Below are positions 1-64,000 of a stretch of 64,000 nt of DNA, piece by piece. The notes below the pieces were generated by a model. The model saw only the letters and a list, made by a program, of their open reading frames with translations. It searched no databases and had not been told where the DNA came from. The first letter of the stretch is position 1. Every line of letters begins with the position of its first letter. Made by a program: the position numbers and the translations under genes. This stretch comes from Blakeslea trispora (taxonomy: Eukaryota; Mucoromycota; Mucoromycetes; Mucorales; Choanephoraceae): contig JAIWNE010000004.1 of NCBI GenBank assembly GCA_025331445.1, positions 652,922 through 716,921 of the forward strand. Reading direction: 5' to 3'.

Positions 1-339
1 AATCCTGAAATCTTATTGGACAATACACAATTTTAAACTAAACAGTCAAAAAAAAAAAAGCTCTTTAGTCTAAACCTGTTTATTCATGCTTTAATATCAA
101 AAGGAATCATGATATTGATTTTTAAAAGTGCAGACTGTATAGATCATGATCTTATTAGATATTGCCTTGAAGCTGATTTGATTTGGCTGTGTATGGTGCC
201 TGTTCTATTTCTACCATATTCTCTAAAGAATTTATCATTGTATCACATAGATAAGTAAGAAAACTAGGTTTGGTTAGTTAATGACTGCCTTTATTTCAAT
301 GAATAACTGAGAGACAATGCTGTTCTTTCCTGCCTAAAA
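1..339. other. Window edge, no gene seen
   Basis: AT-rich sequence downstream of the dioxygenase gene. It has stop codons in all frames and a short A-run near position 50. It is probably the 3' untranslated and intergenic part of the neighbour. I see nothing else in it. Confidence 0.5.
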
Positions 340-2164
340 TCAGGTGCGTTCTTGATCTCTAAATCGCTCCTTGAGTACAGAAACTTCTCTTTCAAGAAAT
401 CTCTTTTGTGCCTGAGCACGCTTATTGATTTCTTCAACACGAATCAAATTGCTTTCAGTTAATTGTGACTTGTCAATGCTATCACCAACTTCATTCAACA
501 AACTCAAAACTGTGTTCAATTGATTAGGCAGCCTGAAAGAAGAAGAATAGAAAGTAAAAGGGTTAGATAAGACAGTTTGAATGATACAATAATAAAGAAA
601 GCACGGTTCAAGATTACCATGTAACAATAGGAGAGCCACCAGTAGCTACAGGATGAGCAGTGTGCTTAATGATATACTCCTTTGTAAAGTTCCAATGTCT
701 ATGACGGAAGGCACGGATTTGATCCACATTCGATAGATAGACAGCAGCTGAATTGGGATCTTGTAGAGCGAATTCTTTAAGACAAACCTTTTTGGCCTTA
801 TCTTGAACATATTCCAGAAATTCACGGTGATTGGTAGGTCGGTAGGATCTAAAGTCACGAAGAACAGTCGTCAATGGGTTTTCAGGCATCAGTTCAGTGA
901 TCTGGAGCAAGTTGTCTCCTAAAGGAACCATGGAATCATTTGCACCAGATTCACCACGATGAACAACTGGCTTATCACTCACACCTTCATAGATAACACC
1001 ATCAGGAAACATAGGCTACAGGCAAAAAGATCAGCTGATGTCTTGTTTTTCTTTCTTAAACTATCAAACCTGGTTTTTAGTTCCCATAATAAAAGTTCTG
1101 AACTTTATGTAATCCTCGGGCATACTACGGGACCACATCATCTCCATCTCTCGATTAATAGACTCATATGCTTCATTAAGGCCAGCCATTTCAATGTTGA
1201 ATCGTTTTCTATCTTTTTCTTCAACAGCCTGAAGTGCACCCATCGTGTGCTTGACAAGTCTTGGAGAATAAGCAACCATCGTAACATGATTGAGGACAAA
1301 TCCTTTCCTGCAAAACAAAGCATGTCAGTCTTTTCTTTGTTCGGATGGATAAAGAGTATGGATTGACTTACTCTGATTCACTGCCAGCAAAAGCACGGAC
1401 TAATGCCAAATTGTCATAAGTAAGTCCTTCTAATGGATTTATCTTTTTATAGTTGTATAAACTAAGCAAATTTGTAAAGATTAGCTTCTTGTTTAACCGT
1501 TGCATACGATAAAGGAGTCACTCACGCATAACTCAAAGCACTAGATCAAGTTGGTTAGAAATCCATGTGTCTGTAGTCCTAGAAAAAGAACTTACTATTC
1601 CATAAAGGGCTTGCTATGAATCTTGTTGGAGACTTTGTGTAAAGGAACAGCAATATTCATTGGCAAGACCTTTCGACCTAGACCATAGTCTTTTCTAGAA
1701 CGATAAAGAATATCACAGGGCTCAAGTAGGTAAGCAGAGGCAGCAAAGGTATAGTCGCGAAAGAGAGCTACCAAAAGCAAGGAACGCTTGAGTAAGACAG
1801 CAACTCAATGCTTTGTTTGCTTACCTGATAAAAGATGTTGGTCTGTGATTCTATCTACATCATACAGAGGAAGTTCATCACGGACAGCATCACCAAATTG
1901 ACCACTGGCTAAAAGACCAGGGGTTCCGTCCAAGAGCTGCATAGGCATACGTTGCAAAAGAGATTCTAGCCGGCTGAATTCCTCAGGAAGCTTAGCAAGT
2001 GGATCTTGACGAGGAAGAAAACCATTATCGACGCCTACAGTAAACATTTGATGTGTCATGTCATTCTTTTGAGTTTCTGTCAAGAGAGAGAACATGCGAT
2101 AAGAACATCTGTAGTGTCCAAGTCGTTTGGTACAGATGGAGCCAAGTTTTTGAAGGTGATTCAT
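340..2164 (-). CDS. BNA2: Indoleamine 2,3-dioxygenase (seven exons)
   Basis: Heme dioxygenase that opens the indole ring of tryptophan to N-formylkynurenine, the first step of the kynurenine route to NAD. Exons on the minus strand read 2164-1825, 1767-1596, 1540-1526, 1461-1372, 1307-1070, 1015-618 and 532-340, giving 481 residues, a normal length for fungal IDO. Visible family motifs are ALFRDYTF and ASAYLLEPC, the FRTFIMG segment, and near the C-terminus RHRHWNFTKEYI, which holds the likely proximal heme histidine, followed by ATGGSPIVTWLPNQL. Exon 3 is only 15 nt (residues ALSYA). The N-terminal start is uncertain, because MFTVGVDNGFLP inside exon 1 could be the real beginning. Introns are GT-AG. 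No frame breaks were found. Confidence 0.93.
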
Positions 2165-4145
2165 GTCTGAGAGCCTTGTTGAGAAAAATTTACAATGGCT
2201 ACGATTTTCTCATTGCTTATATGTATTGTTTTTTACAGAATACCGCCAAAAGCAGACATGGATGACTTTGGCAATCTATCAAAGACACGTAATAATACCG
2301 CCGTTTTATGGATCAAGAACACGTAACAATACCGCCATGTTTTACATGTAAACAAACCGTCAATTTTCTCATACTCGTAAAAATAAAGCGACTCTCTCTC
2401 TCTCTCTTGGATCTGACATGACTTGCTCAGCCAACACTCTCTCCTTTTTTTCTCTCTTTCTTGAACTGTGTTTGAAAATCGATATCGGCTTCTCAAAACC
2501 GAAAATTGTTCCCAAGGCAAATTCTGCAAAAAGAAAAAAAAAAAGGGTGTATTGATATAACATACTTGATTCAGGCTAGCTTGATCCACCTCTTTGAAAT
2601 AGAGAATTTCTTTGAACAAAAGAATGAATGTTAAAGGCTTTGTTTTACTTTTTCAGAATACGTGACAATTCTTTTGCAATGGCCTATATTCAACCCATCT
2701 GCTTTTTCTCTCACATAAATTTTTTTTTTTTTTTTTGGGCCCTGGGAACCCTATATGCTTGTTACACTGAGAACAAAAAGAAAGTTCCGGAACGTAGTTG
2801 CTATTGAGTTATGCTTACCATAAATGAAAAGCAGCACCTGGACATCCTAGTTTTGCATTCAAAGACACTTTTTTTTTTCACTGACCATGTGCTCTTTTTT
2901 TGAAAGTTGTTTGTTTGAGAACAGAGGGGGGGGGGAATTAAAAAAAAGAGAACCAAAAACGGTTCAGTAAAAGTAAGCAAAATGAACATAGACTTGTTTG
3001 ATTCACAACATCAGAAAAGGCCCATAAACAAACAACATGCTTGTAGTTTGATTTTGATTCATTGCTTTCAAAGCAAGTTATTCTTTGCAATAAAATAGCT
3101 TGAAATGGCAAGTTAATAAACATTTTTTGTTACTTGTTTCCTTTCAATTATCATTTTATAGTTAACAGGCAGAGATAGCCTGGTTACAATCTCTGCCTCA
3201 GAGACTATTTAATTGACCTAGATATTTCATGATAAAGATCTTTTTCAAGTTTGAGAAAAAAAAATTAAGGGATTAGGATATATACAAGATGAATGATAGA
3301 GTGTTATTAGATGATGAGAAGAATGCGCTTGAGAAAATGTACTATGCTTACACTTGATGAAATATCTATTCTGAATTTCACTTTATGTGCATGAGAGATG
3401 TACTCACAAACGATTCAAGATATAGGTACTAGAGATAGAAAAAAGCAAGAAGAAACAAAGTACCTTTGTTCATCTTATGCTATTTTGGAGAGTTGAATAT
3501 TTCTTTTTTTTTTTTGTCTTTTAGTTTTATAAAAGCATCTATTTTCTTTTTCAAGCTTATACAGTAGAGTTTTATTCTTGGATCTTATTAGGGTTCCAAG
3601 TACATTCTACGTCTAGCAGTTGTTTCTAAAAAAAAAAGAGAAGCTATATTTGAATTCTTGGAAGCTATCTCTATCCACTATGCATTAGTGATATTAACAA
3701 CAGAAAGAATCATATATGAAGTAATGAGGCTTAACGCTTCTCTTTTAAATGCGCAATATATTTTCGGAAAACAATACTGTGGCCTGTGCGATTCATTTAG
3801 AGCTTAAGCATATGCTTGCATTCTTTGTCTGCATTTTGTTTTGCTATTACTAAGATCAGTATGTTTCTCGTGTTAAACTATGAAATACACATTTTATTTC
3901 TCGCCTTTACTTATACACAGCGAGTTTTCATAACAGTTGAAATAGATTCTGCCTTGTTTTGAGCTTTAGGTTTGATTTCATTCTACACAGCGAATAGTCT
4001 CTCTCTCTCTTTTTTTTTTGTATGCGAAATATGAACATGATGATTATTCTTTATTAATAAGAAAGAATGTTTAGATATAAAGTACATGAAATTAAATAGC
4101 AACTCTTTCTTCTTTTAGTTTGCATAGTCAATGATTACAGTGTAT
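2165..4145. other. Intergenic, low complexity
   Basis: About 2 kb without a convincing gene. It contains a CT-rich stretch near 2394-2408, long T and A runs (for example 2718-2736 and 2871-2878) and a G8 run near 2928. Short open frames here have biased, low-complexity translations and no splice context. It probably holds the promoter of the dioxygenase and the 3' end of the DUF1775 gene. Confidence 0.5.
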
Positions 4146-4880
4146 TTAGAGAGCAAAGACAAAAGCACCTACAGCAGCAACGAGAGGCAAGATACCAGCG
4201 GACATGCTGCTAGCACCAGAACCAGCCTGGCTAGCATGAGCATGATCACTGCCACTAGAAGCAGAAGGAGAAGATTCAGTATGGTTAGACTGGATAGCGA
4301 TAGCATCAGCAGCAGCTTGTGTAGCATTCTTGACAACTACAAGAGAAGGTGATTCTTTTCCAGAGTCACCTTCTTTGATGAAAGTCCAGTTGGCAGTACC
4401 AACAACACAGTTTTGAACAGTAGGGAAATAGTATGTTACATTGGAGGCAGAGCTCAAGTCGACGTTAGGAACAGAAAGAGTCAAAGGGAAATCAAGAGCG
4501 TCATGAGCACCTAAAAGGCCACCAGACCAGGTAATGGTATCAACAGTAGTGTTGGAGGCATCACTGTATGTTGTTGTCAAAGTCTAAAGAACACGAACTA
4601 TATGTCAGTCGCTTTCCCTTTTTTTTTTCTTTCATTTACAAGAAAATAAACTTACCCAGTTAGCAACTGCTTGAGGCTTAACATCCTTAACTTGATCAGG
4701 TACAGTCACAACAATACTTGTGGTATCAGAACCATTACAGCCATGAGGGACATGGAAAGCAGTAGAGACACTTTGTCCAGGTTCAACAAACTTGGGATTC
4801 ATACTAACATGAGCATCAGAAGTACCAATCAAGGCCAAAGAAGCACAAGCAGCAATCAAGGTAGAGCGAAAGATAGCCAT
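4146..4880 (-). CDS. Secreted GPI-type YcnI/DUF1775 copper-binding-like protein
   Basis: Two exons (4880-4656 and 4583-4146) encode 220 residues. The start MAIFRSTLIAACASLALIG opens a signal peptide ending before AHVSMNP. An upstream in-frame ATG at 4943 is less likely because it would precede the signal sequence. Residues about 24-170 match the YcnI/DUF1775 pattern: mature N-terminal His, PHGCNGSDTT, VKPQAVANW and a late NWTF. In bacterial YcnI the first His, a Glu and a Trp form a mono-histidine Cu(II) site; His and Trp candidates are visible here. A Ser/Ala/His-rich linker and a hydrophobic tail (LPLVAAVGAFVFAL) suggest GPI anchoring in the cell wall or membrane. Family assignment is by motif; copper binding is inferred. 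Confidence 0.82.
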
Positions 4881-7680
4881 TGAAGATTTGATAGATACAA
4901 AGAAAGTGATAAAGAAAAGAAAAGAAAAATCAAGGAGAAACATTCCAGCTTATTATATACTTGAAGTAGCAGCGAAATTCTCTCAATAAACACCAATGGT
5001 AGATTGACTTTGATCTGTCTACTTGAAGGGAATAATCACCGAACCTGACTTTATTTAAAGAACAGATACAATAGAAAGCTGAGAAAAAAAAAAGCTAATT
5101 TGACCTTTTGTTTATTTCTTGTTATAATTTCATTTGTAAAGAAAAGACCAAAAGGCATGCCTTTCAAGAGAATGGTTTTAAAGGCTACAATGTCATCTCT
5201 TTTTTCTTACTGTAGTGCTTGCTTTCTCATATTTTGGATTGTTTATATAAACGCGTATTTCACAAACAAAAAAAGGATTTTCATCTTGAACCCAATGGGA
5301 TCGATTGGAATAGCTAAAATTTCTCTTGATTGTACCACTCGACAACCACATTTGTCCATTTTCTTTATGTCAGTGTAACCAATCAGATTTGAAGTTAGCC
5401 TGGGTTACTTTTTTTTTTTCTTTTCGATAACCAGGACACTTGCTTTATGGCTCGAAAATCTTGATGAATTTGAAGCAAATTAAAACAGAAAGGGAACTCA
5501 TTGACTAACAAAGCATAAAAGAGATTGCAAGTAAACCGCTTCATAACAGTTGCTGCTAAAAAAGACAAAGAACGTATTTGAATCGTTGATTCGGCGCTTG
5601 TATTCTCCCATCTGTTTTGATTTGGATTGTCCATTCGATCTAGAAGTCGTTGCAACTAAACTGAAACATCGTCCCAGTTGTCCTGCTTTTTTCAAGTAAA
5701 TTACAAACTGGGTTATGTTGAGAGATTATAAGAAACAAAAGAAAAGGGGCGCCATGCGTTTGCAAAAGTAATCTTACCCTGAGCCTTATAGAACTGTAAA
5801 GACACGCATTGTTTTGTAACGCAAGTCCATACAATGTTGGCCTACCATAAATAGTAGTTTGTTAGTTTTGTCTGCTTTATTCCTTTTTCAGCTATACATG
5901 TAAAGGTGCAATGTTAGTCTGGATCTTGTACAATATTTACAGCGTGAGATACTTTCTGTCAATCATTCATACTATTCTATATTTTGCCCGTTACAAAATA
6001 ATGAGAAAAATTTTGTTTACAATCGTTTCGCCTGGTATGTTTGAGTTGGCAAAGAAAAAGTGAAAGCGTTTGACCTCAATGAAATACATCTTGTCAACAA
6101 ATCAAAATGCTCTTTTGTTTCTTTGTTTCTCTCGTTTCATCATTGGGTAAAAGCCCAAACATTATTCTCCAAATCAAAGGCTATTACATCGGATGGCTGT
6201 TCTAATCACATATGCTTATGAAAGCGTTTTTTTTTCTTATTGAATTTGGTTTCTTTTCCTACCATCAATTTTAAATCAAAAGTCTACGGATAGAAGCCTT
6301 TGCTTGCATTCCTTGTGTGAAAAACAGAGCTAACTTGTATTGACAAGAGGGCTTTGTATAGAGCAAAGATGGAAGCAATTGGTTAGAGTATGTTTCTAGT
6401 CCTGTACAGTCTAACAAAAGATATATATAAACATATGAAGAGGAAATGCAAGAAGAGTGAATGGAATAAATGAGTTGATTTTATTGTTCTTTTAGGCATT
6501 TGATCGGACGAATGATACAAAGTATATATCTTTTTAGAGTGAGCAGTAATAAAGACAAAATATGTGTAGGCATTCTTTTAGATAGTGGAGAGTATGTCAA
6601 GCGGAGAGTGTCAGACAACACAAGTAAGCGACTGATTTTCATAAAGCAGATTGAACCCAATTCAGTGTAGCGCATATAGAGAGTCAGGTAGAGAGAGAGC
6701 AAAGTGGACAACATAATGAGATAAACCAAAGAGTAAGAGGCCAACAAGCAAGATAGACCATGTAGTGAGAAACCAAGAAGCAAAGTAGACCATGTAGTGA
6801 GAAACCAAGAAGCAAAATAGACCAAGAGATAGAGAAGCAGCTTTTTTTTTTGGTTTGGTTTGGTTCGTTTGGTTTGAGGTTTTCTTCTTTGGTATACGCG
6901 TAGCAAGGGTGGCAGTAACAGTGCATGAATCGGGTTCAAAATAATAATAGTGATAATATTTTACAAAATAAAAGACTAAGCACTGCTCAAACGCATTCGC
7001 CGGATGAGCTAAGTGCTGGAATGCGAGCTTCAAGAAGCTCATTTTTATTTTCATTTTCATTCTTTTCACTACTGACAACCATCAAGACACACTTCAAGCC
7101 AAAACATGAATTTCAGCGAGCGCGTCAAACATGCATTGTTCAAGCAGAGAAATAATTTATAAAGCGCGTGCCTTATGAAGGCACACTAACACATATATAT
7201 ACCAGAAGATATAGAAAAACTACTTACCTTAAGCTTGCCTTGATCATAGCCGAACCTTGATAGAGATGAGAGAAAGAAAAGAGAAAAAAAAGAGGGGAGA
7301 AAAGTACTTTTTTTTTATAACTTTTTGTTTGTTTACAAGTGAAAAGACACTAAAAAGTTGAGAACCAACCAATTAAATGCAAGAATGACAAAACGTTCCC
7401 ATTGCTCTATCAACCATTAGCTGGGTTCCCTTATTAGCAACTTGCGTTCTCTTTTATGACCTTCATCGGCTTCGTTTTCCATTACGATAGCAGCTCGATT
7501 TCAGCGTATTTGACGAAAATATGTCTATAGGGTAGTATTAAATCAGCTATTTGCGTAAAAAGGTAATCTAGAGACTTACTCTGGAATCATCACAGCTCTT
7601 GTATCTTGAATTGAGAATTATCTTGTAAAGGCGAGATCATACTTGATTTTTGACTGACATAGTTAAACTGCTAAAAAAAA
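4881..7680. other. Long intergenic region without a supported gene
   Basis: About 2.8 kb of AT-rich DNA. Open frames at 5100-5834 and 6481-7155 translate to low-complexity sequence and have no splice or motif support. The minus-strand frames at 6481-7078 are opened by tandemly repeated sequence at about 6745-6828 and by a G/T-rich tract at 6841-6880. No RNA gene was recognised. Confidence 0.45.
6754..6822. repeat. Tandem duplication, about 32-bp unit
   Basis: The unit starting AGACCATGTAGTGAGAAACC occurs twice in direct succession with one base difference near its end, followed by a partial third start. It sits in non-coding DNA and makes spurious minus-strand reading frames. It looks like a local slippage or duplication event. 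Confidence 0.8.
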
Positions 7681-7870
7681 ATTGATTCAAGAACAAAGCA
7701 GTAAAAGATGTAGATTTATAGAATTTAATGTTAAGGTAGAGTCATGTGGCTATACTCAAATTTCAGCGATACATGTTTTGATACAGCAGCTACATATATG
7801 GAACGTCAGTATTTTGAACAACTACATAAAAGCAAATATATCATCTTCCTCAAACCTATCCTTTTTCAAC

Positions 7871-8230
7871 CTACAACTAAAAGCAGTAATTCTATTGTAC
7901 AATCATACAGTGTTGAGATCAAGGAGTGATGTGGGTCGCCTACAGTATAAAGATGTCCATCTGCGATATGAACAAGAGAGACTATCAAAAGCTATTCTGC
8001 AAATAAGACACCCAAAAGAAGCACAGTAAAAACATCAAGACTACTACTATAAGCCAGTAGACCAAATGCAGAAATGTACCAAGATACAAAACGCAATTTT
8101 CTCGAGCAATACGGAAAATGGTACTACCATTTCTTCATCGTTCGCTTCGACAACCTGCGGAATCATGCTAGTTAGAAGCAATGGCAGAGTTGTCGAAACG
8201 AGCACAGAGAATGTGGTCATAGACTCTCTA
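7871..8230 (+). pseudogene. Relic of a DIRS-type tyrosine recombinase, core deleted
   Basis: In one frame, broken by a TAA at 8027-8029, the translation LQLKAVILL...RSRSDVGRLQYKDV...RHPKEAQ is clearly related to LQLKTVLLL...RPRSDIGRLQYRDI...RTPKESQ of the recombinase at 51.9-52.7 kb. After the stop it continues YYYKP...IQNAIFSSN...ETSTENVV, matching the extreme C-terminus of the same protein (FYYKP, ITNSIFSS, ETKAENVI). About 100 residues between these blocks, including the HxxR catalytic motif, are missing. The first catalytic-Arg region remains. This is a dead, diverged fragment. About 40 bp upstream of it (7743-7785) also resembles DNA at 55236-55283 inside the palindromic element. Confidence 0.8.
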
Positions 8231-9203
8231 GCAGCACTTTTATTTTTAAATTTAATACAATCAGAAAAGCATTAATCCTTCATCTCTTTCCAAGCTAAGT
8301 TACTTTTTCAATCATTCTTAGGGTGGGAGAATCAATGCCAAGGCATTGTTCAAGGGTAGGTACCCACCACATCCTCTGTCAACTTGGCCATTGCTGCTCA
8401 AAGCCAATCTGTCCTAACCTGAGAAGTTGCTCTATATTAGTCAAAATTATACTCGTAAAATAAGGCAATTTGAGACACAGGTACGGTTATTGTGAAATAC
8501 GACTAAATTCAAGAACACTTTTCTTTTTACCATATCATATATAGAAACAAAAATTGTTTTATAGTGTAAATGCTCTCTTGCAAAATATAAAGATCTTTAA
8601 CCTAAAACAATATCTCTCTCATTCTTGGATTTATGTATGTTACTTGAAACAATTCTTTTAATTGGTCAAAATTAAAAAAAATCCAGGAAAGCATTGTCTA
8701 TGATTTCAAAGAAGTCATATTTGCTCCAATTGCAAAGGCAGTACCTTGATCTGAGCAGTAATTTAAACATGTGAGGTAGTTTGAGCTTTAGATTACTCCA
8801 AGGCTATAAGATCAACAAGATAGATAAAAAGGGTGCGCTGCATCTTTTACAAGCCATGATGGTGATTGTGTCTACTAGCAATATCTTTTTCTGTGGGGAA
8901 ATTAGGTTATTACCGAGAACCAAATCAAGATCTTGATTCGGTTTGAGATCTTTTCAAAGAAATTGCCTGATGAATCGAACTGACACAAAACCCAATATCG
9001 TCACTAGTGCACTTCAACTCTTCTAACGACTGTCCAAGCGATCAACCATGCTTGCAATTACCTAATTTGATCAAACACGTTTGACGGAGCGCACAATCTA
9101 TTTTTATTTAATTTGATTCTCCTCTTTAGTGTCTGTATTTCACTGTTTCATTTTTCTCTTCTTTTTCTCTCTCTCTCTTTTATTGTTATCTATACAACAA
9201 ACA
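8231..9203. other. Intergenic, promoter side of the coiled-coil gene
   Basis: About 970 bp with no supportable gene. Poly-pyrimidine tracts at 9148-9182 lie immediately before the start codon at 9204, consistent with a fungal promoter or 5' untranslated region. No repeat or RNA gene was recognised. Confidence 0.4.
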
Positions 9204-10589
9204 ATGGGAGTCCAAGATGTGGTAGCTCGACTGAACAAGTCAAAATCAGCCAACAATCCATCCAAAAACAATGGTGGTCAAGCTCTTAAAAAGAAAATAG
9301 TGATGCCCTCTTCACATGAATCAAACAAATTTCCTCCTTCACCTATTCCATCACCTACATCGACTATGCATAATTACACTAGTCAAAACACAAGCAGCAG
9401 TAGTATCAATAACAGCGGTGCTGTTTTTGGGTCTGGTAATATTGCATCTATGCTTCAGAAATTCGGTCAACCTGTACAACCATTACCTAAACAACACAAG
9501 TCAATACCTCAGTCAGCTGTATCAACACAACAACCATCAATGCAACCACAACATAACCGAGCCCAATCAAAGCCACTAACGCCACCCGAATCTCCTGTAA
9601 ATAGCTTGCAACAACAACAACAACAACAACAACAGCGACCTCAACAAAGAAAAATCACTGTAGCACCTATCGACAAAAGCAATGATTCTTACATCAAGTT
9701 TGACACTGTGGCAGATGAACTTGTCACTCTATTCCAAGATCTACTTGATCAGAATGCTGCTAATGAAGAGTACATAAAAAAACTAGAACAAGATGTCGAA
9801 CAACATGCATCTGCCGCTACAAAAGTTCGAGACTATGAAATCCGAGTAGAATATTTAGCGCTTAAATTAGAGCAGGTCTCTGAAGAAAGAGATTATTTTG
9901 AAAAAGAATTGAATGAATTAGCTAATAATTCGTCTCGGCAGACTGGATCTACCATCAATTCACCCACTTCTTCAACCATCAAATCTAGGCTAGAGACAGG
10001 TCCTTATCAGTCCGAGATTCAACAAGATATCATCATCGAGGAAGAGCAATCCTTACAAAAACAGAATAACGATGCCTACATTGCAGATATTTTACATGTC
10101 TATGAAGAGATGTCCATGGGTGATGAAGCCATGCAAGAAGATGTTGAACAGCAATTGGTTGACTGCGACAAAGGGGTTCAAATGGCTATTGCGAGCTATG
10201 TATCTAGTTTGGAAATAGAACGCCTCGAGACAAGAAATTTACAGAAAATCGTGATAAAACAAGACGAGCTAATTACGAAGTTGGAACATAAGCTGGAAGA
10301 ATCATCAGATGAACTGCTAAAAGAACAAGTAGAAGTGCAACGTATCGAATTAGAAAATAAACGAGAATTGCTATCTCAGTTACTAAACGAACGTGAAGAC
10401 TTACTGAGACGATTAAATTCACAAAAGAGAAGATCTTCTATGGAACTTATATCCAACATGCTTCAACCTGATACAATCAGCTATAGCAATAGTCACCGCA
10501 ACTCTTGTTCGTCGGCTTCATCAAGAGGTACACCTCCTTTAACAGCACCTCCTAAGCAGCCTTTACCACCATTACCAGCAACCACTTGA
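9204..10589 (+). CDS. Low-complexity and coiled-coil protein, function unknown
   Basis: A single exon gives 461 residues from MGVQDVVARL. I chose this ATG because the in-frame upstream extension to 9129 is pyrimidine-driven low complexity without its own ATG. Residues about 1-150 are Ser/Pro/Asn/Gln-rich with a poly-Gln run encoded at 9607-9635. From about residue 155 to 265 and again from about 330 to 420 the sequence is Glu/Lys/Leu-rich with heptad-like spacing (LEQDVEQ, ALKLEQVSEERDYFEKEL, LEHKLEESSDELLKEQVEVQ), that is, long coiled coils. The tail ends in a Pro-rich segment (TPPLTAPPKQPLPPLP) that could bind SH3 domains. I do not recognise a family; a cytoskeletal or polarity scaffold would fit but is only a guess. 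The Atg12 gene lies tail-to-tail downstream. Confidence 0.75.
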   Translation: MGVQDVVARLNKSKSANNPSKNNGGQALKKKIVMPSSHESNKFPPSPIPSPTSTMHNYTSQNTSSSSINNSGAVFGSGNIASMLQKFGQPVQPLPKQHKSIPQSAVSTQQPSMQPQHNRAQSKPLTPPESPVNSLQQQQQQQQQRPQQRKITVAPIDKSNDSYIKFDTVADELVTLFQDLLDQNAANEEYIKKLEQDVEQHASAATKVRDYEIRVEYLALKLEQVSEERDYFEKELNELANNSSRQTGSTINSPTSSTIKSRLETGPYQSEIQQDIIIEEEQSLQKQNNDAYIADILHVYEEMSMGDEAMQEDVEQQLVDCDKGVQMAIASYVSSLEIERLETRNLQKIVIKQDELITKLEHKLEESSDELLKEQVEVQRIELENKRELLSQLLNEREDLLRRLNSQKRRSSMELISNMLQPDTISYSNSHRNSCSSASSRGTPPLTAPPKQPLPPLPATT

Positions 10590-10682
10590 GCGCATACATG
10601 ACTATGTGCTCTTGGATGAGCATGTCTATCAATTCACTGTACACTTCCTTTTGCTTTTCGATATGCTTTGGCACTATCGAAT

Positions 10683-10717
10683 GCACATACACATATACAC
10701 ATACACATACACAAACA
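10683..10717. repeat. ACACAT/ACAC microsatellite
   Basis: A short imperfect repeat of CACATA/ACACAC units lies in the spacer between the convergent coiled-coil and ATG12 genes. It creates meaningless short open frames on both strands. Confidence 0.7.
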
Positions 10718-10814
10718 TATATATTTATGTATATCAATAGATTTACAAATACATTCTTTCATTTATTCTCCTGTTTCCTCTCACATATTTCTCGCTTCTT
10801 CTTTTCTGTCTAAT

Positions 10815-11337
10815 TTAGCCCCAAGCTACTGTGGTGCAATAATTGATGATTAAATGTCCATCTGTATTAAAGCACTATTTGCAAGTCGAACATGTGTCAA
10901 TCATTTGTCTGTGAATTTGTTCGGATGAATAGGCTAACCTTGTGTAAATTAGCTACTGTTTCGTCTGGTGAAGGTGAAAATGCACTATTTATGTATAGGA
11001 ACTACATGCATTTTTTTTTGTGTGTCAGTTCATTCGAAAAATTACATGCTTGATTTTATCTTCATGCTTGCCAAAGGATCGGATCCTTGGTATCTCAATT
11101 GCTTGCGCAAAAACTGTATCACTGTTTGAAACTTGTTGGATGCTGTGAGCTTAAATATCTTTTGCTTCAGAATAGGAGCGTTTCCAATCGCACGAAAGAT
11201 AACGATCACTAAAACAAAAAAAGAGAGACGTGCTTCATTAGATAATCGCTTTGTTTTGGGGAGTGAAATAGCGTACCTTTTGTGTCAACATCTTTCTCTT
11301 GGTAGCTCTTGACTACCTCATCAAGGGTAGATTCCAT
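10815..11337 (-). CDS. ATG12: Autophagy ubiquitin-like protein Atg12 (four exons)
   Basis: No single long open frame covers this gene; it appears only when spliced. Exons are 11337-11277, 11208-11072, 11001-10939 and 10874-10815, summing to 321 nt (106 residues). The product shows the Atg12 core FRAIGNAPILKQKIFKL, then FQTVIQFLRKQL, SDPLFLYINSAFSPSPDETV and the terminal INYCTTVAWG. The C-terminal Gly is the residue conjugated to Atg5 through Atg7 and Atg10, forming part of the Atg8 lipidation ligase at the growing autophagosome. The third-exon boundary uses a GC donor (TTG/GCAAGC) with a normal AG acceptor; without it the frame would end early at ASMKIKSSM. The length is short, with only about 20 residues before the ubiquitin fold. 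Confidence 0.92.
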
Positions 11338-12055
11338 GTTACTCGAGAAAAAAGAGAAAACCAAAAATGAGATAAAAAGAAAAATACAGAGAGAGAGATC
11401 TGAGTTTATTACAAAAGGTTTAGGTTACACAAGGAAAGTGTTTATCTTCTCCAAAAGTAATGCAAAGGTCAAAAAGAACTGAAAGATTAAATTCGGCTCG
11501 ATATTCAACAGGTGAGCCTATTCAATGCCTTTGTTTTGTGCATACTATATAAGAATGCATTCTTTTATAAGAAATAGACCAACTCGTTTGTGGAAGAAGA
11601 TAAGGGTCAGATGAGAAGAACAATCGTATTGTACATAGTTTATGTTTCTTATTGCTAAAGCATACATATCCCCACAACAGGGTTAAACTGATTCCACATT
11701 TTGTGTTCTCGAATAGATAGACAACAATCGGCATAGCAGAAATAATTGTGCTAAATTACAGTAGAGGATGATCACTTTACATCCAATGTATAAAACTGCA
11801 TATTTCTCTTGTATCTCATCAATTTTTGCTATAGATTTAAGGATGATGTTTAAAATATACTTGCTTTAGTAGCAATAAGAATTATGGCAACACAATTCTC
11901 TAAGGCATCAGCTTCAGCAGAGGTTAAGAAAAGTCATGAAATAAACTCCACCCTTCACTTGCTTCCTATTCACAAAATAAATTTAATTTTTTTTAGGAGT
12001 CTCGTTTTAATAATAAAACACAGACAAAGAAAGAAAAAAGATCACTTTGTTTAAT
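11338..12055. other. Intergenic between ATG12 and SWIB genes
   Basis: About 720 bp separating divergently transcribed genes, so it should hold both promoters. AT-rich with a T-run at 11988-11994. No other feature is supportable. Confidence 0.4.
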
Positions 12056-12802
12056 ATGTGCGACAAATACAGAGAGCAAGTAGAAGGTATAGTGTCAGTA
12101 TACAAGTGATATGTGCATATATCGTCTCTAATTTTTGACACTGCTATTTTAGACATCTTGCGAAAATCCGATCTTTCAACAATCACAACAAAGGAAGTTC
12201 GACATACACTTCAAGAACAGTTGGGTACATCTCTAGATCCCATCAGAAAAGACGTAAACGCGCTCATCAAACGCATCTTTATCGAATTTGAGAGTGCTGA
12301 AGCGTTGAAAGAAGAGAAGAGATCAGCTGAAAGACAAAAGGTATTGCACCCATCACCAGCTTCACAAAAGGTGCTCAAGAGTACCACTCCCAACACAATC
12401 AAGAAGAAAGAAGTCAAGAAGAAGAAAGACGTTACTGAAAAGAAGCCAATCAATTGGCCAATACTGAAGGTGAGCCCACCTTTAAGTATAATTATTGGCA
12501 CAGACATTGTAAGTAGAACATATACATAACTATACCCATAACATACTGAATTCCAGTAGTGCACACGACCTTTGACAGTCAAGAAGCTCTGGGATTACAT
12601 CAAGAGAAACAAACTACAGAACGAAAAAGACAAAAGAATGATTGACTGTGATAATTTGATGAAGCAGTTGTGTGGAGGCGAAAGCATCATCAGTTCATTT
12701 GCTATGAACAAGTACCTAAAAGAGTTTTTGATCAGTGTTCCCAAAGAAGAACAAGCTGCTTATAGGAAGATATTGAATGAGAGAGAAGGCATACAAAGCT
12801 AA
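12056..12802 (+). CDS. DEK_C-SWIB domain protein
   Basis: Three exons (12056-12086, 12153-12508, 12560-12802) give 209 residues. Residues about 1-55 (MCDKYREQVEDILRKSD, then TTKEVRHTLQEQLG) form a DEK C-terminal-like helical domain. A Lys-rich linker with repeated KKKEVKKKKD follows. Residues about 120-205 form a SWIB/MDM2 fold (ICTRPLTVKKLWDYIKRNKL, then MIDCDNLMKQLCGG). This order matches fungal Tri1/Uaf30-type proteins, which act in chromatin and, for Uaf30, in the RNA polymerase I upstream activating factor. The last intron uses the second of two nearby AGs (CAGTAG); the first would put a stop in frame. The exact paralogue (Tri1 or Uaf30) cannot be decided here. Confidence 0.87.
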
Positions 12803-13957
12803 TTCTGTTATACTTTGGAACTGTAGAATGACGAGTCAATAAAACAGAGCTCATTTCGTCTTGTTTTAAACTCTTGTGTTGATAACTAACATTTTGTTCA
12901 AAAAGAAGCGTAAAGATATCGATTTCAAGCAAAGTGTTTTCTTTAGACATTGGAAGCATAGCCAATTAAATTGCTTGTAAAAAACAACGCATTCGGCTTT
13001 TGAAAGCGCTTGCATAAGGACTCTGTAAATTCTAGTTGACAATCAGTGAAGAGAGTTTTCTATAAAGCTGTTGTGAATACAAATGCAGTGTACAGTGCGA
13101 TTCAAAAACTACTACACTTGTTTTCTATGATAATAATAACAAAAAAAGATTACATATACAGATGTGCAACGAGTATGAATGGCTAGAAACTCTTATTCTT
13201 CTATACAAGTTCTCGGGAAAGATTTGGTAAGTCGAACACTCGAAATGCCCTTTACGTGTGGCTGTTGATCATGTGGCCTGCACTTCATTACTTGAATTGC
13301 ATAGCTCTAAACGAAATAATCGACTTGAAGCCTAGACTCGATTTAAGCTCAGAAGAGACATAACAATTGCTCCTGGGTTTCTTGAGATGTTCCTTGGGCT
13401 GCAACATGTAGAATCTTTATAATCAAATCTGAAGAAAGAAGAGGAAGAGATATGAGTAGGCTTTCTATTTTGCATTGACATATAACTACTAGCAAACAAG
13501 TAACCAAAAAGGGAAAGACATGAAAGACTAGGTCATAACTTGTTCCCTATAATATATGGAGCAAAACACCAACCAACCTTGCCTTGAATAATTAGCATTT
13601 ACTCAATTAAGTCAAGGTTTTTTTGTAGATAGAGTTGTATTAAGATTTCTTTGGCTTTTAGGTCTATCAAGTCAATGTCTATACTATTAGGCTGTTCATT
13701 GCAAATTAAGTGTTCAAGAATGATGTGAGTACAAATGAGCATATAAAGGTGAGTAAGCTGACTACAACTTGGGATTGCACAAGGCAATCGAGATATTCTC
13801 ACACTTCTGAATTCTAGTGTTAATCCTATAGTTGATGAATAGAATCTAAAGTAACATACAATTAGTACGGCGCTAAAATGAAATGGTATTATATAATCTC
13901 TCTTTTCTCTTTTTCTTTTTTTTTTCTCTTTTCTTATTCTCATAAAGAAACTCAATC
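12803..13957. other. Intergenic, no supported gene
   Basis: About 1.15 kb. At 13091 the string TACAGTGCGATTCAAAAAC resembles a Tc1/mariner-like terminus, but no matching inverted end was found nearby. Minus-strand frames at 13599-13955 have no recognisable content. The last 60 bp before 13958 are a T/C-rich tract typical of promoters in this window. Confidence 0.4.
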
Positions 13958-15030
13958 ATGCTTCCTACTTATGATCAATTGCCTATCGATAAGCAATATC
14001 CACCCAAGACTGCTTGGGGATTATGGGGAAAGGACGATAATTACGGTACACTTAATTTACTTACTGAAGAGCGTGTATTAAATGTAAGAAAATCATATAC
14101 GTGTAACACATTTATGCATTTGTTTATTCAATTTTCACATTTTTCAAAAGGCATCCAAGTCTGTCAAGCGAGGAGTTACCTTTGCCCTTAACTGGAAGCT
14201 GGAGCAACCAGGAACCCCATTCTTTGAACGATCCAGCATTAACCATGAGTATAAGCAACTGCACCCTGCTAATTTGGCCTTTGATGATATTTATCATAAT
14301 TTTAATACCCAGTCTTCAAGTCAGTGGGATGGTTTACGTCATGTTGCTCATATTCCTTCAGGACTATTCTATAACGGTGTTGAGCCAGAGCATGTAGCCA
14401 AGGGATCCTCTGTTCCAAATGGGCGCTTGGGTATTCATCATGCAGCTCGTCGAGGCATTGCCGGACGTGCTGTCTTGCTTGATTATGGTGCCTGGGCTGA
14501 GAAGCACAATCCTTCATTTGATCCACTTGAAAGAATTGAAATTACAGTCCAAGAACTAGATGAGGTTGCTAAAGCTCAAGGTGTCACGTTTGAAGAAGGA
14601 GATATTCTCTTGCTTCGCACTGGTTGGATAAAGGCTTATGAGAAGAATCCTAAGCAGATTACTAATCTTTTGAGTCCTTCCTCTGCTGGTGTCAAGGCGT
14701 GTGAAGATACTTACAGATGGTTGTGGAACCATCATTTTGCTGCTGTCGCCTCAGACGCAATTGCATTTGAAGCTTTTCCTGTTCATGATTGGGAAAACTC
14801 TTGTCGTAAGTGACTATCTGTATGATCCAACATATAAAACTAATCCCCTATCTCTCTTAGATTCTTTCTTGTTAGGTGGTATTGGATGTTTCATTGGTGA
14901 ATTGTTTGATCTCGACAAACTAGCTGAGGATTCTGCCAAAGATAACAATTATGTTTCTTTCTTCACAAGTGCACCTTTAAACAAAGAAAATGGTGTTGCA
15001 ACCCCTCCCAATGCAATTTGCATCAAATAA
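13958..15030 (+). CDS. Cyclase-family (kynurenine-formamidase-like) protein
   Basis: Exons 13958-14083, 14151-14805 and 14861-15030 encode 316 residues. Segments TAWGLWGKDDNYGTLNLL, SQWDGLRHVAH, GIAGRAVLLDYG, EEGDILLLRTGW and VASDAIAFEAFP match the fungal branch of the cyclase superfamily (PF04199), which includes bacterial KynB arylformamidase. In that superfamily a His/Asp-rich loop binds a divalent metal; SQWDGLRH is the likely equivalent, differing from the bacterial HxGTHxD pattern. The fungal members are mostly uncharacterised, so formamidase activity is only a possibility, although the IDO gene that makes its substrate lies 12 kb upstream. It converges on the ribosomal protein gene with a 90-bp gap. 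Confidence 0.85.
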
Positions 15031-15119
15031 TAACCTTTTTTTTTAATATAAATAAATGTGTCATGTATACAATTCTATTCTACAGTTTTCCTTTCTTTCT
15101 TTTTTTTATTATGAGATAA

Positions 15120-16203
15120 TCAATTCTTGCTGATAGTAGGGAAAGGTGGTGGAATGGCTTCCTTGGGGAATAATTTATCTCCACGCAACTTGACAGCATC
15201 CTTGATCTTGACGAATTGATCGTCAAATCCGGGAACTGAGCCCTTAACATATACTAGATTCATTTCAGGGTCAACCTTAACCACCTTCAAATTTTGGACT
15301 GTGGCACTTTCACCACCGAGGCGACCTGCCATCTTTTTTCCCTTGAAAACTTTACTAGGCCACTAGATAGTTGAAAGTGTGTTGTAAGTCGAGATGCAAT
15401 TGAAATAGGCAAAGGAAGCTGTATCTTACCTTACGTTGACCCGTTGAACCACCGGAACGATGTGTCAAAGAAACACCGTGAGAAGCAGGAAGACCCTTAA
15501 AGTTCCATCTCTTCATAACACCAGCAAAACCTTTACCGATACTAACGTGGAAAAAATAAATGTTAGGCATAAAGTCCTTCTCAAACTGATAGACACAAAT
15601 CTCGCTCTCTCGATAAAAAGAAATGCCTACTCACGAAGGTGCTGTCACGTCCACGTATTGGCCTGTAACAAAATGCTCTGCTGTCAAAGGAGTGCCAATA
15701 GGCAAAACTGCATCTTTTGTAACTCTGAATTCAAATAACTTTTGGCGAAGATCGACTCCTAAAGACTTGAAGTGTTCAATCATAGGTTTTGTTGCACTCT
15801 TTTCTTTTTTGGGTGTACATCCAACTTGCAATGCTGTGTAGCCATGCTTATCTTCGGTACGAACATCAGTCACGATGACATCTTCCAACTATACAAAACA
15901 TGTTTCGTCAATCATCTCGCTTCATCCTTGAGGTTCTCTTCTGAAAAAAAAAGAAAAAGAAAAAAGTACCTGTAAGATGGTAACAGGCATACGGACACCA
16001 CTCTCGCTCCAGACAGAAGTCATGCCTTTCTTCTTGGCAATGACACCTGTACGAACAGAGTCGGCTGTCCACTCAGTGGGAACAGAAGTTGCTTGGCTTG
16101 CAAAAGCAGTGCTGTGGAAAGATGCGGCAACAACTGCACGCAGGTGGCTGACGGCAGTCTGCTTTCCTAAGAGCGTGGTCTTGGTGAAAAGACTGAAAGA
16201 CAT
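15120..16203 (-). CDS. MRPL9: Mitochondrial large-subunit ribosomal protein uL3m
   Basis: Four or five exons read from 16203 down to 15120. The N-terminus ([15 protein letters not shown]... SFHSTAF) is a Ser/Arg/Thr-rich mitochondrial targeting sequence. The mature part shows the L3 signature pieces [59 protein letters not shown] and [18 protein letters not shown], in the order expected for bacterial-type L3. It binds 23S-like rRNA near the peptidyl-transferase centre of mitoribosomes. The C-terminal extension ([10 protein letters not shown]) is short. Introns are GT-AG. Nothing is broken. Confidence 0.92.
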
Positions 16204-19200
16204 TGTCTATACTTTCAAGTTCAAAAAAAAAAGATAGCTAAAGACTATATGGCTCAAGTAAGGGCATCCCTACGAACTTTGAAAATTGAATATCCGACAA
16301 TGCCCTTCAGCTGTCACACTCACTACTAGTGGCTTATTTATTGTTCATTATTCCTGATGAAAAAAAAAAAGGTACATTTGACAGCTTGTCAATTACTATA
16401 ACATCAAGGCATATACTACTGGAATTTGAACATATGGTATTTGTCTTTAGCAACTGAATCTGCGAAGAATTGACAGAATTAAATGCAAGATGGCGCTGAT
16501 GGTCCCCATATCTGATTATCTAAGATTTCAACTTTTGATGTATGTCGCCTACCAGCTGCAATAGTAGTTCATTTAGACAGCTTGAGATGCTTTAGTTTAA
16601 TAGTGAGAAATTCAACAGCGTAAACCGAATGAGCGGCTTTACGCTGGCTATTTTTTTGAGCTATCTAAGAGTAATTTTATTGTTTTGATAAAAAAAGTGT
16701 TGATGGCAGCCATACTGAGTAGTAATCTAGGCTATTTGGAAATCTATCAAGGAGAGCATTGTATCATTTCTTTTCTGATTAAGTTCAAATAATGAAGCAT
16801 CTACAAGAGAGATTTCCTTTGAGCAATGCGTCAAGCTCTCATATCAAAGTGCTTTTTAGAGCAAAAACAATTGGTATATGTACTGATGAACGTCAAATAG
16901 TGTCTAAAGCCCAGATTTTCGTGAACCAATACAATTTGATTGCAGAAAATTTACCATCTCATATCTTCCAACATTTCTTTTTCTTATCAAGTCTTTATAC
17001 CTTTATTGTTTTGAAGAGTAGGGAGTGTTTGTACATGAGAACATGAAATATGCAAAGCAAACATTTTAAGCCATATGTACTGCATGTACGAATACTGCGT
17101 TATTGTTTGACAAAACTAGTCTAAAATGCACAGACCCCTTGGTGTAGCAATGAAGCAATGGCAAGCCTAAGCCAGACATTTGAAACAAGGAAAATTTAAC
17201 ATTGCGCTTCCCGATATAGCATGATTACTACCTGTTTGATAAAGGCTGTACAGCAAAGTCCTTGGCTTACTTTTTTGCAAAGAGTAATGCTCTTTGGCTT
17301 TGTGAGCTTATGAGGACACTAAGGGTTGCTTGTTTGATTTTCGATTTCTTTTTGCTTTATTTAAGCCCCAAATAGCATATGAAAATTGTACACAGCTTTT
17401 GTTCTTTGCAATGTTATTTTATATTGGAGAGTTTTCAATGGAAATTATTTGCTATCTCTCATCCCAGCCCATTCAAAGCTGAATAAAAAAAAAGCGTCTT
17501 GCTACAAGCAATCTTGTTTTCTTCTTCTCGAAACATATGCTGTCAAGCATACTTGATAGGCAGCCACAATCTGTGATTCTAATACCTTCTCAGGTTAGCC
17601 TACTGGTACTTAAATCTGGTTGACCTTTGCCACTTGCTTAAGCCAAGAGAGCCAGCTATCAAATCCAATCTGGTCAGCCTTGTTGAGATGGCTACCTATA
17701 TATGGCTAATGTTTGGAAAAGCGCTGCTAATAAATTGGTTAGGTTAAATACAGCAGTTTTTCTTTACGTATATCAAAACTGCATGGTCGCCTTTTTGAAT
17801 TCGCTCATCTCAACTATCTTTGTTAAAAGTTGAAAAACAAGCCATTGACTAAGCAAAAACACATCACTTGTGTATTGATCAAGCTCAATTCTAAGTTAAA
17901 CTGGGAACTAAATCGCATAAACAGAACAAACTATAAATGGTAGTACAAATGTACCTATTTCAGTCTACTCTTTATTGAAAGAAATGTATAAAAGATACCG
18001 AGAACAAGTAATATAAGAAATATAGCAAGCTAAGAAAAAACAACATTAATCTATGAGCTATCTATTATCTCTGCTTTCGTCTTCAGCTTAAGGTTAGATA
18101 AAACGCCAAAATCTAGACGGTTGATCTCCAATTACTTGAGCACAAACCAGATAAAGTATGTGTTGGAAATACTCAGTGAGTATGTCTAAACATTGACTGA
18201 TTGACCGACTGACAATAAGGAACATCCTTCTTTCAGGACATACAATTGTTTTTAAGACACGTTACGTGCAGGATAGATTGACAACTGCTTCATCTTTTCA
18301 TTTCTTTATTTAATGAATTTTAATTGTTTTTTGTACGACACTATCCTTCCTCTTCTCTTTCTTCTTGTCTTCGTGTGAAATGAGTAGTTACTGCAAAAAG
18401 ACTTGAGACCGAAATACAAATCATCTTTCTGTTCTGATCAAAACAACTTGTTTTTTTTGCTTCTTATGAGTTGGAACAAAAGCTATTCTAAAAGAGCCGT
18501 ACGATCAATAAGGAAATTTTTTCCCCTTTTGCCTCTTCTCTTTTACTTGAAATACATTATGCATGAAACAATAAAAAGAAATAGATTTGGCTGTATATGT
18601 AACACATGCACATATCAACCATGCAATTATTACATAAGTAAATAATAATTTATTGCATGGCCCAATCTAGAAAACTAAAGGACAAAAAAAAACATAGCGA
18701 GGGAAAGACAGCAGGTTATGGTAAAAGAGAATAGCAGTGGAATAAAGAAGTGTCGATATTGATACCAAATAGCTTTTTGGTATTGTAGTGCCTATTTAGA
18801 GGATCTCTGTGTGTATTCTGTTGATACTCTGACTCAAAGTTACAAACTCACTTAAATAAAGATTTCCTGATGGTGTGTAAAATAAAAAAAAAAAGGAAAA
18901 TTTTTCTGTGTACAATCTATTTCCGGAGATGGTATGTGTGCTGCTTATTTGTGGAAATGCCTAATAGCAGATGTATAGCAATAGCTGATATAGAAAAAAA
19001 GAAGGAGCCCTTGCTAAAAGCGAGCCATTTAATTTTTTTTTTTTGTAATGCTTGGCTTGATTCCCATTGACATATAAAAAAATAAGTCATGTCTTGTTTA
19101 TTGTTAGCAGTCTGGGTGGCTTGAAATAACAATGAAAAATAAAGTTGGTCGAACAATAGAAATTTGTGATTTACAGATTTTGAAATTGGCTTAAGCGTAT

Positions 19201-19696
19201 CCAACTCCTATTTATTGTTACCATATCAACCAAACCATCACAGCTGATGCCAATAGGCAAAAATTTTCCCTTCTCTTTTTTTGTTTTACTGCCATTCGCC
19301 AAAAAATACGATATATAAACCAAGCAACCAATCGATTCATCTTTTATACGCGTGCCTGTATACAAAGACCTTGCTTGTCACTTTATAGTTCATGTTGAAT
19401 TTGTACAAAACTCAGACTGTTTTTTTCGTATAGTAAAATCACTATTTTTTTTCATCTTCCTTTTCCTTTGCTTTTTTTTTTCCTCTCCGTCTATACTTTC
19501 TATTTGCAATTTTATTTTTGTCACCTTAATTAAAAGAAAGAAAGAAACAAATAGTTCAAGAGGGGAAATTTTCTTTTGTATATATATATATAAAGAGTGT
19601 GTGTGTGAGTGAGATAACCTCCCCCCCTTCTTAGGAAAGATATATATAAAAAAAAAGACAATTAAAGTGGAGTGCAGGTCATTGAACAATGCTGAA
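16204..19696. other. 3.5-kb gene desert
   Basis: AT-rich DNA without a convincing gene. The frame 16792-17046 lacks any recognisable motif and may be chance. A small hairpin-forming repeat lies at about 16617-16646 (CAGCGTAAACC and its near complement). Near the 3' end there are a TATATATATA run (19579-19590), a GTGTGTGTGAG run, a C7 run at 19621 and A-runs, consistent with the promoter of the Zn2Cys6 gene. No tRNA or other RNA gene was recognised by eye. Confidence 0.4.
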
Positions 19697-22601
19697 ATGG
19701 ACGACTCATCACCACCCACGCCAGAGTTACCGGAACGCAAGAGCCACTTGCCTTCTACTAGCGGAATTAAACGCAACAAAGTGAGTCGAGCGTGTGACGA
19801 ATGTAGAAAACGAAAGGTAATTTTCTTATTTTCTGTACCTTATTATGCGAGTTGAAAAAAAAAAAAAGAATACATTATCCTCAAAGCAGCGCCAAAGACT
19901 CGCCAAGTTTCACTGAGCATAATTTTAAGCTTGTGATTATCAAACTCAGCCTAAAGTAGAATGTAAATGTTCAGAGACTAAATGTCATTTATTTAGGTGC
20001 GGTGTGATGGAGCTCAGCCTTGTGCAAGATGTCAAAAATCCTCTACAGAATGCGTCTTTTCAAACGTCACACCAAAAAGGGGTCCACCCAAACAGTACTT
20101 GGAACCATTCGAAAGTCGGTTGAAAGCTATTGATGCTGTATTACAAGCACTCGAGATATCCTCAAAGAAAACTTCCTCTCCAGAAAACGATTGTTTTCTA
20201 AAGACATCAGGTAATTGGCATAGAGAAGAAGAAAAATGCATGACTATTACTAATCTCATGAAATCAATTGTCAGGCCCTGTAGTTGAGACCAATACACAC
20301 CTCGATGTTACTTATACAGGCCAAGCGCTTTATATACAAGATAATCCTATGCGATTGGATCGTATAGAGCCAATTCATCATGTCGATCTGGGACAAGAGC
20401 ATCACACACCACTTCAGCTTACTCTGCCAGCACAAGGCTCGCCCAACTTTTCAAACATTCGATTCGATCTCATTCAACTCTATTTTGACCATATACATCC
20501 CTCTCTGCCTTTTGCCTCCAGGTCTTTATTTACTCAATCTCAGCCACCTATTTTGTTATTATACTCTATCTATGCTGTCGCATCCAAATTTTTGGCTCAG
20601 CAACCAAATTCAAACGAACCTCCAGGGTGGTCCTATTATACAGCTGCACTTGGTTCGCTCGACATACTCCTTGATGTACCGAGACTATCAACTGTACAGG
20701 CATTGTTACTCCTTGCAAAATACCATGAATTTGTCTATCGCCCAGGTTTCTTTTGGAGAACCAAATTTTTTGTCCAACTGGCTATGCAGATGGCAAGCAA
20801 CCTTGGACTTCCTAGAAGCCTACCAAACAATTTAGAGTCCTCTATATCCCGTCACCAACTAGAGGCAAGATCAAGAACTTTTTGGGCTGTATATACTTAC
20901 CATGTCTTGATGAGGTATGTATGTATATCATTAAAAAGTGAAAAAAAAAGATAAACCCATAAGAAGAGAAGGATTGGTTGATGATTGTCTGCCTTTTTTT
21001 TTTTTAAGAAAAATCATAAATTAATCTTGTCATTTAACTTTAGCATCGAGCAAGGATTAGAATTAAACTTACAAAGTCAAGAGTGCACGGTCAATTACCC
21101 GCACGTCCTTTCTGATGAATTTGACAGTGATGTTAATGCCGTTCTGGACTTTTATTGGCTAAGCAAGGTGGTACATGTCCAAGCGGCTGTCATTCAATTC
21201 TTGAGAAATAGACTGAAAGATACCACTGACAAGGAAATGGATCAGTTTAGAGATATAGAAAACATGCTTATGAGAATAGAAGCAAGCATGCCTCATGTCG
21301 AAAACAGCAACAAGAATGCATCGTTTGTTCAGCTAATGTATCATCTGACCAGCCTGTTGCTCTATAGACCATATGCTTCCATAGGCAATAACGATTCATG
21401 TAGCCCATCTGTTCCACATGCTGCTTCTCGTTGCTTAAATTCAGCTTCGTCCATGGCCAAAATCATTGACCAAGTATTGACTAGATATGGATCCAATGCG
21501 TTTAACGATCTGACACGAAGCAACCAACAGATTGTTTATTGCTTATCCGTTGCCATCACAGTTGTGCGCGAGCTCCAGAGGACCCATCATGCTCATGAAG
21601 TTTATGAAAAAATCAGTTCACTCTTACAGCTTATGGCGACCAAATCTCCAGCAACCGAGATTGAGACACCACCATCAAATGAAAGGCCTGATCTTCAGGT
21701 CGTCTCACCCTCAACCACATCTTCTACACGATCGTCACCTCTAATTCCATCCCTTTCACCTCACAGCCCTACGCCTGCCATCAAAAAAAGGCATTCGAGG
21801 TCTTCTCTACAATTCCCCATTTCTGATAATGTGTATGGACTTATGGCTGGCAACAGCAATAACAATGCGACAACGCCTGAAATGATAACACATCGTAGGA
21901 GACCTACAGGAAGGTCGCCTTATGCTGCAAATCGGCTTTCAGCACCTGCACTGGGGTCTCTTTGCCAGCAGTCTCCTTATTTTTATCAGCAAATACAACA
22001 ACAGCAACAGCAGCAAATGCAACAACAGGGGCAAAGTTATTCTCAGCCATCCTCTCCCATCACAAATCAATTCGGCGACAATTTAAACACACCTTCTCAT
22101 CCAACAGCCTTGCGTCGTACTACCTCATTATCCAGAAAGGCAGGTTTGCGGCGAAGTGCTTCTTCTATAGGTGATTTTGGCATTCTTCCTCAAAGGCTAA
22201 GCCGAACTACCTCACGTCCTTACATCAATCCTCGTCGCCATACATTGACAAACACAACGCCTCCTGACTTGTCTCATGTAGTCACATCACCTTCTTCAAT
22301 TGTACTCGATATGCCACTCAATTTACATGCTATGGCTGTTCGAAACAATCAATTTTCAACATCTGTTATGAATAACAATACCCAGCATCCTTTTATGATA
22401 CCAATCTTGAACCAACAACAAAATCAATATCCAAATCAACAGCAATCCAACCATCATCACCAGGGACAACAGAGTCAGCACCTTGTATTAGATCCCTCGT
22501 CATTTCCTATGGACCCTGTCATTCCTGATTCACCTAATGATTCTATGATGAATTTGCTATTAAACCCTTGGGACTTTTCATCGCAGCCACCTTCTTCATA
22601 G
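19697..22601 (+). CDS. Zn2Cys6 transcription factor
   Basis: Exons 19697-19816, 19997-20210, 20275-20914 and 21044-22601 encode 843 residues. The start ATG at 19697 (MDDSSPPTPELPERK) is the first in frame. The binuclear zinc cluster (C-X2-C-X6-C-X5-C-X2-C-X6-C, about residues 34-61) is split by the first intron between RKRK and VRCDG, a common arrangement in fungal regulators. A fungal_trans-type middle homology region follows (FDLIQLYFDHIHPSLPFASR, LLLLAKYHEF, RSRTFWAVYTYH), similar to the XlnR/Gal4 class. The last 300 residues are Ser/Gln/Asn-rich with poly-Gln, typical of activation domains. It acts in the nucleus; the target pathway cannot be read from the sequence. Confidence 0.9.
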
Positions 22602-22971
22602 CAGCATACCATGTACTTTGGAAAAAAAAACGACCCAATCAATCCATTCAACTATATCCGCCCTATTATTTCTCTTCTTTTTTAAGCTAACTTAATTTTA
22701 AAATATTGTTGTTTATGAAACTTATATGCAGAATTGATATCTCTATGATCTTTGTAGGATTTACTGACAATAAAATCTGTTATTTCGTCATTTTTAAAAC
22801 CAAAGCGTTGTCTACCTATAGATTCAATATCAAGTTAATCTGTTTCTTAAAAAAGACTTGGCAGAAACAAACCCCTTGTTATGTTTGAATAGTATAAAAA
22901 AGACGTTGTTTTTATTACAGAAACGAAAAAAATAAGCTAATTCTTTTTCATTATTTAATTTATATCACAAC
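22602..22971. other. Intergenic spacer
   Basis: About 370 bp between two genes on the same strand. AT-rich, with TATAAAA at about 22894 roughly 75 bp before the next start codon, a plausible TATA box. Nothing else seen. Confidence 0.4.
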
Positions 22972-23967
22972 ATGAAACCTTTCCAAATCTTTACTACTGC
23001 CATTGGCTTGTTAGCTACTACTGTCTTTGCTCAACAAGGCAGTACAATTGATCAAAGCAGTGCATTTAATTTGTCTGCCATTAATGGAACATGTAAGTGA
23101 ACATTCTATCTTGTAATCACTTCAACTCATTGCTTCTCTTGCTTTTTTTTTCTAGGGCATGTTGCTGGCTTGACAGACACATTGTTGAGTGACTTTGCTG
23201 ATTTATCTCAATACTTCAACTTCAGTATCAAGTGTCCCCAAGTATACATCACTGGCAATTCTACCAATGTATCCTACGTTCAGCCTTCCTTTAACTTGGA
23301 GTACTATAACGAATCTCTAGGCATGAATCAGACTGCAAACATCTCTTTGAGTGGTCTAATGACACTTGAAAATGTCACTTCAGCTACACAAGCTAACTTC
23401 AGTGTTCTCTTGGCCCTTCCTAGCATGAATGATAGCTCCTCTTCTTACTCTACTAACAGCCTTGCCAAAATCTTGGCTGTTGGATCTTCCTCTTCTTCAT
23501 CTGCAACCACTCTCAATATTACTGCTGGCAATGTAACTGATCCTTTGCCTTATGGTGCTAACATTTCTGCCACTTTCAGCTTCAACCTCTCCTCAAGCAA
23601 CGGATCTGTGTACGATATTGTCTTGCTCACTGCCACCAACTTCTCTTCTGTCTCCAACAGCAGTGACAACGAAGATCAATCTTCAGGTGATGATCAATCC
23701 TCTGATGACAGCGGTAACGGATACGGTGGTGGATACGGTGGTAGTTACAACGGTGGTAACATGTCTGAACAAGTTTATCAACTCCTGCTTACCAACTCTA
23801 GCACTGTATTGAATCAGACTGTTTTTAACCAAACTATTGATACTTATGGCACTGTTGCTTCCAATGTAACTCGACTCAACAACACCTGTACCAGTTCAAC
23901 TCGATCCTCTTCGGGTAGAGGCAGTAACACCCGATCCTCTTCTTCCCGCTCTGCTACAGCTATCTAA
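22972..23967 (+). CDS. Secreted Asn/Ser-rich protein, lipocalin-like N-terminus
   Basis: Two exons (22972-23092, 23156-23967) give 310 residues. A signal peptide (MKPFQIFTTAIGLLATTVFA) precedes the mature protein. FNLSAINGTWHVAGL contains a G-x-W placed as in lipocalins, but the rest is too diverged to be sure of the fold. There are many N-glycosylation sequons (more than 15 NxS/T), an acidic Ser/Asp segment, a GYGGGYGGSYNGG stretch and a basic Ser/Arg tail without a hydrophobic GPI signal. It is probably a secreted or wall-associated glycoprotein. I do not recognise the family with confidence. Confidence 0.78.
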
Positions 23968-24198
23968 TTTGGGCAACCTCTTTTCTTATTCAAGGCTTGC
24001 AACTAGTAATTTTTTTTTGAGACTATTACATAATAATAATAAAAAGAAAATGGGACTTTTTCTTGAAAAATGTTGGTTATGTTTAACTATATGAGACAGC
24101 TAAGATTGAAACAAAAAAGGGAAATAGGCTTTATATGATGTTTAAGCTATAAACGTGCTAGTTTCACAAAGATAAAAAAAAAAGAAAGGGTATAGCAA

Positions 24199-26112
24199 TT
24201 ATCTTGTTCTACGAAAACCGGTATCACTACTGAAAAAGAAGTTTCGAAGTTTTCTGCATCGGATTTCAACATAGCCAAATATGAGGTTGGTCTTTAGAGC
24301 ATCTTCCATCTTCTGCTCAGGCAAGGTTTCAAAGATATTCTTGTCTGTACCTATAAATGGATATTGTTTGCGCTTATCAAAATAAGTTTGTGCCGCTAGA
24401 GCATTTCTTGGAGACAATGTTTCAGTGCAAAGCTTATCATCTTCAACATCGTGAGTATCCATTTGCTGCTGCCACACTATGTCATTCTCAGTTTGAATAT
24501 GAGCGATTCTAATGTAACTGGAGAGTCTAGCACACATCATAGTTGTGTTTGAACAGTCTAAGCGAATACCATCCAGCACAATCGTGTCAAGGTCATGATG
24601 AGGCATATTTAAACAGATTACTGTCTGAGATGCCATATTGTTTGAATCAGAGAGTTGTTTGCACTTCTTCATTGAAAGCACTTTAAGTGATCTGCATGTA
24701 CGTGACAAATAATCAAAAAGATGAGTCTCAAACGCAACAAACGTCAAATAGATTTCTGCAAGACGATGTTTCTTGATTTGATTTTCATAACCTGATGGTG
24801 ACGGTACAAGCAATGTTCCCCATTCCAACACAAGGGTTTCTAGTTTCGGACACACATCTAACAAATACTGTAAATCATATTCATGATGATACGTATCACA
24901 CTTTAATTTGAGGTAGGTCAGTCTCTGAAAGCTCTTTAGCAAACGGAATGTGTTTGATAGGTTCATGTTGAATCGCCATTGATCTATCTCTAGCATCGTT
25001 ACAAATGGACTGATGTGCTCTGCCACAAACTTGAATTGTGTATCATTCTTAATCTGATTTGCCTTCTGAATAGGAAAACAAATTTGAGACAAGCGCTGGT
25101 TACCTTTGAGCAATGTCAAGAATGGTAGGTTGAGCCAGCGATCCATGGTTGGACAAGACAACGCAAGTATCTCTATATGACGACATTTTCTCACCAAATT
25201 TAGAAATAGCTCTTCTTCTATTTGAGATGTTTTGTTCAAAATTTCGTGTGAATCATAGTGAACATCCAACTGTAAATGTTGTAGATTTGAGTATTTGTAA
25301 GCGATATAAAGCAGCCATATATATGGTGTATGGTGTGTGTCCCAATGAAGGTACCTCAGCTCAGAAGCTTCAAGGCATCTGGTTATTTGTTGAGCCACAA
25401 GCTTGTCAGAGCCGATGGGCATCTGTATAGTATTTCCTATGATCGAAAGCTTCTTTAGCTTTGGTAATAAGCTATGTAACAACTCAATGTCTAGAAGATT
25501 CAGTTTCAATGCCGGACCTTCCGATCGTTCTCCTCTTATTGTTAGCTCTTCCAGGTAAGGAGTCAATGAGAAAATTGAGCTCAAACGATTGTGTGTCGAT
25601 ACATCCACCAGAATGTGACTTTCGATAGTGATGCTAGTAAGTGTGCCTCCCAAATACTGCAGTGACAAAAAGGCCTCATTGAGACAAGCAAGTGTAGGTA
25701 TCTTGCGCATACGCTTCCAAGAATCAAGTGTACAATACGAGACACACATTTTCCAAGAGGTGGGATCAAAATCTAAACTTTCCAAATTAGGGCATAACTC
25801 TGGTAAGGATTCCAACAAAAGATAAGGTAATTTAGGCTCTGGCCATTTCTTTTGAAAGCAGATCGGTTTTCGCGACTGAACTGAGAGGTGTTTGATAGCA
25901 TGACCATTGGGGATGATAGAGTCACGAAGCGAGACTTGAAGTGCTTCATGCAATATTTTGAATTGGTCAAAACTTTTTACGGAAATGGTATGGTATAGTG
26001 AATATCGGAAAGCTTCATGCCAACTGTGACATGTAGACAAACTGGCTATTTTGTCTGTTGCATCTAGATAAGATGCTATTTGAATCAATATTTCCGTAGG
26101 CAATACAATCAT
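24199..26112 (-). CDS. F-box protein with leucine-rich repeats
   Basis: A single exon of 637 residues. The start at 26112 was chosen because MIVLPTEILIQIASYLDATDK begins an F-box directly (about residues 1-45), while the 59-residue in-frame upstream extension is low complexity. The remainder holds irregular leucine-rich repeats (LPELCPNLESLDFD, LLPKLKKLSIIGN, LLDVCPKLETLVLEWG, CRSLKVLSMKKCKQL). The F-box would bind Skp1 in an SCF ubiquitin ligase and the LRR part would choose the substrate. Large, fast-evolving F-box/LRR families are common in Mucorales; the substrate is unknown. The C-terminus ends in a basic, aromatic tail. Confidence 0.88.
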   Translation of the reverse strand: MIVLPTEILIQIASYLDATDKIASLSTCHSWHEAFRYSLYHTISVKSFDQFKILHEALQVSLRDSIIPNGHAIKHLSVQSRKPICFQKKWPEPKLPYLLLESLPELCPNLESLDFDPTSWKMCVSYCTLDSWKRMRKIPTLACLNEAFLSLQYLGGTLTSITIESHILVDVSTHNRLSSIFSLTPYLEELTIRGERSEGPALKLNLLDIELLHSLLPKLKKLSIIGNTIQMPIGSDKLVAQQITRCLEASELRYLHWDTHHTPYIWLLYIAYKYSNLQHLQLDVHYDSHEILNKTSQIEEELFLNLVRKCRHIEILALSCPTMDRWLNLPFLTLLKGNQRLSQICFPIQKANQIKNDTQFKFVAEHISPFVTMLEIDQWRFNMNLSNTFRLLKSFQRLTYLKLKCDTYHHEYDLQYLLDVCPKLETLVLEWGTLLVPSPSGYENQIKKHRLAEIYLTFVAFETHLFDYLSRTCRSLKVLSMKKCKQLSDSNNMASQTVICLNMPHHDLDTIVLDGIRLDCSNTTMMCARLSSYIRIAHIQTENDIVWQQQMDTHDVEDDKLCTETLSPRNALAAQTYFDKRKQYPFIGTDKNIFETLPEQKMEDALKTNLIFGYVEIRCRKLRNFFFSSDTGFRRTR

Positions 26113-26711
26113 CAGTGAGAAAAAAAATGAGGAATAAAGTGAAAGAGAGATAGATGAGAATGCGTAAATTGTTTGTTTTTCTGTTATGTTGCATAAAAAT
26201 ACTATTTCTGGAAACCAAAGGTTGCTCAGTCTTGGCCGTATAAATTGCATTATAAAAAAAAGAGACAATGTGCCTTCGATCAGTTGCAAACTATTTGTGG
26301 TATTTAATACAACACTATGCTGAGCATACTCTTGCTTTTGCTACACTTTAGCTCAGGAGTAGTCTCTTACGAAACAGAATCTCCGCTTCACAAACATATT
26401 CTTTGTTTACATCAACCATGAGGCAATACTGCCTCAAAAAAGTAAGCCTTATGACAATGAATTGATGTGGCAAACATATGATTTTGTACACCTTTTCAGG
26501 AAATATATTGCACTCTAAGAAAAATTTAAGTGTCGAAACGAATTCTAGCAGAATTGATTGAGACACTCGAATCTCTTTGAGTTCAACTAAGATACTTTCT
26601 TTGACGTACTAGATACTATTTGATTTCGGTTTTTCTTTCGTTTTGTTCTGTTTGCCCTGGATTAGCAATCAAATTTATTAATTTGTATTCTTATGTCTAA
26701 CTTAGTAAGAA
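26113..26711. other. Intergenic spacer
   Basis: About 600 bp upstream of the F-box gene and downstream of a candidate exon. AT-rich. Short minus-strand frames (for example 26348-26566) have no family resemblance. Likely the F-box promoter. Confidence 0.4.
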
Positions 26712-26885
26712 CTATTGGCTTTTGTTCTTCTTGCTGTCATGATCAGAGCTGAGAGAGGTCTCGTCATAACCAGCTTCAATATCATTTGCTTGATTGAGCA
26801 AAGCAGCTCTCTTGCCCATTGGCTTTCTTGAACCTTCTGCAGCAAACAACAATCTTCTCTTTGCAGAAGCAGCACTGGGAATAGA
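26712..26885 (-). CDS. Orphan C-terminal coding exon (partial gene)
   Basis: The frame reading [18 protein letters not shown], then RKPMGKRAALLNQANDIEAG and a charged end (DHDSKKNKSQ) has protein-like composition and stops at 26712-26714. It is preceded by ATTAG at 26886-26890, a plausible acceptor. I could not find an upstream exon that joins in frame; the best donor (GTGTGT at about 27071) is out of phase. It may be the last exon of a small nuclear protein whose start I have missed, or a remnant. The family is not recognised. Confidence 0.35.
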   Translation of the reverse strand, partial: SIPSAASAKRRLLFAAEGSRKPMGKRAALLNQANDIEAGYDETSLSSDHDSKKNKSQ

Positions 26886-27225
26886 CTAATTTTTAGTCAT
26901 CTAACCCCCCCCCTGAGCTATTTACTCAGCCTTAAGAATGATCATATTCCCAAGTGATTAGAAGAAGAAAAAAATACTCGGTATATTCTTGCCTTTATCA
27001 AGTGTTGCTTTTATTACTTTAGACAAAAAAGAAGTATAAAGCCAGTTTGAAAGATAGAAGTGGATACAAACACACCTATAGATGACTTGGCTCTTGTTGG
27101 TGTTTTATCAGGTATTGAGAAGTAAAGCGTTCACATCTCTTTAAGCATGTGATCCGTCTCTTTTCTTTTTTGAACGATGCCCATGTCTTTTCTTTCTCGA
27201 GAATAAAAGGTGGCTGTTGTGATGC

Positions 27226-27495
27226 TTAGAGTTGAGCTGGAGCAGTTTGCCATTGTGTACGATCCATTGGACAGATTTCACCTTTTGTTGAATTTTGAAA
27301 CCAGGTCAAGATACAATGAAGATGGAACACATGTGTACATTGACCCCATATTAGAGGACAATCGTCTCCAGGTATTTTACAGGTAGGGCAGCAGGCATCG
27401 TAATCAGCATGACAGATGCCGCAAACATCCTCTTCATCTTTCACCTTCCAAGACCACCTTGCACCCATGTTCCAGGCGATAACATTTACTTTCAT
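27226..27495 (-). CDS. APC11: Anaphase-promoting complex subunit 11 (RING-H2)
   Basis: A single exon of 89 residues, the usual Apc11 length. The Zn ligands are in family order: CGICHADYDACCPTC, PGDDCPLIWGQCTHVFH, LHCILTW and CPMDR, including the extra Cys pair that binds Apc11's additional zinc. The N-terminal MKVNVIAWNMGARWSWKV is the beta strand that inserts into the Apc2 cullin. It recruits E2 enzymes to the APC/C, the ubiquitin ligase that drives anaphase and mitotic exit. Complete and unbroken. Confidence 0.95.
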   Translation of the reverse strand: MKVNVIAWNMGARWSWKVKDEEDVCGICHADYDACCPTCKIPGDDCPLIWGQCTHVFHLHCILTWFQNSTKGEICPMDRTQWQTAPAQL

Positions 27496-28052
27496 TGTTG
27501 CGACAAAAAAAAAATCAAACAGAAAAGAAAATCAAATTCACAAACAATTCAAGACATGCTACAGTGCCCTTAAAATCGGATCAAATGATGCGCACGAAAC
27601 ACAAAATAGACAGACAGACAACAGAATACAAGGTACATTACTCAAGAAAAGTGTCAGTCTAAAGTCTACTGCTTTTTGAGGTGTTTTATAGGACTCAATC
27701 AGGCCTAAACCAGGCTTGAATTTAAATCGAGAATAACAGTATTTATTGATTGAGTTGATTAAATCAAAGGATGATACATTGCTTATTTCGAGAAAGAAAA
27801 TGTTTCCAATAGTGTTGATAAGAGATAAGAAGCAAAAAAAAGAAGAGTCTTTTCTGAGTTTTAAGTTAGATTAAGATAATCTGAAAACTTTGGTTGGTTT
27901 AATCTCAAGCAAAAAAAAAAAAATCGCTTACTTTGTGTGACAATTGAGTTACTCTCTCTTACTAAATATGAGTCAACATTTCAAAAAATTTTCTTTCTTC
28001 TTCTCTCCTTTTTTCTTTTTTTCTTGCCTTTCTTTGGCCGACAATTGATAAC
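27496..28052. other. Divergent promoter region
   Basis: About 560 bp between the divergent APC11 and carrier genes, so it probably carries both promoters. T/C-rich tract at 27992-28035 directly upstream of the carrier start. No other feature seen. Confidence 0.4.
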
Positions 28053-29260
28053 ATGGACACTCAGCAAGTAACGAATCCCTCTGCATTACTACTAAAGCCA
28101 GAGAACACAACTATCTCTCTTCCTCAAATCAATGAAAAGTCTGCCCTTCGTCAACAATTGGACGATCTTGTGTTTGGCTCTGTAAGCTGATTTGCCTATC
28201 AGAAGAACAACATAAACTTACGTTATTTGACAGGTTGCCGGAATGATTGGCAAGTTCGTCGAATATCCATTTGATACCATCAAAGTTAGACTTCAAACCC
28301 AGCCTTTGGATCGACCTTATTATACAGGTCCTTGGGATTGTTTCAGAACTACTTTGAAACAAGAAGGCCTTAAGGGCTTATTTACTGTAAGAATATGACC
28401 TATTATAGTCTTTGAAGAAAGTGTTAAATGTGTTCATTAGGGTATGTCATCTCCTCTGGTAGGATCCATGGTAGAGAATGCAGCCTTGTTTGTTGGTTAC
28501 AGACAAGTTCAAAGAGTTATCCGAGACTATTCAGCTTCCGCTGAAGAAAAAGAAATGTACAAGACAATGACTGAAGACGAATTGCCTTCTCTATCCATCA
28601 ATCAATTGGTCTTGGCTGGTGGTGCTTCTGGTGCTATTGCCTCATTTGTTTTGACTCCGGTTGAATTGATTAAATGCAAATTGCAAGTTCAGGTTGGAAG
28701 TCAAGCCCCAATTCATGGTGTGCAATTTACAGGACCATTTCATGTCATTCGCCATGTAGTGCAGACACATGGTGTATCTGGATTTTATAGAGGCTTTTTA
28801 GCAACGCTTTTGAGAGAGACAGGTGGTGGCATGTTCTGGTTTGGTGCATATGAATACACATGTGCTAAATTCATTCAATACCGTGAATCAAAGACAGGAG
28901 AAAAAGTGTCAAAGAAGGATTTGTCGCCTTCAGAGCTCATGCTTGGTGGTGCTCTTGGTGGCATGGCTTATAATCTATCATTATTCCCAGTGGATGTGAT
29001 CAAATCTCAAATGCAGACAGATGAACAACTTACTACATCTGGAACCAAACAAAAGACATTTGTTCAAACAGCAAGAGAGCTGTACAAGGCAGGTGGCTAC
29101 AAGGCTTTCTATAGAGGCTGTGGAATCACAGTAGCCCGTAGTGCACCCACTTCCGCTATTATTTTCCTTACCTATGTAAGTTGAACTGATTTGTTATATC
29201 AGAATATGTTTCTAATGTGTATATTTTCTATAGGAATTACTTAGCCGTCATTTCGGATAA
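28053..29260 (+). CDS. ORT1: Mitochondrial ornithine-type carrier (SLC25)
   Basis: Exons 28053-28181, 28234-28386, 28441-29175 and 29234-29260 encode 347 residues with three SLC25 repeats. Signature motifs are PFDTIKVRLQ in repeat 1, PVELIKCKLQ in repeat 2 and PVDVIKSQMQ in repeat 3. Repeat 1 GMIGKFVEYPFDT, GMSSPLVGSMVENAALF and the third-repeat FPVDVIKSQMQT resemble the ornithine/basic amino acid carriers (yeast Ort1, human ORC) that exchange matrix ornithine for cytosolic substrates in arginine metabolism. The last exon adds only ELLSRHFG. Substrate assignment is by resemblance; a carnitine or other basic-substrate carrier is the main alternative. Confidence 0.88.
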
Positions 29261-29450
29261 TTTTAATACCCCCCCCCTCATCTGTTTTTTTATTTATCAT
29301 GTTTAACAAATATTAAAAAATAGAAAAAGTTTCATTGTTTTTGCTTTATATTAACATTGTTACCCGTATACTTTTCTTTAAAAAAAAAGAGTCTTGGATT
29401 TTATTGATTGCATGGCCTTTCTCATAAGAAATGAAAACCTTCGAGTGGGA

Positions 29451-29701
29451 CTACAGCTCAACAGCAAGTCCATAGGAAAGAAATCGCATGAATTTTATCC
29501 AAACTTCTATCAACTTGAGCTTCAAGAACAAGGAATAAATTGCAAAGTGAAGAAGCAACTTCTGTCGCTCTTACCAGTGGTGACTGGGCAGTTGAAGCGA
29601 TTGCCTATTTCTTGAACCTTGCTTCTAAGCTCTTCCATGTTTGCAAACTTGGCACCTACAAAAAAAAAGAAGAATGCCTTACTCATCAAAGACAATGCCA
29701 T
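29451..29701 (-). CDS. Possible small spliced protein, 51 residues
   Basis: A three-exon reading frame with consensus GTAAG donors and TAG acceptors is open from MALSLMSAKFANMEELRSK through VQEIGNRFNCPVTT to a terminal FLSYGLAVEL. Two introns of about 60 nt remove in-frame stops. The family is not recognised and the product is very small. It could be a real micro-protein or a chance alignment of splice signals, and transcript evidence would decide. It lies between the convergent carrier and the phosphofructokinase promoter. Confidence 0.35.
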
Positions 29702-29955
29702 TGTCACACACAAACATTTACTTGGATTTCATTGGCTAGAATAGACTAACTTTCGAATATTAGAACACGCCATAAACAACGGAGTAACAAAATGAGAACA
29801 AAAAAGAAAAGCTGAAACAACTTGTTGTATTTTCTTTTCTTTTCTTCTCGACAAACAAACAACAAGACAATCAAACTGAATAAATCAAGGTAATTGTGAG
29901 ATAAAGCTTGATGTCAAGACTATTTTATCTGACAACATAGATCATCTATCAAGAC

Positions 29956-32984
<3,029 letters not shown>

Positions 32985-34461
32985 TCTTTTTGTACTTTCA
33001 ATAAATATTTCTCCATTACAGACTGGCTTGATTGGCACAAAATAGAATGGTTAAACATCAAGAAGGTTACTTGATTGTATTTAAGATTTTTGTATCGAGG
33101 CAAAACTTGCTAAAGGCAGTACAAAGAACCTCTTGTACCTCATATTCCTCCATCGTCATGGAGATAAAAAAAAAAAAAATTATCTGATTTTTTTTTTTGG
33201 CTCTGTCATATAAAAGTTCATCCTTCTCACATGTTCCCTTTCTAAGTGACATACAAAATGATCTTTCTAGACAATAAAATTAGGTGAAAACATTTCCGTC
33301 GTTTTGGGGGAGGGGGCTGACTTGACACATTTGGTTGATAGAGTACCAAATATATTTGACAGCCTAATTCAATTAATAAAATACAGTTGCATGATTTTAA
33401 AAAAACATATCTCTATTAGGGCGAGTGTTATCGATTGTATTGCTATTGATCGATATCAATAAAATCCTCAAAACCGAATTCATGTATAATCATTGGTGAT
33501 TTAGTGTACCATTCTCAAATGAAAGATTACATTCTCAAGGAACATAAAACCAAAAACCTTTCCGTCCTGTACGCTTCTTTCTAAGGGAATATGAGTATTC
33601 CTCACCTCTATAAAAAAAAAGAGTCAATGCCAAACTGCTCTTTCATCACAAAGAAACGCATCTCATCCTCTTAGAAAAAGTAATCTCAGTTGTTATTGCG
33701 CAAATGTTTCATATGTTCAAATCTTCTTACTTTTTTGCTTGGAAGCCCTATAAACATTTCTAGATTGTTCTTATGCAAAAAAAAAAAGAAAGCGATACGG
33801 TAATATTCCAACTGGTCATAATCCTCTAACTGCTTTAGTTCTCCAAAAAATAGGTGTGAAATCAAACTCTTGACTGTGATAGCGATCAGCTGAATGATTA
33901 GCATTTGCGCTTCTCATTCGTAAGTGCATTTACTGGCAATACCTTCCAATAGGAGCACAGAATCATAGGGCCAAATCAATTGATTTGTTGGAATGAATCT
34001 AGAGGAACTTGAGGTTGATACGAACCAAAATGCTGGTAAGAAGATAGGTAATATGTGTAAAAATGAGGTAGACAGTAAAATATGATAAAGAAGAAGAAGA
34101 AAAGGCGATGCTGTAAGAATTGTATCAGGGATAGGTTTATAGAAAACAAATAATCATGGTGGTGGCATATTGAAGTACTGATTTGACAATGTGACTTTTA
34201 CCCCCAAAAAGGACAAAGAACAAACTCAAAATCAAGCGACTTTTACTTTACTAAATTTAATCTTTGAACTGTTATCAGTTCTACTATCTAATTTTGATTG
34301 GTTGCTTTGACAGTGACAATAAATGACTATCGTTCTCGTAAATCCGTATTATCGGAATAAGGTCGCATATATAAAAAAAAAGGGATTCATGAATATCTCT
34401 GAAATACTCTCATATACTTTTTCTTTTTTTTTTAAACTTTTTCCCCCCTCCAGAAAATCAA
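32985..34461. other. Intergenic; weak spliced frames on the minus strand
   Basis: About 1.5 kb. On the minus strand between 33966 and 33535 short frames (MILCSYWK, LIAITVKSLISHLFFGELKQ, MFIGLPSKK, YSLRKKRTGRKGFWFYVP) can be joined through plausible splice sites into about 70 residues, but one acceptor choice is forced and no family is recognised, so I do not call a gene. There are long A/T runs at 33171-33200 and 33777-33788, a G-rich tract at 33305 and a C6 run at 34443 just before the acetyltransferase start. Confidence 0.35.
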
Positions 34462-35121
34462 ATGAATTACAATATCAGAGAATATGCCATCCTGCGTAAC
34501 CAGATTATTGATTGGGATGTATTTGGTTTGCAAAATCCTTGGGCCATCAACCAAAATAAACTAGAGAACAAGAAAGGCATTCCAAAAAATTGTGTGGCCA
34601 TCTATCATCGAGTGAATACAAATCAAGAGACCTTGGAAGAAACACTCTACCTGACAACCTGGGACATAGAGTACAAAGCTGAATTTAAGAGTCTAAGTCT
34701 CGTTTGGGTTCAAGAGCACTTTAAAGTAGAAGAATCTGACATAAAGCAATTAGACACGCCAGAACAAGTCATTATTCAGCCTGGAGGAGAGATTTTCTTT
34801 TTGTTGGATTATGGTCACCGAGTCGTTGGTGTTGTTGCCATGGTTCTCCATGGTGATACTTACGAACTAGCGAAAATGACTGTGAGAAAGGAATGTACCG
34901 GTAGAGGCTATGCTCATATCCTCATGCGAGAGTCTATTGATTGGGCAAGAGAAAAAGGCTGTCCTTCTATTGAGCTCATGTCCAATGTTGTGCTAGAAAA
35001 CGCCATCTTATTATACAAGAAATACGGATTTGAAACTATTCATCTGGGTCCTCATCCTGCTTATGCTCGCTGTAATATCATAATGCGTTTGACATTTCAA
35101 GATACTACACCATGTAAATAA
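34462..35121 (+). CDS. GNAT-family N-acetyltransferase
   Basis: A single exon of 219 residues. The C-terminal half carries the GNAT fold: VVGVVAMVLHGDTYELAKMTVRK gives strands 3-4, followed by the acetyl-CoA pyrophosphate loop in RKECTGRGYAHILM (Q/R-x-x-G-x-G/A pattern) and IELMSNVVLENAILLYKKYGF, the usual end of the domain. The N-terminal half (about 100 residues) is not recognised and is rich in charged and aromatic residues. The substrate is unknown. The start ATG follows a C/T-rich leader by 10 bp and no other in-frame ATG lies upstream. Confidence 0.85.
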   Translation: MNYNIREYAILRNQIIDWDVFGLQNPWAINQNKLENKKGIPKNCVAIYHRVNTNQETLEETLYLTTWDIEYKAEFKSLSLVWVQEHFKVEESDIKQLDTPEQVIIQPGGEIFFLLDYGHRVVGVVAMVLHGDTYELAKMTVRKECTGRGYAHILMRESIDWAREKGCPSIELMSNVVLENAILLYKKYGFETIHLGPHPAYARCNIIMRLTFQDTTPCK

Positions 35122-36146
35122 AATGTAACAATGATGGTTATTGTAACAAAGCGATCTGAAGGAGATACACACACACGCCTTTCTGAGCATAAACTTGAAC
35201 CCAAAAGATTTGTTTCTAATTGAGTTGACTAGTTGCTTACTTTTGTACTTTATATATTTGTTGCTTTCTTTATTCTTGATTGAATTACCGCTTGTGATCC
35301 TTTGCCAGAATGTGCACTCGTGTGTCATGAACTACAGCTATAAAAAGATGAATAGGTGTATCATTCCTGCTAAAATAATAAATAGCTTTATTGCATTCAA
35401 CATGAAACAGGTTTAGTATTTGTCTTTTTTTTTTTGATAAGCACAAATTTAGTTTTTATCTTGAGAAAACAAACAAACAACGCACCCCCCCTTTTTTTTT
35501 TTGCTTACCTTGACTCTAAATGTAGGATTAGAAAAAGCAGTCAATCGAGTTCATTGTCTACATCTCTCAACTTTTTCCTTCTGCCTGATGCTGCGATTTT
35601 TTTTTTCTCTTTGTGTGTTTACAAATGAAATAAAAAAGCTCCCCCCCCCTAATTGCTACAATGCTTGGTACGTACTATCGTTGCTACTAAAAAGACAAAA
35701 GGAGATTAGCTCTAAAGTTACTGAAATTTCAGTAGTCTCTGAATAAGTTATAAATCACACTTTGCACACTAACTCTTGGCATTCATCAACTTTTTTTCCT
35801 GTACAGTCATAAATTAGGTGAGCCAGACTGATGATTGGCACACAACAACTGTTTTGAGCAATAATGATTAATTTGAAAAAGTTATATTTGCACTACTGAA
35901 TACAAGCAAATGATTAAAATTAAATTTGTGAAAATGATGACTGATTGACATGATGTCAAATTTGACATTTACAGGGCAAAAAAACTGATGCCTGCCATAA
36001 GCGGAGCAAACCAGTGTTCTATTCTTTTTTAGAGTCATTGTCAAATGTTACCCTTAATTTTGGCTTGATGATCGTGTTACAACAGACCGAAATTAGTCTT
36101 CAACAGTGTTGTCAATTAAACAAATCGACCCTCAAACATAGCTGTT

Positions 36147-36191
<45 letters not shown>

Positions 36192-36545
36192 GGAAAGTAT
36201 ACATTGGCATGAAAGTTAATGTGCCTTTTATAGCTTACATCGTAAACCCACTAAATTTGCGATAGAACGCAAACAAATAAAATAAAAAAAATCAATGCAT
36301 TTCCTTTTTTAGAATATCCTTATTTGTTAATATAAAATCTAAAATTAAAAAAAGCAAAAAACAATTAACCAATAAATTGACTGTCTCACTGAGGTTTTTA
36401 TTTTTTTCTCATTTGCGTTCCTTTTTGATGAGGGATCGACGTTGTTAAAGTTTGTGTTCTTATTTTGGCATTTTCAAATGATATAAATTAAAATTAGAAA
36501 TTTGTATTTATTTTTTCGCTTTTTTTTCTCTCTTTTAAAAAACAA
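35122..36545. other. Intergenic, low complexity
   Basis: About 1.4 kb between same-strand genes with homopolymer runs (C7 at 35484, C8 at 35641, several T9-T10). Open frames such as 35195-35746 are driven by these runs. A (GA)n microsatellite lies inside. No gene or RNA was recognised. Confidence 0.4.
36149..36186. repeat. (GA)n microsatellite, about 18 units
   Basis: An uninterrupted run of GA dinucleotides sits about 360 bp upstream of the LtrA-family start codon. It is purine-rich on the plus strand and likely length-variable. Confidence 0.95.
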
Positions 36546-39500
36546 ATGGATTCCCCAACAAACCTATCCTCCAATCCTTCAGTTAGAAGAGGCCCAACTT
36601 TACGTGGGGGTCGTTTTAGACCACCTATTGGCAAAAGTGTGCGTATACCCAGACAAAGAGACTCAGAAGATGAAGAAGAGAGTGTAGGATTAGCAGACGC
36701 AGGAGTGTATGAAAACAGCAACGAGGCCTATGAGATGCTTGAGCACACTGAGAAATTTGAAACTGACTTGGATGAGAAGCCTGTTTATCACCATGGTGAA
36801 GAGACTTTTGGAGATATCTTGACCCACCCAAAAAAAGAGTTTCATGATCATCAAAATCGTAGACAGAGCTATAAACTCAAAATGAACAGATGGTCGTTAA
36901 CACATCATCACACTCCAAATTCAGGAGAAGATCACCAACAAGAGAGACTGATTGGGTAAATAAGCCACTTTTTTTATTTGGGAGTTGAAAGATCACCCTC
37001 CTTGTTATCTATTACTAACGTTTGTTCTCTAGAACTGAACCTCAACACCATATTGATTATTCATTAGGTAAATAGAACTAAACTCACTTTCTTTCTGAAT
37101 ATAAATGTGGCTTACAAGTTCCTTTAGTGTTGCATTTTCGACAACTGAAGGGTAACCAACGATTCGTTTTAGACCATGATACAGCAGAAGACTTTTGTCA
37201 GAAGGCAAGTCTTACTAGATTTAGAAGTAGCACAAAGAAAAGTTTCAACAAGCGGCGCCACTAATTCTCTTTCTTTAGTTGAATTTCACTGCTCAAGAAA
37301 AGATTCGCTTTAATGGGGTCAAAGACACAGATGGTCTTACTGATTTCCTCTACAAGATCAAACGGGATTTCTCAATCAAGATACACCACAAAGGCGATTT
37401 TGCTCATGGAGAGCCAGGCCATCATCATCATCACCAACAGCACAATCACCCTGATAACCATACAATAGAATTCAATGACAACTTATATGTGGAGTTTAAG
37501 CCGAAGCACAATTTTCATGAAGTTGTACCAGTGGAACAAACCCGCCGTCCGTTTTTCCAGCATCCTGAGCCCGATCTTAGTGCTGATATTGGTATTGAGA
37601 AGGCAGCAAGTTGGCTTGAATTATTCTATGATCTATTCTTTGTAGCTACCTTGACACAATTTACCCACAGTCACCATATTAAAGACTGGGAATCGCTAGG
37701 CTTATATGCACAATGGTTTGTTATCACTTGGTGGGCATGGTGCGCAAGTTCCTTGTAAGTTCTATTTTGTCTGTTCCACGTGCTCAAAAGTATACCTCAT
37801 GACTTACTTTATTAAATTTGATTTAGATATACAGCAAGATTTGACACGTAAGGATTGCATTCTTTTTCTTTTGTGGCAACAGAACATTACTCAACTTCCC
37901 CTTTTTTTGTGATAGTGATGATGTAGTTCATCATATTTATAGACTTATAGAAATGTGTGCAGTTAGTAAGTTATAATCCAAATGCACTATAGAATATATC
38001 ATCTTAATGGTGTGTTTGTAGTTGGTATGGCAGGGTCTTCAGAATACTTTTTATATTCGCCAGGCTATGTCTATGGTTATATAGGTAAGTTGTATTGATT
38101 TTGTTTATTCAGATTCAATAGGCTTACAACGTTGTCTGACTTTTTTTTTTTTTTTTGATAGCCTTAAAGGGTGTCCTTGCACTTGAATATTTTGTTGGTA
38201 AGTTTAGAGTGATAACAAAGAAAAGGATCCGTTTACTTACAGGAGCAACCTCTCTAGTCCTTATTGTTGCTTTACTCACCAAATCAAAATCTCGAATTGC
38301 CCTTTCATTGTATGTGGCCGCTAATTTGATCTCAATTGCTCTATGGGCCTCCTCCATTGTTATTCTTGGAGCTAGTATACACCGTATCTTATGGTTCCTT
38401 GCTATCTTGATTGAAGTTTTGGTCAATGTGATTGTTCGTAGTGACAAATCCCTTTCTTGGGCTGCCAGTCATCTAGCTGAGCGATTGGGCTTACTGTCCC
38501 TGATTGTTCTGGGTGAAAATCTGATGGGCTTGGTTTCTTTAGTATCTGGAGCTGGAAATTATTTGATTGTTGTGTATGTGTATAGATTCTAGATAGGCCC
38601 TTAGAAGAGACTGACTTGTTGTTGATAGTGTTCCCAACTTTATGGCTGTATTTATTATTTTTGGTTTCTTCTTTATGTATTTTGAAGATTTCAACAAAGA
38701 GGTAAAAAAAAGAAAAAAGAAAACATGGTCTTTGTGCAAATAGGTCCTAATGACAAGCATTTGAACAGATCTTCTTACACAACAAATATCATCAAATCTG
38801 GGTCTATCTTCACTTCCCCTTGCATTTGTGTCAAGTTGCTTTTGGTATTTCTCTTATTGATGTGTAAGTTGCTTGGGGGGGGGGTTTCCTTTGCTGAATT
38901 TATAATTAAACATTTGTATTCCATAGCCTCAAGATTTACAAGTATCAATTGATCAGAGATCACAAGTTGCCTGCAGAAGCTTCTTCGGCCGAATCAGGTT
39001 CTCATGGTGCTGGTGGTGAATCAGGTTCTCATGGTGCTAGTGGCGAGTCTAGTTCTCATGGTACTGGTGGCGAATCCACTTCCCATGGTGCTGCTACCGG
39101 CGAATCCACTTCCCATGGGACTACAGCAGGCGAGTCAAGCTCTCATGAAACTACTACTGGTGAGTCTAGCTCCCATGGTGCTGCTACTGGTGAGTCTAGT
39201 TCCCATGGTGCTGCTACTGGTGAGTCTAGTTCCCATGGTGCTGCTACTGGTGAGTCTAGTTCTCATGGGACTACAGCAGGCGAATCTAGCTCTCATACTA
39301 CTGAGACACCTGAAGCCAATTCTGCTTCTTCTTCATCAGCACATCACAAGGCGAAGAGAGCTATCCAGATGACACAGCCTAGCCATGAGAACGATTACAA
39401 CCCTATGGAGATGGCACGCCAAATCCAAGAAGAGCAAATAAGATACCATGCCGATAAGAGTAGCTGGCCTACCACTTCAGACCACTGGACAGTCTGGTGC

Positions 39501-40041
39501 AAATATCTTGCAGCCTCTGCTGTTGTCTCTACCATACATTTGATTTCATCCAAAGAGAACAGTTATGAGCATTATTACCCTACATTAGCATCAAACAATC
39601 AGCACAACCATTTGGTGCGTAGATCAGGAGCCGAAAGCTCAGGATCCTTTCAAGAATCAATTACTCAGTACGAACTCATTTTCGTTTACAAGACATTCTT
39701 GATCTTTGCTGGTCTTATTCTTATTCTGAATTCGATGATTAAGGCTTTGAATACAAAGATATCAGGTAAAGAACAAGCGTTTGTTTGCGTAAAACGAATA
39801 TCATCTTAATGTTTTATATGGTAGATTTGTACGGAAAGATCATTATTTGTGCTCGTGTTATCAATGCTATTGTATTGTGGTCTATGTGTGCACTTCCTTT
39901 TGCACAACTAGATGCCATTGTACTTTTATGTACCATGACAGGCTCCCTGATTTTCCAAGGCAAGTCATTAAGCTAACTTTCTAGACGTATTAAAGACTAA
40001 CACTTGTTTATGATTTAGCTATGGTTGATTTACTTGATTAA
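36546..40041 (+). CDS. LtrA-family polytopic membrane protein
   Basis: About ten exons. The N-terminus (about 230 residues: PTLRGGRFRPPIGK, acidic and His-rich stretches such as GHHHHHQQHNH) is cytosolic-looking. The LtrA domain (PF06772, low temperature requirement A) starts at KAASWLELFYDLFFVATLTQF and continues through hydrophobic helices (GYIALKGVLALEYFVG, TSLVLIVALLTK, LWFLAILIEVLVNVIV, AERLGLLSLIVLGENLMG, FMAVFIIFGFFFMYFED). After YLHFPLHLCQVAFGI there is a hydrophilic tract encoded at 38985-39300 made of 10-residue GESSSHGAAT-like repeats, then more helices. The last intron has a GC donor (CCAAG/GCAAGTC at 39960) and adds AMVDLLD. The molecular role of the family is unknown. Confidence 0.85.
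38992..39298 (+). repeat. In-frame 30-bp tandem repeat, about 10 units
   Basis: Repeats of a 30-nt unit encode GESSSHGAAT variants within the LtrA-family gene. Three central units are nearly identical at the DNA level (GGTGAGTCTAGTTCCCATGG start) while the outer ones are degenerate, as expected for expansion from the middle. The encoded tract is Ser/His/Gly-rich and hydrophilic. Confidence 0.92.
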
Positions 40042-40150
40042 TGATAATACAATTAAAATTTGTCGGACAAATGCCGGAATTGGTCAATGTCTTGCTTATT
40101 ACTTTTTTTTTTTTAAAAATGTGTCTTTTTTTTTTTGAATATATCTTCTA

Positions 40151-40727
40151 ATGAGTGAATCTACAGACAACAATAACCTCATCAAAGCTTCTTCCACACA
40201 ACCTGATCCACAAGGACAAAAAAACGATGAAGCAACAGCAAATAAAGAAAAGACGATGGCAGAGTTTCTTGCCATGATGGACAATTATGCACCTATTGTA
40301 ACTTGAGTCTTATCTGACTTTTTTTCTTCTTCTTCTTCTTCTGATCTCCTATGATAGATACCTGATGCTGTCACTGACTATTACCTTTCAAAGTCTGGCT
40401 TCGACTGCAACGATGTACGCATGTAAGTATACAGGTAGTGTTGCATAAGTATCTTTATTTATCCTCTACCTTCTTTCAGTAAGCGCCTTTTAGCACTGGC
40501 CACACAGAAATTTGTTGCTGATATTGCTACAGATGCTTTTCAATATTGCAAAGTACGACAGTCAGGAAATAGGAAATCGGGCAAAGTAAGTGTGATGCTT
40601 AATTTATTACCATAGCAACTAATTGAGAGACAAATAGGAACGCAAGACCGTCCTGACAATGGAAGATTTAACAGCTGCTTTGGCCGAATATGGTGTCAAC
40701 ATTAAAAAGCCTGAATATTATTCCTGA
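40151..40727 (+). CDS. TAF10: TFIID/SAGA subunit TAF10
   Basis: Exons 40151-40297, 40358-40422, 40480-40585 and 40638-40727 give 135 residues; no single frame reveals the gene. From about residue 48 it reads [37 protein letters not shown] and [20 protein letters not shown], the full TAF10 histone-fold domain. The first 45 residues are a polar Asn/Gln/Lys tail. TAF10 pairs with TAF3/TAF8 or SPT7-type partners in TFIID and SAGA. It is followed after 64 bp by the SprT-like gene on the same strand, so the two share a very short intergenic space. Confidence 0.94.
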
Positions 40728-40791
40728 TGTGTTTCCTTTTCTTTTCATCACTGTAAATAAAATAAATAAAAAGAGGGTGACTTTATCAAAT

Positions 40792-41465
40792 ATGAAAAAC
40801 AAAAAGCAGTACGAGCTGGATAGAAAACTTGCCTGGAAGATCCAGCGAGAGCTAGCTACTGATTTCTCTGACGAATCTATTGTTGACATTAAAGAGCTCT
40901 TTACAATCTACAATATGATTTATTTTGACAACAAGATTCATGACCGCAAAGTTGCTTGGTCAACCAAATTAGATGATTGGTAAATAAGTCGTCTTTTAGT
41001 TACATACTCATCTCATTCTTTCTTCAAGTGCTGGTTTATTTCTAACCGAATGGGATGGTACTACAGCCATTCATCTCTCTGAACCACTCCTCAAGTTTGT
41101 TCCAAAGAAGGAGCTTATTGCCACGCTTTTGGTAAGTTTGAAAATACTTGTTACTTTTGCTTATTCACATTTAAAAAGCATGAGATGATTCATGCTTATC
41201 TTTACGATATTTACGATGAAGATAAAGGCAAGTTTGCTATAGTCAGACATTGCTCTATTGAATTAGCTAAAGCATCTTTATCACAAAAGCTTCACATGGA
41301 TCATCCTTCAAACGGGAAGCTGAACGTATCAAGAAACTAGCCAAAGTCGATATTGAGATTTGCCATGACTATGTGACTCAGAGTGAATATTATCAAAATC
41401 ACGTATGGAAATGCGATGGTACTTGCACCCTAGAACCACACAAGTTCAACCAGTTTTACAGGTAG
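40792..41465 (+). CDS. SprT-like zinc metalloprotease
   Basis: Exons 40792-40979, 41029-41131, 41179-41227 and 41290-41465 give 171 residues. The domain is SprT-like (Spartan/DVC1, Gcna): IKELFTIYNMIYFDNKIHD at the start, then LLHEMIHAYL with the HExxH zinc/catalytic motif, HGSSFKREAERI supplying the third His, and a C-terminal VWKCDGTC half of the zinc ribbon. The third intron uses a GC donor (AAAG/GCAAGT at 41228). Such proteases remove DNA-protein crosslinks. Compared with Spartan it lacks the PIP box and ubiquitin-binding tail, and only one pair of ribbon cysteines is visible, so it is a minimal form. The ATG at 40792 is preferred over an in-frame non-ATG extension. Confidence 0.9.
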
Positions 41466-41657
41466 AGCAGATAGAGATAATAAACAGCGATAAAATAGAA
41501 AGGCTAATTTATCAAGCAAACTGTAGTTGAAGTTAATAAAAAAGAGCTCGAACTGACTTTTAAAAGACATGCTTACAAAAAAAAAAAAAAAAGAATATTT
41601 TACCCCCTCCCCTTCTTTTGTGCATATTTTTTTTTCTAATTTTTTTTAATCATTATT

Positions 41658-42331
41658 ATGTTCAGATTTGCATTGAATAGAGCTTGTGTATTATCATTGA
41701 ATCGATCCATAGCAGCATCATTCGTATCACCTAAACGTACATTGTCCTGCGCAGTCAATCGACAATTCCTTCCAAATGTCATTCATCGTCCTCACATTGT
41801 ATATACATCAAAAAGAACATTTGCCAGCGTACCTTCTTCTGTCACCATTAAACCTGCGACTACTGAAGATGGTTTAGGCCTTACAGATAGAGCTATCAAG
41901 GTAATTCTGTACAACAACAACAAAAAAAGGGGGGAAAGTGCGATGACTGATGACTGTAACATAGCAACTCAAAGTGATTCAAGAAAGAGAACAAGATACC
42001 GAGCAAATGTTACGTATCTTGGTAGATTCAGGGGGATGTCACGGATACCAAAACAAGATGGAATTAACAAGCACAGTGGATGAAGACGATACGTAAGTGT
42101 ATATATTCAACTGAAAAGTGAAGGGAGAATTCATGCTCTAGTAGTATATTTGAAAAGGAAGGTGTTCGACTGGTGGTAGATAGTGTGTCTCTTCAGTTTC
42201 TTCGAGGATCAGTGGTAGACTATGTACAAGAATTGATTGGATCCACATTTCAAGTGATTGATAATCCAAATGCAAAGCATAGTTGTGGCTGTAATATTTC
42301 TTATGATATCGACCTTGATAAAATTTATTGA
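41658..42331 (+). CDS. ISA2: Mitochondrial iron-sulfur assembly protein Isa2
   Basis: Exons 41658-41900, 41965-42092 and 42142-42331 encode 186 residues. The first 55 residues are Arg/Ser-rich with hydrophobics, a mitochondrial presequence (MFRFALNRACVLSLNRSIAA, later KRTFASVPSS). The A-type domain shows VDSGGCHGYQ, VDSVSLQFLRGSVVDYVQEL and SCGCNISYD, carrying the three conserved cysteines. Isa2 works with Isa1 and Iba57 to build [4Fe-4S] clusters for aconitase and lipoate synthase. VVDYVQELIGSTFQV and the NPNAKHSCGC end favour Isa2 over Isa1. Confidence 0.92.
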
Positions 42332-42625
42332 GTTTGAAATAAACTGGGTTTTAATTTTTGGTTATGTACACACCTTTTTTTTTTATTTTTTTTCAACTTT
42401 TGAATCGTCATCCTTCAAGGTTGTACATGACCCCGGATTGAAATGAACTCAGAAAGCGGGGGTCGATTCGATTGAAGAACCGCACGAACCTGATTTATGA
42501 ACAAGTTGCATACAATTCATCTTCCCTGGTTTAACACGACTTCTTTTTTTTATTTTCCTCCTTTTTCTTTTCTCTCTCTCTCTCTTTCTCTCTCTCTTTC
42601 ATTCATTGAAATTGACAAGTTGGAT

Positions 42626-43697
42626 ATGGACTCAAACAAATTTGTTATTGTAAGTCAATAGGGTGAAAAGGTAACTCTCTGTTTTTTTAACTCCTACGGG
42701 TAGGACTTCCTTATGGGTGGTGTCTCCGCTGCTGTCTCAAAGACCGCTGCTGCTCCTATTGAACGTATCAAGCTCTTGATACAGAATCAAGATGAAATGA
42801 TCAAGCAAGGTCGTCTCTCTCACCCTTACAAAGGCATTGGTGATTGTTTTACCCGTACTGTCAAGGACGAAGGTCTCATCTCCATGTGGAGAGGTAACAC
42901 CGCTAATGTCATTCGTTATTTCCCCACTCAAGCCTTGAATTTTGCCTTCAAGGATAAATTCAAGCGTATGTTCAACCGTAACAAGAAGGATGGTTACTGG
43001 GCCTGGTTTGCTGGTAACTTGGCTTCTGGTGGTCTTGCTGGTGCCTCTTCTCTCTTGTTTGTCTATTCCCTCGATTTCGCCCGTACTCGTCTTGCCAATG
43101 ATGCCAAGTCTGCTAAGAAGGGTGGTGGAGAACGTCAATTCAATGGTTTGATTGATGTCTACAGAAAGACTTTGGCCTCTGATGGTATTGCCGGTTTGTA
43201 CCGTGGTTTCAATATCTCTTGTGTTGGTATCATTGTCTATCGTGGTCTCTACTTTGGTATGTATGATTCCATTAAGCCTGTCATGCCCGAAAACCTGCAA
43301 AGTTCTTTCTTGGCTACCTTCTTGCTTGGTTGGGCTGTTACCACTGGTGCTGGTCTTGGTAAGTTTTTTTTATTTGTTTGTTGTTATTTTTTCATTTATC
43401 CATAATCGCACTTTTTCTTTTTTTTTTTGAGGGGTTAATTAACATGTTGATGATATAGCCTCTTATCCTATTGATACCATTCGTCGTCGTATGATGATGA
43501 CTTCTGGTGCTGCTGTCAAGTATGAATCTTCCCTTCACGCTTTCCGTGAAATCGTTGCCAAGGAAGGTACCAAGTCTCTCTTCAAGGGTGCTGGTGCTAA
43601 CATTCTTCGTGCTATTGCTGGTGCTGGTGTCTTGTCTGGTTATGATCAACTTCAATTGATTCTCTTTGGTAAGAAGTTCTCTGGTGGATCTGGTTAA
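42626..43697 (+). CDS. AAC: Mitochondrial ADP/ATP carrier
   Basis: Exons 42626-42649, 42704-43358 and 43459-43697 encode 305 residues. The nucleotide-carrier signature RRRMMM is present in the third repeat ([16 protein letters not shown]), with [18 protein letters not shown] in the first and [14 protein letters not shown] in the second. It exchanges cytosolic ADP for matrix ATP across the inner membrane. Codon choice is strongly skewed to C-ending and GGT/GCT-type codons compared with neighbours (CTCTTGTTTGTC, GTCATTCG), as expected for one of the most highly expressed genes in a fungus. A CT-rich promoter tract (42561-42600) lies just upstream. Confidence 0.96.
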
Positions 43698-43928
43698 ATC
43701 ATCCATTCTTCTATACAATGTTTTATATATAAAAATAAGTCTCATGTATGTCTTGTAAGAGCTTATTAAAAGAAAAAAGAATGCTTTTATTTTCTGATTT
43801 ATTCAGCAAGAAATATTTACAAAATGCAAAAAAAAAAGAAAAAGTATAAATGTGATAGAGGTGCATGTATAAAATGAGGGATCTAAGCAAATAATATTAA
43901 TAAGTGGGATGTAGTGCTTCTATTGAAT

Positions 43929-45426
43929 CTATTCTTCCATTTCCATTTCAACATCGTCCTTCTACAACACAATAAATGTTTAGGCTCTCTGACTTGATCA
44001 AATCTAATCTAACTTACCTCAACACGACGTTCACCAAAGTTAGCTTCAACAGCAGGTAAAGGCTTAGCTTCTCTGATTTCCTTAACATCAGGAGTACTCA
44101 AGACAGTGGCAGCAGTTGTGTTTTGGGGTATGCAATATTGAGAATGAACATAAGGAAGTTGCAAGTTACGAGTATGACGGACAGGTCCTTCAGCTGTAAC
44201 CATGACAGTACCCTTGAATTGAGCAACAAGATCAGAGGGCAACTTGGTACGCATGACAGGTTGAGCGGTAATCAATTCATGTTGCAACAATGAAGTCAAA
44301 CCAAGACGAGCTGTGTTGCCAGAAAGAGCACGGGTGGCAAAGGGAAAAACGGTGTGGTTAGCATTGATCTCGGCATAAGCTTGACGAGCTGATTTCATCT
44401 TGAGTTGGTAGGATTTGTTGACATCTCTTTGGTAGATGAAAGGCTTGTAGTCTGTGTTCTTGACACTGCCATCACCAGTAGACAAGACAATATTGAGTTG
44501 ATAAACTTGGTTGGCTTCAATTTCAAAATCGTATTTGTCCAATTCTTGAACAATCAAATCTTCCAAAAAGCGGTTTTCAATGTCTTTGCCTGCACGCAAC
44601 ACAAATCGCTTCATGGGTGAAGAGAAAGTGCCTTCGACAGGTTGACAGCGGAAGTAAGCAGCAATCTCGGTAATCACACGAGTGATTTCGGAAGCCTACA
44701 CATCACTTTAGCATCAAAAAACGCTCCTTCCATATCTCTTCCATCTTACCTTAACACCGGGACGAAGCATACGAAGAGCAGTTTCATAAGCAAGGTGTGT
44801 AGCAGCAACAACATCAGCAGCCTTACCGGTAATAGGCTGTTGTGTATCGAGAGACACAATGGTGGTATGGGCAGCAGTAGCAATGTAACCATCAACATGA
44901 ACACCCAATTCACTTTATAAAAAAAAATATCAACACATTGTTTATCGATTTCTCAAAATGTTCGACTTACATCTTCACAACATCACCAGGCTTTAAATTG
45001 ATATCATTTTCAGCGAGAGGAGAAAAGTATTGAACAAGGTTGTTGACGGATACACTGGTAGGAACAGCAACACCTCTTTCAGAGGATTTGTACATGCTCT
45101 TGGTCTAACCATAAAAAAAAATTTTTTTTTAATAAGTCTTACACACACAAACAAAAAGACGTTGAACTTTACATGAGCTTCAATAAGATCATCACCGAAT
45201 TGACAGAGATCGCAAACGGAAATACCAGCAGCTACCTTACTAGCAACAAGAGGGAGAACACCTATAAAGATATAAGTATACAATTTGATTCAACAAAGTG
45301 AATATCTTTACCATTGACAATATCAGCAGCAAGTCTATACTTTTCCAAAACAACAGGGTTAGTCAAAGCATTATCAGCCTCAAATCGAGAGGCTGGGTAG
45401 CTCATGGCAACATCCATATTAGACAT
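43929..45426 (-). CDS. PA2G4/EBP1-like (42-kDa curved-DNA-binding) protein
   Basis: Several exons read from MSNMDVAMSYPASRF at 45426 to a short last exon ending EMEMEE at 43929. The fold is that of type II methionine aminopeptidase without a working metal site: VLPLVASKVAAGISVCDLCQFGD, LKPGDVVKMELGVHVDGYIA, KRFVLRAGKD and LLQHELITAQPVMRTKLPSD match the PA2G4 (human EBP1), fission yeast Cdb4 group, which binds ribosomes and RNA and affects growth. The C-terminal acidic end replaces the basic tail of animal EBP1. Length (about 390 residues) is normal. Tail-to-tail with the ADP/ATP carrier. Confidence 0.9.
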
Positions 45427-45553
45427 CTTTAGTTATAATAAAGGAAAAAAAAAAAAAGGTAAAGATTTTTGAAAATTCAAACTTTCTCTTTTTTCATTTC
45501 CATTTTTTAAGCCACTAAAACTCTTGGTTACTACTAGAGTTTGATTGGACAGT

Positions 45554-47854
45554 TTATTGGAATAAAGTTGGATGAGAGTCAGATGTATGATCCACACAAT
45601 AAGCATCAATGTTCAATAATGAAGCTTTGCCATAACCATTGTAGGCTAATTCCTTATTGCACAAAATGACTTGTCTATAAACTCTTTCCATCGCAGGCAT
45701 CTCGGGTCGTTTTTGAAAAGCTAGTAGAAATATATGTTAGATAGTTTTTTTTTTTCAAAACAGTTTTTTTTTTATATATTAGGATTACCTAAAATAGCAG
45801 CATTCACTTCAGTAGCTAACCCATCTCTTCGACTAGCGTTCATCAAGTAAGCTACTGGGCTACAATAAGGATCAGGATATGCCAAAAGAGAAAAGATTTC
45901 CTAAGACAAAGGTTGGCAAAGAAACACAAAACAAATACACGGATATTTACTACTAGACTGGCTTTTGTCTTTTCTCGGGTATCATGTTTATACTCATCTT
46001 GTAATGTTTGTCCATAATGCATGATGTCTTTTAAATGCTGTGCAGTTGCTTCTTGGAAAGACTCGTCTGGATCCAACGGATCATTGGATGACTCCATAGA
46101 TATATTAGGCCTTTTCCCCCATATGTTGACACCATCTTTTAGTTTTGTTTCATCTTCTTGGTCTGCTTCCACCATGACGGTATCCTTGGATGAAGGATCT
46201 GAAGAGTTAGCCATGTCTGAATAGCTCATTTTGCGCTTATTGTGAATCGTAGCTCCTGTTGCAGACGATAAGGAATTGGATGTATTTGAAGATGACGAAG
46301 AAGATAACGGCAACATACTGTCTTCTCTCATCTTGTTCTGCAACTCACAATAACTTCGCATCATCTCTACAAATTTGCCACATTTTAACCATAACTGAAG
46401 TTCTTGCCCTCGGCCCTCTTCTTGTAAAACACCCGGGAAATAAAGGTTGATCAGACGAATGGCTTCATCAATTCGACCATGAATAATAGCAGATCGTATG
46501 ACTGTGATACAGTATGAGTTGCATGCTCATTCTCCCTTTTTTTGTAATGACTTACGTTGCCTTTCCTCCATATCTTTTTGTTGTTGTTCCTGTTGTTGTT
46601 GTCTGTCTCCTCTTTCTTCAGTCGAACTCGGCAGACAAGTTGTGTTGGATGGTAACAAGAATGGTTGCTCACCTAAGAGATGGTCTGTGTTTTGTACAAG
46701 TGCCTTAGCTGTGCTTGTATAGCCATGATGGATAAGGTAAGAGAGAACAAGTTGATCCATGGTTGGTTTCGAAAATGAATGCAGACAGTTGCTTGTAATA
46801 TCACCTACCCATCTTAATTGTTGATCCTATGCATTCCCTATCAGTCAACTGTTTCCATCTCTCTCTCTTTTTTTTTTTCTCAAATGCTCTTACACGGAGA
46901 TATTGGTCAATGTCAAACACAAAGGGTTCATGTCCAAAGTTGGCTGTGACTTGCTCACCTGGTGTGCGGAGTCCAATAGCAGGATAGATGTCCTTTTTGA
47001 AATCCATATTGGTAAATGCATAGCCTAGAAACTTGCCATTTTTCGTATAGAATGCTGAATTATCTGCAAAGTTGACACCACAACCAATCACATCACCTGT
47101 TGTAAAGCAAGGACCATAGTTCTTGCCTGTACCCGATCCTTCGAATGAATGACCATCATCACCATGATACCCCCACGAGTCTGGATCCCAGCCTAGAACA
47201 AGTACTTGGTCTTAATAGCAATGTTTTTTTTTTCTTTCGTTAGTATTTCTTTACCTGGCAACCTTTCCAATTTGTTTGTAGCAGCACAGAAACCAATACC
47301 AATATAACCATCGTCACCTTTGGATATGACTCTCATTTCAAAGTAAAACAATCCACACTGTGGTCTCATCGGGAAATTGGATCTTGCTAAAGCTGCATGC
47401 GTCTCTTGCTTACCAGGACCTAGCAAGTGCAATGGCTACGGTTATTATCATGGCTATCTTTTTTTAAAAAAAATATATATATTTAGTGAGTACCTATATA
47501 AGATAAATCTAATCCATTTATGCCAATTTGGATATTTCTTGATTTATCTTTCATGTTCCAGAAAGTAGGTAGACGCAAATCAAGTTTTTCGAATTGTTCT
47601 TTCTCGGAGTGTGTTAACTTTGTTTCTTGCTTGTGTTGATGATACTGATATTGTTCCAAAACCAATTTTCCATACAGTGTTTGCTTAAGATAACTTGGAA
47701 ACTTGGGTGGTGCTGAAGAGCGCGCAGGTAATGAAGTAGGTGAATGTGATAAAGGCAAAGATAGATCATCCTTCTGTACTGTATTTTGCCTTGGCTGCAT
47801 AAATGTACTTGTGGAGTAAAGTGCTGGAAATGCTGTGTTATAAGCTGAAGTCAT
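45554..47854 (-). CDS. GID1: Gid1/Vid30, RanBPM-type CTLH E3 ligase subunit
   Basis: A multi-exon gene from [16 protein letters not shown] (47854) to HPTLFQ (45554). The domain order is diagnostic: N-terminal Ser/Pro region, SPRY ([49 protein letters not shown]), LisH ([21 protein letters not shown]), CTLH ([20 protein letters not shown]) and a CRA region interrupted by a Ser/Asp-rich insertion. In yeast Gid1 docks the degron receptors Gid4/Gid10 in the GID ubiquitin ligase that destroys gluconeogenic enzymes when sugar returns. A Gln-rich stretch is encoded at about 46565-46600. No breaks found, though exon borders in the CRA part are less certain. Confidence 0.9.
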
Positions 47855-49805
47855 AATCTCTTTATTTATTGCTATTCTTATTTAGAATTGCCCAATAATA
47901 ATAATAATAACAGAAAGAAATAGATAAAAAAAAAAGAAAAAGAAAAAAAAAAGACACAGAACAGACTCTATCTTACCATCTTCTCTCTTTTTTTTTTTCT
48001 TCAAATGTGTGAGACAATACGTCACAAATATAAATTCTCTTAAAACGTCGGGCTTACATGAGCATTTATTCACAGCACTGTAGAGTCGCGATTGCTGTTT
48101 CCTTTCTGCTATCAAGAATTAACGATGGAATATACTAGATATGCAATGGCCCTGTGCTTGTTGGTTACGAAAGTAAATGATCAGCTTTGTATAGAGGAAG
48201 TTTGTGCAAGCTGTGCAGGAAAAGATCAACTTATGTGCATGGATAAGCTTTGTATCTTTTACATCTTTGTTCAATAGAGCGTTTTGATGTAAATCAAGAG
48301 AGGAACCTCTGTGTTCCAATTATTGCTGTTGTACAGATGAGCAAGTCATTTGCAGCCAACACCACTAGAGATTGCAGAGTTTCTCGAAGCATAGAGCAAT
48401 ATTTCTTCCAAACAGTTTCAGAGCTATACTAGAACACGCAACAACTTTCTGAGACTCAGTCCCTCTAGTGTCAACCTCAATATTGAGCTTGTGATGGAAG
48501 ATGGTTGTAGTTTGAAATTTGTTGAGAGAATGAGAAAGTGACTGTTACTGAGAGGAATAGCTTGAGGCGGTGGTACAAAACAGTTCTTTATGCAGCTGAT
48601 TTATTCAAGTACTTCTATGGCCAAGAGAACTAAATTAAAGTTGGATGACAGAGAGATACATAGAGCCTGTTAGCGGGCGCAATCCTTTTGCTTCTTTTTG
48701 ATTAGACTGATTTCCAGCTCAAGATAAATGCCATTAGCAAACCTTGAAACAAGTAGGCTTTGATTCGTATTATCTGAACTATAAGCTGACTCATATCACA
48801 CATTAGTGTTGGCATTTTAAGTGAGCCTTTGGTGACTGAATTGCTTGCCAATATCTTGAGCTAATAAACATGCATCCCTAAGTTCTGGTTTCATGAGATT
48901 AAGCCTCTTTACAAAATCAAAAAAAAAAAATTTCAAATTAGTAGATCAAATTCTTCAAGAAATACAACATCACTGAAGAACTCTGCCTGCATAAAAAATG
49001 GTGTCCTAATAGCGTTTTGAGATTGTTTGGATTCATTTTCTAGAGGTAATTATTTTACTCCCCTTGTTACTGCGAAGGATCCTTCGAATAAGATGTATGG
49101 GTTCTTTTTCTTCTTTAAGAAATAGCAATTGTATAATAGAGATAGACTGAAAATGTAAGTTATACATATACAAATGTCCCTTTTCAATCTCTAAGCACTA
49201 CCATAGCTTCTTTGCAATGACCTTCAAGGTGACGCATCCAACAGCAATAGATAATTCCCAAGAAGGGCTCAATATCAATCAACAACTAGTATGTCAAGCC
49301 AAAGGGACAACAAAAAGTTGCAAGAATCAAAGTCAAAGAAGCCCTAAAATGATTTAGAGCTTTGGCAAGCAGATGATTGACTAATTCAAGACCAAAACTG
49401 TGTCATGTGTTATTAAGAATAAGCCGAAAGCAAAGCCATCACTAAGATTGTTTTGAGTTGATTATTAGATTATGATAGCTCCATGATAGGTTCTCTTGTC
49501 ATAACTCAAATAATGATATTTACCAAAGGTTCCGTTGGTATTTTGGTTTTCTCTTCTTGTTTGAAGATGCCTAATCATTAGAGTCAACTATCAGCTCTCC
49601 TTGCTTCAAATTCAGCTTCGGTCTAGAACTGCCAAACAAATGGCACAACGATAGAAAGATGAGAGCAAGTATGAAACTGGGTCCTCTCAATAAGTGCTCC
49701 TTCTTGAACAGTCCTATGTCCGGCTCAAAAGAGACTCGTACAAATAAAGAAAAAGAAAAAAAAAGACGTCATCTGCTGATGATCACTGTGTACATGTTTT
49801 ATTTA
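47855..49805. other. 2-kb region without a supported gene
   Basis: AT-rich DNA with A/T runs (47927-47950, 47989-48000). Frames at 47882-48432 are short and low in complexity. No transposon end, tRNA or exon pair could be supported. It likely includes the Gid1 promoter and 3' sequence of the dehydrogenase gene. Confidence 0.4.
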
Positions 49806-50889
49806 TCAAGCATTCTTGTAATGGCTTTCTTCTAATTTTCTGATGAAAGGAGTTGTGAAAGAATGAGCGACATTGGCTAATGCTTGTTTAGCAGCAGGAG
49901 TAAAAGTAGAAAACAAAGCAAATCCAACATATTGGTAAGAAGGATAAGAGATCAAGCCAATATCAGCTTCCAAGGCTTCCTTTACAAGTTGGGCATGACG
50001 TTCAGGAGACAAGTAGAGATACTTGGCAGACTTTGAGAATGAGGCGGTCATAGCTGTGTCGATATAGCCGGGAGCAATGGTGTTGACTGAGATGTTGTCG
50101 TCTTTGCCCAAAGCACGAAGATCCTTACAATAATTCATGACAGCAGCCTTAGAAGCAGCGTAACTCAAGACATAAGGAGGAGCGAATAAACCACAGATAG
50201 ATGAAACAACAGCAATTTGGCCACCCTTGCCTCGCTTCTTCATACTCTTGTAGACAGAATTAATACCAGCAATAGCACCCATGACGTTGATTTGTAAGAT
50301 TTTCTGAGACTGATCCAACAACTCAGTGTTGGGCACTACACCAATACCTGCATTAGCAATAAACAAGTCAATCTTATACTCGTTTGTGTGAGCATCAAAG
50401 AAAGAGGAGACAGCTTGGGTATCAGAAACATCCATTTGAACAATCTTGACATCAGACGAACCCAATTCCTTACACTCTTTGGCGACCTTCTCGAGACGTT
50501 CTATCGTATGATGATTGTGTAAATATATTTCTAGCTATTTGAATAGCAAGGAAACACTTGAAGACAACTTACCCATATTACGAGCAATTAAAACAAGCGA
50601 GACCTTATCCTTTGCATAGGCATGTGCAAGTGCTTCTCCAATACCAGCACTAGTGGGATAAAATAATTAGGGTATTCAAAAGAAATATCACCTTATTTTT
50701 TTTTCTCCTGGAAACTTACTTGGCGCCTGTAATAGCTACCACCTTGGGTGTTAATTTCTTTTTAGCAATAGTGCTTGTAAACAAGGACTTGAAGAGATTC
50801 CAAAGGGAAAGCAACAAGGTAAGGTGAGCTGTAATGATGGCTAATATATTTAGCACCAAATCTTTTAAGGCAGTGTTGAAAGGAACCAT
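49806..50889 (-). CDS. Membrane-anchored short-chain dehydrogenase/reductase
   Basis: Three exons from MVPFNTALKDLVLNILAI (50889) to 49806. Residues about 5-40 are a hydrophobic N-terminal anchor. The Rossmann motif is VVAITGANAGIGEALA, split by the first intron. Downstream are the NAG motif (FIANAGIGVV) and the catalytic Ser and Tyr-x-x-x-Lys (VVSSICGLF then SYAASKAAV). PGYIDTAMT is the C-terminal cofactor loop. The arrangement resembles ER or lipid-droplet SDRs such as 3-ketodihydrosphingosine reductase-like and 11-beta-HSD-like enzymes, but the substrate cannot be read. The start at 50889 is preferred to an in-frame ATG at 51021 whose extension would precede the anchor. The giant palindromic element begins 300 bp upstream. 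Confidence 0.88.
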
Positions 50890-51198
50890 CTTCAATTCAA
50901 TAACTTGAAAGTTTGAACAAAAAGAAAAAGAGAAGAAGAAAAGAGAAAGACTTGGGTGAGCTGAGCAAAATGTCAACCTTTCTTGTAAATAGGGTTGTAC
51001 GACACAAAATCCTGAATGCATCTCATTTATAGTAGAGGGGTTTGTAACTGTCAGTTACTCATCATCTTTATTTGCCATTCATTCTCAGCTGTCTTTACGG
51101 AAAGTCTCTCGAGAATGAAAGTGATAGGCATGATGTTCAGGGCAAAAATAAGCAAAAAAACAAGCTACTTTTATTCACGTATCCTGTACAGTGCTTAC

Positions 51199-51248
51199 GG
51201 TCCTAAATGGCGGATTTCAAAAATCATTTGGTGGTTTCCAAAAATCCA
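51199..51248 (+). repeat. Outer subterminal repeats, left arm (continue at 52856-52945)
   Basis: After the CAGTG terminus the arm consists of degenerate units about 21-22 bp long built on AATNGGCGNTTTNCAAAAAT. Successive units are AAATGGCGGATTTCAAAAAT, ATTTGGTGGTTTCCAAAAAT, then beyond the insert CAATTGGCGTAAAATGAAAA, CAATAAGCGTAAAA and CCAATCAGCAGTTTTCAAAA. The same series occurs in the right arm at about 60905-61048. Their position matches transposase-binding subterminal sites of other elements; binding is inferred. Confidence 0.7.
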
Positions 51249-51297
51249 ATTTGTTGTCGTACCTAAACTAATTCCAGTTGACTCCACTTCGGCATCC

Positions 51298-51384
51298 AAT
51301 GTGATACATGCTCTCTGAGCCACGCTTTATTTTCCTTATATATAAACAATAATAGTAATAAATCCCTTTTTCCCTCATATCTTT
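51298..51384 (+). repeat. Left inverted terminal repeat of the DIRS-type element
   Basis: Starts AATGTGATACATGCTCTCTG and runs through a TATATATAAACAATAATAG segment to CCCTCATATC. Its complement is at 52740-52825 with one C/T difference. The 46 bp outside it (51252-51297) have no counterpart at the right end but are copied, inverted, in the internal region. Confidence 0.9.
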
Positions 51385-51409
51385 CTAAGCCGCGCATCGT
51401 GGAAATCCT

Positions 51410-51946
51410 ATGACTGATACAACTACTAATAATGAACGAAGAACATATACCGAGGAAGAGGTCATTGAATTACTTCGACGAGTCAAAACGGCGGAGCAAG
51501 CTGATGCTCAAAAATCCAGAGAAGAACGAGAGCTACCATTGGGGATCACGTCCACTTTGGAACAATTTACGAAGCAACAACATCAAGATAATTTCAAACG
51601 CTACAAACGAGAAATCACAAAATATCACCATGAGGAATGGACTGTGGCCGAAGAAATCAACCGGTCCTTCATCCCAAAACTTAAACAATACACTGTTGAC
51701 ACGACTCAGGTCGTTAACGCTCACTACAAAGGAGCAGAAGTTAGTAGACTGCATGGACGAGCAGCCACTGAAATTTATGAGCAACTCTGCACTATCCAAG
51801 CAGGGGAGATCTCAGCCGACGAAGCCTATCAACTTTTGGAAGAGACCATTGACAGCGCCAAACGACTGGCAACTCATGCATGGATTCAAGGGAAACAACA
51901 TGATGAAGATGCAAAAGACTATGCGATTAGAGCACTCTCACATTAG
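51410..51946 (+). CDS. DIRS gag-like N-terminal fragment
   Basis: 178 residues from MTDTTTNNERRTYTEEEV. Charged and helical (EEVIELLRRVKTAEQADAQ, KSREERELPLG), ending with EISADEAYQLLEETID then AKRLATHAWIQGKQ, which resembles the helical ORF1/gag of fungal DIRS elements. The frame stops (RALSH) exactly where recombinase homology begins in another frame, so I read 51922-51950 as the deletion junction rather than a natural gene end. In a full element gag would be followed by reverse transcriptase, RNase H and methyltransferase-like sequence. It cannot support autonomous movement by itself. Confidence 0.7.
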   Translation: MTDTTTNNERRTYTEEEVIELLRRVKTAEQADAQKSREERELPLGITSTLEQFTKQQHQDNFKRYKREITKYHHEEWTVAEEINRSFIPKLKQYTVDTTQVVNAHYKGAEVSRLHGRAATEIYEQLCTIQAGEISADEAYQLLEETIDSAKRLATHAWIQGKQHDEDAKDYAIRALSH

Positions 51947-52656
51947 ACCAACTACAATTGAAGACTGTTCTCCTACTATGCATCTCAACCATGTGGCGTC
52001 CAAGGTCTGATATTGGGCGACTCCAATACAGGGACATTGTGTTGAAAAGAGATGGATTAGCTTCAAGCATTCGGATCCATGCGCGAACGCCTAAAGAAAG
52101 CCAAGTCAAATCCGTGACATTAGGTACGATTGAAGATGACGACCTCTGCCCAGTCAGGACCACCTATTCATTCGTTACAAAGACAGCTCACCTTAGGGAA
52201 GGTATGCCTGACGACCATACCTTGTTCTTAGCCTATATCGACTCACCGGAAAAGCTCCCTATGTCTGTCCGCCCTACCACAGTGGCAAACTGGGTGAAGG
52301 AAGCCTTGGGAAAGGCAGGTATCAATACTAAAGACTACCAAGCACATTCAGTCAGGGCAGCTTCGAGCACGAAGGCAATCGAGTTGGGTCACTCAATTCA
52401 AGAGGTCAAAAAGCATGCTAATTGGAGCTTAAACTCAAATACTTTTGAAAATTTTTACTACAAACCATCGTCGCAGACATCCTCTAGTACTGCAATTACC
52501 AATTCAATTTTTTCTAGTCCGGAAAAGCGTATCACATTGGATGCCGAAGTGGAGTCAACTGGAATTAGTTTAGGTACGACAACACATACCAATGTTGACG
52601 AAACGAAGGCAGAAAATGTGATACATGCCCGACCCTGGTACCGATTTTTCGGTTGA
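51940..52656 (+). pseudogene. Tyrosine recombinase C-terminal part (DIRS type)
   Basis: Open for about 239 codons without a good ATG at its head. Catalytic elements are visible: the first Arg region (MWRPRSDIGRLQYRDI), HxxR (HSVRAASSTKA), HANWS and the nucleophile Tyr in NTFENFYYKP. The N-terminal core-binding part is missing and the frame is offset from the gag-like ORF, so a normal protein is unlikely from this copy. The last 40 codons overlap the internal complementary region (52529-52628), an overlap also known for DIRS recombinases. A diverged, core-deleted relative lies at 7871-8230. Confidence 0.85.
52529..52628 (+). repeat. DIRS internal complementary region
   Basis: Bases 52529-52584 are the exact reverse complement of the left end 51252-51307, and 52588-52628 are the exact reverse complement of the right end 52812-52852. 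Between them lies CAT (52585-52587), that is ATG on the complementary strand. Read as one piece the segment equals the complement of the element's own right-end/left-end junction, as needed to template circularisation in the DIRS replication model. Confidence 0.93.
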
Positions 52657-52739
52657 CCATTTGATTTCTTATTATCATATATCATATATATTTCTTATCA
52701 TTTTCCATCCCTCGAAAAAAAAAAAAAATGAAAATTTAG

Positions 52740-52825
52740 AAGATATGAGGGAAAAAGGGATTTATTACTATTATTGTTTATATATAAAGAAAATAAAGCG
52801 TGGCTCAGAGAGCATGTATCACATT
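52740..52825 (-). repeat. Right inverted terminal repeat of the DIRS-type element
   Basis: Complement of 51298-51384. It follows an A-run after the recombinase stop and carries TTTATATATAAAG near its middle. The outermost 27 bp (52826-52852) are unique to this end and are copied, inverted, in the internal complementary region. Confidence 0.9.
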
Positions 52826-53018
52826 TTCTGCCTTCGTTTCGTCAACATTGGTATTGGCGTAAAATGAAAAATCAATAAGCGTAAAAAAAAATATCCAATC
52901 AGCAGTTTTCAAAATGTCAATGAGCGCATACCGAGATTTCAGATAGCGTATTCTCAAAAACCAAAGGGCAGACTTCCACATTCTAAAAGACGTCTCTTTT
53001 ACTTTAAATATTTTTCAA

Positions 53019-53480
53019 ATGAGCAACACGCATAAATTCTTTATTGAGGACGGTCAGGGCGGAATAACTACGGAAGACGGTGCAGAGGCCATGGACTACA
53101 TTATCGAAGAAGGAGAGGAATTCAATCTTCGAAACTTGACTAATCTAAGTGAATATAATGATTGTCAACCTGTTCCCATTGAGCTCGATGCCGAAGACGA
53201 GAGCTTAGAGAGCAGAATATCGCTTGTTATCGAAAAAGTGAATAAGACTATTGCTGACAAAGTTGGCAATGTTAGGAGCTACACGTCTTATATGGACGAT
53301 CAGAAAATGTTGTTCCTTTACTACTTAAAAATCAAATTTTTTTCGGCAGCTAAAGCAGCAGAGTATGCTGGAATTGCCGAGAGAACTGCTCAAACTTGGG
53401 CAAAACGAATCAGAACAGAACCCGGTTGGAACATATATGCCAACTTGTCACACAAGTGTAATCAGCATGAAGAAAAATAA
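53019..53480 (+). CDS. HTH-domain protein, left arm (probable transposase N-terminus)
   Basis: 153 residues from MSNTHKFFIEDGQGG. The first 70 are acidic. The segment KAAEYAGIAERTAQTWAKRI (about residues 112-131) is a helix-turn-helix of the kind that opens Tc1/mariner-type transposases in Mucorales, where it is followed by WxIY and a DDE_3 domain. Here GWNIY appears but the frame ends 18 residues later, with no DDE motif downstream. I therefore read it as a truncated transposase able at most to bind DNA, possibly a repressor or dominant inhibitor (inference). An identical copy lies on the opposite strand in the right arm. Confidence 0.75.
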   Translation: MSNTHKFFIEDGQGGITTEDGAEAMDYIIEEGEEFNLRNLTNLSEYNDCQPVPIELDAEDESLESRISLVIEKVNKTIADKVGNVRSYTSYMDDQKMLFLYYLKIKFFSAAKAAEYAGIAERTAQTWAKRIRTEPGWNIYANLSHKCNQHEEK

Positions 53481-54400
53481 GATTTTCACCAAAGACTTTG
53501 GTCCTCGTGAAATTCAATTAGACAAAGTAAGCATTAGAAACTACAGCATGCAATAAATACTTAATTCAATTCTGTTTAGTGGAAGATATCTGGTGTCGAT
53601 ATCAATGAGATGATGAAGATGAAGAGAAGAAGCACTGTTGCCTCGGTCGAGCAACAGAAACCAATTGATGAGACCGATTACCTGTAAGTCTCTTCAAGCG
53701 AGTCAGAAACCAGCTACTCATACTGCCTCTTTTTCATGTACATTTACTTAAATTAGGTTGCTGTCTGGCATTTTGGAGGTGCCTATTGACATTTGCTCTT
53801 TCGCCCTGGACGCCAGTCCAAACTTTCTTAGAAAGTTAAGAAGAAGTGTGTGTTGCTTACCGCACTTGGAGTTTGATGATGCTGTCCTTCTTAAGTTTTT
53901 GAAGATAAAGAGGGTAGGCTGTCATCATAGATAAAGAGAAAAAGATTTTAATGTATTTTTTGTTTGTTTAGGCTTTAGAAAAGAAGCAAGAAAAAGATGA
54001 TGAAGATGACGAAGAAAAAGATGATGAAGATGACGAAGAAAAAGATGATGAAGATGACGAAGAAAAAGATGATGAAGAAAAAGACGATGAAGAAAAAGAT
54101 GATGAAGAAGATGAAGAAAAAGATGATGAAGAAAAAGACGATGAAGAAAAAGACGATGAAGAAAAAGACGATGAAGAAGATGAAAAGAAGGAAGAAAAAG
54201 AGGATGATGAAGATGAAGATGAAGTTGTAGAGTTGCTTCTTCATGAGATGTTGATGGATGCCAAGAAGTCAAAGAACCCAGACGTTGAGGCATTAGCCAA
54301 AGTGACTAGAAGAACCGCCGAAAGAATATTTTGGCCTCTGACTCTGACCGAAGAGTCATTTATAACGTGCCTGTTATGTAACGTGTATACTTTGATGTGA
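53467..54400 (+). pseudogene. PD-(D/E)XK-like gene, 5' part, left arm
   Basis: Exons 53467-53526, 53580-53683, 53757-53913 and 53972 onward give MKKNKIFTKDFG, WKISGVDINEMMKMKRRS, ILEVPIDICSFALD, then a long Asp/Glu/Lys repeat and ELLLHEMLMDAKK, ending WPLTLTEESFI. At 54365 the reading runs into foreign sequence and stops at 54400. The continuation DQHVLAFIEYVLL is found in frame at 55393, so the gene is split by about 1 kb. The pattern resembles a large uncharacterised Mucorales family whose C-terminal half has a PD-(D/E)XK-like core. It begins inside the end of the HTH ORF (11-bp overlap, different frame). Confidence 0.65.
53990..54206 (+). repeat. Acidic (DDEEKDDE)n-coding tandem repeat, left arm
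   Basis: Tandem 15- and 24-nt units of GATGATGAAGATGACGAAGA type encode a run of Asp/Glu with periodic Lys. The complement in the right arm is at 59645-59861. The antisense and off-frame readings (poly-Met/Lys, poly-Phe/Ile) are artefacts of the repeat. Confidence 0.9.
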
Positions 54401-55379
54401 TGTTGTATAATAAAGACTATTAAGTACTTTTTGAGACTGTTAGTAGCTTTATTAAAACTTCAGAGAGAGAGAAGAAGGATTTATAATACACGTCTAATTG
54501 CTACAGGGATAATAGTTGAGGATTCCTAATTAGGAGATTCGTAATACATTGGGTGAACACCTCTTGTGGAGGTTAAAGGGATATTTAAATATAAGATAAT
54601 CAAGAGATTAGGACCGTTCTATAACAGGTGTTCATTGTTTATAGCAGAGCCCAGACCAATCTACACAAAGAACAAACAAACAATCAATATATCAGCCAAT
54701 GAGGACAACTGATCAGTAATGTGGTCAATCTAATTTATAAAAACAAAAGAAAAAAAAAGGTACCTTTTCCTTCTTTTCTTTCTTTAATTATTATTTAGAA
54801 TGAATACATTACAAACAAAGGTAACAAGGCTGTTCTTTAGGCTGTGAAATAATTGCTAATGATCTCTTAGAGTAATTACTGCGCGCTTTCTTGCTGTCTA
54901 GATGACATGCAGAAAAGTAACTGTTTGGAAAGAAGGCATGTATTTCATCATGATTGTTGTCGCGTATCTGTACTGATCAAAATGAATAGGTCTTTTTTTA
55001 TTTGTTCTTTTCTTAAGAAGAGGTAAGCGATCCATTCAAGAGCTAAAACGATGTCTAAGAAACAGAAAAACTAAGACAATGTTTACACTTTAGGTTTTTC
55101 TATGTTGGAGGTAATCTATACACTGTTTTTTTAGAGGGAAGGACAACTCTCCCCCTTAAACCCCCTCCCCCTCTCAGGTTGATTCAGGCTTAATCTATGT
55201 AAGTTTATTCGCGTCTAGTACTAAATTCTTATATCATGTGGCTGTGCTCTAATTTTTCTCAAATTTCAGTAATACATGTTTTGATTAATTTTAGGCCCTG
55301 TAAAGACCTTGTTTCAAGATTTGGGGTTCTCATATATGTCCCAGCCAAAACATGTTGATCTATAAATGACTCTTCGGTC
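54365..55379. other. About 1-kb segment splitting the PD-(D/E)XK-like gene, left arm
   Basis: Bounded by a 13-bp direct repeat AGAGTCATTTATA (54352-54364 and 55380-55392). It contains no recognisable coding sequence. There are A/T runs, C-rich tracts near 55150-55176 and a long perfect hairpin at its right edge. The mirror copy is at 58472-59486 in the right arm, so it entered before the arms were last made identical. The stretch 55236-55283 resembles 7743-7785 near the recombinase relic. Confidence 0.6.
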
Positions 55380-55411
55380 AGAGTCATTTATAGATCAACA
55401 TGTTTTGGCAT
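55344..55411. repeat. Perfect long hairpin, left arm
   Basis: CCAAAACATGTTGATCTATA followed by ATGACTCT, a short TCGGTC loop, and the complementary strand. It is an inverted copy of the gene sequence just to its right (TTTATAGATCAACATGTTTT), as if synthesis had folded back at the small palindrome TGACTCT/AGAGTCA. The mirror copy is at about 58440-58507. Confidence 0.88.
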
Positions 55412-56183
55412 TCATTGAATACGTCCTCTTGACAGATAGATCCTTGTTGGTGTCGAGGTAATCATCTAGATTTAGATACACAACGTTCTCTAACTTGCCT
55501 TCATAATTAGATCCTCAGGCCACATACATTTGAGCGACACAGAACCAAGCAGCAGCAACGGCATTGATTCTTGTCATCGTTTGAAGCCTGACTTCTTGAT
55601 CATGATGCCTTTCAAAGGTTCGAATGTTGGTCTTGTGGCGGTTGAAGTGAAGCAGCCCAGCGCCAAGTCTTCGCAGGTCTTGTCGGACAGATCGAAGCTT
55701 GCTTTAGAATGCAAGCGAATGGTAGATGATCAGGTGCTGAAAGGATCCAAGGTCGTTTGGTGTTCTTGTAGCTGGTAATATACTCTTCCTTTATAAACTA
55801 TATGTTTCTAATATTTTGTCAAAAAGGATACGGTTGTCGGGTATTCAGCTGTACTTTGAATGAGACAGGTGTTTACCTGTTTGTAGAAGAAGAAGCCTTT
55901 TCGCTGGTCAAGACAATGAATGATCTAGCAATACTGCCAGATGTAGTACGAGTGTTTTGTCGGCTCAAGGTAAAAAAAAAAAAGCACTTGAAAGCAATCG
56001 ATTAATATACAGAATGACTCATTTCTCTTGCATAAATCTTTATAGAGAATGATGAGTCAGAGCATGGCAAACCTGACAAAGAAAAAGAAGGTGAAAGGTT
56101 CTTCTCGTGTGTCTTTGACACCTTTGATCAAACCAACAGTGGTTTTGCCAACAGGACGCTGCTCGGTGCCTAACACCCAATAA
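55380..56183 (+). pseudogene. PD-(D/E)XK-like gene, 3' part, left arm
   Basis: Exons about 55380-55457, 55511 to about 55774, 55828-55969 and 56045-56183. Key core: LKPDFLIMMPFKGSN then GLVAVEVKQPS, an Asp followed by E-x-K, the PD-(D/E)XK nuclease pattern. Then GYGCRVFSCTLNETGVYL, EEEAFSLVKTMNDLAILPDV and a basic tail (LTKKKKVKGSSRVSL) ending VPNTQ. Between VDDQVL and AGYGC the frame shifts: one extra base near 55742 (CTGAAAGGATCC) separates KDPRSFGVLVAG from the rest, so this copy is frameshifted as well as split. Metal-dependent nuclease activity is only suggested by the motif. Confidence 0.65.
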
Positions 56184-56602
56184 AAGTTTTTTCTCTCTGT
56201 AATAATAAGTGGCATTTTTAAGCCAAGATCTGTTTGATATGCTTTGTAGCAGCCTAACCAGTCCATTGAGCTTTTCATTCTGCCAAGAAGTTGATGACAT
56301 TCGGATTTTACCTTCTAGATAACGATACTTTCAAGCACAAAACAAATCGATCCCAACTAAACTTACACTCATCAAATATTATTCACTTTGCTCTGGTTGA
56401 GAGAACAGAAGAAGGGGATTGATTTTCTTAATTTACATCATTATAGTTTGGATCTTTAAGGAAAAAGCAGCTTTTATAACAAAAAAGCAGTTACTTTTTC
56501 TGTGACATCCCTTCCGTATCGGAAATCAATCCCCTGTCAGGCCATATATCCTACCATCATTGTAGATTGTGCGTTATCTGAGGAGGATATGTCAGTTCAG
56601 CC

Positions 56603-56977
56603 ATGCGTACTCATGATGCTACTAATTCTGAGAGCGATCCATGCAGAGATCGCACATTACTTGATTTCTTGAAGCTTGCTATTGCCGATGGCATCAAGCA
56701 GAAGAGTTTATTCTTTGAGTTGAAATTGTTCTTTTCACCCATCTTTTTTGGTATCAGTATTTTCTATCTGTTTAATCAGAATATTGACACTCCTTTCAAA
56801 CTGATGACTAAATATCAGGATGCTATCTCTGATTGTATCAGTAATCAGACTCCTAACATACCAGACATCATTAAAAAATACTTTAAGAGCTTTTTAAAAC
56901 CTTCTCACAAGATACGCGGTGTTGACAGGTCTTTGTTTTTGCAACTCATTGTCCCTACACTTAGTCGAACAAACTAA
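56603..56977 (+). CDS. Spacer ORF, 124 residues, unknown
   Basis: Opens with MRTHDATNSESDPCRDRTLLDFLKL and contains an aromatic hydrophobic stretch (LKLFFSPIFFGISIFYLF) that could span a membrane, then YQDAISDCISNQTPN and a basic end. It has an ATG and natural-looking composition but no motif I recognise. It is the only sizeable plus-strand frame in the spacer and might be a remnant of the original internal gene of the transposon. It shows no DDE residues in a recognisable context. Confidence 0.45.
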   Translation: MRTHDATNSESDPCRDRTLLDFLKLAIADGIKQKSLFFELKLFFSPIFFGISIFYLFNQNIDTPFKLMTKYQDAISDCISNQTPNIPDIIKKYFKSFLKPSHKIRGVDRSLFLQLIVPTLSRTN

Positions 56978-57013
56978 AACACAAGAGAACTATAGTAGAA
57001 GACAGAGAGGCTA

Positions 57014-57277
57014 TCAGCCAAATGGATTGGTTGACCAAGTGATTGATGCATTGTTCTTTATTTCAATGCTGTATTGGAAGTAGTGTCTCTGGAAAGGTTG
57101 CTGGTGCCTGTTGCGATGTCGCAGTCTGCCATTAGGTTGGAGAAATACTTTGATCGTTTGCATTTTGTTTAGCCCAATATGATTAGAACTGCTATCACCG
57201 TCGAGAAATACCAATTCTCTTTTGAGTATGAGTTTGAAGACACAGTATGCAATAGCAACGACGGCGATATCTGACAC
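57014..57277 (-). CDS. Spacer ORF, 87 residues, unknown
   Basis: Minus-strand frame beginning MSDIAVVAIAYCVFKLILK, then LVFLDGDSSSNHIGLNK and a basic His/Gln/Arg-rich part ending NASITWSTNPFG. No family recognised. The fragment LVFLDGDSSSNHI could recall the strand-Asp of a DDE nuclease but the other residues are missing, so I do not assign it. Confidence 0.3.
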   Translation of the reverse strand: MSDIAVVAIAYCVFKLILKRELVFLDGDSSSNHIGLNKMQTIKVFLQPNGRLRHRNRHQQPFQRHYFQYSIEIKNNASITWSTNPFG

Positions 57278-57666
57278 ATTGTCAGTAAAAAATTACAGTC
57301 CTTGTGTTGTTAACTGGCACTTTTTCTTTTTCTTAACTTATTGTCTTAAGAAAAAGTAACTGCTTTTTTGTTATAAAAGCTGCTTTTTCCTTAAAGATCC
57401 AAACTATAATGATGTAAATTAAGAAAATCAATCCCCTTCTTCTGTTCTCTCAACCAGAGCAAAGTGAATAATATTTGATGAGTGTAAGTTTAGTTGGGAT
57501 CGATTTGTTTTGTGCTTGAAAGTATCGTTATCTAGAAGGTAAAATCCGAATGTCATCAACTTCTTGGCAGAATGAAAAGCTCAATGGACTGGTTAGGCTG
57601 CTACAAAGCATATCAAACAGATCTTGGCTTAAAAATGCCACTTATTATTACAGAGAGAAAAAACTT

Positions 57667-58471
57667 TTATTGGGTGTTAGGCACCGAGCAGCGTCCTGTT
57701 GGCAAAACCACTGTTGGTTTGATCAAAGGTGTCAAAGACACACGAGAAGAACCTTTCACCTTCTTTTTCTTTGTCAGGTTTGCCATGCTCTGACTCATCA
57801 TTCTCTATAAAGATTTATGCAAGAGAAATGAGTCATTCTGTATATTAATCGATTGCTTTCAAGTGCTTTTTTTTTTTTTACCTTGAGCCGACAAAACACT
57901 CGTACTACATCTGGCAGTATTGCTAGATCATTCATTGTCTTGACCAGCGAAAAGGCTTCTTCTTCTACAAACAGGTAAACACCTGTCTCATTCAAAGTAC
58001 AGCTGAATACCCGACAACCGTATCCTTTTTGACAAAATATTAGAAACATATAGTTTATAAAGGAAGAGTATATTACCAGCTACAAGAACACCAAACGACC
58101 TTGGATCCTTTCAGCACCTGATCATCTACCATTCGCTTGCATTCTAAAGCAAGCTTCGATCTGTCCGACAAGACCTGCGAAGACTTGGCGCTGGGCTGCT
58201 TCACTTCAACCGCCACAAGACCAACATTCGAACCTTTGAAAGGCATCATGATCAAGAAGTCAGGCTTCAAACGATGACAAGAATCAATGCCGTTGCTGCT
58301 GCTTGGTTCTGTGTCGCTCAAATGTATGTGGCCTGAGGATCTAATTATGAAGGCAAGTTAGAGAACGTTGTGTATCTAAATCTAGATGATTACCTCGACA
58401 CCAACAAGGATCTATCTGTCAAGAGGACGTATTCAATGAATGCCAAAACATGTTGATCTATAAATGACTCT
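57667..58471 (-). pseudogene. PD-(D/E)XK-like gene, 3' part, right arm
   Basis: Mirror copy of 55380-56183 with the same translation, including the frameshift near CTGAAAGGATCC (about 58109) and the E-x-K core GLVAVEVKQPS. The plus-strand frames 57550-57810 overlapping it are shadows. The shared defect shows the gene was already broken when the two arms were copied from one another. Confidence 0.65.
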
Positions 58472-59486
58472 GACCGAAGAGTCATTTATAGATCAACATG
58501 TTTTGGCTGGGACATATATGAGAACCCCAAATCTTGAAACAAGGTCTTTACAGGGCCTAAAATTAATCAAAACATGTATTACTGAAATTTGAGAAAAATT
58601 AGAGCACAGCCACATGATATAAGAATTTAGTACTAGACGCGAATAAACTTACATAGATTAAGCCTGAATCAACCTGAGAGGGGGAGGGGGTTTAAGGGGG
58701 AGAGTTGTCCTTCCCTCTAAAAAAACAGTGTATAGATTACCTCCAACATAGAAAAACCTAAAGTGTAAACATTGTCTTAGTTTTTCTGTTTCTTAGACAT
58801 CGTTTTAGCTCTTGAATGGATCGCTTACCTCTTCTTAAGAAAAGAACAAATAAAAAAAGACCTATTCATTTTGATCAGTACAGATACGCGACAACAATCA
58901 TGATGAAATACATGCCTTCTTTCCAAACAGTTACTTTTCTGCATGTCATCTAGACAGCAAGAAAGCGCGCAGTAATTACTCTAAGAGATCATTAGCAATT
59001 ATTTCACAGCCTAAAGAACAGCCTTGTTACCTTTGTTTGTAATGTATTCATTCTAAATAATAATTAAAGAAAGAAAAGAAGGAAAAGGTACCTTTTTTTT
59101 TCTTTTGTTTTTATAAATTAGATTGACCACATTACTGATCAGTTGTCCTCATTGGCTGATATATTGATTGTTTGTTTGTTCTTTGTGTAGATTGGTCTGG
59201 GCTCTGCTATAAACAATGAACACCTGTTATAGAACGGTCCTAATCTCTTGATTATCTTATATTTAAATATCCCTTTAACCTCCACAAGAGGTGTTCACCC
59301 AATGTATTACGAATCTCCTAATTAGGAATCCTCAACTATTATCCCTGTAGCAATTAGACGTGTATTATAAATCCTTCTTCTCTCTCTCTGAAGTTTTAAT
59401 AAAGCTACTAACAGTCTCAAAAAGTACTTAATAGTCTTTATTATACAACATCACATCAAAGTATACACGTTACATAACAGGCACGT
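58472..59486. other. About 1-kb splitting segment, right arm
   Basis: Mirror of 54365-55379, including the hairpin at about 58440-58507. No coding sequence recognised. Confidence 0.6.
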
Positions 59487-60384
59487 TATAAATGACTCTT
59501 CGGTCAGAGTCAGAGGCCAAAATATTCTTTCGGCGGTTCTTCTAGTCACTTTGGCTAATGCCTCAACGTCTGGGTTCTTTGACTTCTTGGCATCCATCAA
59601 CATCTCATGAAGAAGCAACTCTACAACTTCATCTTCATCTTCATCATCCTCTTTTTCTTCCTTCTTTTCATCTTCTTCATCGTCTTTTTCTTCATCGTCT
59701 TTTTCTTCATCGTCTTTTTCTTCATCATCTTTTTCTTCATCTTCTTCATCATCTTTTTCTTCATCGTCTTTTTCTTCATCATCTTTTTCTTCGTCATCTT
59801 CATCATCTTTTTCTTCGTCATCTTCATCATCTTTTTCTTCGTCATCTTCATCATCTTTTTCTTGCTTCTTTTCTAAAGCCTAAACAAACAAAAAATACAT
59901 TAAAATCTTTTTCTCTTTATCTATGATGACAGCCTACCCTCTTTATCTTCAAAAACTTAAGAAGGACAGCATCATCAAACTCCAAGTGCGGTAAGCAACA
60001 CACACTTCTTCTTAACTTTCTAAGAAAGTTTGGACTGGCGTCCAGGGCGAAAGAGCAAATGTCAATAGGCACCTCCAAAATGCCAGACAGCAACCTAATT
60101 TAAGTAAATGTACATGAAAAAGAGGCAGTATGAGTAGCTGGTTTCTGACTCGCTTGAAGAGACTTACAGGTAATCGGTCTCATCAATTGGTTTCTGTTGC
60201 TCGACCGAGGCAACAGTGCTTCTTCTCTTCATCTTCATCATCTCATTGATATCGACACCAGATATCTTCCACTAAACAGAATTGAATTAAGTATTTATTG
60301 CATGCTGTAGTTTCTAATGCTTACTTTGTCTAATTGAATTTCACGAGGACCAAAGTCTTTGGTGAAAATCTTATTTTTCTTCAT
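59451..60384 (-). pseudogene. PD-(D/E)XK-like gene, 5' part, right arm
   Basis: Mirror copy of 53467-54400 with the same exon borders and acidic repeat (59645-59861). It reads ILEVPIDICSFALD through WPLTLTEESFI and then runs into the splitting segment. No base differences from the left copy were noticed. Confidence 0.65.
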
Positions 60385-60832
60385 GCTGATTACACTTGTG
60401 TGACAAGTTGGCATATATGTTCCAACCGGGTTCTGTTCTGATTCGTTTTGCCCAAGTTTGAGCAGTTCTCTCGGCAATTCCAGCATACTCTGCTGCTTTA
60501 GCTGCCGAAAAAAATTTGATTTTTAAGTAGTAAAGGAACAACATTTTCTGATCGTCCATATAAGACGTGTAGCTCCTAACATTGCCAACTTTGTCAGCAA
60601 TAGTCTTATTCACTTTTTCGATAACAAGCGATATTCTGCTCTCTAAGCTCTCGTCTTCGGCATCGAGCTCAATGGGAACAGGTTGACAATCATTATATTC
60701 ACTTAGATTAGTCAAGTTTCGAAGATTGAATTCCTCTCCTTCTTCGATAATGTAGTCCATGGCCTCTGCACCGTCTTCCGTAGTTATTCCGCCCTGACCG
60801 TCCTCAATAAAGAATTTATGCGTGTTGCTCAT
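60371..60832 (-). CDS. HTH-domain protein, right arm (probable transposase N-terminus)
   Basis: Identical 153-residue translation to 53019-53480, reading outward-to-inward from the right terminus. Both copies start about 226 bp from the element ends once the nested insert is discounted, so each terminus looks like the 5' end of a Tc1/mariner-type element. That is what would be expected if one half of a transposon had been duplicated in inverse orientation. Confidence 0.75.
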   Translation of the reverse strand: MSNTHKFFIEDGQGGITTEDGAEAMDYIIEEGEEFNLRNLTNLSEYNDCQPVPIELDAEDESLESRISLVIEKVNKTIADKVGNVRSYTSYMDDQKMLFLYYLKIKFFSAAKAAEYAGIAERTAQTWAKRIRTEPGWNIYANLSHKCNQHEEK

Positions 60833-61060
60833 TTGAAAAATATTTAAAGTAAAAGAGACGTCTTTTAGAATGTGGAAGTCTGCCCTTTGGTTTTTGAGAA
60901 TACGCTATCTGAAATCTCGGTATGCGCTCATTGACATTTTGAAAACTGCTGATTGGATATTTTTTTTTACGCTTATTGATTTTTCATTTTACGCCAATTG
61001 GATTTTTGGAAACCGCCAAATGATTTTTGAAATCCGCCATTTGGGACCGTAAGCACTGTA

Positions 61061-62916
61061 TCAAGTATCCTTACCTGAATTGTCGATTGAAATGTCTTCT
61101 GTAACAAGAGTACAATCATATAAGCCTTGTCATACTTGAACCTGGGTTAAAAAAATCCTTAATAAAATTTAGGAAAATCGATAAACTTTTACTAATACAA
61201 AACTGTTTTGTGACCGACTGCAATAACAATGAGACAAAGAGCATGTGCTCTTCTTTTCCGCTTGGCTTTTTCTCTTTGATGAGTAAATCCATTCAGTTGA
61301 CAGCTGAATGTTTATCTTGAAGCTGTATTTTAATCTAAATTTGATTTTTTTTTAATCCCTTTTTTTTCTTGTCTTTATTTGACATGAATTAATTTGAAAT
61401 TACGACACACAGAGGAGAAGGCGGGGCTGCTGTGTCTGGGGGCTACTCCGCCGGTAATAAGCAATACGATTGGACACTGTTAGCCAATAAAAGTTGTTAT
61501 TACCGTCGCTCATTTAAGTTTTTGCTTAATGGTTTTTGAATGAGTGGGCTCAAACAGAATATTACTAAAAATTATAAAATTTTCTCTCTTCTACCAAAGA
61601 AATTCATCAAGAAAATTACAGTGATTGCAAGCTTGTTGGACTACAAATAAGAAACGAAAGTGAGTCAGACAATCAAGCTAATGAAGTAAGCTTTGTCTCA
61701 GAAACGAAGCCAGTAACGTCCTGCAATCCTTACAAGAGCTGTATTTCGTTTAAGGAACACTATTAGAGGAGTCAATGAAAGATATGCTCGAATAAAAAAG
61801 TGTCCCATTTATGGAATCAAGCTTGTAATGTGATTTTTTGGGTAAAAATCATCAGCACTGTACATTTTGAGGCATATGAAATAACTTACCTCCTGCTATA
61901 AACTAAAGAGAGTTTGTTTCTGTTTGAGAAGGGCGACCACAAGCAGTACCCAGATCAAACTTGGTTGTTGTCGTTTGTCTATATAAATCAAACATTTGAC
62001 TGTATTTGTTCTTTCAAAAGCTTAGCTTCTCTAAAGAAAGAAAACTGTCTACCTTAAAAGATTTCATGCTATTGTTTTCTTAGTAATAAATTTGATGATC
62101 TTTTTGGTGAATAGCGTTCACTCCACATACAAAACGATCTAAGATGTACAACTCGATATCAAGCAAGTAGTCTAATATTGTTAAAGCAAAAACATATTAT
62201 ATCCTTATCAAATAGGTCTTTTCATATGTGTTGGCTATCTTTAGAAGGAATCAATAAACTGCATTGATTGCTGTAACACAGACATAGCAAAGAGCAGTTC
62301 TTCTCCTGCTGCTTTTTTCCTGCCTATCTTTCTCTTATCGCTTTGTGTACTGAAATTATATTACTGTAGATAACTGTATTGTTCAATCAGCCTCTATCTC
62401 AAATAACGGCTCATTGTTCTTTCCTATTGTCAGCCGTTTCGAGCGATTAAAGATGTCTTTGAAGGTCAGCATGATGAGTCTGATTAAATAGATGTGTATT
62501 TTATCTTTTTTTGTATGGTTATCTATTTTAGTTATCATTAAACTCTGTTTCTTTATTGAGTACTACTTTCTTTGTTCTGGGAAGATGTGTCAAACGGATA
62601 AAGTTTAAGCAGTTATTTTCTGTGCTTCCCACTTCAAGTGTAACATAACACCAAAAACAGGAATATTACTTGATAATAGAAGACAATGAAAATCGCCTTG
62701 GCTTTAGAAATATATAAATAGAGAGATAAATTAGAAAAAGGATTGGACCATTCTTATATCACTCTTCTTTAATTCCTTTTTTTTCTGTTAATTTCATTGT
62801 TGTGCTGCAAATAATACAGGTAATCAATTTAAAGTAAGTTAGCTTAAAGAAGATTGTAAGGGTAAACGTAATGAACTCACACAAGTCGTAAATCAGGCGC
62901 CAGTATCATCACTTTA
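61061..62916. other. Intergenic region right of the palindromic element
   Basis: About 1.85 kb. A GC-richer patch at 61411-61460 (GGAGAAGGCGGGGCTGC) with nearby CGCCGGTAATAAGC and GTTATTACCGTCGC segments looks different from its surroundings and may be an old insertion, but no ends were found. The rest is AT-rich without supportable genes. Confidence 0.4.
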
Positions 62917-63543
62917 ATGGTACGTGAAAAGGCCAGACAATACTCTGTTTATACAGATGAAGATGTCAGAGGACCAATCCTAGCATCTGCTTCTGCTTCT
63001 GTTGTCACCCAAGCTACTCGAAGAAGATGGAGAGATCAACCTGCACAAGAATTCATCGGCGCATTTGAAATGGCTGCAAAAACTTATATTATTGAATGGA
63101 TGCAAAAATCGCCTAACCCTGCTAATGGTAAAGAAGTACTAAAAGCTAAAAGGACGGCTCCAAAAGGGTTCTATGCCAAAGTAGAGGAGATGGCCAATCT
63201 AGAAAAAGGTGAAGCATCAGCAAGATTCAGAGATGATAATAATATGCCCAGGGGTCATATCGCTTGGAATCAGTACCTATCAAACAATTTTGATCAAATC
63301 TATCAAGAATTTCAAGAGTCTGCTAGAGCAGGCACTCCAAGTGATTTCCTTTCTGCTTTGACAATGCAAAGCCCAATGAGTGCTGCTTCGCCTTCAGCAG
63401 CTAGTCCCATGAGCATGGCTGCTTCTCCATCTGAAGATATACCTATGCTATCTGAAGATGTGCCTGAAGAACTGGAAACTGAAGAAACTGAAGATGAAAA
63501 CTATGCTGTCTGTACTGTGTCATTCAACTTCAATTTTGCGTAA
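62917..63543 (+). CDS. Uncharacterised protein, 208 residues
   Basis: A single exon starting MVREKARQYSVYTDEDVRG. The first 140 residues are charged and probably helical (TRRRWRDQPAQEFIGAFEMA, KTYIIEWMQKSPNPANGKEV, HIAWNQYLSNNFDQIYQEF). The last 65 are low complexity with MSAASPSAASPMSMAASPSE and an acidic tail. I do not recognise a family. Composition is natural and codon use resembles neighbours. It could be a lineage-specific gene or part of a mobile element; no terminal repeats were found near it. Confidence 0.5.
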   Translation: MVREKARQYSVYTDEDVRGPILASASASVVTQATRRRWRDQPAQEFIGAFEMAAKTYIIEWMQKSPNPANGKEVLKAKRTAPKGFYAKVEEMANLEKGEASARFRDDNNMPRGHIAWNQYLSNNFDQIYQEFQESARAGTPSDFLSALTMQSPMSAASPSAASPMSMAASPSEDIPMLSEDVPEELETEETEDENYAVCTVSFNFNFA

Positions 63544-64000
63544 AAACTTGAATGAACCAATCAAGACCATATTTGATACCAAGATGAACATGCTTGTCCT
63601 TCTGCATCTGATTTTGTAGCTGATTTCCAACTCCTTGTATTTCTAACCATGCTTTCATTTCGCAATCATACTTTTGTGCTGGACACAAACCAAATCAACT
63701 TCCAAGCAGCAGAAGGCTTTAGAACACAAGACATATTTCCTGACAATTTCAAAATGCAAGAACATGTTCAGCATTCCGCTAGCCCACTACCTCAAAACCA
63801 TGATGCTCTTGAGCACAAATCCGCGGTTTGTTTACCAGCAATCATCTGAGTTTATTATTATCTGAATTCTATGGAGCAAGAGGCATGACTGATGCTAGCA
63901 AATCTAAATACCCCTATTTGAGTCTAATCAACATCATAAAACCACAATACAGCTCCCAAACTACCTTTAAAAAAACTCTCTAAACAGAGAATGCTACGTG
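63544..64000. other. Window edge with short overlapping frames
   Basis: Two overlapping plus-strand frames (63649-63865) of about 65 codons in different phases lack motifs and do not splice convincingly to each other or to the preceding gene. They may be 3' untranslated sequence or the decayed remains of a gene. Confidence 0.35.

What the first reader, a model, noticed from the sequence alone, without database searches (positions are those of the whole stretch)
51187..61060. Giant palindromic Tc1/mariner-like element with 3.7-kb arms and no visible transposase
Seen: outer ends TA-CAGTGCTTACGG... and its complement; mirror-image arms of about 3.71 kb with a constant coordinate sum of 113851; an 847-bp unique spacer; identical mirrored ORFs; no DDE motif. 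Known: TA duplication and CAGTG ends are typical of Tc1/mariner (IS630). Inferred: one half of a transposon (terminus, HTH start of the transposase, captured nuclease-like gene) was duplicated in inverse orientation, and the resulting double-ended unit transposed as a whole, because TA flanks both outer ends. Inverted terminal repeats of nearly 4 kb are far longer than usual for this superfamily.
Basis: partly seen in the sequence, partly recalled or inferred. Interest (0 to 1): 0.9.

Follow-up and report, generated by a model that had tools for sequence, protein, structure and literature searches.

The report
Palindromic Tc1-like transposon derivative in Blakeslea
In the mould Blakeslea trispora, one copy of an ordinary 1.8-kb jumping gene has become a 9.9-kb mirror-image element, apparently by copying one half over the other, which could make it a source of self-silencing hairpin RNA.

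Summary
Over 3,711 aligned columns the arms differ by 2 substitutions and a poly-A indel. The genome (Blakeslea trispora, G000) holds ordinary relatives with TIRs of about 185 bp; the C33 copy has an intact Tc1-type (DD34E) transposase ORF. Each arm is the first 649 bp of that element (TIR plus HTH part) joined to a multi-exon gene without another close copy, itself broken by two dispersed repeats. Both substitutions lie in the outer 65 bp of the left arm; in a genome-wide scan that two-base haplotype occurs at one other end, the 3' end of the C36 copy. So the left terminus looks like an original 3' TIR, and the arms like an inverted copy seeded inside the TIRs (gene conversion or gap repair in place). 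A second TIR-bounded palindrome (33.3 kb) lies on C11. In build it parallels maize Mu killer; seven paper searches aimed at such structures listed no Tc1/mariner example.

The parts
51187..51251 (+). Left outer terminus: TA plus the first 63 bp of the TIR, haplotype T18/T46 (3'-TIR-like)
51252..52852 (+). Nested DIRS-type element, internally deleted: ORFs 51410-51946 and 51958-52656 (tyrosine recombinase); first 684 bp 99%, last 922 bp 96-97% to longer copies (about 3.8-4.3 kb) elsewhere; ATT at both junctions
   Evidence: (Phage_integrase E 1.2e-4, 22.3 bits, under the curated cut-off of 27.1)
52853..53439 (+). Rest of the TIR and 5' (HTH) part of the Tc1-like element, left copy; similarity to full-length copies ends at 53439
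53437..56183 (+). Captured multi-exon gene, left copy, from ATG at the Tc1 junction to TAA (exons placed by eye on GT-AG; the part after the insert agrees with the public model P0121); KPDF...EVK motif; exon 4 broken by 54365-55392
54372..54626 (+). 255-bp dispersed repeat inside the captured gene
54627..55350 (+). 724-bp piece of a second dispersed repeat, which in other copies lies beside a Pif1-like helicase ORF (Helitron-like, name from recall)
55345..55408 (.). Small fold-back scar (28-bp arms, 8-bp loop) at the edge of the insert; present in both arms
56502..57348 (.). 847-bp spacer, single copy; part (56581-56786) 83% to C227:81777-81980
57349..61060 (-). Right arm, whole (TIR, HTH part, captured gene, repeats), ending in TA
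60371..60832 (-). 153-aa truncated transposase ORF, right copy (left copy 53019-53480)
57667..60414 (-). Captured gene, right copy (coordinates mirrored from the left copy)

Best explanation
A non-autonomous, inverted-duplication derivative of an ordinary Tc1-like transposon of Blakeslea trispora. An element with the 5' TIR, the HTH part of the transposase gene, a captured gene and its 3' TIR sat at this TA site (inferred). After a break inside it, the 3'-TIR side annealed to the homologous 5' TIR in inverse orientation and copied the 5' half plus cargo, leaving only the old outermost bases of the 3' TIR; the uncopied rest became the 847-bp spacer (inferred from the mosaic left terminus). The arms are thus made, or kept, identical by gene conversion. 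The product keeps two ends, so the family's transposase could still act on it, and read-through RNA would form a long hairpin over the HTH exon and TIR, as proposed for maize Mu killer (both inferred, untested).
For: Arms end exactly at the TIR tip and TA on both sides. The 1,805-bp copy on C33 has an intact 467-aa ORF, DDE_3 E 4.9e-23, 34 residues between the second D and the E. Both substitutions between the arms fall in the outer 65 of 3,711 columns (chance 3e-4 if uniform). T18+T46 haplotype: of 18 genome places within 2 mismatches 2 have both T, 16 have both C, none is mixed; the other T,T place is the 3' end of the C36 copy. The arm body is not specially C36-like: 15 of 582 differences to C36, against 7 of 529 to C13:145671, 8 of 573 and 7 of 573 to the C11 arms, 7 of 464 to C40, 12 of 584 to C157, 13 of 584 to C33, 17 of 584 to C38. 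No third copy of the cargo was found, so no separate donor is needed. A second TIR-bounded palindrome is on C11. A small fold-back in the cargo shows inverted copying at a break.
Against: The mosaic rests on two bases in 65 bp, and the DIRS insertion lies exactly where the switch would be seen, so later conversion between arms bounded by the insertion fits too. Two C-to-T changes could be independent (one is at a CpG; the 5' end of C36 has T46 without T18). C36 may itself have received them by conversion. The scan does not see ends with further changes. In some searches only the best candidates were scored (40 of 375, 40 of 50). No relative's genome was available to show the state before the palindrome. 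C13 holds a palindrome that is not bounded by these TIRs, so large inverted duplications also arise here in other ways.
Confidence: 0.5

Rival explanations
1. One reading: one half was duplicated inversely (fold-back or joining of two tails) somewhere else, giving a double-ended unit that then transposed into this TA site as a whole.
For: TA at both ends; both tips present; an intact transposase ORF exists in the genome.
Against: Predicts identical termini; they differ at two of 65 bp with a haplotype found at another copy's 3' end. No second copy of the palindromic unit found and no empty paralogous site, though a single genome can hardly show either.
Confidence: 0.2
2. The palindrome arose by any route; a DIRS element then inserted 65 bp from the left end, and ongoing gene conversion keeps everything inside it identical while the outer 65 bp drift.
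For: 0 substitutions in the inner 3,646 aligned columns against 2 in the outer 65; DIRS in one arm only.
Against: Does not explain why both drifted bases match the C36 3' TIR with no mixed type among the 18 places.
Confidence: 0.2
3. Assembly artefact (hairpin or chimeric read, collapsed repeat).
For: The contig ends 2.9 kb past the palindrome; the arms are nearly identical.
Against: Different flanks on the two sides, each matching only itself in the genome; DIRS in one arm only; 2 substitutions and 1 indel between arms; a spacer; no N in the window. A second case on C11 has arms that differ (2 substitutions, a 31-bp and a 1-bp gap).
Confidence: 0.05

Closest known systems
Mu killer (maize MuDR derivative; PMC3440606, abstract and passages seen)
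   Same: Both TIRs come from the transposase-side end; two partial transposase copies in inverse orientation around an unusual centre; derived from one autonomous family of the same genome.
   Different: Mutator superfamily, not Tc1/mariner; about 1.3 kb of mudrA on each side and no captured gene in the passages seen (its centre was not sequenced); silencing shown there, not tested here.
Tc1-like copies of the same genome on C33, C157, C36 (1.8 kb) and C38 (2.1 kb, with an insertion in its 3' TIR)
   Same: Same TIR, TA target and HTH exon (97-98% over about 649 bp).
   Different: They have TIRs of about 185 bp and a whole transposase region (ORF intact in C33, with a stop in C38, not translated for the other two); the palindrome has 3.7-kb arms and no DDE part.
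Bari elements with long TIRs (PMC4877112, passages seen)
   Same: Tc1/mariner elements with long, in D. rhopaloa identical, TIRs.
   Different: TIRs of about 255 bp around a transposase gene; no captured gene or half-transposase palindrome in the passages seen.
Galileo / Foldback-like elements (PMC4168063, passages seen)
   Same: Long TIRs reshaped by recombination and gap repair.
   Different: P superfamily; no half-transposase palindrome in the passages seen.
Atypical Ds with adjacent inverted repeat (PMC1978519, abstract seen)
   Same: Inverted repeat associated with a transposon and moved with it.
   Different: Ac/Ds element; a 598-bp repeat adjacent to the element, not making it up.

Membership tests
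Tc1/mariner (IS630-Tc1-mariner) | TA target duplication at both ends | tested here: met
   TA at 51187-51188 and 61059-61060
Tc1/mariner (IS630-Tc1-mariner) | Family TIRs at both ends | tested here: met
   the end 15-mer has 30 exact places in the genome, these two included; TIR alignment
Tc1/mariner (IS630-Tc1-mariner) | DDE transposase encoded by the element | tested here: not met
   only the HTH part in both arms; the DDE part (D-34-E) is in the C33 copy. So: a non-autonomous derivative, not a full member
Tc1/mariner (IS630-Tc1-mariner) | Cut-and-paste movement of this unit | not testable with these tools
   no empty site in this genome; no second copy found
Mu-killer-type inverted-duplication derivative | Both ends and both partial transposase genes derived from the same end of the element | tested here: inconclusive
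   met for all but the outer 65 bp of the left end, which look 3'-derived
Mu-killer-type inverted-duplication derivative | Silences the autonomous family through small RNA | not testable with these tools
   no RNA data
Pack-type gene-capturing transposon | Non-transposon gene between the TIRs | tested here: met
   multi-exon gene overlapping public model BD560DRAFT_420246
Pack-type gene-capturing transposon | Parental gene copy elsewhere in the genome | tested here: not met
   outside the acidic repeat only distant matches, 66% on C79 and 70% on C230
DIRS (nested element) | Tyrosine recombinase | tested here: inconclusive
   Phage_integrase E 1.2e-4 but under the curated cut-off
DIRS (nested element) | Terminal repeats with an internal region complementary to both ends | tested here: met
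   inner stretch, query 1276-1375, complementary to query 1-54 and 1559-1599 (rows C220:704170-704228, 705450-705503, 705509-705549, 705733-705775)
DIRS (nested element) | Reverse transcriptase/RNase H | tested here: not met
   internal deletion joining query 684/678 against copies of about 3.8-4.3 kb; no ORF left for it

The most novel reading that the evidence does not exclude
Tc1-like elements in this fungus repeatedly turn into TIR-bounded giant palindromes (window and C11) by inverted copying seeded in their own TIRs, and these loci act as natural silencers: read-through RNA folds over the transposase HTH exon and TIR and feeds the Mucoralean RNAi pathways, a Tc1/mariner counterpart of Mu killer in an early-diverging fungus.
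Probability: 0.15. Interest if true: 0.75.

Novelty: new variant of a known kind. Interest (0 to 1): 0.5.

Why it matters
It gives a sequence-resolved case in which a two-base TIR haplotype bears on two ways of making a palindromic transposon: duplicating a half and moving it, or converting an insertion in place through its TIRs. The centre of Mu killer could not be sequenced in PMC3440606; here the whole locus including the spacer is readable. If the arms are transcribed, it would be a natural long-hairpin trigger against a Tc1 family in a group of fungi where RNAi acts on transposons.

Tried and rejected
Considered and rejected or left open. (1) Giant inverted repeats as the normal form of this family: rejected, full copies have TIRs of about 185 bp. 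(2) C13:161487-175881 as a third double-ended element: its mirror runs 1,364 bp beyond the TIRs, and similarity resumes further out past a second Tc1 family and repeats of about 225 bp, so it is a larger inverted duplication, not TIR-bounded. (3) Other long TIR-to-TIR pairs as palindromes: C13:145671-152835, C213:1505-11541, C90:93565-98344 and C226:154683-158111 show inverted matches of only about 41-134 bp at their ends and nested insertions (C90 was read whole, C13 not at 148858-151318, C213 not at 6278-10299, C226 only to 158047). So of 7 long pairs looked at, 2 are TIR-bounded palindromes (window, C11), 1 lies in a larger palindrome, 4 are ordinary. This is no census: one search counted 119 places with up to 2 mismatches (the reversed control pattern: 48) and listed only the first part. 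(4) Empty sites by joined flanks: none, window or C11. (5) Third copy of the cargo as donor: none found. (6) Fold of the captured gene: no Pfam match, no solved-structure match to the three-row alignment, and the predicted model has mean pLDDT 38 and is not usable, so 'nuclease-like' rests on the motif alone, named from recall. (7) My first label of the 724-bp repeat as the 3' end of a Helitron did not hold on checking: its helicase ORF (Pif1 2B domain, E 1.8e-16) lies on the other side of it in L023; it is now called a piece of a Helitron-like repeat.
Full report
What is there. The window is the right end of a 716,921-bp contig (C220) of a 37.2-Mb genome. A piece of the captured gene matches the Blakeslea trispora model BD560DRAFT_420246 at 100%, on a contig of the same length, so the organism is Blakeslea trispora (Mucorales, Choanephoraceae). 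The mirror is real: 3,131 plus 530 nt at 100% around an 847-nt spacer. The left arm is interrupted by a 1.6-kb DIRS-type element 65 bp from its outer end. Without it, the arms align over 3,711 columns with two substitutions (positions 18 and 46) and a one-base poly-A difference.

What the arms are made of. Arm positions 1-649 match the four full-length copies listed (C33, C157, C38, C36) at 97-98%, and partial or diverged copies at 90-99%. The copy on C33 is a complete Tc1-like element of 1,805 bp from TA to TA, with TIRs of about 185 bp and a 467-aa ORF with DDE_3 (E 4.9e-23) and 34 residues between the second D and the E; the C38 copy has a stop in the DDE part, and C157 and C36 were not translated. 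Among the 120 listed of 468 relatives of that transposase, the organisms named are Mucorales such as Rhizopus, Mucor, Circinella and Choanephora. The palindrome carries only its HTH part; similarity ends right after ACATATATG. From that ATG (53437) a multi-exon gene runs to 56183 (exons placed by eye; the public model agrees for the part behind the insert). Its protein has a KPDF...EVK motif (EVK in 3 of 3 rows, KPDF in 2 of 3), like PD-(D/E)XK nucleases from my own knowledge; Pfam and solved structures give no match and the predicted model is too poor to use. Exon 4 is broken by a 255-bp dispersed repeat and a 724-bp piece of a second repeat that elsewhere lies beside a Pif1-like helicase ORF, next to a fold-back scar with 28-bp arms. 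All this is in both arms. No other close copy of the cargo was found: outside its acidic repeat the best matches are 70% and 66%. Homogenization of inverted-repeat arms by template switching is described in yeast (PMC8604942, start of abstract in a search listing).

How it was made. The two outer ends are not identical. The left one has T at positions 18 and 46. In a whole-genome scan of that 36-mer, 18 places match within two mismatches: 2 have T,T (the left end here and the 3' end of the C36 copy), 16 have C,C, none is mixed (ends with further changes are not seen by it). Among 26 ends read in held loci, T18 occurs in the same two only, and T46 also in the C36 5' end (ends with 15 or more differences in the first 50 bp were dropped). 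The body of the arm is not especially close to C36 (15 of 582 differences) but rather to copies on C13 (7 of 529, and 4 of 308 for the 372-bp fragments), C11 (8 of 573 and 7 of 573) and C40 (7 of 464). If two substitutions fell anywhere in the arm, the chance that both fall in the outer 65 columns is 3e-4. The simplest reading is that the left tip is the old 3' TIR of one insertion, and that everything inside was copied from the 5' side in inverse orientation, seeded in the TIR homology. A later homogenization of the arms, bounded by the DIRS insertion, is the main alternative. Either way gene conversion is needed, and neither needs transposition of a double-ended unit. TA on both sides does not separate the models. 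No empty site was found in the genome for either palindrome.

Is it alone? On C11 a 33.3-kb stretch (64129-97459) is bounded by the same TIR tips on both sides; its arms (about 3.3 kb: a Tc1 copy lacking its first 76 bp, next to a Pif1-like helicase gene, PIF1 E 2.3e-22) differ by two substitutions, a 31-bp and a 1-bp gap. Its inner left edge coincides with a DIRS-like element with a reverse transcriptase (RVT_1 E 7.8e-21), so its arms may once have been longer. A third palindrome on C13 has identical 3,542-bp arms but runs past the TIRs. Four other long TIR-to-TIR pairs are ordinary elements with nested insertions as far as they were read.

Comparison. Mu killer of maize is the nearest in build: both TIRs from the transposase-side end and two partial transposase copies in inverse orientation (PMC3440606, abstract and passages). 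There silencing is shown; here it is a prediction. RNAi acts on transposons in Mucor (PMC11943222, abstract). Long TIRs of Bari elements reach about 255 bp (PMC4877112, passages). Ten paper searches were run: seven aimed at palindromic, inverted-duplicated or long-TIR transposons listed no Tc1/mariner palindrome of this kind; three dealt with Mucorales transposons, the Blakeslea genome and RNAi. I saw listings, and opened five papers in part; most subscription papers are not in that library, and I did not search Repbase.

Verdict. Real, correctly seen, and partly correctly explained: a non-autonomous, Mu-killer-like inverted-duplication derivative of a Tc1-like family with a captured gene, most likely converted in place. 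New variant of a known kind.

Noticed in passing
G000 C11:64129-97459 (L001, L002, L039, L040, L053, L054, L061, L062): Second TIR-bounded palindrome, 33.3 kb, arms about 3.3 kb (Tc1 copy plus Pif1-like helicase gene); the spacer is full of mobile elements (two reverse transcriptase genes, an NDC10_II-type recombinase-like gene) and, by eye, holds a relative of the window's captured gene.
   Followed up: partly
G000 C13:160123-177245 and beyond (L048, L049, L051, L052, L063, L064): Palindrome with 3,542-bp arms at 100% identity and a 10-kb spacer; similarity resumes outside past a second Tc1 family (ends CAGTGAGTGAAAG, DDE_3 transposase) and repeats of about 225 bp.
   Followed up: partly
G000 C124:92283-92343 (L016): 61-bp micro-element: two TIR tips back to back between TA and TA.
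   Followed up: no
G000 C226:154683-158111, C213:1505-11541, C90:93565-98344: Second Tc1 subfamily (ends CAGTGCTTCCGGTTC) carrying the same 724-bp repeat type as the window's cargo, with one boundary shared by the three copies; perhaps a composite amplified by Tc1 transposition.
   Followed up: partly
window 51252-52852: DIRS element that lost its middle (RT/RNase H part) by an internal deletion with 7 bp of overlap at the joint.
   Followed up: partly
window 53988-54231 and mirror: Acidic (D/E/K) codon repeat in the captured gene, with many weak matches elsewhere in the genome.
   Followed up: no
L020 (G000 C178:10394-10767): Tc1 5' fragment broken at the same position (372) as the two on C13, sharing 27 bp beyond the break at about 92% identity: perhaps a common truncated derivative.
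   Followed up: no
window 49806-50465: Short-chain dehydrogenase gene (adh_short E 6.8e-29) pointing away from the left end of the palindrome.
   Followed up: no
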